Both the position numbers and the translations under genes were made by a program. DNA of 64,000 nucleotides from Streptomyces alboniger (GTDB lineage: Bacteria > Actinomycetota > Actinomycetes > Streptomycetales > Streptomycetaceae): assembly GCF_008704395.1 (NCBI RefSeq), contig NZ_CP023695.1, forward strand, positions 3,968,001 through 4,032,000, written 5' to 3'. Below the pieces are notes generated by a model that was not told the DNA's origin, did no database searches, and worked only from the letters and a program-made list of their open reading frames with translations. Shown here piece after piece: positions 1-64,000 of this stretch. Positions within the stretch are counted from its first letter, which is position 1; each line of letters begins with the position of its first letter.

Positions 1-395
1 CCCAACTGCCGTACGACGACCGGCTGGAGAAGCCCGACCTCCTTGATGGAGGTGACCAGCTCCGCGAGAGCGTCCTCGTCGAAGACCTCACGAGGCTGCC
101 GCGGGTTGGGCGAGATGAAGTCGAGCGGCAGCTCGGCGAAGTGCGCACCGGCCACCGGAGCGTTCTCCAGGGCCTCCACGGACCGCTGGGCCGGCTCCGC
201 CGTTTCGTGTGAAACAGGGCTCTGCGGAAGCGCGGTCACCTTCGCCGCGGCCACTCCCCGCTCGGCAGTGAGTACCGGCACAACCGTGGGGGACGTCGAG
301 GCTCCCGCCGCGCTCTGCGACACCTGCTTCTCTGTCGGGGCCGCAGGGATCAAGGCACCGAGGCCTCGCCCCAGTCCCCTCCGTCGCTCGCTCAC
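1..395 (-). CDS. parB: ParB chromosome-partitioning protein, N-terminal part (cut by window edge)
   Basis: Reading leftward from GTG at 395 the frame gives an N-terminus beginning [17 protein letters not shown], the typical start of actinobacterial ParB, followed by a variable linker and then a PNPRQPR-type segment where the ParB N-terminal nuclease-like domain begins. The GTG overlaps the parA stop (GTGA, 395-392), so the two are translationally coupled. ParB binds parS sites, loads as a CTP-dependent clamp and organises the origin with ParA. Only about 131 residues are in the window; the helix-turn-helix and dimerisation domains lie outside. A degenerate parS-like sequence sits inside this gene at 202-215. 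Confidence 0.95.
202..215. promoter_or_regulatory. Degenerate parS-like site inside parB
   Basis: GTTTCGTGTGAAAC differs from the palindromic parS GTTTCACGTGAAAC only at the two central positions on one side. It lies in the linker-coding part of parB. ParB occupancy is uncertain because central changes usually weaken binding. Confidence 0.45.
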
Positions 396-1468
396 TGCAT
401 CCCCTCCGTCGTGCTGTGCTGGTCGTTCTGAGCGCCCGCGTGGGCGTGTTGGACGTCGTAGCGCACTCCGACTCCGCGCAGCGCGATCTCGCGTGCCGCT
501 TCGAAGTAGGAGAGGGCGCCGCTCGATCCCGGGTCGTAGGTGAGCACCGTCTGGCCGTAGCTCGGAGCCTCCGAGATGCGGACCGAGCGCGGGATGCTGG
601 TCCGCAGCACCTCGCCGCCGAAGTGGTTGCGCACCTCGTCCGCCACCTGGGAGGCGAGCCGGGTCCTGCCGTCGTACATGGTGAGCAGGATCGTCGAGAC
701 GTGCAGGTTGGGGTTGAGATGGCCCCGCACGAGGTCGACGTTGCGCAGGAGCTGGCCGAGCCCTTCCAGTGCGTAGTACTCGCACTGGATGGGGATCAGC
801 ACCTCCGCGCCGGCCACCAGGGCATTGACCGTCAGCAGTCCGAGGGACGGCGGGCAGTCGATGAGGATGTAGTCCAGCGGCTGCTCGTAGGCCTGGATGG
901 CCCGCTGAAGCCGGCTCTCCCGCGCCACCAGGGACACCAGCTCGATCTCCGCACCGGCGAGATCGATCGTGGCCGGGGCGCAGAAGAGACCCTCGACGTC
1001 CGTCACCGGCTGAACGACGTCGGAGAGCGGCTTGCTCTCGACCAGGACGTCGTAGATGGACGGCACTTCGGCGTGATGGTCGATACCGAGAGCGGTGGAG
1101 GCGTTGCCCTGCGGGTCGAGGTCGATCACCAGGACGCGGGCGCCGTGCAGAGCGAGCGAGGCGGCGAGATTGACGGTTGTCGTCGTCTTGCCCACCCCGC
1201 CCTTCTGATTGGCGACCACCATGACACGGGTCTGCTCGGGGCGTGGCAGGCCTTCGCCCGCGCGGCCGAGGGCTTCCACCGCCAGTTGGGCAGCACGACC
1301 GATGGGGGTGTCGTCCATCGGGGTCGGTGTTTCACGTGAAACATCCTCCCCCGCCGATTCGGTACGGGGACCGGGGACCGGATCGGTCATCGGTCCCGCG
1401 ATGTTGGCGTCGGACCGCAAGGATTCACTCTCCTCGACATCAGGCTCGCAATGAACAGAGCCTCCCAT
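392..1468 (-). CDS. parA: ParA chromosome-partitioning ATPase
   Basis: Deviant Walker-A ATPase of the ParA/MinD family that moves ParB-parS complexes. The protein carries the Walker A motif KGGVGKT at about residues 89-95, the A' segment [14 protein letters not shown], and the Walker B-like segment [10 protein letters not shown]. The frame stays open to 1639, but the 57 extra codons run through two DnaA-box-like sequences and a parS site and are not ParA-like. ATG 1468 gives a 358-residue protein of the length I expect for Streptomyces ParA. The start is uncertain because no strong ribosome-binding site precedes it; ATG 1393 is an alternative. The stop overlaps the parB start. Confidence 0.93.
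1329..1342. promoter_or_regulatory. parS: parS site (perfect) inside parA
   Basis: A perfect 14-bp palindrome GTTTCACGTGAAAC, the ParB nucleation site. It lies within the 5' part of parA, where it encodes VSRET-type residues of the poorly conserved N-terminus. Confidence 0.93.
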
Positions 1469-1504
1469 GCTTTGAGGGTCATGAACCAGCGAGGCCCGGT
1501 CTTC

Positions 1505-1531
1505 TGTGGACGAATCCCCCTCTGTGGACAA
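1505..1531 (-). promoter_or_regulatory. Two DnaA-box-like 9-mers upstream of parA
   Basis: On the minus strand, 1523-1531 reads TTGTCCACA, a perfect actinobacterial DnaA box, and 1505-1513 reads TCGTCCACA, one mismatch away. They lie 37-63 bp upstream of the chosen parA start. That could couple parAB expression to DnaA level, which is inference. Confidence 0.6.
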
Positions 1532-1623
1532 CTCCGTGCCCTTATCGAGGGACCCAAGTGGTCGACGTTCGCGAGGTTCCGCGGCGCGGCCGCGACTGAT
1601 GATGCCATGCAGCAGTGAGCGAC

Positions 1624-1637
1624 GTTTCACGTGAAAC
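1624..1637. promoter_or_regulatory. parS: parS site (perfect) upstream of parA
   Basis: A perfect GTTTCACGTGAAAC palindrome in the parA-rsmG intergenic region, about 155 bp upstream of the parA start. With the site at 1329 and those near 38.9 kb it belongs to the origin-proximal parS set. Confidence 0.94.
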
Positions 1638-1725
1638 ACGATGCACGGCAGCCGGGGTGCCGCTGGCGCGACACCCCGGGATGCGTACGTTTGGCAGATT
1701 TTGTGGAGTACAGCCCGCCGAGCCG

Positions 1726-2445
1726 TCAGCCGCGGCGGCGCCTCGCACGCCCGGTGCGCGCGGCCTTGGCCCGCTTCGCGGCGAAGCGCACACCTCCCGG
1801 GCTCTCCCCGACCTCGACCCGCACGACGGTGGACAACGGATCCACCACGCCCTCACCGACATGCAGGACCGAGGTGCCCACCGCACCGAGCTTGCTCAGC
1901 GCGGATCCAGCGGCCTTGACCTCTTCCTCGGCGGTGTCGCCCTTGAGGAGGAGCATCTCCCCATAAGGACGCAGCAGCGGGACGCCCCAGGCAGCCAGGC
2001 GATCCAGCGGCGCCACGGCTCGCGCGGTGACCACATGGACCGGAGGCAGCTTGCCGAGGACCTCCTCGGCGCGACCCCGCACCACCGTCACATGGTCGAG
2101 GCCGAGCAGCTCCACGACCTCCGTGAGGAAGTTCGTACGCCGCAGCAGCGGTTCGAGGAGCGTGATCTTCAGGTCTGGGCGCACCAGGGCCAGGGGGATG
2201 CCGGGCAGCCCGGCACCGGAGCCGACATCGCACACCGTGACGCCCTCGGGCACGACCTCGGACAGCACCGCGCAGTTCAGCAGATGCCGTTCCCAGAGCC
2301 GGGGCACTTCCCGGGGGCCGATCAGGCCTCTCTGCACTCCCGCATCGGCGAGCAGCTCCGCGTACCGGACCGCGTCCGTGAAGCGATCGCCGAATACCGT
2401 CCGGGCCTCTTCAGGCGCCGGGGGGAGCTCCGCATCCTCCGTCAC
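1726..2445 (-). CDS. rsmG: 16S rRNA m7G527 methyltransferase RsmG
   Basis: Methylates N7 of G527 (E. coli numbering) in the 530 loop of 16S rRNA using SAM; its loss gives low-level streptomycin resistance. The protein has the SAM-binding segment VCDVGSGAGLPGIPLALV near residues 70-87 and the family segment TARAVAPLDRLAAW further on. It ends in a Lys/Arg-rich tail. The frame is open to 2469, but GTG 2445 is preceded by GGAAGG with 9 nt spacing and gives a 239-residue protein of family length. It sits between jag and parA in the usual actinobacterial order. Confidence 0.95.
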   Translation of the reverse strand: MTEDAELPPAPEEARTVFGDRFTDAVRYAELLADAGVQRGLIGPREVPRLWERHLLNCAVLSEVVPEGVTVCDVGSGAGLPGIPLALVRPDLKITLLEPLLRRTNFLTEVVELLGLDHVTVVRGRAEEVLGKLPPVHVVTARAVAPLDRLAAWGVPLLRPYGEMLLLKGDTAEEEVKAAGSALSKLGAVGTSVLHVGEGVVDPLSTVVRVEVGESPGGVRFAAKRAKAARTGRARRRRG

Positions 2446-2545
2446 GGGGACCGTCCTTCCGTACCGCACTGGGGTGGCTGACTATCAGGCTGACAAAGAC
2501 CGGCCCCGCCTGCGAACAGACGGGGCCGGGCGTACGCGGGACCGC

Positions 2546-3064
2546 TCAGGCGGGGAGTACGACGACGAAGCGCTGCGGCTCCTCGCCCTCGGACTCACTG
2601 CGCAGGCCGGCGGCCTTGACCGCATCATGCACGACCTTGCGCTCGAACGGCGTCATCGGCTTGAGCTTGGTCGGCTCACCGGAGCTCTTGACCTCGGCCG
2701 CGGCCTGGGCGCCGATCTCCGAGAGCTCCTCACGCTTCTTGGCGCGGTAGCCCGCGATGTCGAGCATCAGGCGACTGCGGTCACCGGTCTCGCGGTGCAC
2801 GGCGAGACGCGTGAGCTCCTGGAGTGCCTCCAGGACCTCTCCGTCACGGCCGACCAGCTTCTGGAGGTCACGGCTGGCGGTGTCGCTGATGATCGAGACA
2901 GCGGCCCGGTCGGCCTCGACGTCCATGTCGATGTCGCCGTCGAGGTCGGCGATGTCCAGCAGACCCTCGAGGTAGTCCGCAGCGATCTCGCCCTCCTGCT
3001 CGAGGCGGGTGAGCGTGTCGCCGGCCTCGGCCTCGGCTGCGGCGGAGGTGGTGCCTTCCGTCAC
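2546..3064 (-). CDS. jag: Jag/KhpB-type single-stranded nucleic-acid-binding protein (KH-R3H)
   Basis: A 172-residue protein starting at GTG 3064, just downstream of yidC. The middle contains a degenerate KH-type segment (KLVGRDGEVLEALQ) and the C-terminal half an R3H-like segment (SRLMLDIAGYRAKKREEL, then KPMTPFERKVVHDAV). Jag/KhpB proteins bind RNA and in Firmicutes affect division and envelope genes. The role in actinomycetes is not settled. The N-terminal Jag-N domain is absent; an acidic Ala/Glu-rich stretch is there instead. Conserved position between yidC and rsmG. Confidence 0.92.
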   Translation of the reverse strand: MTEGTTSAAAEAEAGDTLTRLEQEGEIAADYLEGLLDIADLDGDIDMDVEADRAAVSIISDTASRDLQKLVGRDGEVLEALQELTRLAVHRETGDRSRLMLDIAGYRAKKREELSEIGAQAAAEVKSSGEPTKLKPMTPFERKVVHDAVKAAGLRSESEGEEPQRFVVVLPA

Positions 3065-3078
3065 GGGATGGACTCCTT

Positions 3079-4380
3079 CTACTTCTTGGAGGACGGGTGC
3101 TTGGGCCGCTGCTGGCCCTTGCGCTGCTGTCCCGACTTGGCTTTGCTGCGCGTTCCGGAGCCGGGCTTGTTGCCCGTCGTGCTACCGCCTGTCGGCTTGG
3201 CCTTGGGGGCGGCGTCCTCAGGCTGGTCCTGAGCCTTCTCCAGCGACGTCTTGGGTACCTCTTCGCCCTCCGCCTTGGCGCCCTGCGCGATGGCGGACTG
3301 GCGCTTGGCCTTGCTCTGGCGCTTGGGCTGCTGGCGCTTCGGAGCCCCGGCGGCCGTGGCCCCGTCCTCGGTCAGCGTGGCGACGGCACTCTCGCTCTCC
3401 ACCACGGAGCCGTCGGCCTGGGCCGCGAGGCCCGCCTTGGTCAGACCGTTGATGAACTTGCGCTCGAACTCGTTGCGGTCCCGGCCCTTGGCGACGATCG
3501 CCTTGACGACGTTCACGTTGCCGCGGCCCCGCACCTTCTTGTGGTGCGTGACCTGCTTCTGCAGGCGCTCCAGGAAGGCGGCCTGGGCCTTGGAGCCCGG
3601 CGTGGGGTTCCGGCGGATCACGAACATCTGCTGGCCCATGGTCCACACGTTGGTGGTCAGCCAGTAGACGAGGACACCGACGGGGAAGTTGATGCCGAAG
3701 ATGGCGAACATGATCGGGAAGACGTACATGAGCATCTTCTGCTGCTGCATGAACGGCGTCTTGACCGTCGTGTCCACGTTCTTCGTCATCAGCTGGCGCT
3801 GGGTGAAGAACTGCGACGCCGACATCAGGATGATCATGACGGCGGTGATGACGCGGACGTCGGTCAGCGTGGCACCGAGCGAGGCGACCTTGTCGGCGCT
3901 GTCCATGAACTTCGCGGCCAGCGGGGCACCGAAGATGTGCGCGTTACGCGCGCTCTCCAGGAGCGGGCCGTCGATGACACCAATCTCCTTGCCCGTCGCG
4001 ATGCCGTTCAGCACGTGGTACAGGGCGAAGAAGAAGGGCGACTGCGCCAGGATGGGAAGGCACGAGGAGAGCGGGTTGGTACCCGACTCCTTGTACAGCT
4101 TCATCATCTCTTCGGACTGGCGCTGCTTGTCGCTCTTGTAGCGCTCCTGGATCTTCTTCATCTCGGGCTGAAGCGTCTGCATGGCCCGAGTGGCCTTGAT
4201 CTGCTTCACGAAGAGCGGGATCAGGCAGATACGGATCAGGATCACCAGGGACACGATGGACAGGCCCCAGGCCCAGCCCGTGTCGGGACCGAAGATCTTC
4301 CCGTACACCGAGTGGAACTGGACGATGACCCACGAAACTGGTGTCGTGATAAAGCTGAAGAGACTGGCAATCGTGTCCAC
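3079..4380 (-). CDS. yidC: YidC/Oxa1 membrane protein insertase
   Basis: Inserts membrane proteins alone or with SecYEG. A hydrophobic segment near residues 30-55 is followed by the cytoplasmic coiled-coil region ([21 protein letters not shown]) and then further membrane spans (about 105-125, 175-195, 215-245). There is no signal peptide of the Gram-negative kind and no large periplasmic domain, as in Gram-positive YidC. The C-terminal 180 residues form a long Lys/Ala/Gln/Ser-rich cytoplasmic tail, which in family members contacts ribosomes. Start ATG 4380, 3 nt after the yidD stop. Confidence 0.97.
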
Positions 4381-4383
4381 TAA

Positions 4384-4740
4384 TCAGGCTCCTTGAGCAT
4401 GGGACGGGGTCTCGGTCTCGGCAGCCGTGCTCGGGGGAAGAGCCCCGGTCGGCCCGCCTGCGGCGGAGGGCCCGCCCTTGCGTTCGCGCCAGGCGGCGCG
4501 CAGCATCTCGTGCCACCGCGGACGCTTGCGCGGCGGAACATGGTCGACACCACCGAGCGACCACGGGTTGCACCGAAGGATGCGCCAGGCAGTGAGCGCC
4601 GTTCCCTTGATCGCGCCGTGCCGGTCGATGGCCAGATAGCCGTAGCGGGAACACGACGGGTAGTACTTGCACACCGGGCCCAGGAGTGGACTGATCGTCC
4701 ACTGGTACAGCTTGATCAGGGCCAGCAGCGGGTACTTCAT
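4384..4740 (-). CDS. yidD: YidD membrane protein insertion efficiency factor
   Basis: A 118-residue member of the YidD (haemolysin/DUF37) family with the characteristic segments [26 protein letters not shown] and [17 protein letters not shown], including the conserved CRYYPSCS-type cysteines. YidD is a small membrane-associated protein that helps YidC. The start overlaps the rnpA stop by 4 bp (ATGA). The last 35 residues are a low-complexity Ala/Thr/Gly-rich tail. Confidence 0.96.
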
Positions 4741-5108
4741 CGCGCGCCCCCTCCCAGCAACCGCTGCAAGGCGGCGTCCAGGTCTCGGGCCAGCTGTGCA
4801 TGGTCGGCGTCACCCGCTCCGGGCAGCGCTCGTACGACTACCAGGCTACCGGGGGGCACGGAGGCCAGCCGGTCACGCATGAGGTGGCGAAGCCTGCGCT
4901 TCACCGTATTGCGTACGACTGCTCCACCCACGGCCTTGCTGACAACGAAACCCGCACGTGTCGGGGGAAGGGTCTCCCCAGGCACGTGCGGGTCCATTGC
5001 ACCGCTACGTAGATGGACGACGAGGAGCGGGCGACCAGCCCGGCGCCCTCGTCGTACCGCGGTCGCGAAGTCTTCGCGCCGCCTCAGCCGATGCTCGGTA
5101 GGCAGCAC
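4737..5108 (-). CDS. rnpA: Ribonuclease P protein component
   Basis: A 123-residue basic protein. It starts [21 protein letters not shown] and has the RNR-like core ([18 protein letters not shown] at about residues 60-77) that contacts the catalytic RNA and the pre-tRNA 5' leader. The gene sits between rpmH and yidD in the order conserved around bacterial origins and overlaps yidD by 4 bp. Confidence 0.97.
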
Positions 5109-5129
5109 GACGTCATGACCTGACTGAGA

Positions 5130-5267
5130 TCAGGCGGACAGGCGGGCGCGACCCTTGCCACGGCGGGACGCGAGAATCGCGCGGCCGGCACGGGTGCGCA
5201 TGCGCAGCCGGAAGCCGTGGGTCTTGGCGCGACGACGGTTGTTCGGCTGGAAGGTGCGCTTGCTCAC
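5130..5267 (-). CDS. rpmH: Large-subunit ribosomal protein bL34
   Basis: A 45-residue highly basic protein read from GTG 5267 to the stop at 5132-5130. It begins [19 protein letters not shown] and ends with a [13 protein letters not shown] C-terminus, diagnostic of bL34. The gene is divergent from dnaA and leads the leftward rpmH-rnpA-yidD-yidC-jag-rsmG string. Confidence 0.98.
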
Positions 5268-5634
5268 TCGGGGGCTCCAGAAATGATCGTGTGGTGGCGG
5301 GACATCGCCTGGCTGTCACCGTGCGCCCACGAGAAGCTCGCGAATACGCACCGAGTGCACCGCTTCACAATCACAGATCGTGATCTTTGCCCATCGGAGG
5401 CAGGCGGCAGCAGCCATCGACAACTCGACCTGGTCACGGTACGCGGGACTACGCCATCCGGTCAAACCGACCGCTGAAGGGAGACACTGTGCACAGCCTG
5501 TGGACAACAACTTGAACCGCAGCCGTCGCCCTGACTACCTTGGCTGAACTCCGATTCGTTCCCTTCCCCCTCCCCATCCCGATTTCCGTCCCAAGAACCA
5601 CACCTTCGTGGGACCCCGTGAGAGAGCGTGCCCT
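5268..5634. promoter_or_regulatory. rpmH-dnaA divergent promoter region
   Basis: A 367-bp intergenic region without a credible gene. It holds a perfect inverted DnaA box (TGTGGACAA, 5499-5507), consistent with DnaA autoregulation as known in Streptomyces. A plausible dnaA promoter lies just after it: TTGAAC at 5512-5517, 18 nt, then TACCTT at 5536-5541. This leaves a leader of about 90 nt. A short dyad AGATCGTGATCT at 5375-5386 lies nearer rpmH. Transcription starts are inferred. Confidence 0.6.
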
Positions 5635-7560
5635 GTGGCTGACGTACCTGCCGATCTTGCCGCAGTGTGGCCACGAGTTCTGGAACATCTGCTGGGTGAG
5701 GGGCGGGGTCAGGGCGTCGAGGCGAAGGACGAGCGGTGGCTCAGGAGCTGCCAGCCCCTGGCGCTGGTCGCCGACACGGCGCTGCTAGCCGTCCCGAACG
5801 AATTCGCCAAGGGCGTACTCGAGGGACGCCTCGCACCCGTGGTCAGCGAGACCCTGACCCGCGAGTGCGGCCGCCCGATCCGCATCGCCATCACGGTCGA
5901 CGACTCCGTGGGCGAGCCGCCGGGTCCGCCGGCGCCGCCGATGCAGCACCAGAACGGCCAGCAGCAGTCGCACCAGCAGCGTTACGAAGAGCCCGAGCTG
6001 CCCTCCGGGTCCGGTCAGGGGCGCGACTCGTACGACGGTTACGGGCGCCGCCCCTCGGACGAGCACCAGTCGGGCTCCCGGTCCGATCAGATGCCGTCCG
6101 CCCGGCCCGCCTACCCCGACTATCAGCGGCCGGCCCCGGGCGCCTGGCCGCAGCAGCAGCCGCCGCAGGACGACTACGGCTGGCAGCAGCCGCGGCTCGG
6201 CTTCCCCGACCGCGATCCCTACGCGAGCCCGGCCCAGCAGCCGCAGCACGACTACCGCTCGCAGCCGCCGCAGGAGCGCTCGCCGTACGAGCAGCAGCGC
6301 TCCGAGCAGCAGGACCGGCGCGAGCGCCACGACATGCCCGACTCGTCCGGCGATCACCGGGGCCATCGCGATCCCCGCGATCACCGCGACCCGCGTGACC
6401 ACCGGGGCAATGCCGGGCACGGCGGCCACGGAGTGCACCGGGGCGGTCCGGTGGGCCCCACGTCGTCGAGCGGCGCCCCCGGCCCGCTGGCCGCGCAGCC
6501 GGCGCCCGCGACGGGACCCGGCGAGCCGACCGCGCGGCTCAACCCCAAGTACCTCTTCGACACCTTCGTCATCGGTGCGTCCAACCGCTTCGCGCACGCG
6601 GCCGCGGTCGCCGTCGCCGAGGCGCCCGCGAAGGCCTACAACCCGCTCTTCATCTATGGGGAGTCCGGGCTCGGCAAAACGCATCTTCTGCACGCGATCG
6701 GGCACTACGCCCGCAGCCTGTACCCCGGCACGCGCGTGCGGTACGTGAGCTCCGAGGAGTTCACCAACGAGTTCATCAACTCCATCCGCGACGGCAAGGG
6801 CGACAGCTTCCGCAAGCGCTACCGCGAGATGGACATCCTGCTGGTCGACGACATCCAGTTCCTCGCGGACAAGGAGTCGACGCAGGAGGAGTTCTTCCAC
6901 ACCTTCAATACGCTCCACAACGCGAACAAGCAGATCGTCCTCTCCAGCGACCGGCCGCCCAAGCAGCTGGTGACCCTGGAGGACCGGCTGCGCAACCGCT
7001 TCGAGTGGGGACTGATCACCGACGTCCAGCCGCCCGAGCTGGAGACGCGTATCGCCATCCTTCGCAAGAAGGCGGTGCAGGAGCAGCTGAACGCCCCTCC
7101 GGAAGTGCTCGAGTTCATCGCGTCGCGGATCTCGCGGAACATCCGTGAGCTGGAGGGCGCGCTGATCCGGGTCACGGCGTTCGCGTCGCTGAACCGACAG
7201 CCCGTGGACCTGGGGCTCACGGAGATCGTCCTCAAGGACCTGATCCCGGGCGGGGAGGACGCGGCTCCGGAGATCACGGCGACGGCCATCATGGCCGCGA
7301 CCGCCGACTACTTCGGGCTGACGGTGGACGACCTGTGCGGATCCTCGCGCAGCCGCGTCCTGGTGACGGCCCGCCAGATCGCCATGTACCTGTGCCGCGA
7401 GCTGACAGACCTCTCCCTGCCGAAGATCGGGGCGCAGTTCGGCGGCCGTGACCACACGACCGTCATGCACGCGGACCGCAAGATCCGCGCACTGATGGCC
7501 GAGCGGCGCTCCATCTACAACCAGGTCACCGAGCTGACCAACCGCATCAAGAACGGCTGA
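5635..7560 (+). CDS. dnaA: Chromosomal replication initiator DnaA
   Basis: Binds DnaA boxes in oriC, unwinds the origin and loads the helicase. GTG 5635 gives the known Streptomyces N-terminus [20 protein letters not shown] (domain I, residues 1 to about 85). Domain II is an exceptionally long low-complexity linker to about residue 300, rich in Gln, Pro, His, Arg and Asp, with HRDPRDHR repeats. Domain III has Walker [12 protein letters not shown] near residue 341 and Walker [11 protein letters not shown]. The C-terminal domain IV signature is [18 protein letters not shown]. At 641 residues it is far longer than E. coli DnaA (467), as usual for streptomycetes. A strong terminator follows. Confidence 0.98.
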
Positions 7561-7582
7561 GAGCCGCCGCGACACGTCGCTG

Positions 7583-7619
7583 AGGGCGCCCCGGGACAAG
7601 TCCTGGGGCGCCCTTTTTC
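7583..7619 (+). terminator. Rho-independent terminator after dnaA
   Basis: AGGGCGCCCCGGGAC pairs with GTCCTGGGGCGCCCT across a tiny loop, followed by TTTTT. It closes dnaA transcription before oriC. Confidence 0.88.
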
Positions 7620-8492
7620 GTTGCTCACGCGCGCGTGGAGCCCGTTCCGACCGCGCCGGAAGCGGTCAGGGACCGCACAGGGATGTCGTACGAGCAGGCC
7701 TCGCTGTTCGATTTCCCCTGTTCAGACGGGGGTTCTCCACAGATGTTCGAACTTTTTCGCTTCCACACCCTGGGGACTGGAAAGTTGTCCAGACGCTGTC
7801 CACAGGGGACGCTGCTGAGAGATCATCAGGCCTGGTCAGCTGGTTGTGGATTCGTGGACGAAGACTGTCCACAGGGTGTGGATGGAAATTCCGTCCACAG
7901 GATGTGCACGACGTTGTCCACCGGCGGCCCACAGGATCGGGCTCGTTGTCCCCAGCTTTCCCCAGCTTCTCCACACGGCTGTCCACTGTTCGGCAACGTG
8001 ACGCGCCCTCTCACCGGGTCGAGTGAAAGGCGTCACACCAAGGTGGTCGGTTGGCCTGTGGGGAAGCTGGGTAAAGCTGGGGACAGCGCTGGGGAGAAGT
8101 GGCCCCTACCTGTGCATCGGGTGTGCAGAACTTTCGCCCGTCCACAGAAACACCCGGTTGTCCACGGGCTCCGCCCACAGGCTCAGTGGATAAAAAACCG
8201 GCACTGACCAGCGCATTCGCGGTTATCCACGGTTTCCACAGCCCCTACTACTACTCCCAACTAGAGAGACCGGGGAAATGGTTTCGAAGCTGGGGCTGTG
8301 CACAACTCTCGCTCCGGGCCTCCGACACCGCTCGCCACGACTTGACCCCGACAGGCACCGACTGTCAGTGCCGTGCGTCAGACTGGACCCCGGTGTCCCT
8401 CCCACGGCATGGCTGAGAGGCACCGAGTCAGACGACGAGGGCCACAGGCCCAGCGGGCGAGAGCAGCCAGCAACAGCAGGAGGGCGGCTTAG
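7620..8492. other. oriC: Chromosomal origin of replication oriC
   Basis: The dnaA-dnaN intergenic region without credible ORFs. It holds about 17 matches to TTGTCCACA with up to two or three mismatches. Plus-strand matches start at 7733, 7785, 7796, 7865, 7891, 7914, 7946, 7967, 7979, 8138, 8158, 8223 and 8232. Inverted matches start at 7845, 7877, 8057 and 8185. This matches the dense DnaA-box arrays known from Streptomyces oriC. The densest groups are 7733-7987 and 8138-8240. AT-richer DNA lies at 8187-8200 and 8246-8280. From about 8290 to dnaN nothing further is recognisable. Confidence 0.95.
8223..8270. other. Putative origin-unwinding element: abutting DnaA boxes plus DnaA-trio run
   Basis: TTATCCACG (8223-8231) directly abuts GTTTCCACA (8232-8240). 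Then come GCCCC (8241-8245) and TACTACTACTCC (8246-8257), followed by an A/T-richer stretch. This is the order of the B. subtilis unwinding element: DnaA boxes, short GC-rich spacer, then 3'-GAT-5' DnaA-trios on the opposite strand. The assignment is by analogy. Confidence 0.6.
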
Positions 8493-9623
8493 GTGAAGAT
8501 CCGGGTTGAACGCGACGTACTCGCGGAGGCGGTGGCCTGGGCGGCGCGCAGCCTCCCGGCCCGGCCGCCTGCGCCCGTCCTCGCAGGCCTGCTGCTGAAG
8601 GCCGAGGAAGGCGCACTGAGCCTGTCGAGCTTCGACTACGAGGTCTCGGCGCGCGTCTCGGTGGACGCCGAGGTGGACGAGGAAGGCACGGTCCTCGTGT
8701 CCGGCCGCCTCCTCGCGGACATCTGCCGCGCGCTCCCCAACCGCCCGGTGGAGATCTCCACAGACGGTGTACGGGCGACGGTCGTCTGCGGCTCCTCGCG
8801 ATTCACACTCCACACGCTTCCTGTGGAGGAGTACCCCGCGCTGCCGCAGATGCCGACCGCCACCGGCACCGTCCCCGGTGAGGTCTTCGCCTCCGCCGCC
8901 TCCCAGGTGGCCATCGCCGCGGGCCGCGACGACACACTGCCCGTGCTGACCGGCGTACGCATCGAGATCGAGGGCGACACGGTCACCCTGGCCTCCACCG
9001 ACCGCTACCGCTTCGCGGTCCGCGAGTTCCTGTGGAAGCCGGAGAACCCCGAGGCGTCCGCGGTCGCCCTGGTCCCCGCCAAGACGCTCCTGGACACCGC
9101 CAAGGCGCTCACGAGCGGCGACACGGTCACCCTGGCGCTGTCCGGCTCGGGCGCGGGCGAGGGCCTGATCGGTTTCGAGGGCGCGGGACGGCGTACGACC
9201 ACGCGTCTCCTCGAGGGCGACCTGCCGAAGTACCGCACGCTGTTCCCGACCGAGTTCAACTCGGTGGCCGTGATCGAGACCGCCCCCTTCGTGGAGGCCG
9301 TCAAGCGCGTGGCCCTGGTCGCCGAGCGGAACACCCCGGTGCGGCTCAGCTTCGAGCAGGGCGTGCTGATCCTGGAGGCCGGCTCCAGCGACGACGCACA
9401 GGCTGTGGAAAGGGTCGACGCCCAGCTCGACGGCGACGACATCTCGATCGCCTTCAACCCGACGTTCCTGCTCGACGGCCTGAGCGCGATCGACTCCCCG
9501 GTCGCCCAGCTGTCGTTCACGACCTCCACGAAGCCCGCGCTGCTGAGCGGCAGGCCGGCCGTGGACGCCGAGGCGGACGACGCCTACAAGTACCTGATCA
9601 TGCCGGTACGTCTGAGCGGCTGA
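8493..9623 (+). CDS. dnaN: DNA polymerase III sliding clamp (beta subunit)
   Basis: The ring-shaped processivity factor for replicative polymerase. GTG 8493, preceded by AGGAGGGCGG, gives a 376-residue protein starting MKIRVERDVLAEAVAWAARS with the three clamp domains in order. The conserved C-terminus YKYLIMPVRLSG is present. Family members are 360-380 residues. It is the first gene right of oriC and is read away from it. Confidence 0.98.
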   Translation: MKIRVERDVLAEAVAWAARSLPARPPAPVLAGLLLKAEEGALSLSSFDYEVSARVSVDAEVDEEGTVLVSGRLLADICRALPNRPVEISTDGVRATVVCGSSRFTLHTLPVEEYPALPQMPTATGTVPGEVFASAASQVAIAAGRDDTLPVLTGVRIEIEGDTVTLASTDRYRFAVREFLWKPENPEASAVALVPAKTLLDTAKALTSGDTVTLALSGSGAGEGLIGFEGAGRRTTTRLLEGDLPKYRTLFPTEFNSVAVIETAPFVEAVKRVALVAERNTPVRLSFEQGVLILEAGSSDDAQAVERVDAQLDGDDISIAFNPTFLLDGLSAIDSPVAQLSFTTSTKPALLSGRPAVDAEADDAYKYLIMPVRLSG

Positions 9624-9712
9624 GCCCACAGGTGTGTGCGTGCGTCCGGGCGTAGGCTCGGACGCAGGTACGAAAGTGCCGTAACGCCACGTCGCTAGTG
9701 AAGGAACCACTG

Positions 9713-10588
9713 ATGGAGCTCGGTCTCGTCGGCCTCGGCAAGATGGGCGGCAACATGCGCGAGCGCATCCGCCGCGCAGGTCACACCGTCATCGGATACG
9801 ACCGCAACCCGGACCTCGCGGATGTCCACAGCCTGGAAGAGCTTGTGGGCAAGCTCAAGGGCCCGCGGGTCGTGTGGGTGATGGTCCCCGCCGGGGCCGC
9901 GACGCAGTCCACCGTCGACGAGCTGTCCGAGCTCCTCCAGCCTGGTGACGTCGTCGTCGACGGCGGCAACTCCCGCTGGACGGACGACGAGAAGCACGCC
10001 GAGGAGCTGAGGGCCAAGGGCATCGGCTTCGTCGACTGCGGTGTCTCCGGCGGCGTCTGGGGCCTGGAGAACGGCTACGCCCTGATGTACGGCGGCGACA
10101 AGGACGACGTCGCCAAGGTGCAGCCGATCTTCGACGCGCTGAAGCCCGAGGGCGACTTCGGCTCGGTGCACGCGGGCAAGGTCGGCGCGGGCCACTTCGC
10201 GAAGATGGTCCACAACGGCATCGAGTACGCCATGATGCAGGCCTACGCCGAGGGCTGGGAGCTGCTGGAGAAGGTCGACTCGGTCACGGACGTCCGTGAG
10301 GTCTTCCGCTCCTGGCAGGAGGGCACGGTCATCCGTTCCTGGCTGCTCGACCTCGCGGTCAACGCCCTGGACGACGACGAGCACCTGGAGGGCCTGCGCG
10401 GCTTCGCCCAGGACTCCGGAGAGGGCCGCTGGACCGTCGAGGCGGCCATCGACAACGCCGTGCCGCTGCCGGCGATCACCGCGTCCCTCTTCGCCCGCTT
10501 CGCCTCGCGGCAGGACGACTCGCCGCAGATGAAGATGATCGCCGCGCTGCGCAACCAGTTCGGCGGCCACGCGGTCGAGAAGAAGTAA
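9713..10588 (+). CDS. gnd: 6-phosphogluconate dehydrogenase, short NAD-type
   Basis: Oxidative decarboxylation of 6-phosphogluconate to ribulose 5-phosphate in the pentose phosphate pathway. The Rossmann motif is [12 protein letters not shown] at residues 4-15. The substrate-binding segment is [20 protein letters not shown] and the catalytic helix is [19 protein letters not shown]. At 291 residues this is the short class, not the 470-residue long class. The frame opens at 9698 but ATG 9713 has GAAGGAA at good spacing. The insertion between dnaN and recF is characteristic of Streptomyces. Confidence 0.93.
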
Positions 10589-10640
10589 TCCACAGCCTGT
10601 GCGTCGCGCACGGGCTTGCCGGGGGAGGTCGGCGCACACC

Positions 10641-11762
10641 ATGCACGTCACGCATCTGTCGCTGGCCGACTTCCGCTCCTACGCCCGGGTCGAGGTCCCT
10701 CTCGATCCGGGCGTCACCGCGTTCGTGGGCCCGAACGGACAGGGCAAGACGAATCTCGTCGAGGCCGTCGGCTATCTCGCCACGCTCGGCAGCCACCGGG
10801 TCTCCTCGGACGCCCCGCTGGTGCGCATGGGTGCCGAGCGGGCCATCATCCGGGCCAACGTCAGGCAGGGCGAGCGGCAGCAGCTGATCGAGCTGGAACT
10901 GAACCCGGGCAAGGCCAACCGCGCCCGCATCAACCGGTCCTCGCAGGTCAGGCCGCGGGACGTGCTGGGGATCGTCCGTACGGTGCTGTTCGCGCCCGAG
11001 GACCTCGCGCTGATCAAGGGCGACCCCGGGGAACGGCGGCGTTTCCTCGACGAGCTGATCACCGCGCGCTCCCCGCGCATGGCGGGTGTCCGGTCCGACT
11101 ACGACCGTGTCCTCAAGCAGCGCAACACCCTCCTGAAGTCTGCCGCCCTCGCCAGACGCCACGGCGGGCGCTCCATGGACCTGTCCACGCTCGACGTCTG
11201 GGACCAGCATCTCGCGCGCGCGGGAGCCGAGCTGCTGGCTCAGCGGCTCGACCTGATCTCGGCGTTGCAGCCGCTGGCGGACAAGGCGTACGAGCAGCTG
11301 GCGCCCGGCGGCGGACCTGTCTCCCTGGAGTACAAGCCGTCCGCGCCCGGCGACGGCCACACGCGCGAGGCGCTGTACGAACAGCTGACCGCCGCCCTGG
11401 AAGAGGCCCGCAAGCAGGAGATCGAGCGGGGGGTCACGCTGGTCGGTCCGCACCGCGACGACCTGCTGCTCAAGCTGGGCCAGCTCCCCGCGAAGGGGTA
11501 CGCGAGCCACGGCGAGTCCTGGTCCTACGCACTGGCGCTGCGCCTGGCCTCGTACGACCTGCTCAGGGCCGAGGGCAACGAACCGGTGCTCGTCCTCGAC
11601 GACGTCTTCGCGGAGCTGGACGCGCGCCGCAGGGAGCGGCTGGCGGAGCTGGTGGCCCCGGGCGAGCAGGTGCTCGTCACGGCCGCGGTGGACGACGACG
11701 TGCCGGGCGTGCTCGCCGGTGCGCGGTACGCGGTGGCGGAGGGCGCGGTGGAGCGCGTATGA
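10641..11762 (+). CDS. recF: DNA replication and repair ATPase RecF
   Basis: An SMC/ABC-like ATPase that helps load RecA at gaps. The protein is 373 residues starting [19 protein letters not shown]. It has Walker [14 protein letters not shown] at about 34-46, the signature region [14 protein letters not shown], and Walker [13 protein letters not shown] near residue 317. ATG 10641 follows GGGGGAGG at good spacing. The stop overlaps the dciA start (ATGA). Confidence 0.96.
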
Positions 11763-12316
11763 GCGCCGAGGAGCCCGCCAAGGGCGACCCCAAGGACGGG
11801 GGCGCGCCGAAGACCCCCGAACCCTCCGGCGTCGACCTGGCCCGGGTCGCCCTGCGCGCCGCCAAAGAACAGGCACGCGCGCGTGGCGATGCCGCTCAGC
11901 AGAAGAAGCAGGCCCGCCGCGGCGGACTCCGCTCCGGCGCGCGGGCCGACGGGCGCGATCCGCTGCCGCTCGGCTCCGCGATCAACCGGCTGATCACCGA
12001 GCGCGGCTGGGAGACCCCGGCCGCGGTCGGCGGGGTGATGGGCCGCTGGCCGCAGATCGTCGGCGACGACCTGGCCAAGCACTGCGTCCCGCAGAAGTAC
12101 GACGAGGACGAGCGCGTCCTGACCGTGCAGTGCGATTCGACGGCCTGGGCCACGCAGCTGCGCCTCATGGCCCCGCAGCTGGTCGCCCGCCTCAACGAGG
12201 ACCTGGGCCACGGCACCGTGCGCCTCATCAAGGTGCTCGGCCCCGGAGGCCCCCCGCGCCGCTTCGGCCCCTTGCGCGCCCCGGGCAGCACGGGCCCCGG
12301 CGACACCTACGGCTGA
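11759..12316 (+). CDS. dciA: DciA (DUF721) helicase-loading protein
   Basis: A 185-residue protein starting at ATG 11759, overlapping the recF stop. The DUF721 domain occupies about residues 70-165 with [21 protein letters not shown] and [16 protein letters not shown]. DciA is the widespread helicase operator that interacts with DnaB at origins in bacteria lacking DnaC. The first 70 residues are basic and probably disordered. The recF-dciA-gyrB order matches mycobacteria, where DciA was characterised. The tail is Pro/Gly-rich. Confidence 0.94.
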
Positions 12317-14650
<2,334 letters not shown>

Positions 14651-14693
14651 GTCGGCCCGTACAAGCCGCACCTCGAAAGGACTTTGACCAGCA

Positions 14694-17297
<2,604 letters not shown>

Positions 17298-17315
17298 CGC
17301 GAGGAGTGAGTCATC

Positions 17316-17975
17316 GTGAGTGGAGCCACGGGCGCCGAGGCAAAGCGGACCGGCACTACCGGTACGGACGGTGCCCGTGGCTCCGCCACTGATGCACAGG
17401 ACTCCGAGTCTCATGGATCCCAGGGGGGGACTGTGACGGACACCCGAGACGCCGACACGGAGGGTGGGGCGCTGCCCGGGGAGCGCCCCACCAAGCAGCA
17501 GGCGTCCCAGCCGTATCACCCGCCGCAGGCGTACCAGCAGGGCGCCGGCGGCGCGCAGACGGGCACGGTGCGCAAGCCGCGGACCGGGGTCCGCACCGTG
17601 CCGCGTACGCGCAAGGCGCGGCTGCGCGTCGCCAGGGCCGATCCGTGGTCGGTGATGAAGGTCAGCTTCCTGCTCTCCATCGCGCTCGGCATCTGCACGA
17701 TCGTCGCGGCGGCCGTCCTGTGGATGGTCATGGACGCGATGGGCGTCTTCTCGACGGTGGGCGGCACGATCTCCGAGGCGACGGGCTCGAACGAGTCCAA
17801 CGGCTTCGACCTTCAGTCCTTCCTGTCGCTGCCGCGCGTCCTGACCTTCACCGCGATCATCGCGGTCATCGACGTCGTCCTGGCCACGGCGCTGGCGACG
17901 CTCGGCGCGTTCATCTACAACCTCTCCGCGGGCTTCGTGGGCGGCGTCGAGCTGACGCTGGCCGAGGACGAGTAG
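17316..17975 (+). CDS. DUF3566 transmembrane protein
   Basis: A 219-residue protein starting at GTG 17316, 18 bp after gyrA and probably co-transcribed with it. The first 105 residues are Gly/Thr/Ala-rich and hydrophilic. The DUF3566 domain follows (RVARADPWSVMKVSFLLSIALG), with two membrane helices at about 115-140 and 175-210. The mycobacterial counterpart also follows gyrA (Rv0007 position). Its function is not established; the synteny suggests an envelope or division role. Confidence 0.9.
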   Translation: MSGATGAEAKRTGTTGTDGARGSATDAQDSESHGSQGGTVTDTRDADTEGGALPGERPTKQQASQPYHPPQAYQQGAGGAQTGTVRKPRTGVRTVPRTRKARLRVARADPWSVMKVSFLLSIALGICTIVAAAVLWMVMDAMGVFSTVGGTISEATGSNESNGFDLQSFLSLPRVLTFTAIIAVIDVVLATALATLGAFIYNLSAGFVGGVELTLAEDE

Positions 17976-18039
17976 CGGCGCTTTTTCCGGGCCATGGCCC
18001 CGGTTCGCCCCTGCTGCTGACCCCGCACGGGCATCGATT

Positions 18040-18068
18040 TTGGGACTGGCCCGCAGGTGCGCTAATCT
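18040..18068 (+). promoter_or_regulatory. tRNA-Ile promoter
   Basis: TTGGGA (18040-18045), 17 nt, TAATCT (18063-18068) about 39 bp before the tRNA. The same GTGC(G)CTAATCTTC-like context occurs upstream of tRNA-Leu at 55.38 kb, which supports the assignment. Confidence 0.7.
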
Positions 18069-18106
18069 TCAGGGGTCAGCGCGCGGGACACACACCGCAG
18101 CGCGGC

Positions 18107-18180
18107 GGGGCTATAGCTCAGTTGGTTAGAGCGCATCCCTGATAAGGATGAGGCCACAGGTTCAAATCCTGTTAGCCCCA
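18107..18180 (+). tRNA. tRNA-Ile(GAT)
   Basis: The cloverleaf is complete. Acceptor GGGGCTA pairs with TAGCCCC, discriminator A at 18180. The anticodon stem is CATCC/GGATG around loop CTGATAA, anticodon GAT at 18141-18143. The T-loop reads TTCAAAT. No 3' CCA is encoded. Confidence 0.97.
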
Positions 18181-18200
18181 CAGTGGCTCCGTGCCAGGAC

Positions 18201-18237
18201 AGAAGGCCGGTAGATCTCTTGGATCTACCGGCCTTCT
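18201..18237 (+). terminator. Hairpin terminator after tRNA-Ile
   Basis: A perfect 16-bp stem (18201-18216 with 18222-18237) and 5-nt loop TCTTG, 20 bp after the tRNA. There is no T-tract, as is common in Streptomyces. Confidence 0.75.
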
Positions 18238-18347
18238 GCGTTGGGTGACCTTGGTACCCCGCCGCTACCCCCGCTGTCTCGCTTCCCCCCGCTGCTCCGC
18301 TACTAGCCCGCCGCTCCCCGTGGCTTGCTGGTGTGCCTGCCCGCACG

Positions 18348-18378
18348 AAGGCCCCCAGCCGGTGTGGCTGGGGGCCTT
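18348..18378. terminator. Hairpin terminator downstream of the small exported protein gene
   Basis: AAGGCCCCCAGCC and GGCTGGGGGCCTT form a perfect 13-bp stem with loop GGTGT. It lies 26 bp beyond the stop of the leftward gene at 18404-18736. Confidence 0.75.
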
Positions 18379-18403
18379 GGGAGGTTCTGGGGTGCCGCCC
18401 GGG

Positions 18404-18736
18404 TTACGGCTCCGCGGCGAGTCCTGGCTCATGGGTGGTGGTCCCGGCCTCGGCTTCCGTGTCCGTGGGGGGCAGGTGCCGGCAGCTGGGGGATGAGCCG
18501 TGGGCCTCGGCGCGGATGCGCTGCTTCATCGTCGGGGGCAGGGACCGTTCGTACGCCGCCGTCCAGAGGGCCGCCAGGGCCGGTGTGGGCGCGCACTCCG
18601 TGGCGTTGCGTGCGTTCGTGGTCTCCTGTACCGCCGTGGCCGCGGTGGCCGTCGTGGTGAGTCCCAGCGCGGCGAAGAGCGCGAGGAAGGCGGTGACGAT
18701 CGTGGTCCACAGCTTCATGGCCTTGTTGCCGGTCAT
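18404..18736 (-). CDS. Small secreted or membrane-anchored protein (possibly DUF6344)
   Basis: A 110-residue protein. The N-terminus MTGNKAMKLWTTIVTAFLAL continues into a hydrophobic segment ending ATAATA, which looks like a signal peptide with a plausible cleavage after Ala33. The mature part is short and hydrophilic, with two cysteines (ATECAP and SPSCRHL) that could form a disulphide. The start has GAGGGG 5 nt upstream and a terminator lies just downstream. I believe it matches the DUF6344 family found near streptomycete gyrA, but that is from memory. Confidence 0.72.
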   Translation of the reverse strand: MTGNKAMKLWTTIVTAFLALFAALGLTTTATAATAVQETTNARNATECAPTPALAALWTAAYERSLPPTMKQRIRAEAHGSSPSCRHLPPTDTEAEAGTTTHEPGLAAEP

Positions 18737-19050
18737 GGCCCCTCAATTCGGGTTGGGCGATTTGCGTACTTTCCTCATGATGTGTATGCGGGACCGAGAG
18801 TGGTGGACCGACGCTCACGTCGCGTCGATGTTCAGATGAACACCACCCGGATGGCCTCAAGGGGGCCGAGAAAGGGCGAGGGCGGCGAAAGTCACAGTGG
18901 GCGGCCGGGCATGTGGAGCGCCGAGGTCCGTTTCGACTGCTGTGTGGGGGGCCGGAGTTGGGGGCGGATCCAGGTCACCGATCGATATCGATCGGTGTGT
19001 ATAGTCGGGCGCCAGAAGTCCCCTACGTCAAGGAAAGACGAGGTCGCGCG
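18737..19050. promoter_or_regulatory. Intergenic region between divergent small-protein genes, with palindrome
   Basis: A 314-bp gap. From 18737 to about 18960 nothing was recognised. At 18976-18997 there is a perfect 22-bp palindrome, followed by a -10-like TATAGT at 19000-19005. The gene at 19051 starts 45 bp further on. Confidence 0.6.
18976..18997. promoter_or_regulatory. Perfect 22-bp palindrome, candidate operator
   Basis: The half-site is CACCGATCGAT followed by its exact reverse complement. It abuts the -10-like TATAGT and covers the expected -35, where a repressor would block RNA polymerase. The cognate regulator is unknown. Confidence 0.65.
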
Positions 19051-19179
19051 GTGAAGAAGCTTCTCCTGGTCGCACTGGCCGCCATCGGCGGGCTCCTCGT
19101 GTACCGCCAGATCCAGGCGGATCGCGCCGAGCAGGATCTGTGGACGGAGGCGACTGACTCCGTGCCCACGGGTTCGTGA
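19051..19179 (+). CDS. DLW-39 family small protein
   Basis: A 42-residue protein starting at GTG 19051 with GACGAGG upstream. It reads MKKLLLVALAAIGGLLVYRQ, a single hydrophobic helix, then a DRAEQDLWTEATD segment containing the DLW motif that names the family. Function unknown. It is conserved near gyrA in streptomycetes. A strong hairpin terminator lies 25 bp downstream, so it is probably monocistronic. Confidence 0.85.
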   Translation: MKKLLLVALAAIGGLLVYRQIQADRAEQDLWTEATDSVPTGS

Positions 19180-19203
19180 GTCATCGACACCAGTCACTTC
19201 ACA

Positions 19204-19233
19204 GGCCCCGGTCGCTTTTGCGGCCGGGGCTTT
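19204..19233 (+). terminator. Terminator after the DLW-39 gene
   Basis: GGCCCCGGTCGC and GCGGCCGGGGC pair (one G:T) around TTTT, followed by TTTGT. Confidence 0.78.
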
Positions 19234-19285
19234 GTGCTGTTCGGCCGGGGCCTTGTGTGGTGCGGGGCAGGGTGCGGTCCGCTCT

Positions 19286-19322
19286 ATTCGCTTACGTGAA
19301 TGATTGAGTTGCGTAAGCGAAT
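19286..19322. promoter_or_regulatory. 11-bp inverted repeat upstream of the large exported protein gene
   Basis: ATTCGCTTACG (19286-19296) and CGTAAGCGAAT (19312-19322) are exact reverse complements separated by 15 bp, in an AT-rich island about 130 bp before the start at 19451. Candidate operator; no T-tract follows, so a terminator is less likely. Confidence 0.5.
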
Positions 19323-19450
19323 GTGAGGGGTGGCGCGGTTGCGCCGGTGGCGGGTTCGTGGTGGTGTCCGCGAGGCGTCGGGCGGGCAGGACGGTCGGGA
19401 CGGGCGGGACGGGGCAGGACCGCTGGGCTCGCGACGAGGGGTGGCGCGTG

Positions 19451-20893
19451 ATGGGGCGGCGGCTTGGCGGGGGCTGGGGCGTGGCGATCCGCGCGGTGGC
19501 GTGCGTCGTGGCATGCACCGTGGTGTGTGCGGCGGGGGTGTTGCCGGGGCAGGCCTGGGCTACGGGGGCGTCCGCTTCGTACGGCTTCGCCGAGGGCGCC
19601 GAGACGGTCGACGGCGCGACGAGCAGCGCCGAAGGGCATCGGCTCAATGCCGGGAAGGTCTATAAAAGCTCCCTCCCGCGCGTGGGCCGGCGTTTCTACC
19701 GCTTGGAGCTCAGGGCCGAGGAGAGCGCGTACGTCGCGGTGACCGCGGTCCCCGCGTCCGGCAGCACGGTGTCCTACGCCGATGGCGTCGAGGTCTCCGT
19801 ACAGGACGCCGACGGCAACAATTGCAGCCCCGGGGAGTCGCAGGAGGCGAGGTTCGGTGCTTCGGAGAGCGCGCGTCCGATCACGGCCACGGCGGCGCGC
19901 AGGGTCGGCCCGGACGAGAAGAGCTGCGAGGGGCCAGGCACGTACTACGTACTCGTCGAGCGGACCAGCGCCCCGGAGTCCTCCCGTACGAGCTGGGACC
20001 TGGAGCTTCGGGTCGCGTCGGAACCCGCGCTGCGCGAAAAGGGGGCGACGACGCCGCCGGGGCCCTGGGACTCCGCGACACCCGTGGCGCCGACCGGCGA
20101 GCGGAAGGTCCGCGAGGGCGGCACGAGCTTCAACGGGGCGCGGGCGCTGGGGAAGGGCGTCTGGGGGGACAGCATCGAGCCCGGCGGGACGCTCTTCTAC
20201 CGTGTGCCGGTCGACTGGGGACAGCGGCTCTCTGTCGCCGCGGAGCTGGGCAGCCTGAGCAGCGGGGGTGAGGCTGCCGGTGGCGGTGAGCGAGGCGGCG
20301 TGGGGCGGGAGGCCGGGCGCGGGACGGGGTACGTGGCGTCCGCGCTGGTCATGACGTTGAGCAACCCGGTGCGCGCGGAGGTCGACGACGCGGATACGGC
20401 GTACGACGGTAGCCAGAAGTCGGCGGTGCTGGATCCGGTGCCTCCGGTCGCGTACGAGAACCGGTTCGCCCCGGCGGACGCGGTGGCCGCGATGCGTTTC
20501 GCCGGCTGGTACTACCTGACGGTCCACCTGAGCGCGGATGTCGCGGGGAAGTTCGGCGCGGCCCCGCTGGACCTGACGCTGCGGGTGGACGTCGACGGGG
20601 CGGCGCGGCCGGGTCCGGTGTACGCGGGGTCGCCCGTGCCGGACGAGGAGTTCGGCGTCACGGAGCGGGACACGGAGGCCGCCCGGCGCGGGGAGACGGC
20701 CGCCGGGAGCGGCACGGGCGGGGGCGACGCCGGTGCGATGGCCGTCCTCGCCACCGGGGGGATCGGGACCGGGGTGGTGCTGTTGGGCGTCCTCGGCGGG
20801 TGGACGCTGGTCGCGCGGCGGCGGGCGGCGGGCGAGGGTGGCCCCGGTGATGCGTCCGCGGGTGCGCAGTTCGGGCCGCCTCGGGGCTGGTGA
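19451..20893 (+). CDS. Exported membrane-anchored protein of unknown function
   Basis: A 480-residue protein. A hydrophobic signal segment covers about residues 11-35 (VAIRAVACVVACTVVCAAGV). The outer part contains two similar blocks, each with a FYRLEL/FYRVPV-type strand after a G-rich turn, suggesting two beta-sandwich (PPC-like) domains. A C-terminal helix near residues 428-455 is followed by ARRRAA, a type I membrane anchor. There are only two clear mature cysteines (NNCSP, KSCEG). ATG 19451 has GAGGGG upstream; the frame is open from 19304. I do not recognise a specific family. Actinobacterial proteins of this layout often sit near type VII secretion or VWA genes, but none are here. Confidence 0.78.
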   Translation: MGRRLGGGWGVAIRAVACVVACTVVCAAGVLPGQAWATGASASYGFAEGAETVDGATSSAEGHRLNAGKVYKSSLPRVGRRFYRLELRAEESAYVAVTAVPASGSTVSYADGVEVSVQDADGNNCSPGESQEARFGASESARPITATAARRVGPDEKSCEGPGTYYVLVERTSAPESSRTSWDLELRVASEPALREKGATTPPGPWDSATPVAPTGERKVREGGTSFNGARALGKGVWGDSIEPGGTLFYRVPVDWGQRLSVAAELGSLSSGGEAAGGGERGGVGREAGRGTGYVASALVMTLSNPVRAEVDDADTAYDGSQKSAVLDPVPPVAYENRFAPADAVAAMRFAGWYYLTVHLSADVAGKFGAAPLDLTLRVDVDGAARPGPVYAGSPVPDEEFGVTERDTEAARRGETAAGSGTGGGDAGAMAVLATGGIGTGVVLLGVLGGWTLVARRRAAGEGGPGDASAGAQFGPPRGW

Positions 20894-20932
20894 GGGGCGG
20901 CGCATGGAGGCCCGCCCCCGGACTTCCAGCTG

Positions 20933-22387
<1,455 letters not shown>

Positions 22388-22446
22388 GGTCGCGCTCCGC
22401 TCCCCTTCCGGGCCGCGCGGCGGCCCGGTCGACGGATCAGCCTGTG

Positions 22447-22995
22447 TCAGCTTTGGTGCGCCTCGTAGTGGGCGACCGCGTCCGCGGTGCGTCCGGCGCC
22501 GTACACCCGGAGGAACTCTGCCAGTTCCGGATGGGTGGGGGCGAGGGAGTCCGCGGCGTCGATGATGTCGCCCGCCGCCGCGACGGAGCGCAGCAGCGAC
22601 TGGATCTCGCGCACGACGCGCTTGACCGTGGGCGCGCCCGAACTGGTCGCCGTCTGGGCGGTGTTCGTGAGGACGGAGCCGCCCTGGGACTTCTTGATCT
22701 CGTCCATGCGGTCGGTCGCCTCCGCGGCGCTCACGCTGCCGTCGGCGACCTGGCCGGCCAGTTCCTGGAGGAGCTGGACCCGCTGGACGACCGCGGGGTT
22801 GCCGATCTTGGCACGCTGACCGCTCATCAGCTGGGAGAGCATGGGCGCGGACAGGCCGAGGACTCCGGCCAGGCGTGCCTGGTTCAGGCCCAGATCATCG
22901 ATGAGGCGACGGAAGAGCGCCCCCAGCGGCTCCCCGTACCAGTTCCGCTGGAGCTCTCGTGCTCTCGCGGTGGTGTCCTGCTGTGCGGCGTCCAT
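22447..22995 (-). CDS. XRE-type helix-turn-helix DNA-binding protein
   Basis: A 182-residue protein. Residues about 25-70 form a Cro/C1-type helix-turn-helix (LIDDLGLNQARLAGVLGLS then PMLSQLMSGQRAKIGNP). The rest is predicted helical, with no recognised ligand domain. It lies just upstream of, and in the same direction as, the membrane kinase, so it could be a substrate or regulator; that is inference. Confidence 0.85.
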   Translation of the reverse strand: MDAAQQDTTARARELQRNWYGEPLGALFRRLIDDLGLNQARLAGVLGLSAPMLSQLMSGQRAKIGNPAVVQRVQLLQELAGQVADGSVSAAEATDRMDEIKKSQGGSVLTNTAQTATSSGAPTVKRVVREIQSLLRSVAAAGDIIDAADSLAPTHPELAEFLRVYGAGRTADAVAHYEAHQS

Positions 22996-23177
22996 TGCGT
23001 CTCCCCATCGCTTCCCCTAAGACCGCGGTTCGCTGCCGCGAACCACGTCGTGCATCTTACGGAGCGTGGTCGTGGACCGGGACCCCCAATCCTTTTGCGG
23101 GATCCGGGGGGAGACCCGGTACTCTGGTCTGCGACGCACGCCGGGAGGTGATTCTTCCGGTCCGGTGCATCGTTCTC

Positions 23178-23250
23178 GGGGCCTTAGCTCAGTTGGTAGA
23201 GCGCTGTCTTTGCATGGCAGATGTCAGGGGTTCGACTCCCCTAGGCTCCA
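23178..23250 (+). tRNA. tRNA-Ala(TGC)
   Basis: Acceptor GGGGCCT pairs with AGGCTCC (one G:T), discriminator A at 23250. The anticodon stem is CTGTC/GGCAG around TTTGCAT, anticodon TGC at 23211-23213. The T-arm is AGGGGTTCGACTCCCCT. CCA is not encoded. A possible -10 is TACTCT at 23120-23125. Confidence 0.97.
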
Positions 23251-23260
23251 CAGTCCGAGA

Positions 23261-23302
23261 GCCCCCCTGACCTGCGGAAACGCGGGTCAGGGGGGGGCTT
23301 TT
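23261..23302 (+). terminator. Terminator after tRNA-Ala
   Basis: GCCCCCCTGACCTGCG, loop GAAA, then CGCGGGTCAGGGGGGGC, followed by TTTTCGTTTT. Confidence 0.88.
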
Positions 23303-23687
23303 CGTTTTCCTGACGTCAGCGCTCCGTGGCAGCCGTGTCGGCCGCGGCCCGATCTGCCTGGCGTCCCGCGCCCCGCGTCCCGGGCGATTCGTTACTCGTG
23401 CTGCCGGCCCCGCTGCCGAACCCTCGCTGCCGAACTTCCGCTGCCGGGCTCATGCTGCCGCACTCATGCTGTCGACGGAGCGTGGCCAGGCGTCGAAACC
23501 GGCATACACGTGCACAAGGACTCTTATGCTGACGTTTCGCCTGCACATTCGATTACTGGCGAGTACATTCTGATCGCGTCGGGTGATGAAGAGCGCGGCA
23601 TCTTACAACCTGTAGCCGATTTCGCAATCTCGGAGGAGGATGCCTTTGGTCCCGATTTCTCCATTTGTTTGATCTGCATGAGGAGTC

Positions 23688-23783
23688 GTGATCGAAATCG
23701 GGGCGGAAGCTCTCGTTCAGGTGATCAACGGGAAGCGGGTCCGGGGTGCGGCTGCGGATTTCGTTGCCGGCCATCTGGTGTGA
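23688..23783 (+). CDS. Candidate 31-residue small protein
   Basis: GTG 23688 to TGA 23783 encodes MIEIGAEALVQVINGKRVRG followed by a short AADFVAGHLV-type C-terminus, an even amphipathic composition unlike random frames. AGGAG at 23681-23685 is only 2 nt from the GTG, closer than ideal. An inverted repeat CCCGATTTC (23651-23659) / GAAATCGGG (23694-23702) overlaps the start and could occlude it. A strong hairpin begins 17 bp after the stop. I do not recognise the peptide. Confidence 0.35.
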   Translation: MIEIGAEALVQVINGKRVRGAAADFVAGHLV

Positions 23784-23799
23784 GCTGGGGAAATACGAA

Positions 23800-23822
23800 G
23801 GGCCCCGCCGTCGGCGGGGCCC
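23800..23822 (+). terminator. Hairpin downstream of the 31-residue ORF
   Basis: GGGCCCCGCCGTCGGCGGGG followed by CCC forms a 9-bp G:C stem with a 5-nt loop. No T-tract. Confidence 0.5.
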
Positions 23823-24327
23823 TCGTGACGATGAACATCGGGCACCCGAAGGGGGCCAACCCTCCGGGCAAATGCCCGATGATGCTGAGCGAAGGCCAGT
23901 CCAGGGCCTGTGTCCAGCACTGGATATGTAACCGAACTTGGTGCCTCGTTATGCCTTATCCGGAGGGATTTTGGGGGCCGACGCGGCCAAAGCCCTATGC
24001 CTACGGGTTTCTTGACGCCCAAACAACCCCCTGAATCCCTGATAAGTGGCCGTTTAGTGGACTTGCCATGCTTCGCCGTTTGATCTTCAAATCCCTCTCG
24101 GGAAGCCTTAGTTGGGCACGTTGTCGGTCTTCGGTACCCTCTGCGATTAACCGGTCGATGGAGCCTGTTACGCGGGTGCCGAAGCCCGGCCATTGCAAGA
24201 AGAGCGATGAACAGTCCAGCGGCATCCGGCACCCGTGCCGGGCTCGTCCTCCCTCCGGCATCAGCCACCGGAGGGAAGCCGGGCAGCAGCCGCGATCCCT
24301 GCCCGTCCAGCACCGGGAGAACTGCTC

Positions 24328-24765
24328 GTGTCCGCCACGGCTCCGTTGGTCGCCCTCTTGGCGATCTTTCTGATCGTCTTCGCGACGATCGCCTTCGTCG
24401 TCCACCGCTTCCAGTCCAAGCCCGTCCGCGTCGCCGCCATCGTCACCGCGATCGCCACCCTGGTCGGCGCGCTGGTCCCCGTCACGCGGATCCTGATGGA
24501 GCCCCCGCCCGAGCCCGAGGCCGACCTCGTCCGGCTCGTCGTCCTCGTGGCGATCTTCCTGATCGTGTTCGCGACGATCGCCTTCGCCGTCGACCGGCTC
24601 AAGTCGGCGCCGGCCCGTGTGGTCGCCGTCATCGTCGGAATCGGCACGCTCGTCGGATCGATGGTGCCGATCACCAAGGTCCTCACCGAGCCCCCGGCTC
24701 CGCCCGTGGCCGCGCACACCGTCGCCGGGCCGCTCCACGCCGAGATCACCGCGGGGCTGCTGTGA
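24328..24765 (+). CDS. Four-helix membrane protein built from two copies of one module
   Basis: A 145-residue protein from GTG 24328, after GGGAGAA. It consists of two tandem copies of one two-helix unit of about 60 residues. Each copy has AIFLIVFATIAF, then a short basic loop (VHRFQSKPVRV or VDRLKSAPARV), then a second helix, ending in VPVTRILMEPP or VPITKVLTEPP. The copies are alike at DNA level too, implying a recent internal duplication. No family recognised. The stop overlaps the start of the Crp-like gene (GTGA), so the two are translationally coupled and probably work together. Confidence 0.75.
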   Translation: MSATAPLVALLAIFLIVFATIAFVVHRFQSKPVRVAAIVTAIATLVGALVPVTRILMEPPPEPEADLVRLVVLVAIFLIVFATIAFAVDRLKSAPARVVAVIVGIGTLVGSMVPITKVLTEPPAPPVAAHTVAGPLHAEITAGLL

Positions 24766-25655
24766 CCGACAGCCGCACCAGGGGCGACGAGCCCGACAAG
24801 AGCATCACGGCCAGGTCACGCGTGACCGTCGCCCCCAATCCACCTGCCCTCCCCAGCTCGTCCGTCGTCCCCAGCCCATCCGCCGTTCCCCGCCCGGCCC
24901 CGGTGTACGAGATGGCCGGCGCCGGCACCGTCGAGCCCCGCAGCGCGCGGGCGCTGCGCGTGTTGCAGTACTACTACCTACAGCAGGGCCTCAACCACGA
25001 GGTCGCTGACGAACTCGCCCGCTTCAGCATGCTGTACCGGCACCAGCGTTCCGCCGAGCCCGAGCCGCTGAACTCCCACCACGTCGAGTTCGTACTGTTC
25101 GGCACCGTGCTGGTCAACGGGCGCATCTGGGGCGGGAACTACCTCCTGGGCAACCTCGACCTGTTCACCGATGTGCCGTCCGTCAACCGGCTCGAACAGG
25201 TCCAGTTCCTGTCCGCCACGCGTACCGTGCGCATCCCGCGCAAGGCCCTGCGCTCCGTCGCGGTGCGCAATCTGTCGGTCGTCCGTATGGTCCACCAGCG
25301 TCTGATGACCTACGTCCTGGAGTTCGAGGACCTCTACGGCACGGACGCCTGCAAGCCGATCCACCGCGTCGCCCGGCTCCTGTTCCACCTCATGTACCAG
25401 CAGGGACTCGGTGCCAAGATCCTCTCCGGCGCTCTGGACCCCCACGTCGTGACCGGCCCCACCCAGCGTGACTTCGCCAACGCCCTCGGGCTCGGCGTCT
25501 CCACCGTGGAGAAGTCCCTCAAGGAACTGCGCGAGCACGAGATCCTCGCCGACACCTCCAACGGCCGGATGAACCGGACCTACCGCATCCTCGATCCCGC
25601 CGAGCTGCGCGCGATCGGCCTGGGCGCGACCCTCCCGGGCACCGGGGGCGCGTAG
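24762..25655 (+). CDS. Crp/Fnr-like transcriptional regulator
   Basis: A 297-residue protein. After a Pro/Ser-rich N-terminus of about 55 residues, residues 60-170 resemble a degenerate cyclic-nucleotide-binding beta-roll (FVLFGTVLVNGRIWGGNYLLGNLDLF, then QFLSATRTVRIPRKALRSV). A long dimerisation helix follows, and then a winged helix-turn-helix at about 225-275 (TQRDFANALGLGVSTVEKSLKELREHEIL). No clear cAMP-phosphate-cassette arginine is visible, so the ligand is unknown. Coupled to the upstream membrane protein. Confidence 0.82.
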   Translation: MTDSRTRGDEPDKSITARSRVTVAPNPPALPSSSVVPSPSAVPRPAPVYEMAGAGTVEPRSARALRVLQYYYLQQGLNHEVADELARFSMLYRHQRSAEPEPLNSHHVEFVLFGTVLVNGRIWGGNYLLGNLDLFTDVPSVNRLEQVQFLSATRTVRIPRKALRSVAVRNLSVVRMVHQRLMTYVLEFEDLYGTDACKPIHRVARLLFHLMYQQGLGAKILSGALDPHVVTGPTQRDFANALGLGVSTVEKSLKELREHEILADTSNGRMNRTYRILDPAELRAIGLGATLPGTGGA

Positions 25656-25696
25656 GTGGCGTATCAGCCGGGCCCCGCCCGCCCGGCCCGCATTCG

Positions 25697-26185
25697 CTAG
25701 TCGCCCTGCCACTCCGGGTTCAGCCGGATCTCTATGGCGTCGGATGCCGTCTGCGGCACCGGCTCGGCGGTCACGCTGACTCTCGTGGTGCGGCCGGTGG
25801 CGGCCTCGACGAACGAGAGGGGCGGGCGGCCCCCCTGGAGATACTTGTCGCCCCACTGCATCAGTGACAGGAACACCGGCAGCAGGTCCTCGCCGGCCGC
25901 GGTCAGCCGGTACTCGTCGCGGGCCCGGCTACCCGCCTCCTGATACGGGGCACGCGCGACGACCTCCGCGGATTCCAGCTGTTTGAGTGCCCGGGACACC
26001 GCGGGCGCGGAGGCCCCGATCCGCGTCACGAAGTCCTCGAACCTGGTGGTGCCGTAGAAGCACTCGCGGATGACCAGGAACACCGTCTTGGTGCTCAGCA
26101 GGCCCAGCACCCGCTCCGCCGAACAGCCGTCACCGATCGACCAGGCATCCCGGTCACGCAGCCGCTCCTCGAACTCCATCGCCAT
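25697..26185 (-). CDS. HxlR-type winged-helix regulator
   Basis: A 162-residue protein with the HxlR layout. An early cysteine (DGCSAERVLGLLSTK) is followed by the winged helix FEDFVTRIGASAPAVSRALKQLESAEVV and a YRLTAAGEDLLPVF segment. HxlR proteins often respond to electrophiles or quinones through a cysteine. It is divergent from the SDR gene, with two matching operators between them, and most likely represses the SDR gene and itself. Confidence 0.88.
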   Translation of the reverse strand: MAMEFEERLRDRDAWSIGDGCSAERVLGLLSTKTVFLVIRECFYGTTRFEDFVTRIGASAPAVSRALKQLESAEVVARAPYQEAGSRARDEYRLTAAGEDLLPVFLSLMQWGDKYLQGGRPPLSFVEAATGRTTRVSVTAEPVPQTASDAIEIRLNPEWQGD

Positions 26186-26199
26186 TTCGGCATTGTAAC

Positions 26200-26255
26200 T
26201 AACGCTTGCGTTACCCAGCGGAATCGTGCTTCCTTTCTAGCTAACGATGACGTTA
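26200..26255. promoter_or_regulatory. Twin operator between the HxlR and SDR genes
   Basis: TAACGCTTGCGTTA (26200-26213) and TAACGATGACGTTA (26242-26255) share the form TAACG-N4-CGTTA. Their centres are 42 bp apart, four helical turns, so two dimers would bind the same face of the DNA. Confidence 0.75.
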
Positions 26256-26273
26256 CTCAGGTGGGAGGCTCTG

Positions 26274-26975
26274 ATGGTGGCGGTAGCAGGCAAGGTGGCC
26301 GTGGTGACCGGCGGCCGACGGGGACTCGGCGCGGCGCTCGTGGACGAACTGCTGGCGCGCGGCGCCCGAAAGGTGTACTCCACCGCGCGCGCCCCGTACG
26401 TGGATGACCGCCCCGAGGTGGTCACCGCCCGGCTCGAGGTCCGCTCGGAGGAGTCGGTCGCCGACTTCGCGCGGGGCGCCGCGGACGCCGAGATCGTGTT
26501 CAACAACGCGGGCGTCCTGCTCCCGGCCCCCTTGCTGACAGGCGAGCTGGAGGGGGCCGACGAGATGTTCGACGTCAACGTCTTCGGACCGCTGCGGGTC
26601 ACACGGGCCTTCGCGCCGATCCTGGCCGCCAACGGCGGGGGCGCGTTCGTCCACATGCACTCCGTACTGTCCTGGCTGGCCGGCAGCGGTGCCTACGGGG
26701 CGTCGAAAGCCGCGGCGTGGTCGCTCACGAACTCGCTCCGACTCGAACTGGCCGCCCAGAACACGCAGGTGGTCGGCGTACACGCGGGCTTTATCGACAC
26801 CGACATGGTCGCCGCCATCGGGCAGCCGAAGGCCGAGCCCGCCGAGATCGCCGCGCGGATCGTCGAAGGACTTGAGGCCGGGGAGGCGGAAGTGCTCGCG
26901 GACGACGTCACCGGCAGGGTCAAAGCGGCGCTTTCCGAGCCCGTGGAACACCTCACCTTCTCAGCCACGGGCTGA
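26274..26975 (+). CDS. Short-chain dehydrogenase/reductase
   Basis: A 233-residue classical SDR. The nucleotide motif TGGRRGLG is at about residues 13-20, then FNNAGVL, a catalytic serine in MHSVLSWLAG and YGASKAA (YxxxK). The frame opens at 26247 but ATG 26274 follows GGGAGG. Substrate unknown. It is controlled by the twin HxlR-type operator and followed 54 bp later by a tautomerase-family gene, suggesting a small inducible detoxification or catabolic operon (inference). Confidence 0.9.
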   Translation: MVAVAGKVAVVTGGRRGLGAALVDELLARGARKVYSTARAPYVDDRPEVVTARLEVRSEESVADFARGAADAEIVFNNAGVLLPAPLLTGELEGADEMFDVNVFGPLRVTRAFAPILAANGGGAFVHMHSVLSWLAGSGAYGASKAAAWSLTNSLRLELAAQNTQVVGVHAGFIDTDMVAAIGQPKAEPAEIAARIVEGLEAGEAEVLADDVTGRVKAALSEPVEHLTFSATG

Positions 26976-27029
26976 CTCCCATCCCCCCCGGGGCCCCGCG
27001 CCCCACGACCCGAGGAGCACCGAACCGCC

Positions 27030-27455
27030 ATGCCGCTGTGGACCATTCACCACACCCCCGGAATCTTCACCGACCACGACAAGAGCCGGCTCGCCGCCCG
27101 CATCACCGACCACTACGAGAAGGTCGGGCTGCCCCGGTTCTACGTGGTGACCCTTTTCCAGGAAATGCCGGCCGCGGACTTCTACGTCGGCGGGGAACCC
27201 ACCCCGGCCGGTGTCCGCATCGCCATCGACCACATCGCCCGGCGCAACCCCGACCAGGAGACCCGCCGCCGAACCGCCGAGTGGATCCGGGGAATGCTCC
27301 AGCCCTACTTCGAACAACACGCGGGACTGCACTGGGAGTTCCACGTCGACGAGACCAGCCGGGACCTGTGGATGATCAATGGAATGGTGCCACCCCCGGA
27401 AGGCTCGGACGCCGAGAAGGGCTGGGCGCGGCAGAACGCGGCATCCCCCTACTGA
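27030..27455 (+). CDS. Tautomerase-superfamily protein, cis-CaaD-like
   Basis: A 141-residue protein beginning MPLWTIHHTPGIFTDHDK, so Pro2 becomes the N-terminal catalytic proline after Met removal, the hallmark of the superfamily. The length and the segment FYVGGEPTPAGVRIAIDHIAR fit the cis-3-chloroacrylic acid dehalogenase group. Members catalyse tautomerisation or hydrolytic dehalogenation; many have unknown substrates. Likely co-transcribed with the SDR. Confidence 0.85.
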   Translation: MPLWTIHHTPGIFTDHDKSRLAARITDHYEKVGLPRFYVVTLFQEMPAADFYVGGEPTPAGVRIAIDHIARRNPDQETRRRTAEWIRGMLQPYFEQHAGLHWEFHVDETSRDLWMINGMVPPPEGSDAEKGWARQNAASPY

Positions 27456-27498
27456 CCGGTCCGCGGCCCGGTGGCGGCCGGGCCCCCGTCGCCTCGGG

Positions 27499-28791
27499 TC
27501 AGGTGGCGCTGACCGGCTCGGCCTCATTCACGTCGTACATGCCGAGGTGGCGGTTGAAGACGACCCAGGTGATGGAGGTCGCGAGGCCGCAGGCCGCGAT
27601 GACCAGGGCCGTGGTGGGGCTGAGGAACTGGGAGACCGTGCCGCCCACGAGCGCGCCGATGGGCTCGAATCCCAGCGTCGTGAAGCGCATCGCTGAGGTG
27701 ACCTGGCCGATCATGTGCGAGGGCGTCACCATCTGCTTGATCGTCTCGCTCATGACCAGGTTCACGACGATGGCGAAGCTCCACAGGAACATTCCGGCGG
27801 CCACGGACAGGAACTGGAGAACGGAGGAGCCCAGCAGTTCGGAGCCGGGGACGAGGAACGCGCCCACGGTGGGTACGACCAGGGACAGGACGTAGAGCAG
27901 CCGGGTACGCACCTTGCTCATGAACGTGGAGGCGGCTGTCGCGGACAGGACGCCGCCGAGCCCGCCGGCCGCGCTCGCCAGGCCTACGAGGAGGGGGCTG
28001 AAGCCCAACTCCTTGACCACGTAGTAGGTGTAGACGGCGAAGAACATCGCGGTGAAGAAGTTGAAGTGGGCCGCGGAGACGATCACCGGACGCAGCACGC
28101 GGTGGGAGAAGGCCCAGGTGAAGCCGGACAGGGCGCCCTTGACCGTCTCCTGCTCGGCATCTTCGTGGCCGGCCTCGGCATCCTCTTCTCCGGTGTTCTT
28201 CGCTTCCTCCTTCGCCCCCTTCCTCGTGCTGTCCCCCGACCCGAGCAGCAGCACCGTGCTCGCGATGTAGCTGCACACGTCGGCGACCAGGGCCAGGGGT
28301 GCCCCCAGCGCCTGGACCAGGAGGCCTCCCAGGCCCGGGCCCGCGACCTCGCTGACCGCGGTGCTGCCCTCCATATACGAGTTGATCTTGGGGAGCTGGC
28401 GGCGGTCGAACGTCAGGACCACGTGCGAGGACAGAGCGGAGTCGTAAAGGAGCGTGAGGGCCCCGACCAGGAAGACGGTGACGAAGAGCAGGGGGATGCT
28501 CAGCACGTCGAGCGCGTAGGCCACCGGGATCATCCCGATCAGCAGCAGGCGCAGGATGTTCGCCGTCACCATGACCGACCTGCGCGGGTAGCGGTCGGCG
28601 GTCATGCCCACCCATAGCCCCAGCAGCAGCACGGCCAGTGACTCGGCGCTGCCGAGCAGGCCCATCTCGAACGCGGAGGCGTCGAGGGTGCCCAGGGCGA
28701 GCAGCGGGATGATGACCACGCTGGCCTGGGTACCGAACAGGGATACGGTCTGGGCAGTCCACAGGCTTCTGAAACTGCTGTCTTTGAGCAC
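27499..28791 (-). CDS. MFS exporter
   Basis: A 430-residue 12-helix major facilitator protein of the EntS/TetV-like drug-exporter type. It starts MLKDSSFRSLWTAQTVSLFG and has the loop 2-3 motif GMTADRYPRRSVM. The central cytoplasmic loop holds an unusually acidic insert (GEEDAEAGHEDAEQE). GTG 28791 has GGAG 7 nt upstream. It is the last gene of the leftward arm of the candidate peptide cluster and probably exports the product, like MccC in microcin C loci. A hairpin at 28846-28882 separates it from the oxygenase gene. Confidence 0.9.
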   Translation of the reverse strand: MLKDSSFRSLWTAQTVSLFGTQASVVIIPLLALGTLDASAFEMGLLGSAESLAVLLLGLWVGMTADRYPRRSVMVTANILRLLLIGMIPVAYALDVLSIPLLFVTVFLVGALTLLYDSALSSHVVLTFDRRQLPKINSYMEGSTAVSEVAGPGLGGLLVQALGAPLALVADVCSYIASTVLLLGSGDSTRKGAKEEAKNTGEEDAEAGHEDAEQETVKGALSGFTWAFSHRVLRPVIVSAAHFNFFTAMFFAVYTYYVVKELGFSPLLVGLASAAGGLGGVLSATAASTFMSKVRTRLLYVLSLVVPTVGAFLVPGSELLGSSVLQFLSVAAGMFLWSFAIVVNLVMSETIKQMVTPSHMIGQVTSAMRFTTLGFEPIGALVGGTVSQFLSPTTALVIAACGLATSITWVVFNRHLGMYDVNEAEPVSAT

Positions 28792-28845
28792 GTCGAACTC
28801 CTGGCGGCACGCCGGTAGATCTGATGAAAGCGGGGGCGGACATCA

Positions 28846-28882
28846 CCGCACGGCTCTGCCTGTGGTGGCGAGAGCCGTGCGG
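28846..28882 (-). terminator. Intra-operon hairpin between oxygenase and exporter genes
   Basis: CCGCACGGCTCT and AGAGCCGTGCGG form a perfect 12-bp stem with a 13-nt loop in the 147-bp gap. It may attenuate or protect the message. Confidence 0.5.
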
Positions 28883-28938
28883 GGGTCAATAGTCGGCCGC
28901 CGGGGCCCGTCGAGGCGAGCCGTATTCCGGAGCGGCCG

Positions 28939-29748
28939 CTACTTGGCCGTACCGGACTCGGCCGTACCGGACTTGGCCGTGCCGAAGTGGACGGCGACGG
29001 AGAAGCGCACCCAGGACCGCGAGCGGATCGTGCACACGCTGTGGTGGTAGCCGGGGTTGATCCGCAGGAGCGCCAGGCGCCCTCGCTCGGGCTGCGTGGC
29101 CAGGGCGGCGCCGCTGGGAGCCTCCACGACCAGTTCACCGCCGTCGCCCGCGGACCAGCCGGGCGAGAGGAAGAAGACGAGCCCGAAGCGCCGGTCGTCG
29201 AAGGTGTCGGAGTGGCGGCGCAGGTAGTGGCCGGCCTCGTACCTGGCGATGTCGGCCGAGCGGAAGGAGACGCTCTCGCCGAACGCGGAGGAGAACGCGG
29301 CGGCCACCTTTTGGCTCTTGAGCGCGGAGATGAAGGCGCGGATGCCCAGGGCGGACCGGGGGATGTCGCGCAGGCAGCCGCTGCGCGAGAAACGCCGCTC
29401 GGGGGCTGCCTCGGTGAACTCCTGTTCGCTGCACGGCTTCACGTCGTCATCGGGGGTGAGCAGCCAGTGCTCCGTGTCCCAGGTCGGCAATGCGGCCAGC
29501 TCGGAGACGAGGGGGGCGGTCATGTCCGCCGGCATCAAGGGCAGGCTGGTGGCCGGAGCGTCGCTTCCCGGCCGCAGCAGACCGAGCGCTTCCGTCACGG
29601 GGGCCGCGGTCAGCATGCCGATCGTCCTGGCGTGGAAGGCGATCGCGGCGTCCCTGCTCATGTGGTCCATCGCAGAAGCGGACTGCTGGTCCGGGACGGA
29701 AGTGGACTGCCGGTCCGTGACAGAAGTGGTCTCTGCCGAGTCCTGCAT
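28939..29748 (-). CDS. 2-oxoglutarate/Fe(II)-dependent oxygenase
   Basis: A 269-residue protein. The double-stranded beta-helix core shows RRHSDTFDDRRFGLVFFLSP with the H-x-D pair, then NPGYHHSVCTIRSRSWVRFSVAVHFG with the distal histidine and the 2OG-binding arginine, as in prolyl-4-hydroxylase-like enzymes. The start has GAAGGAGAGG, a very strong ribosome-binding site. The C-terminus ends in short repeats (GTAKSGTAESGTAK) from a 15-bp tandem DNA repeat. In the candidate RiPP cluster it would hydroxylate the peptide or a precursor amino acid; substrate unknown. Confidence 0.88.
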   Translation of the reverse strand: MQDSAETTSVTDRQSTSVPDQQSASAMDHMSRDAAIAFHARTIGMLTAAPVTEALGLLRPGSDAPATSLPLMPADMTAPLVSELAALPTWDTEHWLLTPDDDVKPCSEQEFTEAAPERRFSRSGCLRDIPRSALGIRAFISALKSQKVAAAFSSAFGESVSFRSADIARYEAGHYLRRHSDTFDDRRFGLVFFLSPGWSAGDGGELVVEAPSGAALATQPERGRLALLRINPGYHHSVCTIRSRSWVRFSVAVHFGTAKSGTAESGTAK

Positions 29749-29787
29749 CTTGCCTCTCCTTCGATCGGTAGGGGTCTCGCCAAGGGA

Positions 29788-31407
29788 TCAGCGGACCCTG
29801 GTCACCCGGTTCTCGTCCCACACCGGTTCCTGCGTCTGCACGACCTCGCCGTCGGAGCGGAAGAGGAGGTAGCGGTTGAAGGAGCTGGCGAGCCAGCGGT
29901 CGTGGGTGACCACGACGACCGTGCCGTTGAACTGTTCGATGGCCTGCTGTAGTGCCTCGGCCGAGACCAGGTCGAGGTTGTCCGTCGGCTCGTCGAGCAG
30001 GAGCAGGGTCGCGCCGCCGAGTTCCAGGAGCAGGATCTGGAACCGCGCCTGCTGTCCTCCGGAGAGCGTTTCGAAGCGCTGGTCCGCCGCGGCCGCCAGT
30101 TCGTAGCGCGAGAGCATGCCCGCGGCGGCCCCTCGGTCCAGGCCCTCGCGGATGCCCTCACCGCGGCCCATGATCTCTACGAGCGTCTTGCCCGCCCACT
30201 CCGGATGCTGGTGGGTCTGGGTGAAGAAGCCGGGTACGACCCGTGCGCCGAGGCGCCAGGAGCCCGTGTGGTCCACGTCGAGGCCGGCCAGCAGCTTCAG
30301 CAGGTGGCTCTTGCCGGAGCCGTTCGACCCGAGCACCGCGACGCGGTCCCCGAGGTAGATCTCCAGGTCGAACGGCTTCATGAGGCCGGTCAGTTCCAGC
30401 TGCTCGCACGTGATGACGCGCGTTCCGGTGCGCCCGCCCGTCAGGCGGGGGACCACGCGCTGCTCCCGGGGCAGCTCAGGCGGCCGGCCGGCTTCCTCGT
30501 ACTTGCGCAGCCGGGTCTGGGCGGCGCGGTAGCGGGGCGCCATGGCGGCGCTGATCTTCGCCTGCTCGCCGAGCGTGTGTACCAGTTCCTTGAGGCGTTC
30601 GTGCTCCTCGTCCCACCGGCGGTGCAGCTCGGCCAGCCGCTCGCGCCGCGCCTGGCGGGCCTCCTTCCAGCCGGTGAAGGAGCCGCCGTGCACCCAGGTG
30701 GTGCGGCCTTCGAGGGCTACGACCTTCGTGGCGACGTTGCCCAGCAGGGCGCGGTCGTGGCTGACGAGGAGCACGGCCTTGTCGGTCGTACGCAACTGCT
30801 CCTCCAGCCACCGCTTGCCCGGGACGTCGAGATAGTTGTCCGGCTCGTCGAGGATGAGTACCTGCTCACGCCCGCGCAGCAGCGCTTCCAGGACGAGGCG
30901 TTTCTGCTCGCCGCCGGAGAGGGTGTTGACGTCGCGGAAGCGGGCGCGGTCGAAGGGCATGCCGAGCGCCGCGGTGGTCACCACGTCCCAGAGCACCTCG
31001 ATCTCGTAGCCGCCGGCCTCGCCCCAGGTGCCCAGCGCCTCGGCGTACCGCATCTGGGTGGCCTCGTCGTCGCGCTCCATCAGCTCTAGTTCGAGAGCGT
31101 CGATGTCTGCCGCCGCCGCGGCGATCCGCTCGGGGGCGGCGGCCAGCAACAGATCCCGCACGGTCGACTCATCACGTACGGAACCGATGAACTGCGGCAT
31201 CATCGCCAGGCCGCCCTGTACGTGGACGGCGCCCGCGCGCGGCTTGAGGCGCTTGCCCGCGACGTTGACCAGGGTGCTCTTCCCCGCGCCGTTGTGGCCG
31301 ATCAGCGCTGCGACCTCCCCGGCGCCCACGGAGAAGCTGACGTCTTCGAACAGTGTCCGCCCGTCGGCGAGATTGCACTCGACACCGTTGAATTCAAGGA
31401 ATCCCAT
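29788..31407 (-). CDS. ABC-F ATPase (possible ribosome-protection/self-resistance protein)
   Basis: A 539-residue soluble protein with two ABC ATPase domains and no membrane spans. Domain 1 has GHNGAGKST, LSGGEQKR and LILDEPDNYLD. Domain 2 has GSNGSGKSH, LSGGQQAR and LLLDEPTDNLD. The linker (about residues 235-315) is charged and helical, as in ABC-F proteins that act in the ribosomal E site. In antibiotic clusters these give self-resistance to ribosome-targeting compounds; others are general translation factors. It is divergent from the precursor-like ORFs, sharing a 234-bp promoter region. Confidence 0.9.
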   Translation of the reverse strand: MGFLEFNGVECNLADGRTLFEDVSFSVGAGEVAALIGHNGAGKSTLVNVAGKRLKPRAGAVHVQGGLAMMPQFIGSVRDESTVRDLLLAAAPERIAAAAADIDALELELMERDDEATQMRYAEALGTWGEAGGYEIEVLWDVVTTAALGMPFDRARFRDVNTLSGGEQKRLVLEALLRGREQVLILDEPDNYLDVPGKRWLEEQLRTTDKAVLLVSHDRALLGNVATKVVALEGRTTWVHGGSFTGWKEARQARRERLAELHRRWDEEHERLKELVHTLGEQAKISAAMAPRYRAAQTRLRKYEEAGRPPELPREQRVVPRLTGGRTGTRVITCEQLELTGLMKPFDLEIYLGDRVAVLGSNGSGKSHLLKLLAGLDVDHTGSWRLGARVVPGFFTQTHQHPEWAGKTLVEIMGRGEGIREGLDRGAAAGMLSRYELAAAADQRFETLSGGQQARFQILLLELGGATLLLLDEPTDNLDLVSAEALQQAIEQFNGTVVVVTHDRWLASSFNRYLLFRSDGEVVQTQEPVWDENRVTRVR

Positions 31408-31641
31408 GATTCTGAGCTTCGTTCTCTCGGCTTTGGAAGATGCGCTGTGTGCGGGCTCGGAATTTCATGTTCCGGTTTTCGTGATCCGCCCAAAGGGTCC
31501 ACTACCCCTCCCGGGCGTTGCTTCAATCCCCCGTGCCAATCCTTTATTCCCGCCGCAGTATTCCTTCCGCGGTACGGCTCCAAAGGCCCTCACGCGTTTC
31601 ACGGATCCTGCCTGGAGAGATTGGCGAACACAAGGGAAGAA
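31408..31641. promoter_or_regulatory. Divergent promoter region of the candidate peptide cluster
   Basis: A 234-bp region between the ABC-F gene and the 29-residue ORF, clearly richer in A/T than its surroundings. TTGCTT at 31514-31519 with T-rich sequence about 20 nt downstream is a weak promoter candidate for the rightward genes. No operator palindrome was seen. Confidence 0.4.
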
Positions 31642-31731
31642 ATGTCCGCATTGAAGGCGTTTAGTGCACTTTGCGTGGAAAATAAAAATCCTGCCCTGAA
31701 GATGCTTGACAAGCACCTAGGAGAATGGTGA
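31642..31731 (+). CDS. Candidate 29-residue peptide gene upstream of the precursor
   Basis: ATG 31642 to TGA 31731 encodes MSALKAFSALCVENKNPALK followed by a MLDKHLGEW-type end. AGGGAAG lies at good spacing before the ATG. Codons such as AAT and AAA are unusual for this genome. It could be a second precursor, a leader peptide or a small accessory protein. The single Cys11 is internal. Confidence 0.5.
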   Translation: MSALKAFSALCVENKNPALKMLDKHLGEW

Positions 31732-31781
31732 AGCTTCCTGGCGTCAGAGCAATTCAGTTCCGATGCACATGAGGAGCGACA

Positions 31782-31901
31782 GTGAACGAGAACGTTACTG
31801 AGACCGCAATTCAGGTTGCTACGCAGGAGCAGGATGACATCTTCTTCATCGAGGAGATGGACGTGGCCGACGCCGCTCAGGTGATGGTCCACCGCTGCTG
31901 A
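31782..31901 (+). CDS. Candidate RiPP precursor peptide (39 residues, C-terminal Cys)
   Basis: GTG 31782 is preceded by a perfect GAGGAG (31770-31775). The peptide starts MNENVTETAIQVATQEQDDI, continues FFIEEMDVADAAQV and ends MVHRC. The acidic body with an FFIEE-x-DVADA segment resembles leader peptides recognised by RRE domains. The basic last residues HRC are the likely core. A strong hairpin begins 11 bp after the stop, and the next gene is an RRE-E1 fusion, so the synteny is that of a precursor and its modifying enzyme. The precursor role is inferred. Confidence 0.68.
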   Translation: MNENVTETAIQVATQEQDDIFFIEEMDVADAAQVMVHRC

Positions 31902-31912
31902 CAATGTGAGTC

Positions 31913-31945
31913 GGAGGGCAGCCCCGTAAAGCGGGGCTGCCCTCC
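31913..31945 (+). terminator. Strong hairpin (attenuator) between precursor and MccB-like gene
   Basis: GGAGGGCAGCCCCG and CGGGGCTGCCCTCC form a perfect 14-bp stem with loop TAAAG, without a T-tract. It lies 11 bp after the precursor stop, where RiPP operons often carry an attenuator that raises precursor over enzyme transcripts. Confidence 0.75.
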
Positions 31946-32002
31946 AGCTCCTTGCACATGTGCGTGTTATTCGCTTCCTGCCTCAAGGATGTGTCGCGGG
32001 CT

Positions 32003-33010
32003 ATGCGTGTATGGCTGAACCCTGCCTGGCAACTGGAATCGGCCGGCAGCACGGTGACGTTCCAGGGCGAGAAGAAGAAATACGTCCTTGATGACAGTAA
32101 AGGCGTGGTCAGCCGACTGATGGCCGCCCTTGAAGACGGCTGCGAAAACGAAGCCCTGAAAGCGCTGACCAGCCGCGACTCCGACTGCGAAAGCCTCGTC
32201 AGAGCCCTGCGCAAACGCGGCCTTCTCATCGAGTCGCCCTCGGGGCCGGCCGGCGACGACAGCATCCATGCCCGTCAGTGGGGGCATCTGGCCCTGCACA
32301 CCCCCCGCCCTGACGAGGCACAACGCCGTATCTGCGATGCCACGGTCATGGTCATGGGCGTGGGGGGCACCGGCAGCGTGATCCTCCAGCACCTCATCGG
32401 GGCCGGGGTCAGGCGCTTCGTACTCGTCGACACCGACAACGTGCAGCTGAACAACCTGAACCGCCAGTTCACCTTCCCCAGGGCGGCCGTGGGCGAACCC
32501 AAACTGGACGCGTCCCAATCCTATATTCGTGACCGTGTGTCAGACGCCGAAGTCTCGCTCGTCGACCGGTTCGTCACATCATCCGCGGACATCGAAGAAC
32601 TCCTCGAAGCGCATACGGACGTCGATGTCATCGCCGTATGCATAGACCAGCCGATAGGCAGCATCTCTGATGCGGTGTCCGAATCTGCCTGGGGTCGGGA
32701 TGTGCCGTCCATATTCGGTGGAGTGGGTATGCAGCGCGGATTCTATGGGCCGCTCTTCGCGCCCGGGAAATCAACGGTTACTCCGGAGCGGCTCGCCTTT
32801 TCCGCGCGCGCGGATGACGCTGGGTCGACTGCCGATTCCGGAGATCTGCGGAGCACGCGCTATTCGTTCGGCCCCCACAACACCATTATCGGTGCCTGGA
32901 TGGCCGCCTCGATTATTCACCACATCGCGGGTATCACCGAACTCGTCGACTACGACGTACGGAAAATCATCGACTTCGAAACCGGCCGTATCACTGCCCA
33001 GACCCGGTAA
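32003..33010 (+). CDS. MccB-like E1/ThiF peptide-adenylating enzyme with RRE-like N-terminus
   Basis: A 335-residue protein, the length of MccB. Residues 1 to about 85 look like a PqqD-type recognition element: an opening beta-hairpin (MRVWLNPAWQLESAG) followed by a winged-helix-like part ending LVRALRKRGLLIES. The E1 fold then shows VMVMGVGGTGSVILQHL, the acidic residue in FVLVDTDNVQ, and NNLNRQFTFPRAAVGEPK. These correspond to the ATP-binding residues of MccB, ThiF and MoeB. No CxxC zinc pairs are visible. MccB adenylates the C-terminal residue of a short peptide; this one may act on the Cys-ended peptide upstream. ATG 32003 chosen with AAGGA upstream; the frame opens at 31952. Confidence 0.82.
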   Translation: MRVWLNPAWQLESAGSTVTFQGEKKKYVLDDSKGVVSRLMAALEDGCENEALKALTSRDSDCESLVRALRKRGLLIESPSGPAGDDSIHARQWGHLALHTPRPDEAQRRICDATVMVMGVGGTGSVILQHLIGAGVRRFVLVDTDNVQLNNLNRQFTFPRAAVGEPKLDASQSYIRDRVSDAEVSLVDRFVTSSADIEELLEAHTDVDVIAVCIDQPIGSISDAVSESAWGRDVPSIFGGVGMQRGFYGPLFAPGKSTVTPERLAFSARADDAGSTADSGDLRSTRYSFGPHNTIIGAWMAASIIHHIAGITELVDYDVRKIIDFETGRITAQTR

Positions 33011-33110
33011 ACAAGCGCCCGGCGCACTGAAGGCCCCGCCGAGCGCGCTTCGCCTAACGGCACGGGTTCGCGCCAAAGACGCGGCGGTATCGCGCCAAAG
33101 GGGAAGCGGC

Positions 33111-34436
33111 ATGTCCAAGCCGATCCGAGTGGAAACGGACCTCATCCCGTCGGGCCTCTACGGCGCGGCCGACGACTGGACCGGCCTGACCATCACGCGC
33201 CAACTCGCCCGCCCGCTCTTCGTGGAGGGCCCCGGCCGCACCCTGATGCCAGGCCTGTTGCACCAAGCGCAACGCCTGGACGAGAAACGCTGGGACTTCG
33301 CCCTGCGGCCCGGTGCGCGATGGTCCGACGGCCTGCCGATCCGCGCTCTCGACGTCGCCCGGCACCTCACGGCGGTCGCCAGGCAGGCCGGCCCCTTCGC
33401 CTGGCTCGTGTCGCTCATCGAGCAGATACGGCCCCTCGGCCCCGACCGGCTGCGGCTGACCACCCGCCTCCCCGTGGGCAACCTTCCCGCACTCCTGGCC
33501 AACCCCGTCTTCGGCCCCCGGCACAGCGACCCGGCCATCACCAGCGGCGCCTACACCCTGGCCGACGCGCCACCGGGCGAACTCCGCCTGCGGGCAACCG
33601 GTCCCGGACCCGATGTCACGTACGTGCTGTCCTCCGACGCCCAGCACGGTCAGCGCCTCTTCGACCGGAGAGCCGTCGACATCACCTGCCCGACGACGTT
33701 CCCCGTGCCCCAGTGGGCACGCCGCGCCGACTACCCCGACCTCCAGGTCGACGACCTCGACATCGCCGTCGCCCTCCTGCCGCCGAGTGGCATGGCCGCC
33801 GAACGCAAACGGGCCGTCGCCGCCGCCCTCGACCGCCGGGAGCTGTCCCGCAGGCTGCACGGCGCCATCAGCCCACTCGACTCCCTGACCGGGCTGTGGG
33901 ATCCGGGCCGCCCCGTCCCACCGGCCCGCGCGGCCCGCGAACTGTTCCCGGCGGCCGGGCGCACCCCCATGCGCCTGGTCTTCCCGGACTTCTCACCGAA
34001 CCGGGAGACGGCCCACGTCCTCGCCGAGCAGATCGGCGACCACACCGGACTCACCCTGCGGCCCGAGGCCATCGACTACCGGGCGTATCTCACCCAGCTC
34101 CCCACTACGCACCGCGAAGACTTCCGGCTCGTGCTGATGGCCTCCCCATGGCCCGATCCGGTCTCCCTCCTCCTCCCCTTCACCCGGCGCCCCGCGGCCC
34201 AGTTGCCCGGCGGGCCCGCGTCCGCGTTCAAGGACCTCGTGCACCACGCCCTGGCCGCGGACGACCTCGACGACCGGCTCGCCCGCTGCGCGCAGGCCGA
34301 GCAGTCGCTCAACGCCACCGGCGAAGTGTGCGTGTTCGGACGGCTCAGGTCGGCGGCCCGGCTCCGCGTGAAGAACTACGTCAGCCCGCCGTCCGGCTGG
34401 GCGGACCTGTCGGTATGCGAACCCCCGCAGGACTGA
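33111..34436 (+). CDS. Solute-binding-protein-like (SBP_bac_5/OppA fold) without export signal
   Basis: A 441-residue protein resembling peptide-binding proteins of ABC importers. Recognisable segments are LARPLFVEGPGRTLMPGLLHQ, WDFALRPGARWSDGLPIRALDVARHL and later DFRLVLMASPWPDP. ATG 33111 has a strong GGGGAAG. The N-terminus MSKPIRVETDLIPSGLYG has no signal peptide or lipobox, and no permease genes are nearby. It is therefore probably cytoplasmic and may bind the peptide or an intermediate. SgrR-type regulators also use this fold but carry a helix-turn-helix, which is absent. Confidence 0.8.
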   Translation: MSKPIRVETDLIPSGLYGAADDWTGLTITRQLARPLFVEGPGRTLMPGLLHQAQRLDEKRWDFALRPGARWSDGLPIRALDVARHLTAVARQAGPFAWLVSLIEQIRPLGPDRLRLTTRLPVGNLPALLANPVFGPRHSDPAITSGAYTLADAPPGELRLRATGPGPDVTYVLSSDAQHGQRLFDRRAVDITCPTTFPVPQWARRADYPDLQVDDLDIAVALLPPSGMAAERKRAVAAALDRRELSRRLHGAISPLDSLTGLWDPGRPVPPARAARELFPAAGRTPMRLVFPDFSPNRETAHVLAEQIGDHTGLTLRPEAIDYRAYLTQLPTTHREDFRLVLMASPWPDPVSLLLPFTRRPAAQLPGGPASAFKDLVHHALAADDLDDRLARCAQAEQSLNATGEVCVFGRLRSAARLRVKNYVSPPSGWADLSVCEPPQD

Positions 34437-34444
34437 GGACAGCG

Positions 34445-35191
34445 ATGGCAAAGATCAATTATCTCAAGGTCAACGAGCGGTACTGGGACTCCAACAGCGA
34501 GCTGTACCACGACGCCCACCCCGAGCACTTCGACGCCGCCCGGCACCCCTCCTGGGGCATCTGGCACCTTCCGGAGAGCGACCTCAGGATCTTCACGGAC
34601 GACCTTCCGGCCGGCTCCCGGATCATCGACCTCGGCTGCGGCATCGGGCACGACACCGAGGGGTTCGCCCGCGCCGGGTTCCGGGCCTACGGCGTCGAAC
34701 TCTCCTCCGGCCAGCTCTCGCGGGCCCTCGGCGGGCAAGCCGCGGGTTTCGTCCAAGCCGCGGCGGAGCGCCTGCCGTTCCGTTCCGGAGTCTTCGACGC
34801 GGCCTTCTGCGACCACGGCGCGTTCGATTTCTCCCCACCCCGGCGCCTGCTCGAAGAGGCGCACCGCGTGCTCCGCCCCGGCGGCATCCTCGGCCTGTGC
34901 ACCTACTCCCCGCTCCTACAGATGTGCTTCGACAACCAGAGCGGCACGGTCGGCGAGCACCTCGCGAACCCCTATGGCGACGCCCGGATGAAGTACGGCG
35001 GCGACGTGGTCGTCTTCCACTCCACCTACGCGCAGTGGATCGACATGTTCCGGGACTGCGGATTCACCATCGAACGGTTGGTGGAGCCCACCGCCCCCGC
35101 CGACGGCGGCACCTACTTCAAGGAAGCCCTGGACCGGGAGTGGGCGGAGAAGTGGCCGGCGGAGGTGCTGTGGAAGGTGCGCAAGGCCTGA
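34445..35191 (+). CDS. SAM-dependent methyltransferase (class I)
   Basis: A 248-residue Rossmann-fold methyltransferase. Motif I is RIIDLGCGIGHDTEGFARAG at about residues 60-79, then YGVELS, FDAAFCDHGAFDF and the post-motif LLEEAHRVLRPGGILGLCTYSP. ATG 34445 lies 8 bp after the stop of the SBP-like gene with GAGGAC upstream, so it is in the same operon. Substrate unknown; O- or N-methylation of the cluster product is the simplest idea. Confidence 0.88.
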   Translation: MAKINYLKVNERYWDSNSELYHDAHPEHFDAARHPSWGIWHLPESDLRIFTDDLPAGSRIIDLGCGIGHDTEGFARAGFRAYGVELSSGQLSRALGGQAAGFVQAAAERLPFRSGVFDAAFCDHGAFDFSPPRRLLEEAHRVLRPGGILGLCTYSPLLQMCFDNQSGTVGEHLANPYGDARMKYGGDVVVFHSTYAQWIDMFRDCGFTIERLVEPTAPADGGTYFKEALDREWAEKWPAEVLWKVRKA

Positions 35192-35206
35192 GCCGCGGGA
35201 ACGGAG

Positions 35207-37624
35207 TCAGTGGGGAGCCGTTTGCGCGAGTACCGTCGCGATGCCCTCGTGGGCCCGTGCCGCCGCGTACTGATTGCCGAGGCGCGGGGCCATGTCCAGC
35301 GCCTGGCGGTGCAGCCGCAGGGCCTCTTCGGGGAGGCCCGCGAGGCGGCAGGTCTCGCCGTAGCCGTTGAGGAAATGGATCTTCCAGTGCTCCTCGAACA
35401 ACTCGTCGAGCAGGGCGAAGGCCTCCCGGTGGCTGGCCAGGGCCTCCTCGTACCGGCCCATCTGACGCAGCGCGACGCCCTGGCAGTTGAGGCACCACGC
35501 CTGATTGTGCAGGTGCCCGTCGTCGCGGGCCTGGGCCAGGGCCAGGCGGAGGTGTTCCGCCGCCTCGTCGGGTGCCTCGTGGGCGAGGGCCACGCCGAGG
35601 GTGAGCCGGGCCGTCAGGGCAGGCGGCCACGCCGGGTCGGTGTGGGGGGTGTCCAGTACCGCGCGGGCCCGATGCGCGGCCTCCTCGCGCTGGCCCAGTT
35701 GCAGCATCGCCCAGGCCTCGGACGCGGCCGCGTGGGCGGCGCCCGTCGGGCTGCCCGACTTGTCGTACAACTTCCCTGCCAGCCGGAAGAGTTCGAGCGG
35801 CTCCGTCACCTGTCCCGCGTCCCAGCTCAGGTAACCGCGGCGCAGGGCGAGTTCGGCCTCGGCCCGTGCGTCGCCCGTCTGGGACACCCGGATCCCCGCC
35901 GCCTCGTACGCGGCCGCGGCCTCCGCCATGCGGCCCGCGTTGTAGCGCGCGAAGCCCAGATCGCTGTGCGCCTCCGCCAGTTGCAACGGGTCGCCCAGAC
36001 GTTCGGCGGCGGCGAGGGCGCGTTCGAAGAGGGAATTGAGGTGGGTCGTGCCGCAGCGCCGCGCGAAGTACGCGCGCAGGAAGCGCGGCAGCTCGCATAC
36101 GTGCGCGTCGGCTCCGACGGCGGCCGCCGTCTCGAAGGCCGCCATCAGATTTCCGTACTCCGCGACCAGCCAGGCGAAGGCCGCGTTCTTGTCGGAGAAC
36201 CGCGGCAGCTCGGCCGGCGCGCGCCCCGCTGCGGGAGGCCTGCCGGACGACAGGAACGGCATCGCCGCGTCGGCGGCGGCAGCCGCGTGTACGTAGTAGT
36301 CGAGCACCCGGCCGAGCGCGCGGCCCCGCTCCTCCTCCGAGTCCTGCTCCGCCGCGGCCCTGCGCGCGTGCTGGTGCACCAGGTCGTGCAGGCGGTACTG
36401 GCCCGCCGCGGGCTGCTGGACCAGGTGCGCGTCGAGCAGGTCCTCCAGCATCACCCTGGCGGTGCGCAGCGGCACGTCCGCCAGCGCCGCCACCACGTAC
36501 TCGTCGAAGGACGCCCCGGGCAGCAGGCCAAGCATCCGGAACAGGCGGGCCTGCGCCCGGTCCAGCTGCCGGACCGACATGGCGAACGCCCTGTCGAACT
36601 CGCTCGCGCCCTCGGCCAGCCGCTCGGCCAGGATGCCCACGGTCCAGCCGGGCCGGTGCCGCAGCCGGGCCGCCGCCAGCCGCAGCGCCAGCGGGAGGTG
36701 ACCGCACAGCCGCAGCACCTCCGCGGCGGACTCCGGATCGCGGGCCAGCCTGCTGCCGGCGCCGCCGGGGTCGCCGCTGGCGCGGGCCAGCAGCTCCGCG
36801 CTCTCCCGCGCGCTCAGCACGTCGAGCGAGACCGGGGGCACCTCGTCCAGGTCGAGGAGCCGGTTACGGCTGGTGATCAGGGCGACCGAGGGGCCCGCGC
36901 CGGGCAGGAGCGGGCGTACCTGCTCGGCGTCGGCGGCGTTGTCGAGGACCACGACGACCCGGCGGCGCGCCAGCTCCGACCGCCAGCAGGCAGCCAGCTG
37001 TTCGACACCCTCCCGCGGGACCCGTTCGGACGGGACGTCGAGGGCGCCGAGCAGCATCCGCAGCGCGGAGTCGGGGTCGAGGGGCGGCCGGCCTTCGGTG
37101 AACCCGTGCAGGTCCACATAGAGCTGGGCGTCCGGGAAGTCGGCGGCGAGCCGGTGCGCCGCGTGGATGACCAGAGCGGTCTTGCCGACGCCCGCCATGC
37201 CGTCGACGGAGACCGCCCGGTGACTTTCGACAGCGGTGAACACGGCGGCGAGCCGCTCCTCGCGCCCGGTGAAGTCGGACACGTCACGCGGCAGGTCGTT
37301 GCGGGGCAGGGCCCGGACCTGACGGCTGCTCTTCGGGGGCGCGGGCAACGGGGCCGAGGCCCGTTCCCACAGGGGTCGCAGCGGGCGGGGGTCGCGTTTC
37401 ACCAGGCGGCAGAGGGCGACCACCGCGGGCCAGGGCGGGGCGGTCTGACCGTTGAGGTAGCGCGACAGTGAGGACGAGCTGAGGCCGGTGTCCCGGGCGA
37501 GGGCCCGTACGCCGAGCCCGGACAGCTCCTGGAGCAGGCGCAACCGGGCGGCAAGCTCGTCCTGAGGGTCGCCCTTCGCTACGTGCCCACGTTCGGCGGC
37601 TCGTCCTTGACCGTGACCGTCCAT
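35207..37624 (-). CDS. STAND regulator: XRE HTH, NB-ARC ATPase, TPR repeats
   Basis: An 805-residue protein. The N-terminal helix-turn-helix is RALARDTGLSSSSLSRYLNGQT near residues 40-60. The NB-ARC P-loop is GMAGVGKTALV near 150, with VVVVLDNAADAEQVRPLLPGA as Walker B region. The C-terminal half holds TPR-like repeats (EAHSDLGFARYNAGRMAEAAAAYEA; QGVALRQMGRYEEALASHREA). Proteins of this AfsR-like type regulate secondary metabolism. It is convergent with the methyltransferase, only 15 bp apart. ATG 37624 was chosen; the frame continues through an octamer repeat to 37816, giving an unlikely GHGDTG-type extension. Confidence 0.88.
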   Translation of the reverse strand: MDGHGQGRAAERGHVAKGDPQDELAARLRLLQELSGLGVRALARDTGLSSSSLSRYLNGQTAPPWPAVVALCRLVKRDPRPLRPLWERASAPLPAPPKSSRQVRALPRNDLPRDVSDFTGREERLAAVFTAVESHRAVSVDGMAGVGKTALVIHAAHRLAADFPDAQLYVDLHGFTEGRPPLDPDSALRMLLGALDVPSERVPREGVEQLAACWRSELARRRVVVVLDNAADAEQVRPLLPGAGPSVALITSRNRLLDLDEVPPVSLDVLSARESAELLARASGDPGGAGSRLARDPESAAEVLRLCGHLPLALRLAAARLRHRPGWTVGILAERLAEGASEFDRAFAMSVRQLDRAQARLFRMLGLLPGASFDEYVVAALADVPLRTARVMLEDLLDAHLVQQPAAGQYRLHDLVHQHARRAAAEQDSEEERGRALGRVLDYYVHAAAAADAAMPFLSSGRPPAAGRAPAELPRFSDKNAAFAWLVAEYGNLMAAFETAAAVGADAHVCELPRFLRAYFARRCGTTHLNSLFERALAAAERLGDPLQLAEAHSDLGFARYNAGRMAEAAAAYEAAGIRVSQTGDARAEAELALRRGYLSWDAGQVTEPLELFRLAGKLYDKSGSPTGAAHAAASEAWAMLQLGQREEAAHRARAVLDTPHTDPAWPPALTARLTLGVALAHEAPDEAAEHLRLALAQARDDGHLHNQAWCLNCQGVALRQMGRYEEALASHREAFALLDELFEEHWKIHFLNGYGETCRLAGLPEEALRLHRQALDMAPRLGNQYAAARAHEGIATVLAQTAPH

Positions 37625-37629
37625 CGTTC

Positions 37630-37717
37630 CCCCGTGTTCCCGCATCCCCGTGTCCCCGTGTTCCCGCATCCCCGTGTCCCCGTGTCCCCGTGGCCCCGTG
37701 GCCCCGTGGCCCCGTGG
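37630..37717. repeat. Eleven tandem octamers upstream of the STAND regulator
   Basis: Consecutive 8-bp units on the plus strand: CCCCGTGT, TCCCGCAT, CCCCGTGT, CCCCGTGT, TCCCGCAT, CCCCGTGT, CCCCGTGT, then four CCCCGTGG. The tract ends 5 bp from the start codon at 37624 and provides the G-rich ribosome-binding region on the minus strand. Unit length is not a multiple of three. Confidence 0.85.
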
Positions 37718-37883
37718 CCCCGGCGCCGCGCGCCGCCGTCCCGCTCTGGCCGAAGTTTCCCGAGCCAAGTCGCCGCTGGTCAAGGCTTGTTCGGCTGTCC
37801 CACGGTGTCCCAGCACCGTGGTCCGGCCCGGCGGGGACGGCTGTTATGGAGTCACACCCCGAGGGAACGAGGAGAAAAACCAG

Positions 37884-38339
37884 ATGCAGTCCCGTATGAA
37901 GAACCCCGCCGTCGTCCTGCCCGACACGATGCAGCCCATCCAGCAGCTCCTCAAGGCCACGCACGCCGGTGGCGTGGACGCTCAGACGCTGGAGCTGGTG
38001 CACCTGCGGGTCAGCCAGATCAACGGTTGCAGCGCCTGCGTCGACGGCGGCGCCAAGAGCGCTCGCAAGGCCGGAGTCAGCGACGAACGGCTTGACACGG
38101 TCGCCGCCTGGCGCGAGGCCCCGTACTTCACCGAGGAGGAGCGGGCCGCCCTCAGCCTGGCCGAGGCCGCGACGCGGCTGGCCGACCGTCCCGACCCGGT
38201 GAGCGACGAGGTCTGGGACACGGCCGCCACCTACTTCGACGAGAAGCAGCTGGCCGCGATCGTCCTGATGGTCGGCGTCACCAATCTGTTCAACCGGCTC
38301 AACGCCACGACCCGCCAGATCGCCGGCGCGTGGGGCTGA
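37884..38339 (+). CDS. AhpD-like carboxymuconolactone decarboxylase family protein
   Basis: A 151-residue protein with the AhpD active-site layout [18 protein letters not shown] (CxxC with nearby His-equivalent positions) near residues 48-65. AhpD-type proteins reduce peroxides or act as thiol-disulphide relays. ATG 37884 has GAGGAG upstream; the frame opens earlier through the repeat region. It reads away from the STAND gene, followed 88 bp later by a DUF1801 gene. Confidence 0.9.
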
Positions 38340-38427
38340 CGAGCACCGGCCCCACGACGCCCTAGCCCCACCCGCACGCCCAGACGCCCTGTACGCCCAG
38401 ACGCTCCGCACGCCCAGGAGATCCGCC

Positions 38428-38916
38428 ATGAAGACCGCGCAGAAGTCCGCCATGTCCGCCAGGAGCGCCACCTCGACCGACACGACGTCCGAGCGGTTCA
38501 CCGACGAGGAGCGCGGCGCGATGAAGGAGCGGGCCAAGGAGCTGAAGGCGTCCGCCCGCCGTGGATCACGTGCCGACAAGGCGGCGGAGGACGAGGCCGC
38601 CGTGCTGGCCAAGATCGCCGAGATGCGGGACTCGGACCGGGTCATGGCCGAGCGGATCCACGCCGTCGTCAAGGCGAGCGCACCGGACCTCACGCCGAAG
38701 CTCTGGTACGGGATGCCCTCGTACGCCAAGGACGGCAAGGTGCTCTGCTTCTTCCAGAGCGCGGAGAAGTTCAACGCGCGGTACGCGACGTTCGGCTTCA
38801 GCGACAAGGCCGAGCTGGATGAAGGCGCCATGTGGCCGGCCTCCTACGCCCTGAAGGAGCTGACCGCGGCCGCCGAGGCTCAGATCGGCGAGCTGGTGAA
38901 GAGGGCGGCGGGCTGA
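38428..38916 (+). CDS. DUF1801 (YdhG-like) protein
   Basis: A 162-residue protein. The N-terminal 60 residues are charged and helical ([19 protein letters not shown], Lys/Glu/Ala-rich). The DUF1801 domain follows with [34 protein letters not shown]. subtilis YdhG in this family is a frataxin-like iron chaperone; the role here is not shown. Likely in one operon with the AhpD-like gene. Confidence 0.85.
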
Positions 38917-38925
38917 AACGGGAAC

Positions 38926-38970
38926 GCGGCGCCGTTTCACGTGAAACGGCGCCGCTGTTTCACGTGAAAC
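38926..38970. promoter_or_regulatory. parS: Two perfect parS sites, the first inside a 30-bp palindrome
   Basis: GTTTCACGTGAAAC occurs at 38934-38947 and again at 38957-38970, centres 23 bp apart. The first is embedded in a perfect 30-bp palindrome (38926-38955) with GCGGCGCC flanks. Both lie in the short gap between convergent genes, so ParB loading would not interrupt a coding region. Confidence 0.95.
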
Positions 38971-38973
38971 ATC

Positions 38974-39007
38974 GAGGGGCGGAAGACCACCCGGTCTTCC
39001 GCCCCTC
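38974..39007. terminator. Bidirectional terminator between convergent genes
   Basis: GAGGGGCGGAAGACC and GGTCTTCCGCCCCTC, a perfect 15-bp stem with loop ACCC, right beside the parS pair. Confidence 0.8.
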
Positions 39008-39034
39008 AACAGTGTGTGACGTGCGTCAGCCCTG

Positions 39035-39742
39035 TCAGCTCCGCTTGTCCCGGTCAGCCGCCTCTGCCTCGGCCTCGGCCTGCTTGGCCTGGACCTCGGG
39101 GTCGAGGGCCGCCTGGTCACTGCCGTCGACCGAGGTCAGCGGCGTGGTGTCCGGGACCTCCGTGGCCGCGGGCGGCTCGACCAGCCAGTCGGGGTTGGCC
39201 TGCTTGTCCCACCACTTCCAGGCGGCGAAGGCACCACCGGCGAGGATGCCGATGACGACGAACCTCTTGGCGATGCGTCCGTTCCTGGCCCGGCGCTCGT
39301 GCTTGCGGACCAGGCGCTGGATCTCCTTCGCCGAGACCTGACCGCGCAGCGCGGCGAGGGCGGCGGCGCTACGGGAAGCGGCCTCCTCGCGGACGGGCTG
39401 CGCGGCGGCCACGGCGGACTCGATCCGGGGCTTGGAGTAGTCGGCGGCCTGGCGGGCCGCCTTGCGGGTGCGGACGGCAGCCTCGTGCGCGGCATGGTCG
39501 ACCTTCGGCGGCACGTGCGTACGCGCCTGCTCGACGCGGGGGGCGACGTGGGCGCCGTACTGGACACGGGCCTGTTCGGCCGCCTGTGACACCTTGGGTG
39601 CCAGCCGTGCACGCGCCTCATGGGCGTAGTGCGCGGCTCGGTCCTTGGCCGTGTCGGCGTATGGCGCCACCGCGTCCGCGGCGTGCCGCACGCTGTCCTT
39701 GGCCGAGCCGGTCGCGGCGCGCACGCTGTCGATGCGGGTCAC
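39035..39742 (-). CDS. DUF5324-type membrane-anchored coiled-coil protein
   Basis: A 235-residue protein. Residues 1-150 are Ala/Arg/His/Lys-rich and helical with repeated AAHYAHEARARLAPK-like segments, resembling apolipoprotein or late-embryogenesis helical repeats. One hydrophobic helix (RFVVIGILAGGAFAAWKWW) precedes a short acidic tail. GTG 39742 has GGAGGAGG; the longer frame to 39778 is less likely. The DUF5324 name is from memory; function unknown. Confidence 0.82.
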   Translation of the reverse strand: MTRIDSVRAATGSAKDSVRHAADAVAPYADTAKDRAAHYAHEARARLAPKVSQAAEQARVQYGAHVAPRVEQARTHVPPKVDHAAHEAAVRTRKAARQAADYSKPRIESAVAAAQPVREEAASRSAAALAALRGQVSAKEIQRLVRKHERRARNGRIAKRFVVIGILAGGAFAAWKWWDKQANPDWLVEPPAATEVPDTTPLTSVDGSDQAALDPEVQAKQAEAEAEAADRDKRS

Positions 39743-39995
39743 GTGATCCTCCTCCTCGGTGGCGTATACGTATGTCACCTTTCCACCCTTTCAAAGATCA
39801 TGCCTTCTGGATGGCTCCGAGGCCTGAAAGGGCGGGCATCCGGGTCAAGGACGCCGACTCCGGATGAACGGTGCGAGAAGAGCCTGCGCCGACCATGTCA
39901 CGGATCGCCTCGACGCGCGCCTACTCGGTGGCTACTCGTCGCAATCCGGTCCGTGCGAGGATCGGGGTGTCACAGAAGACAACGGAAGGCAGATC

Positions 39996-40529
39996 GTGGC
40001 TGAGCAGCTTTACGCCACCCTGAAGACCAACCAGGGCGACATCGTGGTCCGGCTCCTGCCGAACCACGCGCCCAAGACGGTCAAGAACTTTGTCGAGCTC
40101 GCTCAGGGCGAGCGCGAGTGGGTCCACCCCGCGACCGGCAAGAAGACCACGGACCGCCTGTACGACGGCACGGTCTTCCACCGCGTGATCCAGGGCTTCA
40201 TGATCCAGGGCGGCGACCCGCTGGGCAACGGCACCGGTGGCCCGGGTTACGAGTTCGAGGACGAGTTCCACCCGGACCTCGCCTTCGACAAGCCGTACCT
40301 GCTGGCGATGGCCAACGCCGGTCCGGGCACGAACGGCTCGCAGTTCTTCGTGACTGTGTCGCCGACCGCGTGGCTGACCCGCAAGCACACCATCTTCGGC
40401 GAGGTCACCGACCCGGCCAGCCAGAAGGTCGTGGACGCCATCGCGACCACGCAGACCAACCCGCGCACCGACCGCCCGGTGAGCGACGTGGTCATCGAGT
40501 CCGTGGTCATCGAGAACCGCGACGCCTGA
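39996..40529 (+). CDS. Cyclophilin-type peptidyl-prolyl cis-trans isomerase
   Basis: A 177-residue cytoplasmic cyclophilin with the core DGTVFHRVIQGFMIQGGDPLGNGTGGPGYEFEDE, containing the FHRVI and FMIQGGD catalytic and substrate-groove residues, then AMANAGPGTNGSQFFVT. The start is GTG 39996 after GGAAGG; the frame is open from 39864. No signal peptide. A GC hairpin follows at 40565-40596. Confidence 0.95.
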   Translation: MAEQLYATLKTNQGDIVVRLLPNHAPKTVKNFVELAQGEREWVHPATGKKTTDRLYDGTVFHRVIQGFMIQGGDPLGNGTGGPGYEFEDEFHPDLAFDKPYLLAMANAGPGTNGSQFFVTVSPTAWLTRKHTIFGEVTDPASQKVVDAIATTQTNPRTDRPVSDVVIESVVIENRDA

Positions 40530-40564
40530 TCAGCGCGTACCCCCGCGTACGCGAGGGAACCGAC

Positions 40565-40596
40565 CGCCCCGCCCATCCGTAAGGAAGGGCGGGGCG
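40565..40596 (+). terminator. GC-rich hairpin after the cyclophilin gene
   Basis: CGCCCCGCCC and GGGCGGGGCG, 10-bp stem with 12-nt loop; no T-tract. Confidence 0.55.
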
Positions 40597-40652
40597 GCGC
40601 GTTGCCATGTCATGCCGTCACAGTGCCTTCGTACGGAGATTGAGGGGACCTC

Positions 40653-41549
40653 ATGGACCAGGTGCCAGGCAGCCCGCAGGAGCCGCGGGGGGCGACGGGC
40701 CTGCCCGTCTGCTACCGCCACCCGGACCGTGAGACCGGCATCACCTGCACGCGCTGCGAACGCCCCATCTGCCCCGAGTGCATGATCAGCGCCTCGGTCG
40801 GCTTCCAGTGCCCCGAGTGCGTGCGCGACGGCTCGGGGACCGGTCACGCCCCGGCGGCCAACCAGCCGCGCACGGTCGCGGGCGGCACGGTCACCGCCGA
40901 CCCGCGCCTGGTCACCAAGGTCCTCGTGGGGCTGAACCTCGCCCTGTTCCTGGTGCAGCTGGCCGTCGGCGACCGCTTCACCGACCAGTACGACCTGCTC
41001 GGGCGGGCGTTCGTCCCGGAGTTCGGATCGGTGGAGGGGGTTGCCGAGGGGCAGTGGTACCGCCTGGTCACGGCGATGTTCCTGCACGGCAGCATCATGC
41101 ACATCGCCTTCAACATGCTGAGCCTGTGGTGGATCGGCGGCCCACTGGAGGCGGCGCTTGGCCGGGCTCGCTATATCGCCCTGTACATGGGCTCGGGCCT
41201 CGCGGGCAGCGCGCTGACCTATCTGCTCGAAGAGCCGTACAGGCCGTCGCTCGGCGCGTCCGGCGCCATCTTCGGTCTCTTCGGCGCGACCGCCATCCTG
41301 ATGCGGCGGCTGAAGTACGACATGCGACCGGTGCTCGCCCTGCTGGCGATCAACCTTCTCATCACCGCTTTCTGGCCCAGCATCGCGTGGCAGGCGCACG
41401 TCGGAGGCCTCGTCGGCGGTGTCGTCATCGGCTTCGCCATGGTGCACGCGCCCCGCGAGCGGCGGAACGTCATCCAGTACGGCAGCTGTGCGCTGGTCCT
41501 CGCCGCGACCGTGATCATGGTGCTCGTCAGGACCGGACAGCTCACCTGA
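40653..41549 (+). CDS. Rhomboid intramembrane serine protease with N-terminal zinc-finger-like region
   Basis: A 298-residue protein. Residues 20-60 hold a B-box-like cluster (CYRH, CTRCERPICPECM, CPEC). Six to seven membrane helices follow. The catalytic serine is in GASGAIFG and the histidine in WQAHVGG, the Ser/His dyad of rhomboids; the HGSIMHIAFNMLSLWWIG segment is the usual helix-2 motif. It cleaves membrane proteins within the bilayer; substrate unknown. The gene precedes a DnaA-box cluster and faces crgA. Confidence 0.93.
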   Translation: MDQVPGSPQEPRGATGLPVCYRHPDRETGITCTRCERPICPECMISASVGFQCPECVRDGSGTGHAPAANQPRTVAGGTVTADPRLVTKVLVGLNLALFLVQLAVGDRFTDQYDLLGRAFVPEFGSVEGVAEGQWYRLVTAMFLHGSIMHIAFNMLSLWWIGGPLEAALGRARYIALYMGSGLAGSALTYLLEEPYRPSLGASGAIFGLFGATAILMRRLKYDMRPVLALLAINLLITAFWPSIAWQAHVGGLVGGVVIGFAMVHAPRERRNVIQYGSCALVLAATVIMVLVRTGQLT

Positions 41550-41817
41550 GCCCCTGTTGTCCACAGCGTGTGTTCGACCCTGTGCACGCGGTGGGGAACA
41601 ACCGTGCCCCTTGTCGCTGACCTGGGTTTCCCCGGGAAGGACAAGGGGCGAGCGGACTCCGCGGAACCGGTGGGTCAGTCACACCGGCGTCAACCGGCGG
41701 AGAGTTATCCACAGATCTTCAGACCTTTTCCACTCGTGTGGATAGCGCTGTGGATAACTCAGGGCAAGGCTTGTGCGCGGAGTGGAGAAGTGCCTCGCGG
41801 CAGGGGCCGCGACGGAC
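41550..41817. promoter_or_regulatory. Intergenic DnaA-box cluster between rhomboid and crgA
   Basis: A 268-bp non-coding gap with DnaA boxes TTGTCCACA (41557-41565), TTATCCACA (41705-41713), TTTTCCACT (41726-41734), and inverted TGTGGATAG (41737-41745) and TGTGGATAA (41749-41757). Four lie within 53 bp. Outside oriC this is the densest DnaA-box group in the window. Confidence 0.8.
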
Positions 41818-42075
41818 CTACTTCCACTGCGTCGAGACGCCGAATCCCGCCGCGATGAAGCCGAAGCCGACCACGATGTTCCAGTTGCCGAGCGGGTCGA
41901 TCGGCAGCTTCCCGTCCGTGACGTAGAAGACGACGATCCAGGCGAGCCCGATGAGGAACATCGCCAGCATCACCGGAGCCACCCAGCTGCGGTTGGTCAG
42001 CTTGATGGCCGTCGCCTTCTTCGCGGGCGGCGGCGTGTAATCGTCGGCCTTCTTGCGGATACGTGACTTCGGCAC
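41818..42075 (-). CDS. crgA: Cell division protein CrgA
   Basis: An 85-residue protein starting at GTG 42075 (AGGAGAG upstream). The basic N-terminus [17 protein letters not shown] is followed by two membrane helices ([20 protein letters not shown] and [15 protein letters not shown]). CrgA affects FtsZ-ring and septal synthesis timing in Streptomyces and mycobacteria. The longer frame to 42357 is out-of-family and overlaps the divergent gene. Confidence 0.96.
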
Positions 42076-42217
42076 GAGGGTCTCTCCTGTCGATGCGCTG
42101 CGTGGCCGCGCAGGGAACTGTGGTGTGACGCCGGGTGGGACTCCACGGGGAGCTGAGGCCTCCCCCGGGCGTCCGTTAGCGTAGTGCTTCCGCGGCGCTG
42201 AAGGAGATAAGGGTACG

Positions 42218-42988
42218 TTGAGCAATTCTGCCGACTCCCACAAAGGTGCCGGTCGCCGCATCCGATGGCGTCCGGTTCGGGTGCTTACGGGCGCCGTTTT
42301 CGCGCTCGCGGGCCTGATTTTCTTCACCAGTTTCAACACGGCCAAGGGCACCAACATCCGTACGGACGCGTCGCTGCTGAAACTCTCCGACCTGATTCAG
42401 GAGCGCAGCCACAAGAACGGCGCGCTCGACGAGTCCAACGGCTCCCTGCGCGACGACGTCGAGTCGCTGGCCCAGCGGGACAACGGCGGCACCAAGGCGG
42501 ACCAGGCCCGGCTCAAGGCCCTGGAGGGCAACGCCGGCACCAAGGCGCTGAGCGGCAAGGCCGTCACGGTCACCCTCGCGGACGCCCCGCCCGACGCCAC
42601 GGCCAAGCTCCCCGGCTACCCCGAGCCCCAGCCGAACGACCTGGTCATCCACCAGCAGGACCTCCAGGCCGTGGTCAACGCCCTCTGGCAGGGCGGCGCC
42701 AAGGGCATCAAGGTCATGGACCAGCGCCTGATCTCCACGAGCGCCGTGCGCTGCGTCGGCAACACCCTGATCCTCCAGGGCCGCGTCTACTCCCCGCCCT
42801 ACAAGGTCACCGCCGTCGGCGACCCGGACAAGCTGAAGAACGCCCTCGCCGCGTCCCCCGAGATCCAGAACTACATGCTGTACGTCAACGCGTACGGTCT
42901 CGGCTGGAAAGTGGACGACGACGGGGCGGTGACTCTTCCCGGCTACTCGGGCACAGTGGATCTCCACTACGCGAAGCCCGTGGAGTAG
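42218..42988 (+). CDS. DUF881 membrane-anchored protein
   Basis: A 256-residue protein with a rare TTG start (42218) supported by AAGGAG and 13 nt. One N-terminal helix ([18 protein letters not shown]) is followed by an extracytoplasmic part with a coiled-coil-like stretch (to about residue 105) and the DUF881 core ([28 protein letters not shown]). DUF881 proteins are linked to division genes in Gram-positive bacteria; role unproven. First gene of the rightward sortase string. Confidence 0.92.
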
Positions 42989-43006
42989 CGGCCCCTGGGG
43001 GAGCTT

Positions 43007-43702
43007 GTGTCCGTGCGCGTGATGGTCAGGACGTTCAGCGAACTGTGCATCACCGTCGGCGCGTTGATCGTGCTCTTCGTCGTGTACGTCCTGTTCTGGA
43101 CCGGCGTGAAGGCCGACAGCGCCATGGACACCCAGATCGACGAGCTTCAGGACCGATGGGCGCGGGCCCCGCTCTCCGAGAGGACCGGAAACGACCCCCT
43201 CGACGCCTCCCCGAAGAAGCCCGCCCCCTACGAAGACGGCGAGCCCTTCGCCGTGATGTACATCCCGCGGTTCGGTTTCACGTGGAACAAGCCCGTGCTC
43301 CAGGGCACCGGCACCGACGTACTGAAGAAGGGCCTCGGGCACTACGCGTCCACCGCCCAGCTGGGGCAGAAGGGCAACTTCTCCGTGGCCGGACACCGCC
43401 GCACCTACGGCGACCCCTTCAAGGACTTCCCGAAGCTGCGCCCGAACGACGCCGTCGTGTTGACCGACGGCGCCACCTGGTTCACGTACCGCGTGGACGG
43501 GGAGCCGTACAGGACCCTCCCCGGCGACATCGGCGTCATCGACGCCGTCCCGCGCAAATCCGGCTTCGACGGCCCGGGCCGCTACCTCACCCTCACGACC
43601 TGTGAACCGGAGTGGGGCCACAGCCACCGGCTGATCGTCTGGGCGCGTTTGGATGCCACCCAGCCCGTGGAGGCCGGGAAACCGGAGGCACTGCGCCGTT
43701 AG
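43007..43702 (+). CDS. Class E sortase (first of three)
   Basis: A 231-residue protein with an N-terminal membrane anchor (VGALIVLFVVYVLFW). The sortase barrel has the catalytic histidine in FSVAGHRRTYGDPF, the cysteine in LTLTTCEPEW and the arginine in HRLIVWAR. Class E sortases recognise LAxTG-type signals. GTG 43007 follows GGGGGAG. An internal stretch at 43275-43288 differs from parS by one base. Less like the two downstream sortases than they are like each other. Confidence 0.93.
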   Translation: MSVRVMVRTFSELCITVGALIVLFVVYVLFWTGVKADSAMDTQIDELQDRWARAPLSERTGNDPLDASPKKPAPYEDGEPFAVMYIPRFGFTWNKPVLQGTGTDVLKKGLGHYASTAQLGQKGNFSVAGHRRTYGDPFKDFPKLRPNDAVVLTDGATWFTYRVDGEPYRTLPGDIGVIDAVPRKSGFDGPGRYLTLTTCEPEWGHSHRLIVWARLDATQPVEAGKPEALRR

Positions 43703-43756
43703 TCTGGTGCCGTACGGCGAGGGAGGACTGTTGCCGTACGCGACGGAAGGGACGGC

Positions 43757-43918
43757 ATGTACGGCTGGATCTGGCGGCATCTGCCGGGAAACGCATGGTC
43801 AAGGGCGCTGATTTCGCTGGTGCTCGTCTTCGCGGTGGTCTATGTGCTGTTCCAGTACGTCTTCCCCTGGGCCGAACCGCTGCTGCCCTTCAACGACGTC
43901 ACCGTGGACGGCCAGTGA
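43757..43918 (+). CDS. 53-residue membrane protein
   Basis: ATG 43757 after GGAAGGGAC encodes MYGWIWRHLPGNAWSRALIS, a hydrophobic helix (LVLVFAVVYVLFQYVF), then an acidic tail ending TVDGQ. The stop overlaps the GTG of the next gene, so it is translationally coupled. Position between sortase and amidotransferase genes appears conserved in streptomycetes. Function unknown. Confidence 0.85.
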   Translation: MYGWIWRHLPGNAWSRALISLVLVFAVVYVLFQYVFPWAEPLLPFNDVTVDGQ

Positions 43919-44580
43919 GCGCCGCCGGCGGCACGGGCCGCAGCCGCAGTCGGATCCTCGTCGTCGACAACTACGACAGCTTCGTCTTCAACCTCGTCCA
44001 GTACCTGTACCAGCTGGGCGCCGAGTGCGAGGTCCTGCGCAACGACGAGGTCGAGCTGCGGCACGCGCAGGACGGCTTCGACGGCGTCCTGCTCTCGCCG
44101 GGTCCCGGCGCCCCTGAGCAGGCGGGCGTCTGCGTCGAGATGGTCCGGCACTGCGCGACCACCGGTGTGCCCGTCTTCGGCGTCTGCCTCGGCATGCAGT
44201 CGATGGCGGTGGCGTACGGCGGCGTGGTGGACCGCGCCCCGGAGCTGCTGCACGGCAAGACCTCGCTCGTACGCCATGAGGGCAAGGGCGTCTTCGCGGG
44301 GCTGCCGTCGCCGTTCACCGCGACCCGCTACCACTCGCTGGCCGCCGAGCCGACCACGGTCCCGGCCGAGCTGGAGGTCACCGCGCGCACGGAGGACGGC
44401 ATCATCATGGGCCTGCGACACCGTGAACTGCCGGTCGAGGGCGTGCAGTTCCACCCGGAGTCCGTGCTGACCGAGCACGGCCACCTCATGCTCGCCAACT
44501 GGCTGGTGGAGTGCGGCGACACCGGGGCCGTCGCCCGATCGAGTGGGCTGGCCCCGGTGGTGGGCCGGGCCACGGCGTGA
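43915..44580 (+). CDS. pabA: Class I glutamine amidotransferase, aminodeoxychorismate/anthranilate synthase component II
   Basis: A 221-residue protein. ILVVDNYDSFVFNLVQYL at residues 14-31, LSPGPGAPEQAG, the nucleophile cysteine in GVCLGMQSMA, and the His-Glu pair in QFHPESVLTEHG are all present. It supplies ammonia to chorismate for p-aminobenzoate (folate) or anthranilate (Trp); the partner synthase is not in the window, so PabA and TrpG cannot be separated. GTG 43915 overlaps the previous stop and its own stop overlaps the next GTG. The metabolic gene embedded among sortases is a curious but tight arrangement. Confidence 0.93.
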   Translation: MSAAGGTGRSRSRILVVDNYDSFVFNLVQYLYQLGAECEVLRNDEVELRHAQDGFDGVLLSPGPGAPEQAGVCVEMVRHCATTGVPVFGVCLGMQSMAVAYGGVVDRAPELLHGKTSLVRHEGKGVFAGLPSPFTATRYHSLAAEPTTVPAELEVTARTEDGIIMGLRHRELPVEGVQFHPESVLTEHGHLMLANWLVECGDTGAVARSSGLAPVVGRATA

Positions 44581-45818
44581 CGGCCTTGCGCCCCGAGCAC
44601 GACTCCTCCGGAGCCCCGTACGACGCCAATGGCGCGCACGGCGGCGGGTTCGCCCACGGGGACGCGGGGGCGCTGGAGGAAGCGGTCGATCACCTGGCCG
44701 ATCCGCTGACCGATCCGCTGCCGGGGCAGCATCCGTCACCGTGGTTCCGCAGCGCGTCGGTGGAGCCGCGGCAGCAGAGCCCCGACCAGCAGCGGAGCCC
44801 CGTACAGCGACAACCGCGGCCTCAGCAGCAGCCGCAGAGCCCCGTACAACAGCAGCCCGAGCCGCAGCCGCAAAGCACCCCTAAACCCACGTACGAGCAG
44901 CTCTACGGCGCCTACGCCCCCGAGCCGATAGCCGACGACGAGACGGTGGGTCTGCGCACCGCCGACACGCGCCGTGCGGCGGAGCCGGGCGCGGGGCTCA
45001 AGGCCGGACCCGCCGACGGCCTCGGCGAGGGCAGGGCGGCCCGCCGCAAGGCCGCCAAGAAGGGCGGCGCGCGGCCCTCACCGCCTCGGCCCGCCGGGGC
45101 CCCGCTCTCCCGCCTGGAGGCCCGCCGCGCGGAGCGTGCCCGCAGGCCCTCGCCCGGCGCGGTCATCAGCCGGGGGCTCGGCGAGGTCTTCATCACCGTG
45201 GGCGTGCTGATGCTGCTCTTCGTGACGTACCAGCTGTGGTGGACGAACATCCGGGCCCAGCAGCAGGCGGACGGCGCCGCCCATGACCTCCAGGAGGACT
45301 GGGCGAGCGGCAAGGGCAAGCCGGGCACGTTCGAACCGGGGCAGGGCTTCGCGCTCCTGCACATCCCCAAGCTGGACGTCGTCGTGCCGGTCGCCGAGGG
45401 CATCGACAAGCAGAAGGTCCTCGACCGCGGCATGGTCGGCCACTACAACGAAGGCGCCACGAAGACCGCGATGCCGGACGCCAGGACGGGCAACTTCGCG
45501 GTGGCGGGCCACCGCAACACCCACGGCGAACCGTTCCGCTACATCAACCGCCTGGAGCCGGGCGACCCCATCGTCGTGGAGACGCAGGACAAGTACTTCG
45601 TCTACAAGATGGCGAACATCCTGCCGCAGACGGACCCCGGCAACACGAGCGTGATCGGCCCGGTCCCGCCGGGCAGCGGCTTCACGAAACCCGGCCGCTA
45701 CATCACACTGACCACTTGCACCCCGGAGTTCACGAGCAAGTATCGAATGATCGTCTGGGGCAAGATGGCCGAGGAACGGCCGCGCAGCAAGGGCAAGCCG
45801 AGCGCGCTCGTCAACTAG
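44577..45818 (+). CDS. srtE1: Class E sortase with long N-terminal extension
   Basis: A 413-residue protein. The first 200 residues are disordered and Gln/Pro/Ala-rich with a QRSPVQRQPRPQQQPQSPVQ-type tract, then basic just before the helix VFITVGVLMLLFVTYQLWW. The catalytic histidine is in FAVAGHRNTHGEPF, the cysteine in TLTTCTPEF and the arginine in KYRMIVWG. GTG 44577 overlaps the amidotransferase stop. By synteny it corresponds to S. coelicolor SrtE1, which anchors long chaplins for aerial growth. Confidence 0.93.
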   Translation: MTALRPEHDSSGAPYDANGAHGGGFAHGDAGALEEAVDHLADPLTDPLPGQHPSPWFRSASVEPRQQSPDQQRSPVQRQPRPQQQPQSPVQQQPEPQPQSTPKPTYEQLYGAYAPEPIADDETVGLRTADTRRAAEPGAGLKAGPADGLGEGRAARRKAAKKGGARPSPPRPAGAPLSRLEARRAERARRPSPGAVISRGLGEVFITVGVLMLLFVTYQLWWTNIRAQQQADGAAHDLQEDWASGKGKPGTFEPGQGFALLHIPKLDVVVPVAEGIDKQKVLDRGMVGHYNEGATKTAMPDARTGNFAVAGHRNTHGEPFRYINRLEPGDPIVVETQDKYFVYKMANILPQTDPGNTSVIGPVPPGSGFTKPGRYITLTTCTPEFTSKYRMIVWGKMAEERPRSKGKPSALVN

Positions 45819-45842
45819 AAGTGTGAGAACGGGGCAGAACCA

Positions 45843-46580
45843 GTGGCAGCCACGACCGAAGACGACGAGAAGCAGGCCGAGGCGCCCGCTCCGGCGCCCG
45901 CCCCACGACGCCGGGGCCGCGGCCCCCTCGCCCTGGCGGTCAGCGTCTTCGGCGAACTCCTGATCACCGCGGGGCTCGTGCTCGGCCTCTTCGTCGTCTA
46001 CTCCCTGTGGTGGACGAACGTCGTAGCCGACCGCGAGGCGCACAAGCAGAGCGACAAGGTGCGCGACCGCTGGGCGGGCGGCCCGGGCAGCGTCGACACC
46101 AGGGGCGGCATCGGCTTCCTCCACGTACCCGCGATGGGCAACGGCGAGATCCTGGTCAAGCCGGGTACCGACAGCAAGCTCCTGAACGACGGCGTCGCCG
46201 GCTACTACAAGAAGCCGATCAAGTCGGCCATGCCCGAGGACAAGGAGGGCAACTTCGCGCTGGCCGCGCACCGCGACGGGCACGGCGCGAGGTTCCACAA
46301 GATCGACAAGATCGAGAAGGGCGACGCGATCGTCTACGAGTCGCGCGACAAGTGGTACGTGTACAAGGTGTACGCGACGCTGCCCTCGACCTCGAAGTAC
46401 AACGTGAAGGTCCTCGACCCGATCCCCAAGGAGTCGGGCGCGAAGAAGCCGGGCCGCTACATCACGCTGACGACCTGCACGCCGGTCTTCACCTCCAACT
46501 ACCGCTACGTCGTGTGGGGCGAGCTGGAGCGGATCGAGAAGGTCGACAACAAGCGGACGCCTCCGCCGGAACTGAAGTGA
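45843..46580 (+). CDS. srtE2: Class E sortase
   Basis: A 245-residue protein from GTG 45843, with an N-terminal helix (VFGELLITAGLVLGLFVVYSLWW). The catalytic histidine is in FALAAHRDGHGARF, the cysteine in TLTTCTPVF and the arginine in NYRYVVWGE. By position it matches S. coelicolor SrtE2, partly redundant with SrtE1. It lacks the long disordered extension of the upstream copy. A 21-bp terminator separates it from the convergent kinase gene. Confidence 0.93.
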   Translation: MAATTEDDEKQAEAPAPAPAPRRRGRGPLALAVSVFGELLITAGLVLGLFVVYSLWWTNVVADREAHKQSDKVRDRWAGGPGSVDTRGGIGFLHVPAMGNGEILVKPGTDSKLLNDGVAGYYKKPIKSAMPEDKEGNFALAAHRDGHGARFHKIDKIEKGDAIVYESRDKWYVYKVYATLPSTSKYNVKVLDPIPKESGAKKPGRYITLTTCTPVFTSNYRYVVWGELERIEKVDNKRTPPPELK

Positions 46581-46631
46581 CTCCCCGGCCGATTCGCTGA
46601 ACGACGCTGTCGCTGAACGACGCCGTCGTTG

Positions 46632-46678
46632 AACGGCAGAGCCCCGGTACCGCTCAGCGGTACCGGGGCTCTGCCGTT
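46632..46678. terminator. Bidirectional terminator between srtE2 and pknB
   Basis: A perfect 21-bp stem, 46632-46652 with 46658-46678, loop CTCAG. The preceding bases hold three near-repeats of CTGAACGACG-type sequence (46597-46637). Confidence 0.9.
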
Positions 46679-46686
46679 GGTGCGGG

Positions 46687-48729
<2,043 letters not shown>

Positions 48730-48897
48730 AGCTAATCCAGCCCTCTCCGTCGGTCCCGACCGCACCTTTGTGTGGTCCGGCGGTGTGCTGTCCGGGCATA
48801 CCGTACCCGGCTCGACTTGCGTGACCCGGACGCGACCGTCAGCCGATACCGGACCGGTACCGCAACGTGCACCGATGTGGAGTGGCCGTGACGGGCG

Positions 48898-50361
48898 TCA
48901 CTTCTTGCTCTTGATGACCGCTTCCATCACGGACTTGGCGATGGGGGCGGCGAGCCCGCCACCGGAGATGTCACCACGGTCGGCGTCGCTGTCCTCGACG
49001 ACCACGGCGACGGCGACCGGCGACCCGGAGTCCGTCTTGGCGTACGAGATGAACCAGGCGTACGGGTTCTTGCTGTTCGCGACGCCGTGCTGGGCCGTAC
49101 CCGTCTTGCCGCCGACGGTGACGCCGGGGATCTGGGCGTTGGTTCCTGTGCCCTTCTCGACGACCGTCTCCATCATCTGCTGGAGCTTCTGGGCGTTCTC
49201 CTTCGACAGCGGCTCGCTCATCTCCTTGGGCGAGTGCTTCTCGATGACGTCCAGGTTCCGCGCCTGGAGTTCACTGACCATGTACGGCTCCATGAGGGTG
49301 CCGTCGTTCGCGATCGCGGAGGCGACCATGGCCATCTGGAGCGGCGTCGCGGCGGTCTCGAACTGGCCGATGGAGGACAGCGCGGTCTGCGGCTTGTCCA
49401 TGTCCTCCGGGAAGTGCGAGGCGTTGGAGCGGACGGGCACGAACTGCTGTTCGTTGAACCCGAACTTCTTCGCCGTCTCCAGCATCTTGTCCTTGCCGAG
49501 ATCGGAGCCGATCTTGCCGAAGACGGTGTTGCAGGAGACCTGAAGCGCTACCCGCAGCGAGGCGTTCTTGCAGGGCAGGTCACCCTCGTTCTTCAGCGGG
49601 GTCGTGGTGTTCGGCATGGTCCACGGCAGCGGCGAATCCGTCTTCTCGTCGATGCCGTCGTACAGGCCGTGCTCAAGGGCGGCCGCCGCCGTGACCACCT
49701 TGAAGGTGGAGCCGGGCGGATAGGTCTCGCGCAGGGCGCGGTTGACCAGCGGCTTGTCCTTGTCCTTGTCGAGTTCGAGGAACTTCTCGGCCTCTTCGTT
49801 GGTGTTGCCCGCGAAGTCGCCGGGGTCGTACGAAGGGGTGGAGGCCAGCGCCAGGATCGCGCCCGTGGACGGGTCGATCGCGGCGACGGCGCCCTTGCCC
49901 TTGCTCTTCAGGCCGTCGTACGCGGCCTTCTGCGCGGCGGAGTCGAGGGTCGTGACGACATTGCCGCCCTCCTTCTTCTCGCCGGTCAGCATGTCGAGGG
50001 TGCGGCGGAAGAAGAGCCGGTCGTCGTTGCCGGTGAGGATGCCGTCGTCGATGCTCTCCAGCTGGGTGGCACCGATGCGCTGCGAGGAGTAGCCGGTGAT
50101 GGGCGCCCACATGGGCCCGTTCTTCCAGGTGCGCTTGTACTTCAGGTCGCTGCCCGGGGTGGCCTTCGAGCCGGTGATGGGCTTGCCGTCGACGATGATG
50201 TCGCCACGCGGCTGGGAGTAGCGCTCGATGGTGACGCGGCGGTTCTTCTCGTGCTTGGCGAGGGTGTCCGCCTGGACGTACTGGAGCCAGTTGTCCCGGG
50301 CGAGCAGGGCGAGGACGAGCAGCCCGCAGAAGATCGCGATCCGGCGCAGGGGCTTGTTCAC
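48898..50361 (-). CDS. pbpA: Penicillin-binding transpeptidase PbpA
   Basis: A 487-residue class B PBP with an N-terminal membrane anchor (IAIFCGLLVLALLARDNWL). The transpeptidase motifs are STFK (nucleophile serine, YPPGSTFKV), SCN and KTG (VGGKTGTAQHG). It crosslinks peptidoglycan with its SEDS partner. GTG 50361 overlaps the stop of that gene by 4 bp. Confidence 0.96.
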   Translation of the reverse strand: MNKPLRRIAIFCGLLVLALLARDNWLQYVQADTLAKHEKNRRVTIERYSQPRGDIIVDGKPITGSKATPGSDLKYKRTWKNGPMWAPITGYSSQRIGATQLESIDDGILTGNDDRLFFRRTLDMLTGEKKEGGNVVTTLDSAAQKAAYDGLKSKGKGAVAAIDPSTGAILALASTPSYDPGDFAGNTNEEAEKFLELDKDKDKPLVNRALRETYPPGSTFKVVTAAAALEHGLYDGIDEKTDSPLPWTMPNTTTPLKNEGDLPCKNASLRVALQVSCNTVFGKIGSDLGKDKMLETAKKFGFNEQQFVPVRSNASHFPEDMDKPQTALSSIGQFETAATPLQMAMVASAIANDGTLMEPYMVSELQARNLDVIEKHSPKEMSEPLSKENAQKLQQMMETVVEKGTGTNAQIPGVTVGGKTGTAQHGVANSKNPYAWFISYAKTDSGSPVAVAVVVEDSDADRGDISGGGLAAPIAKSVMEAVIKSKK

Positions 50362-51764
50362 GGTCGGACCACCTGGGTCATTTCGGCGTCGGGGTTCGGG
50401 GCGGGGGTCGGGGCGGGGCGGCGCGCGGTGTCGCTGATCCGGAGCAGGATGCCGATGAGGGCCCAGTTGGCGATGACGGACGAACCGCCGTACGCCAGGA
50501 AGGGCATGGTCATACCGGTCAGCGGGATCAGGCCCATGACGCCGCCGGCGACGACGAAGACCTGGATGGCGAAGGCCCCGGAGAGACCGATCGCCAGGAG
50601 CTTGCCGAACGGGTCACGGGCGGCGAGGGCCGTCCGGACGCCGCGCTCCACGATCAGGCCGTAGATGAGCAGGATCGCCATCACGCCGGCCAGACCCATC
50701 TCCTCGCCGAAGGTGGCGAGGATGAAGTCGGAGTTGGCGGCGAAGCCGATGAGGTCGGAGTGGCCCTGGCCGAGCCCGGTGCCGAGGACCCCGCCGGAGC
50801 CGAAGGCCATCAGGGACTGGGCGATCTGGTCACTGTTGTTCAGGATCACCGTGTCCGAGAACGGGTTCAGCCAGGCGTCCACACGCTGTTGTACGTGGGG
50901 CTCGAAAGAGGCCACGCTGACCGCGCCTACGGCGGACATCAGCAGACCGAACACGATCCAGCTGGTGCGCTCCGTGGCGACGTACAGCATGACGACGAAC
51001 ATGCCGAAGAACAGCAGCGACGTACCGAGGTCGGTCTCGAAGACCAGGATCAGGATCGACATCGCCCAGACGACGATGATCGGGCCGAGGTCGCGGCCGC
51101 GCGGCAGGTACAGCCCCATGAAGCGGCGGCTGGCCAGGGCGAGAGCGTCGCGCTTCACCATCAGATAGCCGGCGAAGAAGATCGCGATGACGATCTTCGC
51201 GAACTCACCGGGCTGGATGGAGAACCCGCCGACCCGGATCCAGATCTTGGCACCGAAGACATCCATGCCGAGGCCCGGCACGAGCGGCAGCAGCAGCAGG
51301 ACGAGGGCGCCGACCATGGAGATGTACGTGTAGCGCTGTAGGACGCGGTGGTCCTTGAGCAGGAGCAGTACGCCGACGAAGAGCGCGACGCCGATCGCGG
51401 AGTACATCAGCTGGTTCGGCGCGGCCTCGACGAAGTTCTTGCGCTGCTGGAGCTTCTCCGACTGGTCGAGCCGCCAGATGATCACCAGCCCGAGGCCGTT
51501 GAGCAGCGTCGCCAGCGGCAACAGCAGCGGATCCGCATACGCGGCGAACTTGCGTACGACGATGTGGCCGACGCCCGCGAGCAGGCCGAGGCCCATGCCG
51601 TAGCCGAGCATGCCGGTGGGCACCTTGCCCGTGAGCGCGAGGCCCACGTTCATGTAGGCGAACAGCGGGATGACGACCGCGAACGCGAGCAGCGCGAGCT
51701 CGGTGTTGCGCCGGCTCGGCGCACCGATCGCGCCGATCGTCGACGTGTGTGTAGTACTGCTCAT
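50358..51764 (-). CDS. SEDS peptidoglycan glycosyltransferase (FtsW/RodA family)
   Basis: A 468-residue polytopic protein of about 12 helices. It has the SEDS segments WIRVGGFSIQPGEFAKI, a conserved aspartate in FETDLGTSLL, and the C-terminal PLTGMTMPFLAYGGSS. It polymerises lipid II together with the adjacent class B PBP. RodA and FtsW cannot be told apart by these motifs; the operon is usually labelled rodA in mycobacteria and ftsW-like in Streptomyces. A Pro-rich tail ends the protein. Confidence 0.95.
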   Translation of the reverse strand: MSSTTHTSTIGAIGAPSRRNTELALLAFAVVIPLFAYMNVGLALTGKVPTGMLGYGMGLGLLAGVGHIVVRKFAAYADPLLLPLATLLNGLGLVIIWRLDQSEKLQQRKNFVEAAPNQLMYSAIGVALFVGVLLLLKDHRVLQRYTYISMVGALVLLLLPLVPGLGMDVFGAKIWIRVGGFSIQPGEFAKIVIAIFFAGYLMVKRDALALASRRFMGLYLPRGRDLGPIIVVWAMSILILVFETDLGTSLLFFGMFVVMLYVATERTSWIVFGLLMSAVGAVSVASFEPHVQQRVDAWLNPFSDTVILNNSDQIAQSLMAFGSGGVLGTGLGQGHSDLIGFAANSDFILATFGEEMGLAGVMAILLIYGLIVERGVRTALAARDPFGKLLAIGLSGAFAIQVFVVAGGVMGLIPLTGMTMPFLAYGGSSVIANWALIGILLRISDTARRPAPTPAPNPDAEMTQVVRP

Positions 51765-51790
51765 GGCGTGCAGAGGCCCCCAACGGCTGC

Positions 51791-53404
51791 TTACTGCTTA
51801 CCGCACAGCGGGACCAGCTTCTGCTCATCCTCGGAGAGGCTGGGGCCGGGTGTGGGAGTCGGTGCGGTCTTGGACTTGTTCTTGTCGGTCGGGTTGTTCT
51901 TGTCGTTCTTGTCGTTCTTGTCGTTCTTGCCGGTCGGGTCGGACGGGTTCGTGGTGGGGTCGTCGCCCGGGGCCTTGGACAGGCCGGTCGTGCCGCCCGC
52001 CTCGCCCTCACCGGTCCGTGCGTTGTTCTCCCGCTCGACCTCGCGGCGCTCGGCGTCCTTCTTGCACGCCGACGCCTGGAGGCCCAGCTCCTGGATCTTG
52101 TTCTCGGCCTCGTCGAGGTTGCCCTCGGCGATGGTGGCCTCGACCTGCTTGCGCTGGTACGGCGGCAGGTACTTGAGTTCGATCTCGGGGTGGTCCTTCT
52201 CGACCTTCGACAGGCTGACCCACGCCAGGTCCTGGTCGATGCCGCGGTAGAGCGCGATGTGCTCGTCCTTCGTGCCCACGTAGTACTGGGTCTGGGTCCA
52301 GCGGTAACCGCCGTAGAGGCCGCCTCCGATGACCGCGAGCGCGAGCACCGTGTAGAGGGATCTCTTGAGCCACTTGCGGTTGCCGCCGGGCTTCACGAAG
52401 TCTTCGTCGTCGTACGCCCCGAAGCCGCCCTCGGGGGCGTACCCCGTGGTGTCGCCGCTGCCGGGCGGGCCGAAGCCGCCACCCTGGCCGTGGGACGTCT
52501 GCGGCGGCACCGGGCGGCCGAGGCCGGAGGCGCGGCCCGCGGGCGTCTGCATGGCGCCGTCGTCCTGCGCCTGGAGCTGGTTCTCGGCGACCGCGCCGAC
52601 CACCACGGGGGTGTCGGACAGCTGGCCGGCGAGGGTGTCGCCGCTGTCGATGTCCAGGACGTCGGCGACGATGACGGTGATGTTGTCGGGGCCACCGCCG
52701 CGCAGCGCGAGCTGGATCAGATCCTGCACGGTCTCCTGCGGGCCCTGGTAGGAGGCGAGGGTGTCCTCCATGGTCTGGTGCGAGACGACTCCGGAGAGGC
52801 CGTCCGAGCAGATCAAGTAGCGATCCCCGGCGCGGACTTCGCGGATGGAGAGGTCCGGCTCGACGTGGTCACCGCTGCCCAGCGCGCGCATCAGCAGGGA
52901 GCGCTGCGGGTGGGTGGTGGCCTCTTCCTCGGTGATGCGGCCCTCGTCGACGAGGCGCTGCACCCAGGTGTGGTCCTGCGTGATCTGCGTGAGGACGCCG
53001 TCCCTCAGGAGGTACGCGCGCGAGTCGCCGACATGGACGAGACCGAGGCGCTGTCCCGTCCACAGGAGGGCGGTCAGGGTGGTCCCCATGCCCTCGAGCT
53101 GGGGGTCCTCCTCGACCATCAGCCGCAGCTGGTCGTTGGCCCGCTGCACGGCCGTGCCGAGCGAGGTCAGGATGTCCGAGCCGGGGACGTCGTCGTCGAG
53201 CGTGACGAGCGTCGAGATGACCTCGGAGCTCGCCACCTCGCCCGCGGCCTGGCCCCCCATGCCGTCGGCGATGGCGAGGAGACGCGGGCCGGCGTAACCG
53301 GAGTCCTCGTTCCCCTCCCGGATCATGCCTTTGTGCGATCCGGCGGCGAAGCGCAAAGACAGACTCATGCGCACCTCGCCCGTCGGCTCCGGGTACATCC
53401 GCAC
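51791..53404 (-). CDS. pstP: PP2C-type Ser/Thr phosphatase PstP
   Basis: A membrane PPM phosphatase opposing PknB. The N-terminal domain shows KGMIREGNEDSGY, LLAIADGMGGQAAGE, HVGDSRAYLLRDG, ICSDGLSGVV and GGPDNITVIVAD, the metal-binding aspartates and glycines of PP2C. One helix (SLYTVLALAVIGGGLYGGY) precedes an extracytoplasmic part ending in an Asp/Lys/Asn-rich tail with tandem NDKNDKNDK. Start GTG 53404 has GGAGGG with 8-nt spacing; ATG 53368 with GAGG is a credible alternative. 537 residues. Confidence 0.94.
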   Translation of the reverse strand: MRMYPEPTGEVRMSLSLRFAAGSHKGMIREGNEDSGYAGPRLLAIADGMGGQAAGEVASSEVISTLVTLDDDVPGSDILTSLGTAVQRANDQLRLMVEEDPQLEGMGTTLTALLWTGQRLGLVHVGDSRAYLLRDGVLTQITQDHTWVQRLVDEGRITEEEATTHPQRSLLMRALGSGDHVEPDLSIREVRAGDRYLICSDGLSGVVSHQTMEDTLASYQGPQETVQDLIQLALRGGGPDNITVIVADVLDIDSGDTLAGQLSDTPVVVGAVAENQLQAQDDGAMQTPAGRASGLGRPVPPQTSHGQGGGFGPPGSGDTTGYAPEGGFGAYDDEDFVKPGGNRKWLKRSLYTVLALAVIGGGLYGGYRWTQTQYYVGTKDEHIALYRGIDQDLAWVSLSKVEKDHPEIELKYLPPYQRKQVEATIAEGNLDEAENKIQELGLQASACKKDAERREVERENNARTGEGEAGGTTGLSKAPGDDPTTNPSDPTGKNDKNDKNDKNNPTDKNKSKTAPTPTPGPSLSEDEQKLVPLCGKQ

Positions 53405-53496
53405 GGTGCCCACCCTCCGGTCGGGAGCGCGCCGGCGTCCAGTGCCTGGACAGCCGCTTCGGCTCGCTCGCTCCGCTCGCGCTCTTTCATGACGTA

Positions 53497-54015
53497 CTAC
53501 TTCCGCAGCTCGATGACGGTCTTGCCGATGCGGATCGCCGTGCCCAGCGGAACGGGCGTCGGGGTGGTGAGTCGGGTCCGGTCGAGATACGTGCCGTTGG
53601 TGGACCCGAGATCCTCGACGATCCACTGGCCGTCCCGGTCCGGGTAGATCCTGGCATGCCTGCTGGAGGCGTAGTCGTCGTCCAGCACGATCGTCGAATC
53701 GTGCGCACGGCCCAGCGTGATGGTCTGGCCCTGCAGCGCGACCGTCGTCCCGGCGAGGATGCCCTCGGAGACGACCAGCTTGCTGGGGGCGCCGCGGCGC
53801 TGGCGGCCGCCACCGCCCTGCTGCTGGCGCTGCGGCGGTGGTGTGGCGGCCTGCTGCGCTCGGGCGGCCTGTTGCGGCCGCTCGCGGCGCGAACCGCGCT
53901 GTGTGACGCGCGTTCCGAACAGGTCGCTGCGGATGACCTGGACGGCCACGATCACGAACAGCCACAGAACGGCCAGGAAACCTAGCCGCATGACCGTCAG
54001 GGTCAGCTCTGACAT
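53497..54015 (-). CDS. fhaB: FHA-domain membrane protein FhaB
   Basis: A 172-residue protein with an N-terminal helix (LGFLAVLWLFVIVAVQVI), a Gln/Arg-rich linker and a C-terminal FHA domain (ITLGRAHDST, SSRHARIY, DLGSTNGTYLD). FHA domains bind phosphothreonine, here probably on PknB or SEDS/PBP partners (mycobacterial FipA/FhaB analogy). It lies 11 bp after fhaA. Confidence 0.94.
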   Translation of the reverse strand: MSELTLTVMRLGFLAVLWLFVIVAVQVIRSDLFGTRVTQRGSRRERPQQAARAQQAATPPPQRQQQGGGGRQRRGAPSKLVVSEGILAGTTVALQGQTITLGRAHDSTIVLDDDYASSRHARIYPDRDGQWIVEDLGSTNGTYLDRTRLTTPTPVPLGTAIRIGKTVIELRK

Positions 54016-54025
54016 TGCCCCCGCT

Positions 54026-54934
54026 TCACCCTTCGGCTTGCCGGTAAACGATGGTGGTTTGGCCCACGACGATCCGCGAGCCGTCGCGGAGCGTAGCGCG
54101 GGTGGTGTGCTGCCCGTCTACCACGATGCCGTTGGTAGACCCGAGATCCTGGATCGTCGAGGGCGTTCCGGTCCGGATCTCACAGTGCCGGCGCGAGACG
54201 CCGGGGTCGTCGATCCGCACATCGGCGTCGGTGCTGCGTCCCAGCACCAGCGTCGGGCGGGAGATCTGATGGCGGTTGCCGTTGATCTCGATCCAGCGCC
54301 GCACCTGGGCGCCCGGAAGTGGTCCGGCGCCGGGACCCGAGGGTCTGGCCGGTGCCGGGGACTGGCCGCCGGGGCGGCCTCCGCCGGGCGGCGGTGCCGC
54401 CGGCATGGGAGGTGCCCCGCCGGGACCCGCGGAGGGCGGCTGCGGATAGCCGTAACCCCCGCCGGCGCCGCGGCCGGGGGCCGCGGGGCCAGTGGGGGCG
54501 CCGGCGCCGGGGCCACCGGTGCCGGGGCCCGCGGGGGCGCTCTCCGGAGCCTGGGAGGTGCTGGAGGCGAGCGTGCGGCTGCGGACGCGATACAGGCCGG
54601 TGTCGAGATCCTCGGCCTTCTCCAGGTGGACCTTGATGGGTCCCATGAAGCTGTAGCGCTGCTGCTTGGCGTAGTCGCGCACCATGCCGGACAGCTCGTC
54701 GCCGAGCTGCCCGGAGTAGGGGCTCAGGCGCTCGAAGTCGGGCGCGCTGAGCTCCACGATGAAGTCATTGGGGACGACGGTCCGCTCGCGGTTCCAGATC
54801 GTGGCGTTGTTGTCGCACTCGCGCTGGAGGGCGCCGGCGATCTCGACGGGCTGGACTTCGGACTTGAACACCTTGGCGAAGGTGCCGTTGACCAGACCTT
54901 CAAGTCGCTGTTCGAACTTCTTCAGGACTCCCAT
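54026..54934 (-). CDS. fhaA: FhaA (DUF3662 plus FHA domain)
   Basis: A 302-residue cytoplasmic protein starting MGVLKKFEQRLEGLVNGTFA after a strong GGAGGAGG. The DUF3662 domain covers about residues 1-125, then a Pro/Gly/Ala-rich linker, then the FHA domain at 210-300 (LVLGRSTDAD, SRRHCEI, DLGSTNGIVVD). In mycobacteria FhaA binds phosphorylated pseudokinase MviN and limits peptidoglycan synthesis. First gene of the operon. Confidence 0.95.
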   Translation of the reverse strand: MGVLKKFEQRLEGLVNGTFAKVFKSEVQPVEIAGALQRECDNNATIWNRERTVVPNDFIVELSAPDFERLSPYSGQLGDELSGMVRDYAKQQRYSFMGPIKVHLEKAEDLDTGLYRVRSRTLASSTSQAPESAPAGPGTGGPGAGAPTGPAAPGRGAGGGYGYPQPPSAGPGGAPPMPAAPPPGGGRPGGQSPAPARPSGPGAGPLPGAQVRRWIEINGNRHQISRPTLVLGRSTDADVRIDDPGVSRRHCEIRTGTPSTIQDLGSTNGIVVDGQHTTRATLRDGSRIVVGQTTIVYRQAEG

Positions 54935-55438
54935 GGGGCACCTCCTCCGTCGTAGTCATCCTGGTACTGCTTACTGATCGTATCCACGCGCCGGGAAATC
55001 GGCTGGTTCCCCCTGTCCGCCCAGTCGACGAGTGTCGCCTCTCACAAGGCATGCCCGCACCAGCCTCCAGGGATCCTCCCAGGACCCCTGACGTGGCCCT
55101 GATTTCCGGATCAGGAAACCCTTCCGGGCAGCTGTCGGGGACGGCTGCCCGAGTCTCCTCTTACCAGGGATCGTAGAGGGGGCCCCGAGCCAGTGTCCCG
55201 CACCTGGCGCCGGTCCCCGGCGAGCTCGCCGGGGACGGCCCGACTTGCGGACCGGATCGCGGCCTGGGTCGCGGTCCGGATCGCGGTACGGGTCGTGGCC
55301 CCCGGCTTGTCCGAGGGTGGGCCCCTTGGCAGGTGCCCGCCGAATACGGATGTGAATCCACCCTCGGCAGCGTGCTAATCTTCTGGATGTCGGCAGGCGC
55401 TCGCACCACACAGTGAGAGGCCCAAAGACAGCACCCAT
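54935..55438. promoter_or_regulatory. 504-bp region between fhaA and tRNA-Leu
   Basis: No credible gene. It contains the fhaA operon leader, a hairpin CGGGCAGC/GCTGCCCG (55125-55151), a perfect 24-bp palindrome (55213-55236) made of GTCCCCGGCGAG and its reverse complement, short CGGATCGCGG repeats (55252-55290) and a -10-like TAATCT at 55376-55381 for the tRNA. Confidence 0.5.
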
Positions 55439-55525
55439 GCGCGGGTGGCGGAATAGGCAGACGCGCTGGATTCAGGTTCCAGTGCCCGCAAGGGCGTGGG
55501 GGTTCAACTCCCCCCTCGCGCACCA
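55439..55525 (+). tRNA. tRNA-Leu(CAG)
   Basis: Acceptor GCGCGGG pairs with CTCGCGC (one G:T), discriminator A at 55522 and an encoded CCA at 55523-55525. The anticodon stem is CTGGA/TCCAG around TTCAGGT, anticodon CAG at 55473-55475. A long variable arm (GCCCGCAAGGGC) marks a class II tRNA. T-arm GGGGGTTCAACTCCCCC. Confidence 0.97.
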
Positions 55526-55528
55526 CGA

Positions 55529-55577
55529 GGAAGCGGTCCTCCTCCGGATGAAAGTCCGGTAGGGGGCCGCTTCTTTT
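55529..55577 (+). terminator. Terminator after tRNA-Leu
   Basis: GAAGCGG and CCGCTTC bracket an inner hairpin (TCCGGATGAAAGTCCGG-like), followed by TTTTT. Confidence 0.8.
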
Positions 55578-55639
55578 TGTTGTGTCTGCTGGTGTGTCTG
55601 TTGTTGTGCCCGGCGGCGCGGTGATGTATGTCACTGGAG

Positions 55640-55648
55640 TTATCCACA
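55640..55648 (+). promoter_or_regulatory. Isolated DnaA box
   Basis: TTATCCACA, one base from the actinobacterial consensus TTGTCCACA and identical to the E. coli R1-type box, in the gap before the DUF2252 gene. Confidence 0.55.
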
Positions 55649-55733
55649 GGCTCTGACGGGCATCGGCGCGCGGCGGTACTTTCGAGGCCTGGGTCGCTTT
55701 CGAGGCCCGGGTCGGTGACGGTCGGCGGGGGCG

Positions 55734-57209
55734 ATGGGCATGGCGCAGCGGGTTGAGGGCGGGCGCGGGACGGTTCCTGGGCAGCGGGGCCAGCGGGGGC
55801 GGGCCGGTGTGAGGTTGCCGGAGGTGCCGGGGTTCGCGGCCTGGCCCACGGCAGCGCAGGAGTCGCCCAAGGGCGAGGGCAAGGCGCTGCGGGGGCGGGT
55901 CCCGCGCTCGGAGCACGCGCGGTTCGAGGTGGGCGCCGGGCGGCCCGACGCCGTGGCGGCCGTGGAGGAGTCGAACCGCAGCAGGCTCCCCGAGCTGGCG
56001 CCGATCCGGGTCGGCAGGATGACCGCCTCTCCCTTCGCGTTCCTGCGGGGCTCCGCGGGACTCATGGCGTACGACCTCGCGCGCGCCCCGTTGACCGGCA
56101 TCGGCGCACAGATATGCGGGGACGCGCACGCGGCGAACTTCGGGCTGTACGCGGACGCGCGGGGCGGGCTCGTCATCGACCTCAACGACTTCGACGAGAC
56201 GGCGCACGGCCCCTGGGAGTGGGACCTCAAGCGCCTTGCCACCTCCCTGGTGCTCGCGGGGCGCGAGGCCGGCGCGAGCGAGGACGTCTGCGCGGAGGCC
56301 GCACTGGACGCGGCGGGGGCCTACCGCCGCACCATGCGGCTGCTCGCGAAGCTGCCCGCCCTGGACGCGTGGAACGCCATCGCGGACGAGGAGTTGGTCT
56401 CGCACACGGACGCGCGTGATCTCCTCGGCACGCTGGAGCGGGTCTCCGAGAAGGCCCGGCAGAACACGAGCGCCAGGTTCGCCGCGAAGGCGACGGAGCC
56501 GGTCGAGGGCGATGACGGCTCCGTGGGGCGACGGTTCGTCGACGCCCCGCCCGTGCTGCGGCGCGTACCGGACGCGGAGGCGGCCGCGGTCGCCTCCTCC
56601 CTGGAGGGGTACCTGGGGACGCTCGCCGAGGACCGGCTGCCGCTGATCGGGCGGTACGCGATCCAGGACGTGGCGTTCCGGGTCGTGGGCACGGGAAGCG
56701 TCGGCCTGCGGTCGTACGTGGTGCTGCTGCTCGATCACCGGGGCGAGCCACTGGTCCTCCAGGTCAAGGAGGCGCGGCCCTCGGCGCTGCTTCCGCATCT
56801 GCCGGAGGCGGGCTTCGAGGCGCCCGCGGCCACGCACGAGGGGCAGCGGGTGGTGCTCGGACAGAAGCGGATGCAGGTCGTCAGCGACTTCCTGCTCGGG
56901 TGGACGAGGGTGGACGGTCTGCCTTTCCAGGTACGCCAGTTCAGGAACCGCAAGGGCAGCGTGGACCCGGTGTCGCTGACCGCCGATCAGATCGACGACT
57001 ACGGCCGAATGACCGGCGCCCTGCTGGCCCGCGCCCACGCGCACAGCGCCGATCCGCGCCTCATAGCGGGGTACTGCGGCAAGGGTGACGTGCTGGACAC
57101 GGCGATCTCGCGGTTCGCGACGGCGTACGCGGATCGTACGGAGGCGGATCACGCGCTGCTGGTGCGGGCGGTCAAGGAGGGGCGGGTGGCTGCTGAGGTG
57201 GGGGTGTGA
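55734..57209 (+). CDS. DUF2252 family protein
   Basis: A 491-residue protein with the DUF2252 segments FAFLRGSAGLMAYDLA, ICGDAHAANFGLYADA, VIDLNDFDETAHGPWEWDLKRLATSL and a later LQVKEARPSALLP. The GDAHAxN and DFDE residues resemble the catalytic loop of phosphotransferases (APH fold), so a kinase-like activity is possible but unproven. ATG 55734 is preceded by GGGGGC; ATG 55740 is an alternative. Confidence 0.9.
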   Translation: MGMAQRVEGGRGTVPGQRGQRGRAGVRLPEVPGFAAWPTAAQESPKGEGKALRGRVPRSEHARFEVGAGRPDAVAAVEESNRSRLPELAPIRVGRMTASPFAFLRGSAGLMAYDLARAPLTGIGAQICGDAHAANFGLYADARGGLVIDLNDFDETAHGPWEWDLKRLATSLVLAGREAGASEDVCAEAALDAAGAYRRTMRLLAKLPALDAWNAIADEELVSHTDARDLLGTLERVSEKARQNTSARFAAKATEPVEGDDGSVGRRFVDAPPVLRRVPDAEAAAVASSLEGYLGTLAEDRLPLIGRYAIQDVAFRVVGTGSVGLRSYVVLLLDHRGEPLVLQVKEARPSALLPHLPEAGFEAPAATHEGQRVVLGQKRMQVVSDFLLGWTRVDGLPFQVRQFRNRKGSVDPVSLTADQIDDYGRMTGALLARAHAHSADPRLIAGYCGKGDVLDTAISRFATAYADRTEADHALLVRAVKEGRVAAEVGV

Positions 57210-57302
57210 GGTGCGGTGCCTGCTTCCTGGGGGACGGTCGGCGCGGTGGACGGCCGTGTATCCGGGGCGGGCGGCTCTGTGGCCTACGCTGGACGGGTGA
57301 CG

Positions 57303-58259
57303 ATGCCGGAAGCCGAGCCGACGCAGCCCGAGACGCCTGAGACACCCGAGACTCCCGGCGAGGGGGCGGGGCGGCCGGGTTCCGGTGGGCGGCTCAAGGA
57401 CCAGCTCAAGGAGCGGCTCAGGGCGCGGTACGAGGAGCCGGGTGCGGAACCGGGCGCGGAACCGGTCGAAGAGCGGGCCGAGCGGCCCGAGGCGCGGCTC
57501 GAAAGGGCCGTACGCGCCGCCGAGCAGGCGCTGATCGAGTACGAGATCGCGTTGGAGACCTTCCGGGTGGAGGTCGAGAACTTCTCCCGCCTGCACCACC
57601 AGAAGCTCGGCCCGATGTACGCGCGCCTCGACGAACTGGACGCACGGATCGCCGAGGCCACCGCCGCCCGTACGGGCGACCCCGAGGACCGGCGCAAGGC
57701 GGACGAGGCGCGGGCTCGGGTGATGCCGATGCCGGGCATCGAGGAGCTGTTCCACGGCTGGATGGACGACGAGGGGCTCCACCCCGAGGCGGCGGCGATG
57801 CTGACCGATCAGTCGGTGCGGCCGCCGCAGCGCGTGCGCCCTGGCGAGGAGGCCCGCAAGCTCTACCGCGATCTGGCCCGCAAGGCGCATCCGGACCTGG
57901 CGCAGGAGGAGGGCGAGCGGCAGCGGCGCGAGGAGTTCATCACGCGCGTCAACGCCGCGTACGCCCGTGGTGACGAGGCGATGCTGCGGGAGCTTTCCGA
58001 GGAGTGGGCCGCGGGTCCCGTGCCGGAGGAGCAGCGCCTCACGCGCAGCGAGGAGCTGTACGCCAGGCTCGAATGGCTCGCCCAGCGCAAGGAACTCCTC
58101 TCCGTCCTCGCCAAGGATCTGGAGGAGAGCGCGATCGGCGGGATGCTGCGGATCGCCCCGGACGACCCCGACGCGCTCCTCGACGAGATCGCCGAGCAGT
58201 TGCTCGCGCAGGTCGCCGAGCGGGAGGCCGAGCTGGAGCGGCTGACCGCGTCACCCTGA
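57303..58259 (+). CDS. J-domain-like protein with coiled coils
   Basis: A 318-residue acidic protein. Residues 75-150 form a likely coiled coil (RAAEQALIEYEIALETFRVEVENF). Around residue 190 RKLYRDLARKAHPDLAQEEGERQRREEFITRVNAAYA looks like a DnaJ J-domain with the HPD tripeptide. The C-terminal quarter is again helical. Without zinc fingers or substrate-binding domains it would be a specialised DnaK partner at most. ATG 57303 has GGACGGG upstream; GTG 57297 is in frame. Confidence 0.8.
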   Translation: MPEAEPTQPETPETPETPGEGAGRPGSGGRLKDQLKERLRARYEEPGAEPGAEPVEERAERPEARLERAVRAAEQALIEYEIALETFRVEVENFSRLHHQKLGPMYARLDELDARIAEATAARTGDPEDRRKADEARARVMPMPGIEELFHGWMDDEGLHPEAAAMLTDQSVRPPQRVRPGEEARKLYRDLARKAHPDLAQEEGERQRREEFITRVNAAYARGDEAMLRELSEEWAAGPVPEEQRLTRSEELYARLEWLAQRKELLSVLAKDLEESAIGGMLRIAPDDPDALLDEIAEQLLAQVAEREAELERLTASP

Positions 58260-58331
58260 CCGATGCGTCGAGCAGTCCCGTCCGTGAGCAGTCCCGTCCG
58301 CGGGCCGTTACCGGTCGGGTAGCGTCGGGGT

Positions 58332-58679
58332 ATGGCTTTCGGATCTCATGTGCCCACCGTCGGCGTCGACGACCTCACGAACGACGACTTTCTGCTGGAC
58401 GTCCGGGAGGACGACGAATGGCAGGCGGGCCACGCCGCGGGCGCGCTGCACATTCCGATGAGTGAATTCGTCGCCCGGTACGGCGAGTTGACCGAGGCCG
58501 CGCCGCAGGACGGCAGGGTCAACGTCATCTGCCGGTCCGGCGGGCGCTCCGCCCAGGTCACGATGTACCTCGGGCAGCAGGGCATCGACGCGGTGAATGT
58601 CGCCGGGGGCATGGAGGCCTGGGAGGCCTCCGGGCGACCGGTCGTCGACGACGAGGGACAGCCGGGCACCGTCGTCTGA
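58332..58679 (+). CDS. Single-domain rhodanese
   Basis: A 115-residue protein with LLDVREDDEWQAGHAAGALHIPM and the active-site loop CRSGGRSA, Cys at about residue 67. Rhodaneses carry persulphide for sulphur transfer. No signal peptide. Partner unknown. Confidence 0.93.
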   Translation: MAFGSHVPTVGVDDLTNDDFLLDVREDDEWQAGHAAGALHIPMSEFVARYGELTEAAPQDGRVNVICRSGGRSAQVTMYLGQQGIDAVNVAGGMEAWEASGRPVVDDEGQPGTVV

Positions 58680-58693
58680 GTGTTCTCGGCGTC

Positions 58694-59827
58694 TCAGCTG
58701 AGCGCGTGGGCCGCCAGGAGGTCGCCCAGGGCCTCCTCGTGCGCTGCCGCCGGGCCGAGGGAGAGTTCCAGGTGCTTGGCCCAGGCGTGGTAGCGGTGCA
58801 GAGGGTAGTCGGTGTCGGCGCCGAAGCCTCCGTGCAGGTGCTGGGCCGTCTGCACGACCCTGCGTACGCCGTCCGACGCCCAGATCTTGGCGACCGCCAC
58901 GTCTCCCGCTACGGGCAGGGCGCTGTCCGTAGCGGTGCTGACGCGCCAGGCGGCCTGCCAGAGGGTGGCCTCCATGGCGCGCAGGTCGATGTAGCGGTCG
59001 GCGGCCTGCACCGCCACGGCCTGGAACGTGGCGACAGGGTGCCCGAACTGCTCCCGCTTGCTGGTGTATTCACCGGTCATACGGAGGACGCGCTCACCCA
59101 GGCCCAGGGCGAGCGCGCAGGTGCCGGTGGCGAGCAGGTCGCGCAGCCGGTCCCAGGCGCCGTCGGTCTCGACGACGTCGGACGCGGCGACGCGCACGGC
59201 CTCCAGCCGCAGCTCGCCCAGGCGCTCACCGCTGGTGGAGCACTGCTCGGCGAGGGTGAGGCCCTCATGGACGCGCGGGACGAGGGCGAGTACGGCGCGG
59301 CCCTCGGGGGTGCGGGCGGGCAGGACGACGAGGTCGGCGTTGTGCGCCCAGGGCACGGCCGTCTGGAGTCCGTCCAGGAGCCAGTCGTCGCCGTCGCGCT
59401 GGGCGGTGACGGCGAGTTCGGCGGGATCGTGGCCGGTGCGGCCGCTGGCGGCGACCGTGAGGACGAGCTGCCCGCGGGCGGCCCGCGGCAGGACCCGCCG
59501 CTTCAACTCGGCGCTGCCATAAGCCTGTACGGCCGACGCGGCGGCGCTGCTCTCCAGGAGCGGCACCCGTGCGAGGACCTTCGCGGACTCGCGGAGCACC
59601 AGGCACAGGGCGATCGGGTCGAGGCCCACGCCGCCGTGCTCGGCATCGACGAGCAGGCCGAGCAGGTCGGCGTCCGCGAGCCTGGACCACAGGGCGCGGT
59701 CGAAGTCCTCGGCGACGGCACCGGGCGTGAGGGCGGGGCTCGGCACCCCGTCCGGCGTGACGTCGGCGAAGAGCGCCTTGGCCGCCTCGACCACCGCCTG
59801 CTGTTCCTCGGTGAAGGTGAAGTCCAC
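58694..59827 (-). CDS. Acyl-CoA dehydrogenase
   Basis: A 377-residue FAD enzyme. It has MDFTFTEEQQAVVEAAKALF at the N-terminus, GLGERVLRMTGEYTSKREQFGHPVATFQAVA in the helical domain, and QHLHGGFGADTDYPLHRYHAW near the C-terminus. The catalytic Glu of classical members is not evident by position, as in steroid-type FadE subunits (heterotetrameric). GTG 59827 follows GGGAGGAC. A KstR-like operator lies 50 bp upstream. Confidence 0.92.
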   Translation of the reverse strand: MDFTFTEEQQAVVEAAKALFADVTPDGVPSPALTPGAVAEDFDRALWSRLADADLLGLLVDAEHGGVGLDPIALCLVLRESAKVLARVPLLESSAAASAVQAYGSAELKRRVLPRAARGQLVLTVAASGRTGHDPAELAVTAQRDGDDWLLDGLQTAVPWAHNADLVVLPARTPEGRAVLALVPRVHEGLTLAEQCSTSGERLGELRLEAVRVAASDVVETDGAWDRLRDLLATGTCALALGLGERVLRMTGEYTSKREQFGHPVATFQAVAVQAADRYIDLRAMEATLWQAAWRVSTATDSALPVAGDVAVAKIWASDGVRRVVQTAQHLHGGFGADTDYPLHRYHAWAKHLELSLGPAAAHEEALGDLLAAHALS

Positions 59828-59876
59828 TGCCTGTCCTCCCGTACACCGGCTGCTCGAACCTGACGGGGCGTCAAGA

Positions 59877-59890
59877 TAGAACAGGTTCTA
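59877..59890. promoter_or_regulatory. KstR-like operator upstream of the acyl-CoA dehydrogenase
   Basis: TAGAACAGGTTCTA fits the published KstR consensus TNNAACNNGTTNNA and has perfect 6-bp arms. It is 50 bp before the start codon. Confidence 0.65.
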
Positions 59891-59941
59891 GCGGAAGGGA
59901 ACAGTGGCGGCGCCGCGCGGTCGCCCCCGGGAGGTTGCCTC

Positions 59942-61015
59942 TCAGCGGTCGAAGTCCAACTCCACTGTGTCCGTGGTCGGATGGGACTGGCAGGCCAGTA
60001 CATACCCGGCCTCCGTCTCCTCCGGCTCCAGCGCGAAGTTCCGGTCCATGCGGACCTCGCCCGAGACCCGGAAAGCGCGGCAGGTCCCGCAGACCCCGCC
60101 CTTGCAGGCGTAGGGCGCGTCCGCGCGGTTGCGCAACACCGTCTCCAGGAGGGTCTCGCCGTCCAGGACGGGCCAGGTGCCCGAGCGGCCGTCCAGGGTC
60201 GCCGTCACCGTGCTGTGCGCGGGCGTGGCGGCCGGGGGCGCGGGCTCGGCCGCCACACCGCCGTCCACATGGAAGATCTCCTCGTGGATGAGCCGACGGT
60301 CCACACCGAGGCCGCGCAGGGCCCGCTCCGCGCCCTGCACCAGACCGAACGGGCCGCACAGGAACCACCCCTCGATCTCCGCCACCGGCAGCAGCGCCGG
60401 CAGGAGCCGGGCGAGCCGCTCCTCGTCGAGCCGCCCGGAGTCGAGGCCCGCCTGCTGTTCCTCCCGGGAGAGGACGGTCACCAGCTGGAAGCGGTCCGGC
60501 CAGCGGTCCTTGAGGTCGGCCACCTCCTCCAGGAACATCGTCGAGGCGGCCGTGCGATCGCTGCGTATCAGACAGAAGTCGGCTCGCGGCTCTCGCTCCA
60601 GGAGTGTGGTGACGATGGACAGCACCGGTGTGATCCCGCTGCCGCCGACCACTGCGGCGTAACGCCCGGGGGCGGGGTCCAGCGTGAAGCGTCCGGCCGG
60701 GGTCATCACCTCCAGCTCGTCGCCGACGGACAGCTCCTTGAAGGCGTACGTCGAGAAGGCGCCGTCCTCGACGAGGCGCACCCCGACCCGCAGCGTCCGC
60801 GGCTCCCCGGGGGCGTCGGGGCGGGGGGCGGGGGAGCAGATCGAGTACGTACGGCGGATCTCGGTGCCGTCGACGGAGCGGCGCAGGGCGAGGTGCTGGC
60901 CGGGGGTGAAGCGGTACTCCTCGCGCAGTGCGGGCGGCACGTCGAAGGTCAGCGTCACGGAGTCGTCGGTGAGCCGGTCGACGGCCGCTACCCGGAGCGG
61001 GTGGAAGCGGGCCAT
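59942..61015 (-). CDS. paaE: Phenylacetyl-CoA epoxidase reductase subunit PaaE
   Basis: A 357-residue ferredoxin-NADP reductase-type protein. FAD-binding RRTYSICS, NAD-binding GGSGITPVLSIVTTLL, and a C-terminal 2Fe-2S ferredoxin domain with CKGGVCGTC and a distal cysteine in LACQSHP. It passes electrons from NADPH to the PaaAC di-iron oxygenase. ATG 61015 shares one base with the paaD stop. Confidence 0.95.
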   Translation of the reverse strand: MARFHPLRVAAVDRLTDDSVTLTFDVPPALREEYRFTPGQHLALRRSVDGTEIRRTYSICSPAPRPDAPGEPRTLRVGVRLVEDGAFSTYAFKELSVGDELEVMTPAGRFTLDPAPGRYAAVVGGSGITPVLSIVTTLLEREPRADFCLIRSDRTAASTMFLEEVADLKDRWPDRFQLVTVLSREEQQAGLDSGRLDEERLARLLPALLPVAEIEGWFLCGPFGLVQGAERALRGLGVDRRLIHEEIFHVDGGVAAEPAPPAATPAHSTVTATLDGRSGTWPVLDGETLLETVLRNRADAPYACKGGVCGTCRAFRVSGEVRMDRNFALEPEETEAGYVLACQSHPTTDTVELDFDR

Positions 61016-61515
61016 CACAACTCCTTGAAGTGATCGAAGGGTTCACGGCAGGAGGCGCAGCGTCGCAGGGCCTTGCACGCCGTGGAGGAGAAGCGGCTGA
61101 GCAGCTCCGTGTCGGTCGACCCGCAGTGCGGGCAGCGGATCGACAGGCTCAGGGGGACGGGGCCGTCGGCCGGGTGGGAGCGTGGGGGCGCTATGCCGAA
61201 CTCGGCCAGCTTGCGGCGGCCTTCGGCGCTGATGTCGTCCGTCGACCAGGCGGGGGAGAGCACCGTGCGCACGGAGACCTCGGGGATGCCGTGGTCGTGC
61301 AGCACCTGCTCTATGTCGGAGGTCATGGCCTCGATCGCGGGGCAGCCGGTGTACGTCGGGGTCAGCTCGACGTCGACCTTGCCGGGGGCGAGGACCCGCA
61401 CGCCGCGCACGACGCCGAGGTCGGCCAGGGTCAGCACGGGCAGCTCCGGGTCGGGCACCGAGCCCGCCAGGGCCAGCAGCTCCGCCTCCAGCGCGGTGGG
61501 CGCGGTCGTCACCAT
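61015..61515 (-). CDS. paaD: Phenylacetyl-CoA epoxidase maturation protein PaaD
   Basis: A 166-residue protein with a MIP18/DUF59 domain (VPDPELPVLTLADLGVVRGV, PTYTGCPAIEAM) and a C-terminal CxxC-type zinc ribbon (CPHCGST, CASCREPF). It is thought to act in Fe-S assembly for PaaE. ATG 61515 is within the end of paaC. Confidence 0.95.
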   Translation of the reverse strand: MVTTAPTALEAELLALAGSVPDPELPVLTLADLGVVRGVRVLAPGKVDVELTPTYTGCPAIEAMTSDIEQVLHDHGIPEVSVRTVLSPAWSTDDISAEGRRKLAEFGIAPPRSHPADGPVPLSLSIRCPHCGSTDTELLSRFSSTACKALRRCASCREPFDHFKEL

Positions 61516-62288
61516 GACGCCCCCGGGTGGCTCCGGTGCAGGTGCTGCATCTCGGCGAGCATCCGGCCGAACGGCTCGGTGTGCAGACCCTGACGTCCGG
61601 CGCCGGCCGTCCACGCGCCGGTCTGCGGTCCGTCGGGCACGGTCAGGGTGGCCCGCTCTATGACGGCCGTCACCGAGGCCGTCCAGCTCTCCCGCAGCGC
61701 CGGACAGTCGATGTCGAGACCGGCCACCGGCTGGAACATCTCACCGGTGAACCGCCACAGCGCGTCGAGCCCGCGCTGCATCCGCTCGTGGCTCTCGGCC
61801 GTGCCGTCGCCGAGCCGCAGCGTCCACTGCTCGGCGTGGTCCTGGTGGTAGGCGACTTCCTTGACGGCCTTCGCGGCCAGGGGCGCGAACTCGCCATCAC
61901 CGGACGCCAACTGGCCGTACAACAGGGTCTGGTACGTGGAGAAGTACAGCTGGCGGGCGATGGTGTGCGCGAAGTCGCCGTTCGGCTGTTCGACCAGCTG
62001 GAGGTTGCGGAAGGCGCGCTCCTCGCGGAGGTATGCCAACTCGTCCTCGTCGCCGGCCAGGGAGAGCAGGACGCGGGCCTGGCCGAGCAGGTCGAGGGCG
62101 ATGTTCGCGAGGGCGACCTCCTCCTCGAGGACGGGGGCGTGCCCCGCCCACTCCCCCAGGCGGTGCGAGAGCACCAAGGCGTCGTCGCCCAGGGCGAGGG
62201 CGGGCAGGGCGGGCAGGGCAGGCGTCGCCACGGGAGTGGCGGTGGGTGCGGCCCCGGCAGCGGGGGTGGAGGCGGGTGCGGCGGTCAT
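61509..62288 (-). CDS. paaC: Phenylacetyl-CoA epoxidase subunit PaaC
   Basis: A 259-residue ferritin-like protein, the structural partner of PaaA. EEVALANIALDLLGQARVLL and KEVAYHQDHAEQWTLRLGDG are typical PaaC helices, with degenerate metal ligands. A Pro/Ala-rich N-terminal stretch (residues 3-30) looks like recent repeat expansion. ATG 62288 overlaps the paaB stop. Confidence 0.95.
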   Translation of the reverse strand: MTAAPASTPAAGAAPTATPVATPALPALPALALGDDALVLSHRLGEWAGHAPVLEEEVALANIALDLLGQARVLLSLAGDEDELAYLREERAFRNLQLVEQPNGDFAHTIARQLYFSTYQTLLYGQLASGDGEFAPLAAKAVKEVAYHQDHAEQWTLRLGDGTAESHERMQRGLDALWRFTGEMFQPVAGLDIDCPALRESWTASVTAVIERATLTVPDGPQTGAWTAGAGRQGLHTEPFGRMLAEMQHLHRSHPGASW

Positions 62289-62575
62289 AGGTGCTTCACC
62301 CCGTCCGGGATGTCGTAGAACGTCGGGTGGCGGTAGGGCTTGTCGCCCGCCGGTTCGAAGAAGGAGTCCTTCTCGTCCGGCGATGAGGCGGTGATCGCCG
62401 TAGACGGCACGACCCAGAGGGAGATGCCCTCGCTCCTGCGGGTGTACAGATCGCGGGCGTTGCGCAAGGCCATCTCCGCGTCCGGGGCGTGCAGGCTGCC
62501 GGCGTGGGTGTGGGAGAGCCCGCGACGGGAGCGCACGAAGACCTCCCACAGCGGCCACTCGGTCGAGCTGCTCAT
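62285..62575 (-). CDS. paaB: Phenylacetyl-CoA epoxidase subunit PaaB
   Basis: A 96-residue protein starting [20 protein letters not shown] and containing [18 protein letters not shown] and [13 protein letters not shown] segments characteristic of PaaB, which bridges PaaAC complexes. ATG 62575 overlaps the paaA stop by 4 bp. Confidence 0.95.
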
Positions 62576-63579
62576 GCTGTCGCCTTTCCGTGCTTCGCGG
62601 CATGGGCGGCCGCGGCCTCCCGGACCCAGGCGCCCTCCTCGTGGGCGCGCCTGCGCTGGGTGATGCGCTGGTCGTTGCAGGGGCCGTTGCCCTTGAGGAC
62701 GTCCCAGAACTCGGTCCAGTCGATCGGGCCGAAGTCGTAGTGCCCCCGCGATTCGTTCCACACCAGGTCCGGGTCGGGGAGGGTGAGGCCGAGCGATTCG
62801 GCCTGGGGGACGCAGATGTCCACGAAGCGCTGGCGCAACTCGTCGTTCGAATGGCGCTTGATCTTCCACGTCATCGACTGCTCGGAGTGCGAGGACTCGT
62901 CGTCCGGCGGGCCGAACATCATCAGCGAGGGCCACCACCAGCGGTTCACCGCGTCCTGCGCCATCTCGTGCTGGGCCTCGGTGCCGCGGCTCAGGGCGAG
63001 CAGGGACTCGTACCCCTGGCGCTGGTGGAAGGACTCCTCCTTGCAGACGCGGACCATCGCACGGGCGTAGGGGCCGTAGGAACAGCGGCACAGCGGGACT
63101 TGGTTGGTGATCGCCGCGCCGTCCACGAGCCAGCCGATCGCGCCGACGTCCGCCCAGGTCAGCGTGGGGTAGTTAAAGATCGACGAGTACTTCTGACGGC
63201 CCGAGTGGAGCTTGTCGAGCAGCTCGTCGCGGCTGGTGCCGAGGGTCTCGGCGGCGCTGTAGAGATACAGGCCGTGTCCGGCCTCGTCCTGCACCTTCGC
63301 CATGAGGATCGCCTTGCGCCGCAGGGAGGGGGCGCGCGTGATCCAGTTGGCCTCCGGCTGCATGCCGATGATCTCGGAGTGCGCGTGCTGCGCGATCTGG
63401 CGCACCAGGGACGCGCGATAGGCGTCCGGCATCCAGTCGCGCGGCTCGATGCGCTCGTCGGCGGCGACCGCCTCGTCGAAGGCGGCCTGCTGCTCGGCCG
63501 TGCGCGCGGGCGGGGCCGCCTGGCGCGCCGCCTCGCCCGGCTCCGTCCCCGCCGCCTTGTGTGCGGCTGCTGTCGCCAT
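62572..63579 (-). CDS. paaA: Phenylacetyl-CoA epoxidase catalytic subunit PaaA
   Basis: A 335-residue di-iron oxygenase that epoxidises phenylacetyl-CoA to the 1,2-epoxide, the first ring-attacking step of aerobic phenylacetate catabolism. Iron ligands lie in [13 protein letters not shown] and [15 protein letters not shown] (ExxH patterns). ATG 63579 gives the right length; the frame opens much further upstream without family similarity. First gene of a tightly overlapping paaABCDE operon with an operator 29 bp upstream of the start codon. Confidence 0.96.
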
Positions 63580-63607
63580 CTCGGTCCCCCTCGACCTGAG
63601 CGAACCG

Positions 63608-63625
63608 ACCGACCGATCGTTCGGT
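63608..63625. promoter_or_regulatory. TetR/PaaR-type operator upstream of paaA
   Basis: ACCGACCGATCGTTCGGT, a near-perfect inverted repeat (one mismatched pair flanking the central CGATCG). It resembles the ACCG-N-CG-type sites of actinobacterial PaaR. The regulator gene is not in the window. Confidence 0.7.
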
Positions 63626-63671
63626 TCGTTTGAATTCAATGGTGCGGCGCGCCGCCATAAGGTGTCAACCC

Positions 63672-63680
63672 TGTGGATAA
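63672..63680 (-). promoter_or_regulatory. Isolated DnaA box
   Basis: TGTGGATAA, the reverse complement of TTATCCACA, in the gap between the divergent paaA and the last gene. Confidence 0.5.
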
Positions 63681-63763
63681 CTTCGCGAACACTGTGCGCG
63701 ACGGGCAGGCCTGAGTACCGTTCCGGCGGCAGGGTTCGGAGCGGGTACGGGGAACGGGGCGGA

Positions 63764-64000
63764 ATGGACGGGTACGAGGAGGGCTCCGGCGGCGGGCCCG
63801 CCGGTCCCGAGGGGCCAGAGGGGCCTGAGGGGCTCGGGAGACCTGAGGGGCCTGTCGGCAGCCCGGAAACCGTGCCGGAAGCGCCACGCGGAACCGCACT
63901 GGACGCGCCGCCCGGAACCGCCCCGGAAGCCCCGCCCGGAACCGCCCCGGAAGCCCGCGTCGGCATCGCCGGGCTCAAGCTCGGCTACCAGATCGCCGCG
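63764..64000 (+). CDS. N-terminal part of a protein of unknown function (cut by window edge)
   Basis: From ATG 63764 (GGAAC upstream) the frame stays open to the end. It begins [20 protein letters not shown] and continues with collagen-like GPEGPEG and repeated PPGTAPEA units (24-bp DNA repeat at about 63908-63955). It then reaches [15 protein letters not shown], perhaps the start of a membrane segment. It might be a DUF5819-type membrane protein, a weak guess. It is divergent from paaA. Confidence 0.6.

What the first reader, a model, noticed from the sequence alone, without database searches (positions are those of the whole stretch)
27499..35191. Candidate undescribed RiPP locus with a MccB-like RRE-E1 enzyme and a Cys-terminated 39-residue precursor
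Seen: a 39-residue acidic peptide ending MVHRC with a perfect ribosome-binding site, a strong hairpin, then a 335-residue protein with an RRE-like N-terminus and an MccB-type E1 motif set (GVGGTGS, NNLNRQF, VGEPK). An SBP-like protein and a methyltransferase follow; an ABC-F ATPase, 2OG-Fe(II) oxygenase and MFS exporter are divergent. Known: MccB adenylates the C-terminal Asn of MccA (microcin C), and pantocin PaaA is a related RRE-E1 fusion. Inference: this locus adenylates or otherwise activates a C-terminal Cys (or a short HRC core) to make a small, possibly translation-targeting product, with ABC-F self-protection. The combination with a signal-less binding protein is not one I know.
Basis: partly seen in the sequence, partly recalled or inferred. 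Interest (0 to 1): 0.9.

Follow-up and report, generated by a model that had tools for sequence, protein, structure and literature searches.

The report
Undescribed tiny-peptide biosynthesis gene cluster
This Streptomyces locus looks like an undescribed factory that takes the last few amino acids of a tiny protein (His-Arg-Cys here; nearly always something-Arg-Ser/Thr/Cys in its relatives), activates that tail with a ubiquitin-E1-like enzyme, and probably turns it into a very small exported molecule that may act on ribosomes.

Summary
The seven-gene cassette (27499-35191) is syntenic in three other Streptomyces. The E1 model matches MccB over its full length, RRE included; MoeB/ThiF match only the catalytic part.

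Distant cassettes share precursor, E1 and signal-less OppA-like protein, usually with ABC-F, MFS and oxygenases. All 11 precursors found there end x-Arg-[Ser/Thr/Cys], although leaders differ (two came from a scan requiring that ending). Of 48 database homologues 41 have it; seven of those 41 are the window's own or query peptides.

Best reading: an undescribed ThiF-like RiPP family with a C-terminal core of about three residues. The E1 would adenylate the terminal Cys/Ser/Thr carboxylate; oxygenase and methyltransferase tailor it; the OppA-like protein holds the short peptide; MFS exports it; the ABC-F protects the ribosome. Chemistry, product and target are untested. Defining features of microcin C (terminal Asn), pantocin (Glu-Glu core), GRC thiolactones (nearby Glu) and azoline pathways (YcaO) are not met. 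Nine searches of open-licence papers listed no description. New variant of a known kind; interest 0.72.

The parts
27499..28791 (-). MFS exporter (430 aa)
   Evidence: PF07690 6.2e-30; 77-85% identical and syntenic in L003-L005; homologous MFS (41-43%) in 7 distant cassettes
28939..29748 (-). 2OG-Fe(II) oxygenase (269 aa)
   Evidence: PF13640 9.9e-12; syntenic in L003-L005 at 69-80%
29788..31407 (-). ABC-F ATPase (539 aa), diverged paralogue of a near-universal Streptomyces ABC-F
   Evidence: NCBIfam ribosomal protection-like ABC-F 9.9e-84, below that model's cut-off; own genome holds a 65% copy at G000:C1:6891649-6893262; tree
31771..31776 (+). Shine-Dalgarno GAGGAG of the precursor
   Evidence: sequence
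31782..31901 (+). 39-aa precursor peptide, GTG start, ends VMVHRC-stop
   Evidence: conserved in L003-L005
31890..31898 (+). proposed core: C-terminal His-Arg-Cys codons
   Evidence: x-Arg-[Ser/Thr/Cys] ending in 41 of 48 homologues and in all 15 precursors read in 16 cassette loci
31913..31945 (+). strong intergenic RNA hairpin without a T run (expression-ratio attenuator or mRNA stabiliser; role is a guess)
   Evidence: strand folding z -6.8; hairpins in 3 of 3 relatives
32003..33010 (+). RRE-E1 (MccB/PaaA-like ThiF-family adenylyltransferase), 335 aa
33111..34436 (+). SBP_bac_5 (OppA/MppA-like) oligopeptide-binding protein without signal peptide, 441 aa
   Evidence: PF00496 1.9e-14; Foldseek best hits MppA, OppA, AgaA, DppE, NikA (model pLDDT 73); no hydrophobic N-terminal stretch
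34445..35191 (+). SAM-dependent methyltransferase, 248 aa
   Evidence: PF08241 4e-19; 85-91% identical in L003-L005

Best explanation
An undescribed ribosomal-peptide (RiPP) pathway of the ThiF-like kind whose core is the last about three residues of the precursor. Proposed order: (1) the RRE of the E1 binds the leader [inferred from fold]; (2) the E1 adenylates the C-terminal carboxylate of x-Arg-[Cys/Ser/Thr] [inferred from fold, catalytic residues and the conserved terminus]; (3) the acyl-adenylate is captured by a nucleophile, most likely inside that terminal unit: the beta-SH/OH of the last residue (beta-thiolactone/lactone), the Arg guanidine, or the Arg backbone NH (diketopiperazine) [speculative; the strict Ser/Thr/Cys choice favours the beta-heteroatom]; (4) 2OG oxygenase and methyltransferase (B12-radical SAM or JmjC protein in other lineages) tailor the unit; (5) the cytosolic OppA-like protein holds the short peptide during or after tailoring, much as CgnB/CgnE recruit substrate in crocagin synthesis; (6) the MFS exports it and the ABC-F paralogue protects ribosomes [inferred]. 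Shown here: cassette conservation, predicted RRE-E1 fold, predicted OppA-like fold without signal, conserved C-terminal motif, ABC-F duplication. Not shown: any reaction, product or target.
For: Syntenic cassette in 3 further species. E1 full-length fold match to MccB, sequence profile MccB then PaaA, model pLDDT 90. Of 16 cassette loci (window, L003-L005, L017-L024, L055-L057, L088), 15 have a precursor ending x-Arg-[Ser/Thr/Cys] and an SBP; L017 has neither. Of 48 profile homologues 41 end that way: RRC 18, VRS 12, HRS 5, VRT 4, HRC 2; leaving out the seven that are the window's own or query peptides it is 34 of 41. In these 41 the terminal Cys is the only Cys. SBPs lack signal sequences in the 11 checked and the window's resembles MppA/OppA. 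Of the 11 cassette ABC-Fs in one tree, 9 form two starred long-branched clades (type I plus L018; L019, L021, L022, L024) apart from the common Streptomyces copies.
Against: No biochemical or product evidence. L017 keeps E1 with no precursor, SBP or ABC-F (probably a remnant). ABC-F is not in the fetched stretch in 5 of 16 loci (L017, L020, L023, L055, L056), and in L057 and L088 it groups with the common copies. No leader peptidase in the window cassette (M16 proteins seen only in type II-like loci). The L020 and L088 precursors came from scans that required the R[STC] ending, and the profile was built from precursors with that ending, so those counts are biased toward it; seven of 48 homologues lack it. 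The precursor of L055 has a second Cys in its leader. The window's 39-mer is more conserved than its own E1, also at synonymous sites (dS 0.09-0.15 against 0.34-1.23), unusual for a mere leader. In Z, MoeB and ThiF rank above PaaA.
Confidence: 0.6

Rival explanations
1. Microcin-C-like Trojan horse: the E1 transfers a nucleotide to the C-terminus, giving a peptidyl-Cys/Ser/Thr-nucleotide that mimics an aminoacyl-adenylate and inhibits CysRS/SerRS/ThrRS.
For: MccB is the closest solved relative.
Against: None of the 48 homologues or 15 locus precursors ends in Asn, and MccB chemistry needs the Asn side-chain amide (PMC12250964, passages). Pfam shows no peptidase or acetyltransferase among the cassette genes; an ABC-F is not the expected immunity against a synthetase inhibitor.
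Confidence: 0.12
2. Carrier peptide: the 39-mer is a reusable scaffold; E1 activates its C-terminal residue so that something is joined on and later cut off, with no encoded residue, or only one, in the product.
For: The whole peptide, not only its end, is strongly conserved in type I, with low synonymous divergence. No leader peptidase in the window cassette.
Against: Leaders differ greatly between lineages while the last residues keep a pattern. Pfam shows no ligase among the window cassette genes.
Confidence: 0.12
3. Pantocin-like: the E1 acts on an internal Glu-Glu pair (E24-E25) and MDVADAAQVMVHRC is a follower.
For: E1 + 2OG oxygenase + transporter is the pantocin gene set (PMC12250964 section 3, part 1 of 2); type I has an EE pair.
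Against: EE occurs anywhere in only 29 of 41 motif-bearing homologues and within the last 25 residues in only 7 of 41; x-Arg-[Ser/Thr/Cys]-stop is what is kept.
Confidence: 0.06
4. Azoline pathway: terminal Cys/Ser/Thr is cyclodehydrated onto Arg, the E1 being only a docking protein for a YcaO enzyme.
For: Cys/Ser/Thr are exactly the heterocyclisable residues.
Against: In ten cassette-bearing genomes no YcaO match lies within 1 Mb of the cassette on its contig: in the own genome the two lie 3.3 and 3.8 Mb away, and G170, with a type II cassette, has none. The E1 keeps the invariant E1 residues.
Confidence: 0.05
5. Not an antibiotic: a signal or cofactor, with the ABC-F tuning translation and the SBP acting as a sensor.
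For: Best PDB relatives of the ABC-F are YbiT and EttA; its subfamily is near-universal in the genus (144 of 150).
Against: Dedicated exporter; sparse distribution (E1 at E<=1e-30 in 10 of 392 genus genomes; window-type peptide in 2 of 392); an extra ABC-F copy sits in the cassette beside the common one elsewhere.
Confidence: 0.15

Closest known systems
Microcin C7 MccB/MccA
   Same: RRE-E1 architecture; full-length fold match; C-terminal residue of a small peptide as likely substrate
   Different: C-terminal Asn and nucleotide there; Cys/Ser/Thr after Arg here; seven-residue precursor there; ABC-F, SBP, 2OG, MT here
Pantocin A (PaaP/PaaA/PaaB/PaaC)
   Same: RRE-E1 + 2OG oxygenase + exporter; three critical core residues
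   Different: internal Glu-Glu-Asn core with follower; EamA transporter; no SBP, ABC-F or methyltransferase in the four-gene set
GRC thiolactones (GrcA/GrcB)
   Same: 39-residue precursor, ThiF-like enzyme, terminal Cys
   Different: Glu35-Cys39 thiolactone; here residue 35 is Met, the nearest acid is the 6th to 18th residue from the end, and Ser/Thr replace Cys in relatives
Enterofaecin (EnfB) and IndF
   Same: C-terminal carboxylate adenylated, then captured inside the peptide
   Different: hydrophobic or Trp-bearing C-termini (WIVI; EDTTNWYFI); different gene set
Crocagins (CgnA-E, CgnL)
   Same: three-residue C-terminal core; dioxygenase helped by dedicated peptide-binding proteins; methyltransferase
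   Different: binding proteins are M29-aminopeptidase-like, not OppA-like; no E1 among the enzymes that make the core

Membership tests
ThiF-like (RRE-E1) RiPP pathways | RRE fused to an E1 adenylation domain | tested here: met
   predicted model matches MccB over its full length; N-terminal unit of four strands and three helices, block means of pLDDT 90 or more over residues 1-80
ThiF-like (RRE-E1) RiPP pathways | conserved small precursor gene beside the E1 | tested here: met
   4 of 4 type I loci; 15 of 16 cassette loci
ThiF-like (RRE-E1) RiPP pathways | ATP-dependent activation of a precursor carboxylate | not testable with these tools
   E1 motif residues invariant but no assay
Microcin C-type | precursor with C-terminal Asn | tested here: not met
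   ends Cys/Ser/Thr
Microcin C-type | nucleotide attached through an N-P bond | not testable with these tools
   needs mass spectrometry
Pantocin-type | 2OG oxygenase and exporter with the E1 | tested here: met
   (exporter is MFS, not EamA)
Pantocin-type | conserved internal Glu-Glu core | tested here: not met
   within the last 25 residues in 7 of 41 homologues, anywhere in 29 of 41
GRC thiolactone | Glu four residues before the terminal Cys | tested here: not met
   residue 35 is Met; nearest acid is the 6th to 18th residue from the end in 41 homologues
Azoline (LAP/TOMM) | YcaO cyclodehydratase in the cluster | tested here: not met
   in ten genomes no YcaO match within 1 Mb of the cassette on its contig; none at all in G170
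Crocagin-type | CgnB/CgnE (M29-like) binding proteins | tested here: not met
   the binding protein is SBP_bac_5
Antibiotic-resistance ABC-F | scores above a curated resistance-family cut-off | tested here: not met
   282 bits against 380 for NF000355; 226 against 800 for TlrC/CarA/OleB/SrmB; below cut-off in all 25 models shown of 201 matched
Antibiotic-resistance ABC-F | protects ribosomes from the product | not testable with these tools
   needs deletion and assay
ABC-transporter solute-binding protein | signal peptide for export | tested here: not met
   maximal 12-residue hydropathy in the first 45 residues 0.58 in the window protein, 0.03-1.78 in 11 SBPs, with start codons chosen by me

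The most novel reading that the evidence does not exclude
A new class of ultra-small ribosomal peptides in which an E1 enzyme closes the terminal Cys/Ser/Thr onto itself or onto the neighbouring Arg (beta-thiolactone/lactone, acylguanidine or diketopiperazine), the di- or tripeptide warhead is carried in the cytosol by an OppA-type binding protein recruited from peptide import, and it targets the ribosome, with immunity from a duplicated near-universal Streptomyces ABC-F.
Probability: 0.28. Interest if true: 0.9.

Novelty: new variant of a known kind. Interest (0 to 1): 0.72.

Why it matters
Few ThiF-like RiPP enzymes are characterised, and they do different reactions (PMC12250964, PMC12150305). 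Here an x-Arg-[Ser/Thr/Cys] terminus kept across lineages gives a precise, quickly testable substrate rule for a new one. It would add a cytosolic oligopeptide-binding protein to the RiPP toolbox, and a compact gene signature (RRE-E1 + signal-less SBP + ABC-F) for finding small candidate ribosome inhibitors in actinomycetes. It also links a near-universal Streptomyces ABC-F, whose role I could not establish, with a possible antibiotic.

Tried and rejected
Considered and rejected: MoeB/ThiF sulphur-carrier enzyme (RRE present, MccB best); chance ORF for the 39-mer (conserved in four genomes); GRC-type thiolactone and pantocin core; YcaO azoline route; co-membership of other actinobacterial RRE-E1 loci: L058-L074 (17 of the 20 loci fetched) gave no SBP hit at E<=1e-4 and fall on the other side of a starred branch in the E1 tree. 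One origin of the cassette E1s is not shown: the tree needs three label changes because P0007-P0016, whose gene context is unknown, lie among them.

Led nowhere: Pfam, NCBIfam and PHROGs on the peptide (no hit); naming a known product from the x-Arg-Ser/Thr/Cys sequence (recalled parallels only); paper searches for an E1 + SBP or ABC-F RiPP. Four of these nine returned no paper; in the others I saw listings with abstract openings, capped at 20 of 37 and 20 of 49, and none described such a cluster. Open-licence papers only. The fold match of the SBP rests on a model of pLDDT 73.

In one search L088 was labelled 'other' although it is a cassette locus; it and L057 fall among the common copies. 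L017 was kept in all counts as a miss. The seven of 48 homologues without the motif (P0087, P0088, P0095, P0108, P0110, P0114, P0124; sources ena or jgi only) were kept in the denominator; four of the 48 have E above 0.1 (P0122-P0125). In one search rows P0007-P0016 were read from the gapped alignment file and realigned; the E1 start of L088 was not fixed, so its RRE is untested.
Full report
WHAT IS THERE. The window is G000:C1:3968001-4032000 of a one-contig genome of the same genus as the Streptomyces loci below. The described genes are real. On the minus strand: MFS 27499-28791, 2OG-Fe(II) oxygenase 28939-29748, ABC-F 29788-31407. On the plus strand: peptide 31782-31901, E1 32003-33010, SBP_bac_5 33111-34436, methyltransferase 34445-35191. 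The peptide reads (V/M)NENVTETAIQVATQEQDDIFFIEEMDVADAAQVMVHRC. It has GAGGAG five bases before its start, which is GTG here and ATG in L003-L005.

CONSERVATION. A scan of genome contigs gave three loci with the E1: L003 Streptomyces zhaozhouensis, L004 S. alfalfae, L005 Streptomyces sp. BV286; I call these and the window type I. All seven genes are present in the same order and orientation in all three. Protein identities to the window: ABC-F 88-97%, peptide 90-92%, methyltransferase 85-91%, MFS 77-85%, 2OG 69-80%, SBP 68-82%, E1 68-78%. Synonymous divergence of the peptide gene over the six pairs (0.09-0.15) is lower than that of E1 (0.34-1.23), SBP (0.16-0.70), MT (0.18-0.59) and ABC-F (0.17-0.64), though only slightly for the closest pair, L003-L004. 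This rests on 38 codons and is unexplained. A 15-pair hairpin between peptide and E1 folds at z -6.8, and hairpins lie at the same place in the three relatives at z -7.5, -8.3 and -4.9; it has no T run, so an attenuator or stabiliser is a guess.

DISTANT CASSETTES. Opening those eight (L017-L024): six (L018-L022, L024; type II) have a small peptide gene, an SBP, one or two 2OG oxygenases, a radical-SAM protein (PF04055 and PF02310 B12-binding in L022), the E1 and an MFS 41-43% identical to the window's. L023 has peptide, radical SAM, SBP and E1 but no 2OG or window-like MFS hit. L017 keeps 2OG, radical SAM, E1, MFS and an M16 pair, but no peptide, SBP or ABC-F was found. A class-wide search gave 26 of 394 genomes at E<=1e-35. 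Of 20 loci opened, L055, L056 and L057 resemble L023 (type III: peptide, radical SAM, SBP, E1); the other 17 gave no SBP hit and are other E1 families. Following the ABC-F instead gave a further locus, L088, with peptide, JmjC/Cupin_8 protein, SBP and E1. Over the 16 loci: peptide 15, SBP 15, ABC-F 11, MFS like the window's 11, 2OG oxygenase 11, plus the JmjC protein in L088.

THE C-TERMINUS. The 15 peptides end VMVHRC (4), [42 protein letters not shown] (4) and GLARRC. Their leaders share little between types. L020 and L088 came from scans that required the R-[Ser/Thr/Cys] ending, so those two are not independent evidence for it; the others were read without that demand. A profile search of 5.8 billion proteins returned 48 homologues at E<=10, 44 of them at E<=0.0016. 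Of the 48, 41 end in R-[Ser/Thr/Cys]: RRC 18, VRS 12, HRS 5, VRT 4, HRC 2. Seven of the 41 are identical to the window's own or other query peptides (P0080, P0081, P0084, P0092, P0094, P0099, P0100); without them it is 34 of 41. The seven exceptions (three ending VRP, four running on past the usual end) have only ena or jgi sources, which I take as metagenomic. The profile itself was built from peptides with the motif. Among the 41, no Cys occurs except at the end (the L055 precursor, not among them, has one in its leader), and the nearest acidic residue is the 6th to 18th from the end.

THE BINDING PROTEIN. The 11 SBPs aligned (of 15) start with the fold itself and show no signal-like stretch, with start codons chosen by me. 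The window's model (pLDDT 73) is closest to MppA, OppA, AgaA, DppE and NikA, a family whose solved ligands include di- to pentapeptides (entry titles). A cytosolic version next to a peptide-modifying E1 is what I would expect of a holder for a short peptide intermediate. Crocagin synthesis offers a working parallel: a three-residue C-terminal core and binding proteins CgnB/CgnE that appear to recruit the substrate to a dioxygenase (PMC10070186, parts 1 and 2 of 6 read). The proteins are of different families.

THE ABC-F. The cassette ABC-F is 65% identical to a second copy in its own genome. That subfamily is present in 144 of 150 genus genomes at E<=1e-150, 14 of them with two matches. In a tree of 30, the type I copies plus L018 form one clade (100/100) and L019, L021, L022, L024 another (100/100), both on long branches. 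The ABC-Fs of L057 and L088 fall among the common copies. For 9 of 11 cassettes this fits a duplicate specialised for self-protection. But the closest solved relatives found at E<=1e-40 are led by YbiT and EttA, and the protein is below the cut-off of each of the 25 NCBIfam models shown, of 201 matched.

HOW IT MOST LIKELY WORKS. Known ThiF-like RiPP enzymes adenylate a carboxylate and let a nucleophile attack it (PMC12150305, part 1 of 3 read; PMC12250964: abstract and outline, passages, section 2.4, section 3 part 1 of 2 and section 4 read). Here the conserved carboxylate is the C-terminus, after an Arg, on a residue that is nearly always Cys, Ser or Thr. I therefore propose activation of the terminal carboxylate and capture within that unit, with the beta-SH/OH as first choice of nucleophile, then Arg. 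Tailoring, holding by the SBP, export and ABC-F protection follow as inference. Overall confidence 0.6; confidence in any one ring chemistry is low.

COMPARISON AND NOVELTY. By architecture it belongs to the ThiF-like RiPP kind. It does not meet the defining feature of microcin C (terminal Asn), pantocin (Glu-Glu core), GRC (nearby Glu) or azoline pathways (YcaO). The words Streptomyces, ABC-F and solute-binding occur nowhere in the main text of the 2025 ThiF-like RiPP review. Passages of two further papers (PMC7136475, PMC7470986) did not describe it either. Nine searches of the open library listed no paper on such a cluster; subscription papers were not searchable. I rate it a new variant of a known kind.

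Noticed in passing
window 35207-37816 (-): Large HTH-STAND-TPR regulator resembling HaaT/AfsR-type proteins (HaaT is named for cyclophane RiPP clusters), downstream of the cassette; below those cut-offs; of L003-L005 only L004 has a hit, at 27% identity.
   Followed up: no
L088:1-17001: Fourth lineage of the cassette with a JmjC/Cupin_8 protein in place of the usual oxygenase; found through its ABC-F; precursor ends GLARRC.
   Followed up: partly
L077 and L078: ABC-F copies of the clade next to the window's (65-67%) sit in another gene set with a radical SAM protein (L078:5552-6622) and an aminotransferase-like protein (by eye), without E1 or SBP hits: possibly a different ribosome-targeting cluster.
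   Followed up: partly
L017: Remnant cassette: 2OG, radical SAM, E1, MFS and M16 pair kept; precursor, SBP and ABC-F not found.
   Followed up: yes
L017, L019, L021, L022 (M16 pairs); L024 (one, near contig end): Type II-like cassettes add M16-family proteins after the MFS, as the ind pathway has an M16 peptidase: probable leader peptidase; absent from the window cassette.
   Followed up: partly
L018:11862-13304: 480-aa protein after the MFS with no Pfam match; ATP-grasp-like by eye only.
   Followed up: no
window 31782-31901 and relatives: Precursor gene is unusually conserved at synonymous sites compared with its neighbours.
   Followed up: partly
L055:1231-3792, L057:2701-5034: L055 has an MFS and a P450 near its radical SAM-SBP-E1 genes; L057 has a second B12-binding radical SAM protein.
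   Followed up: no
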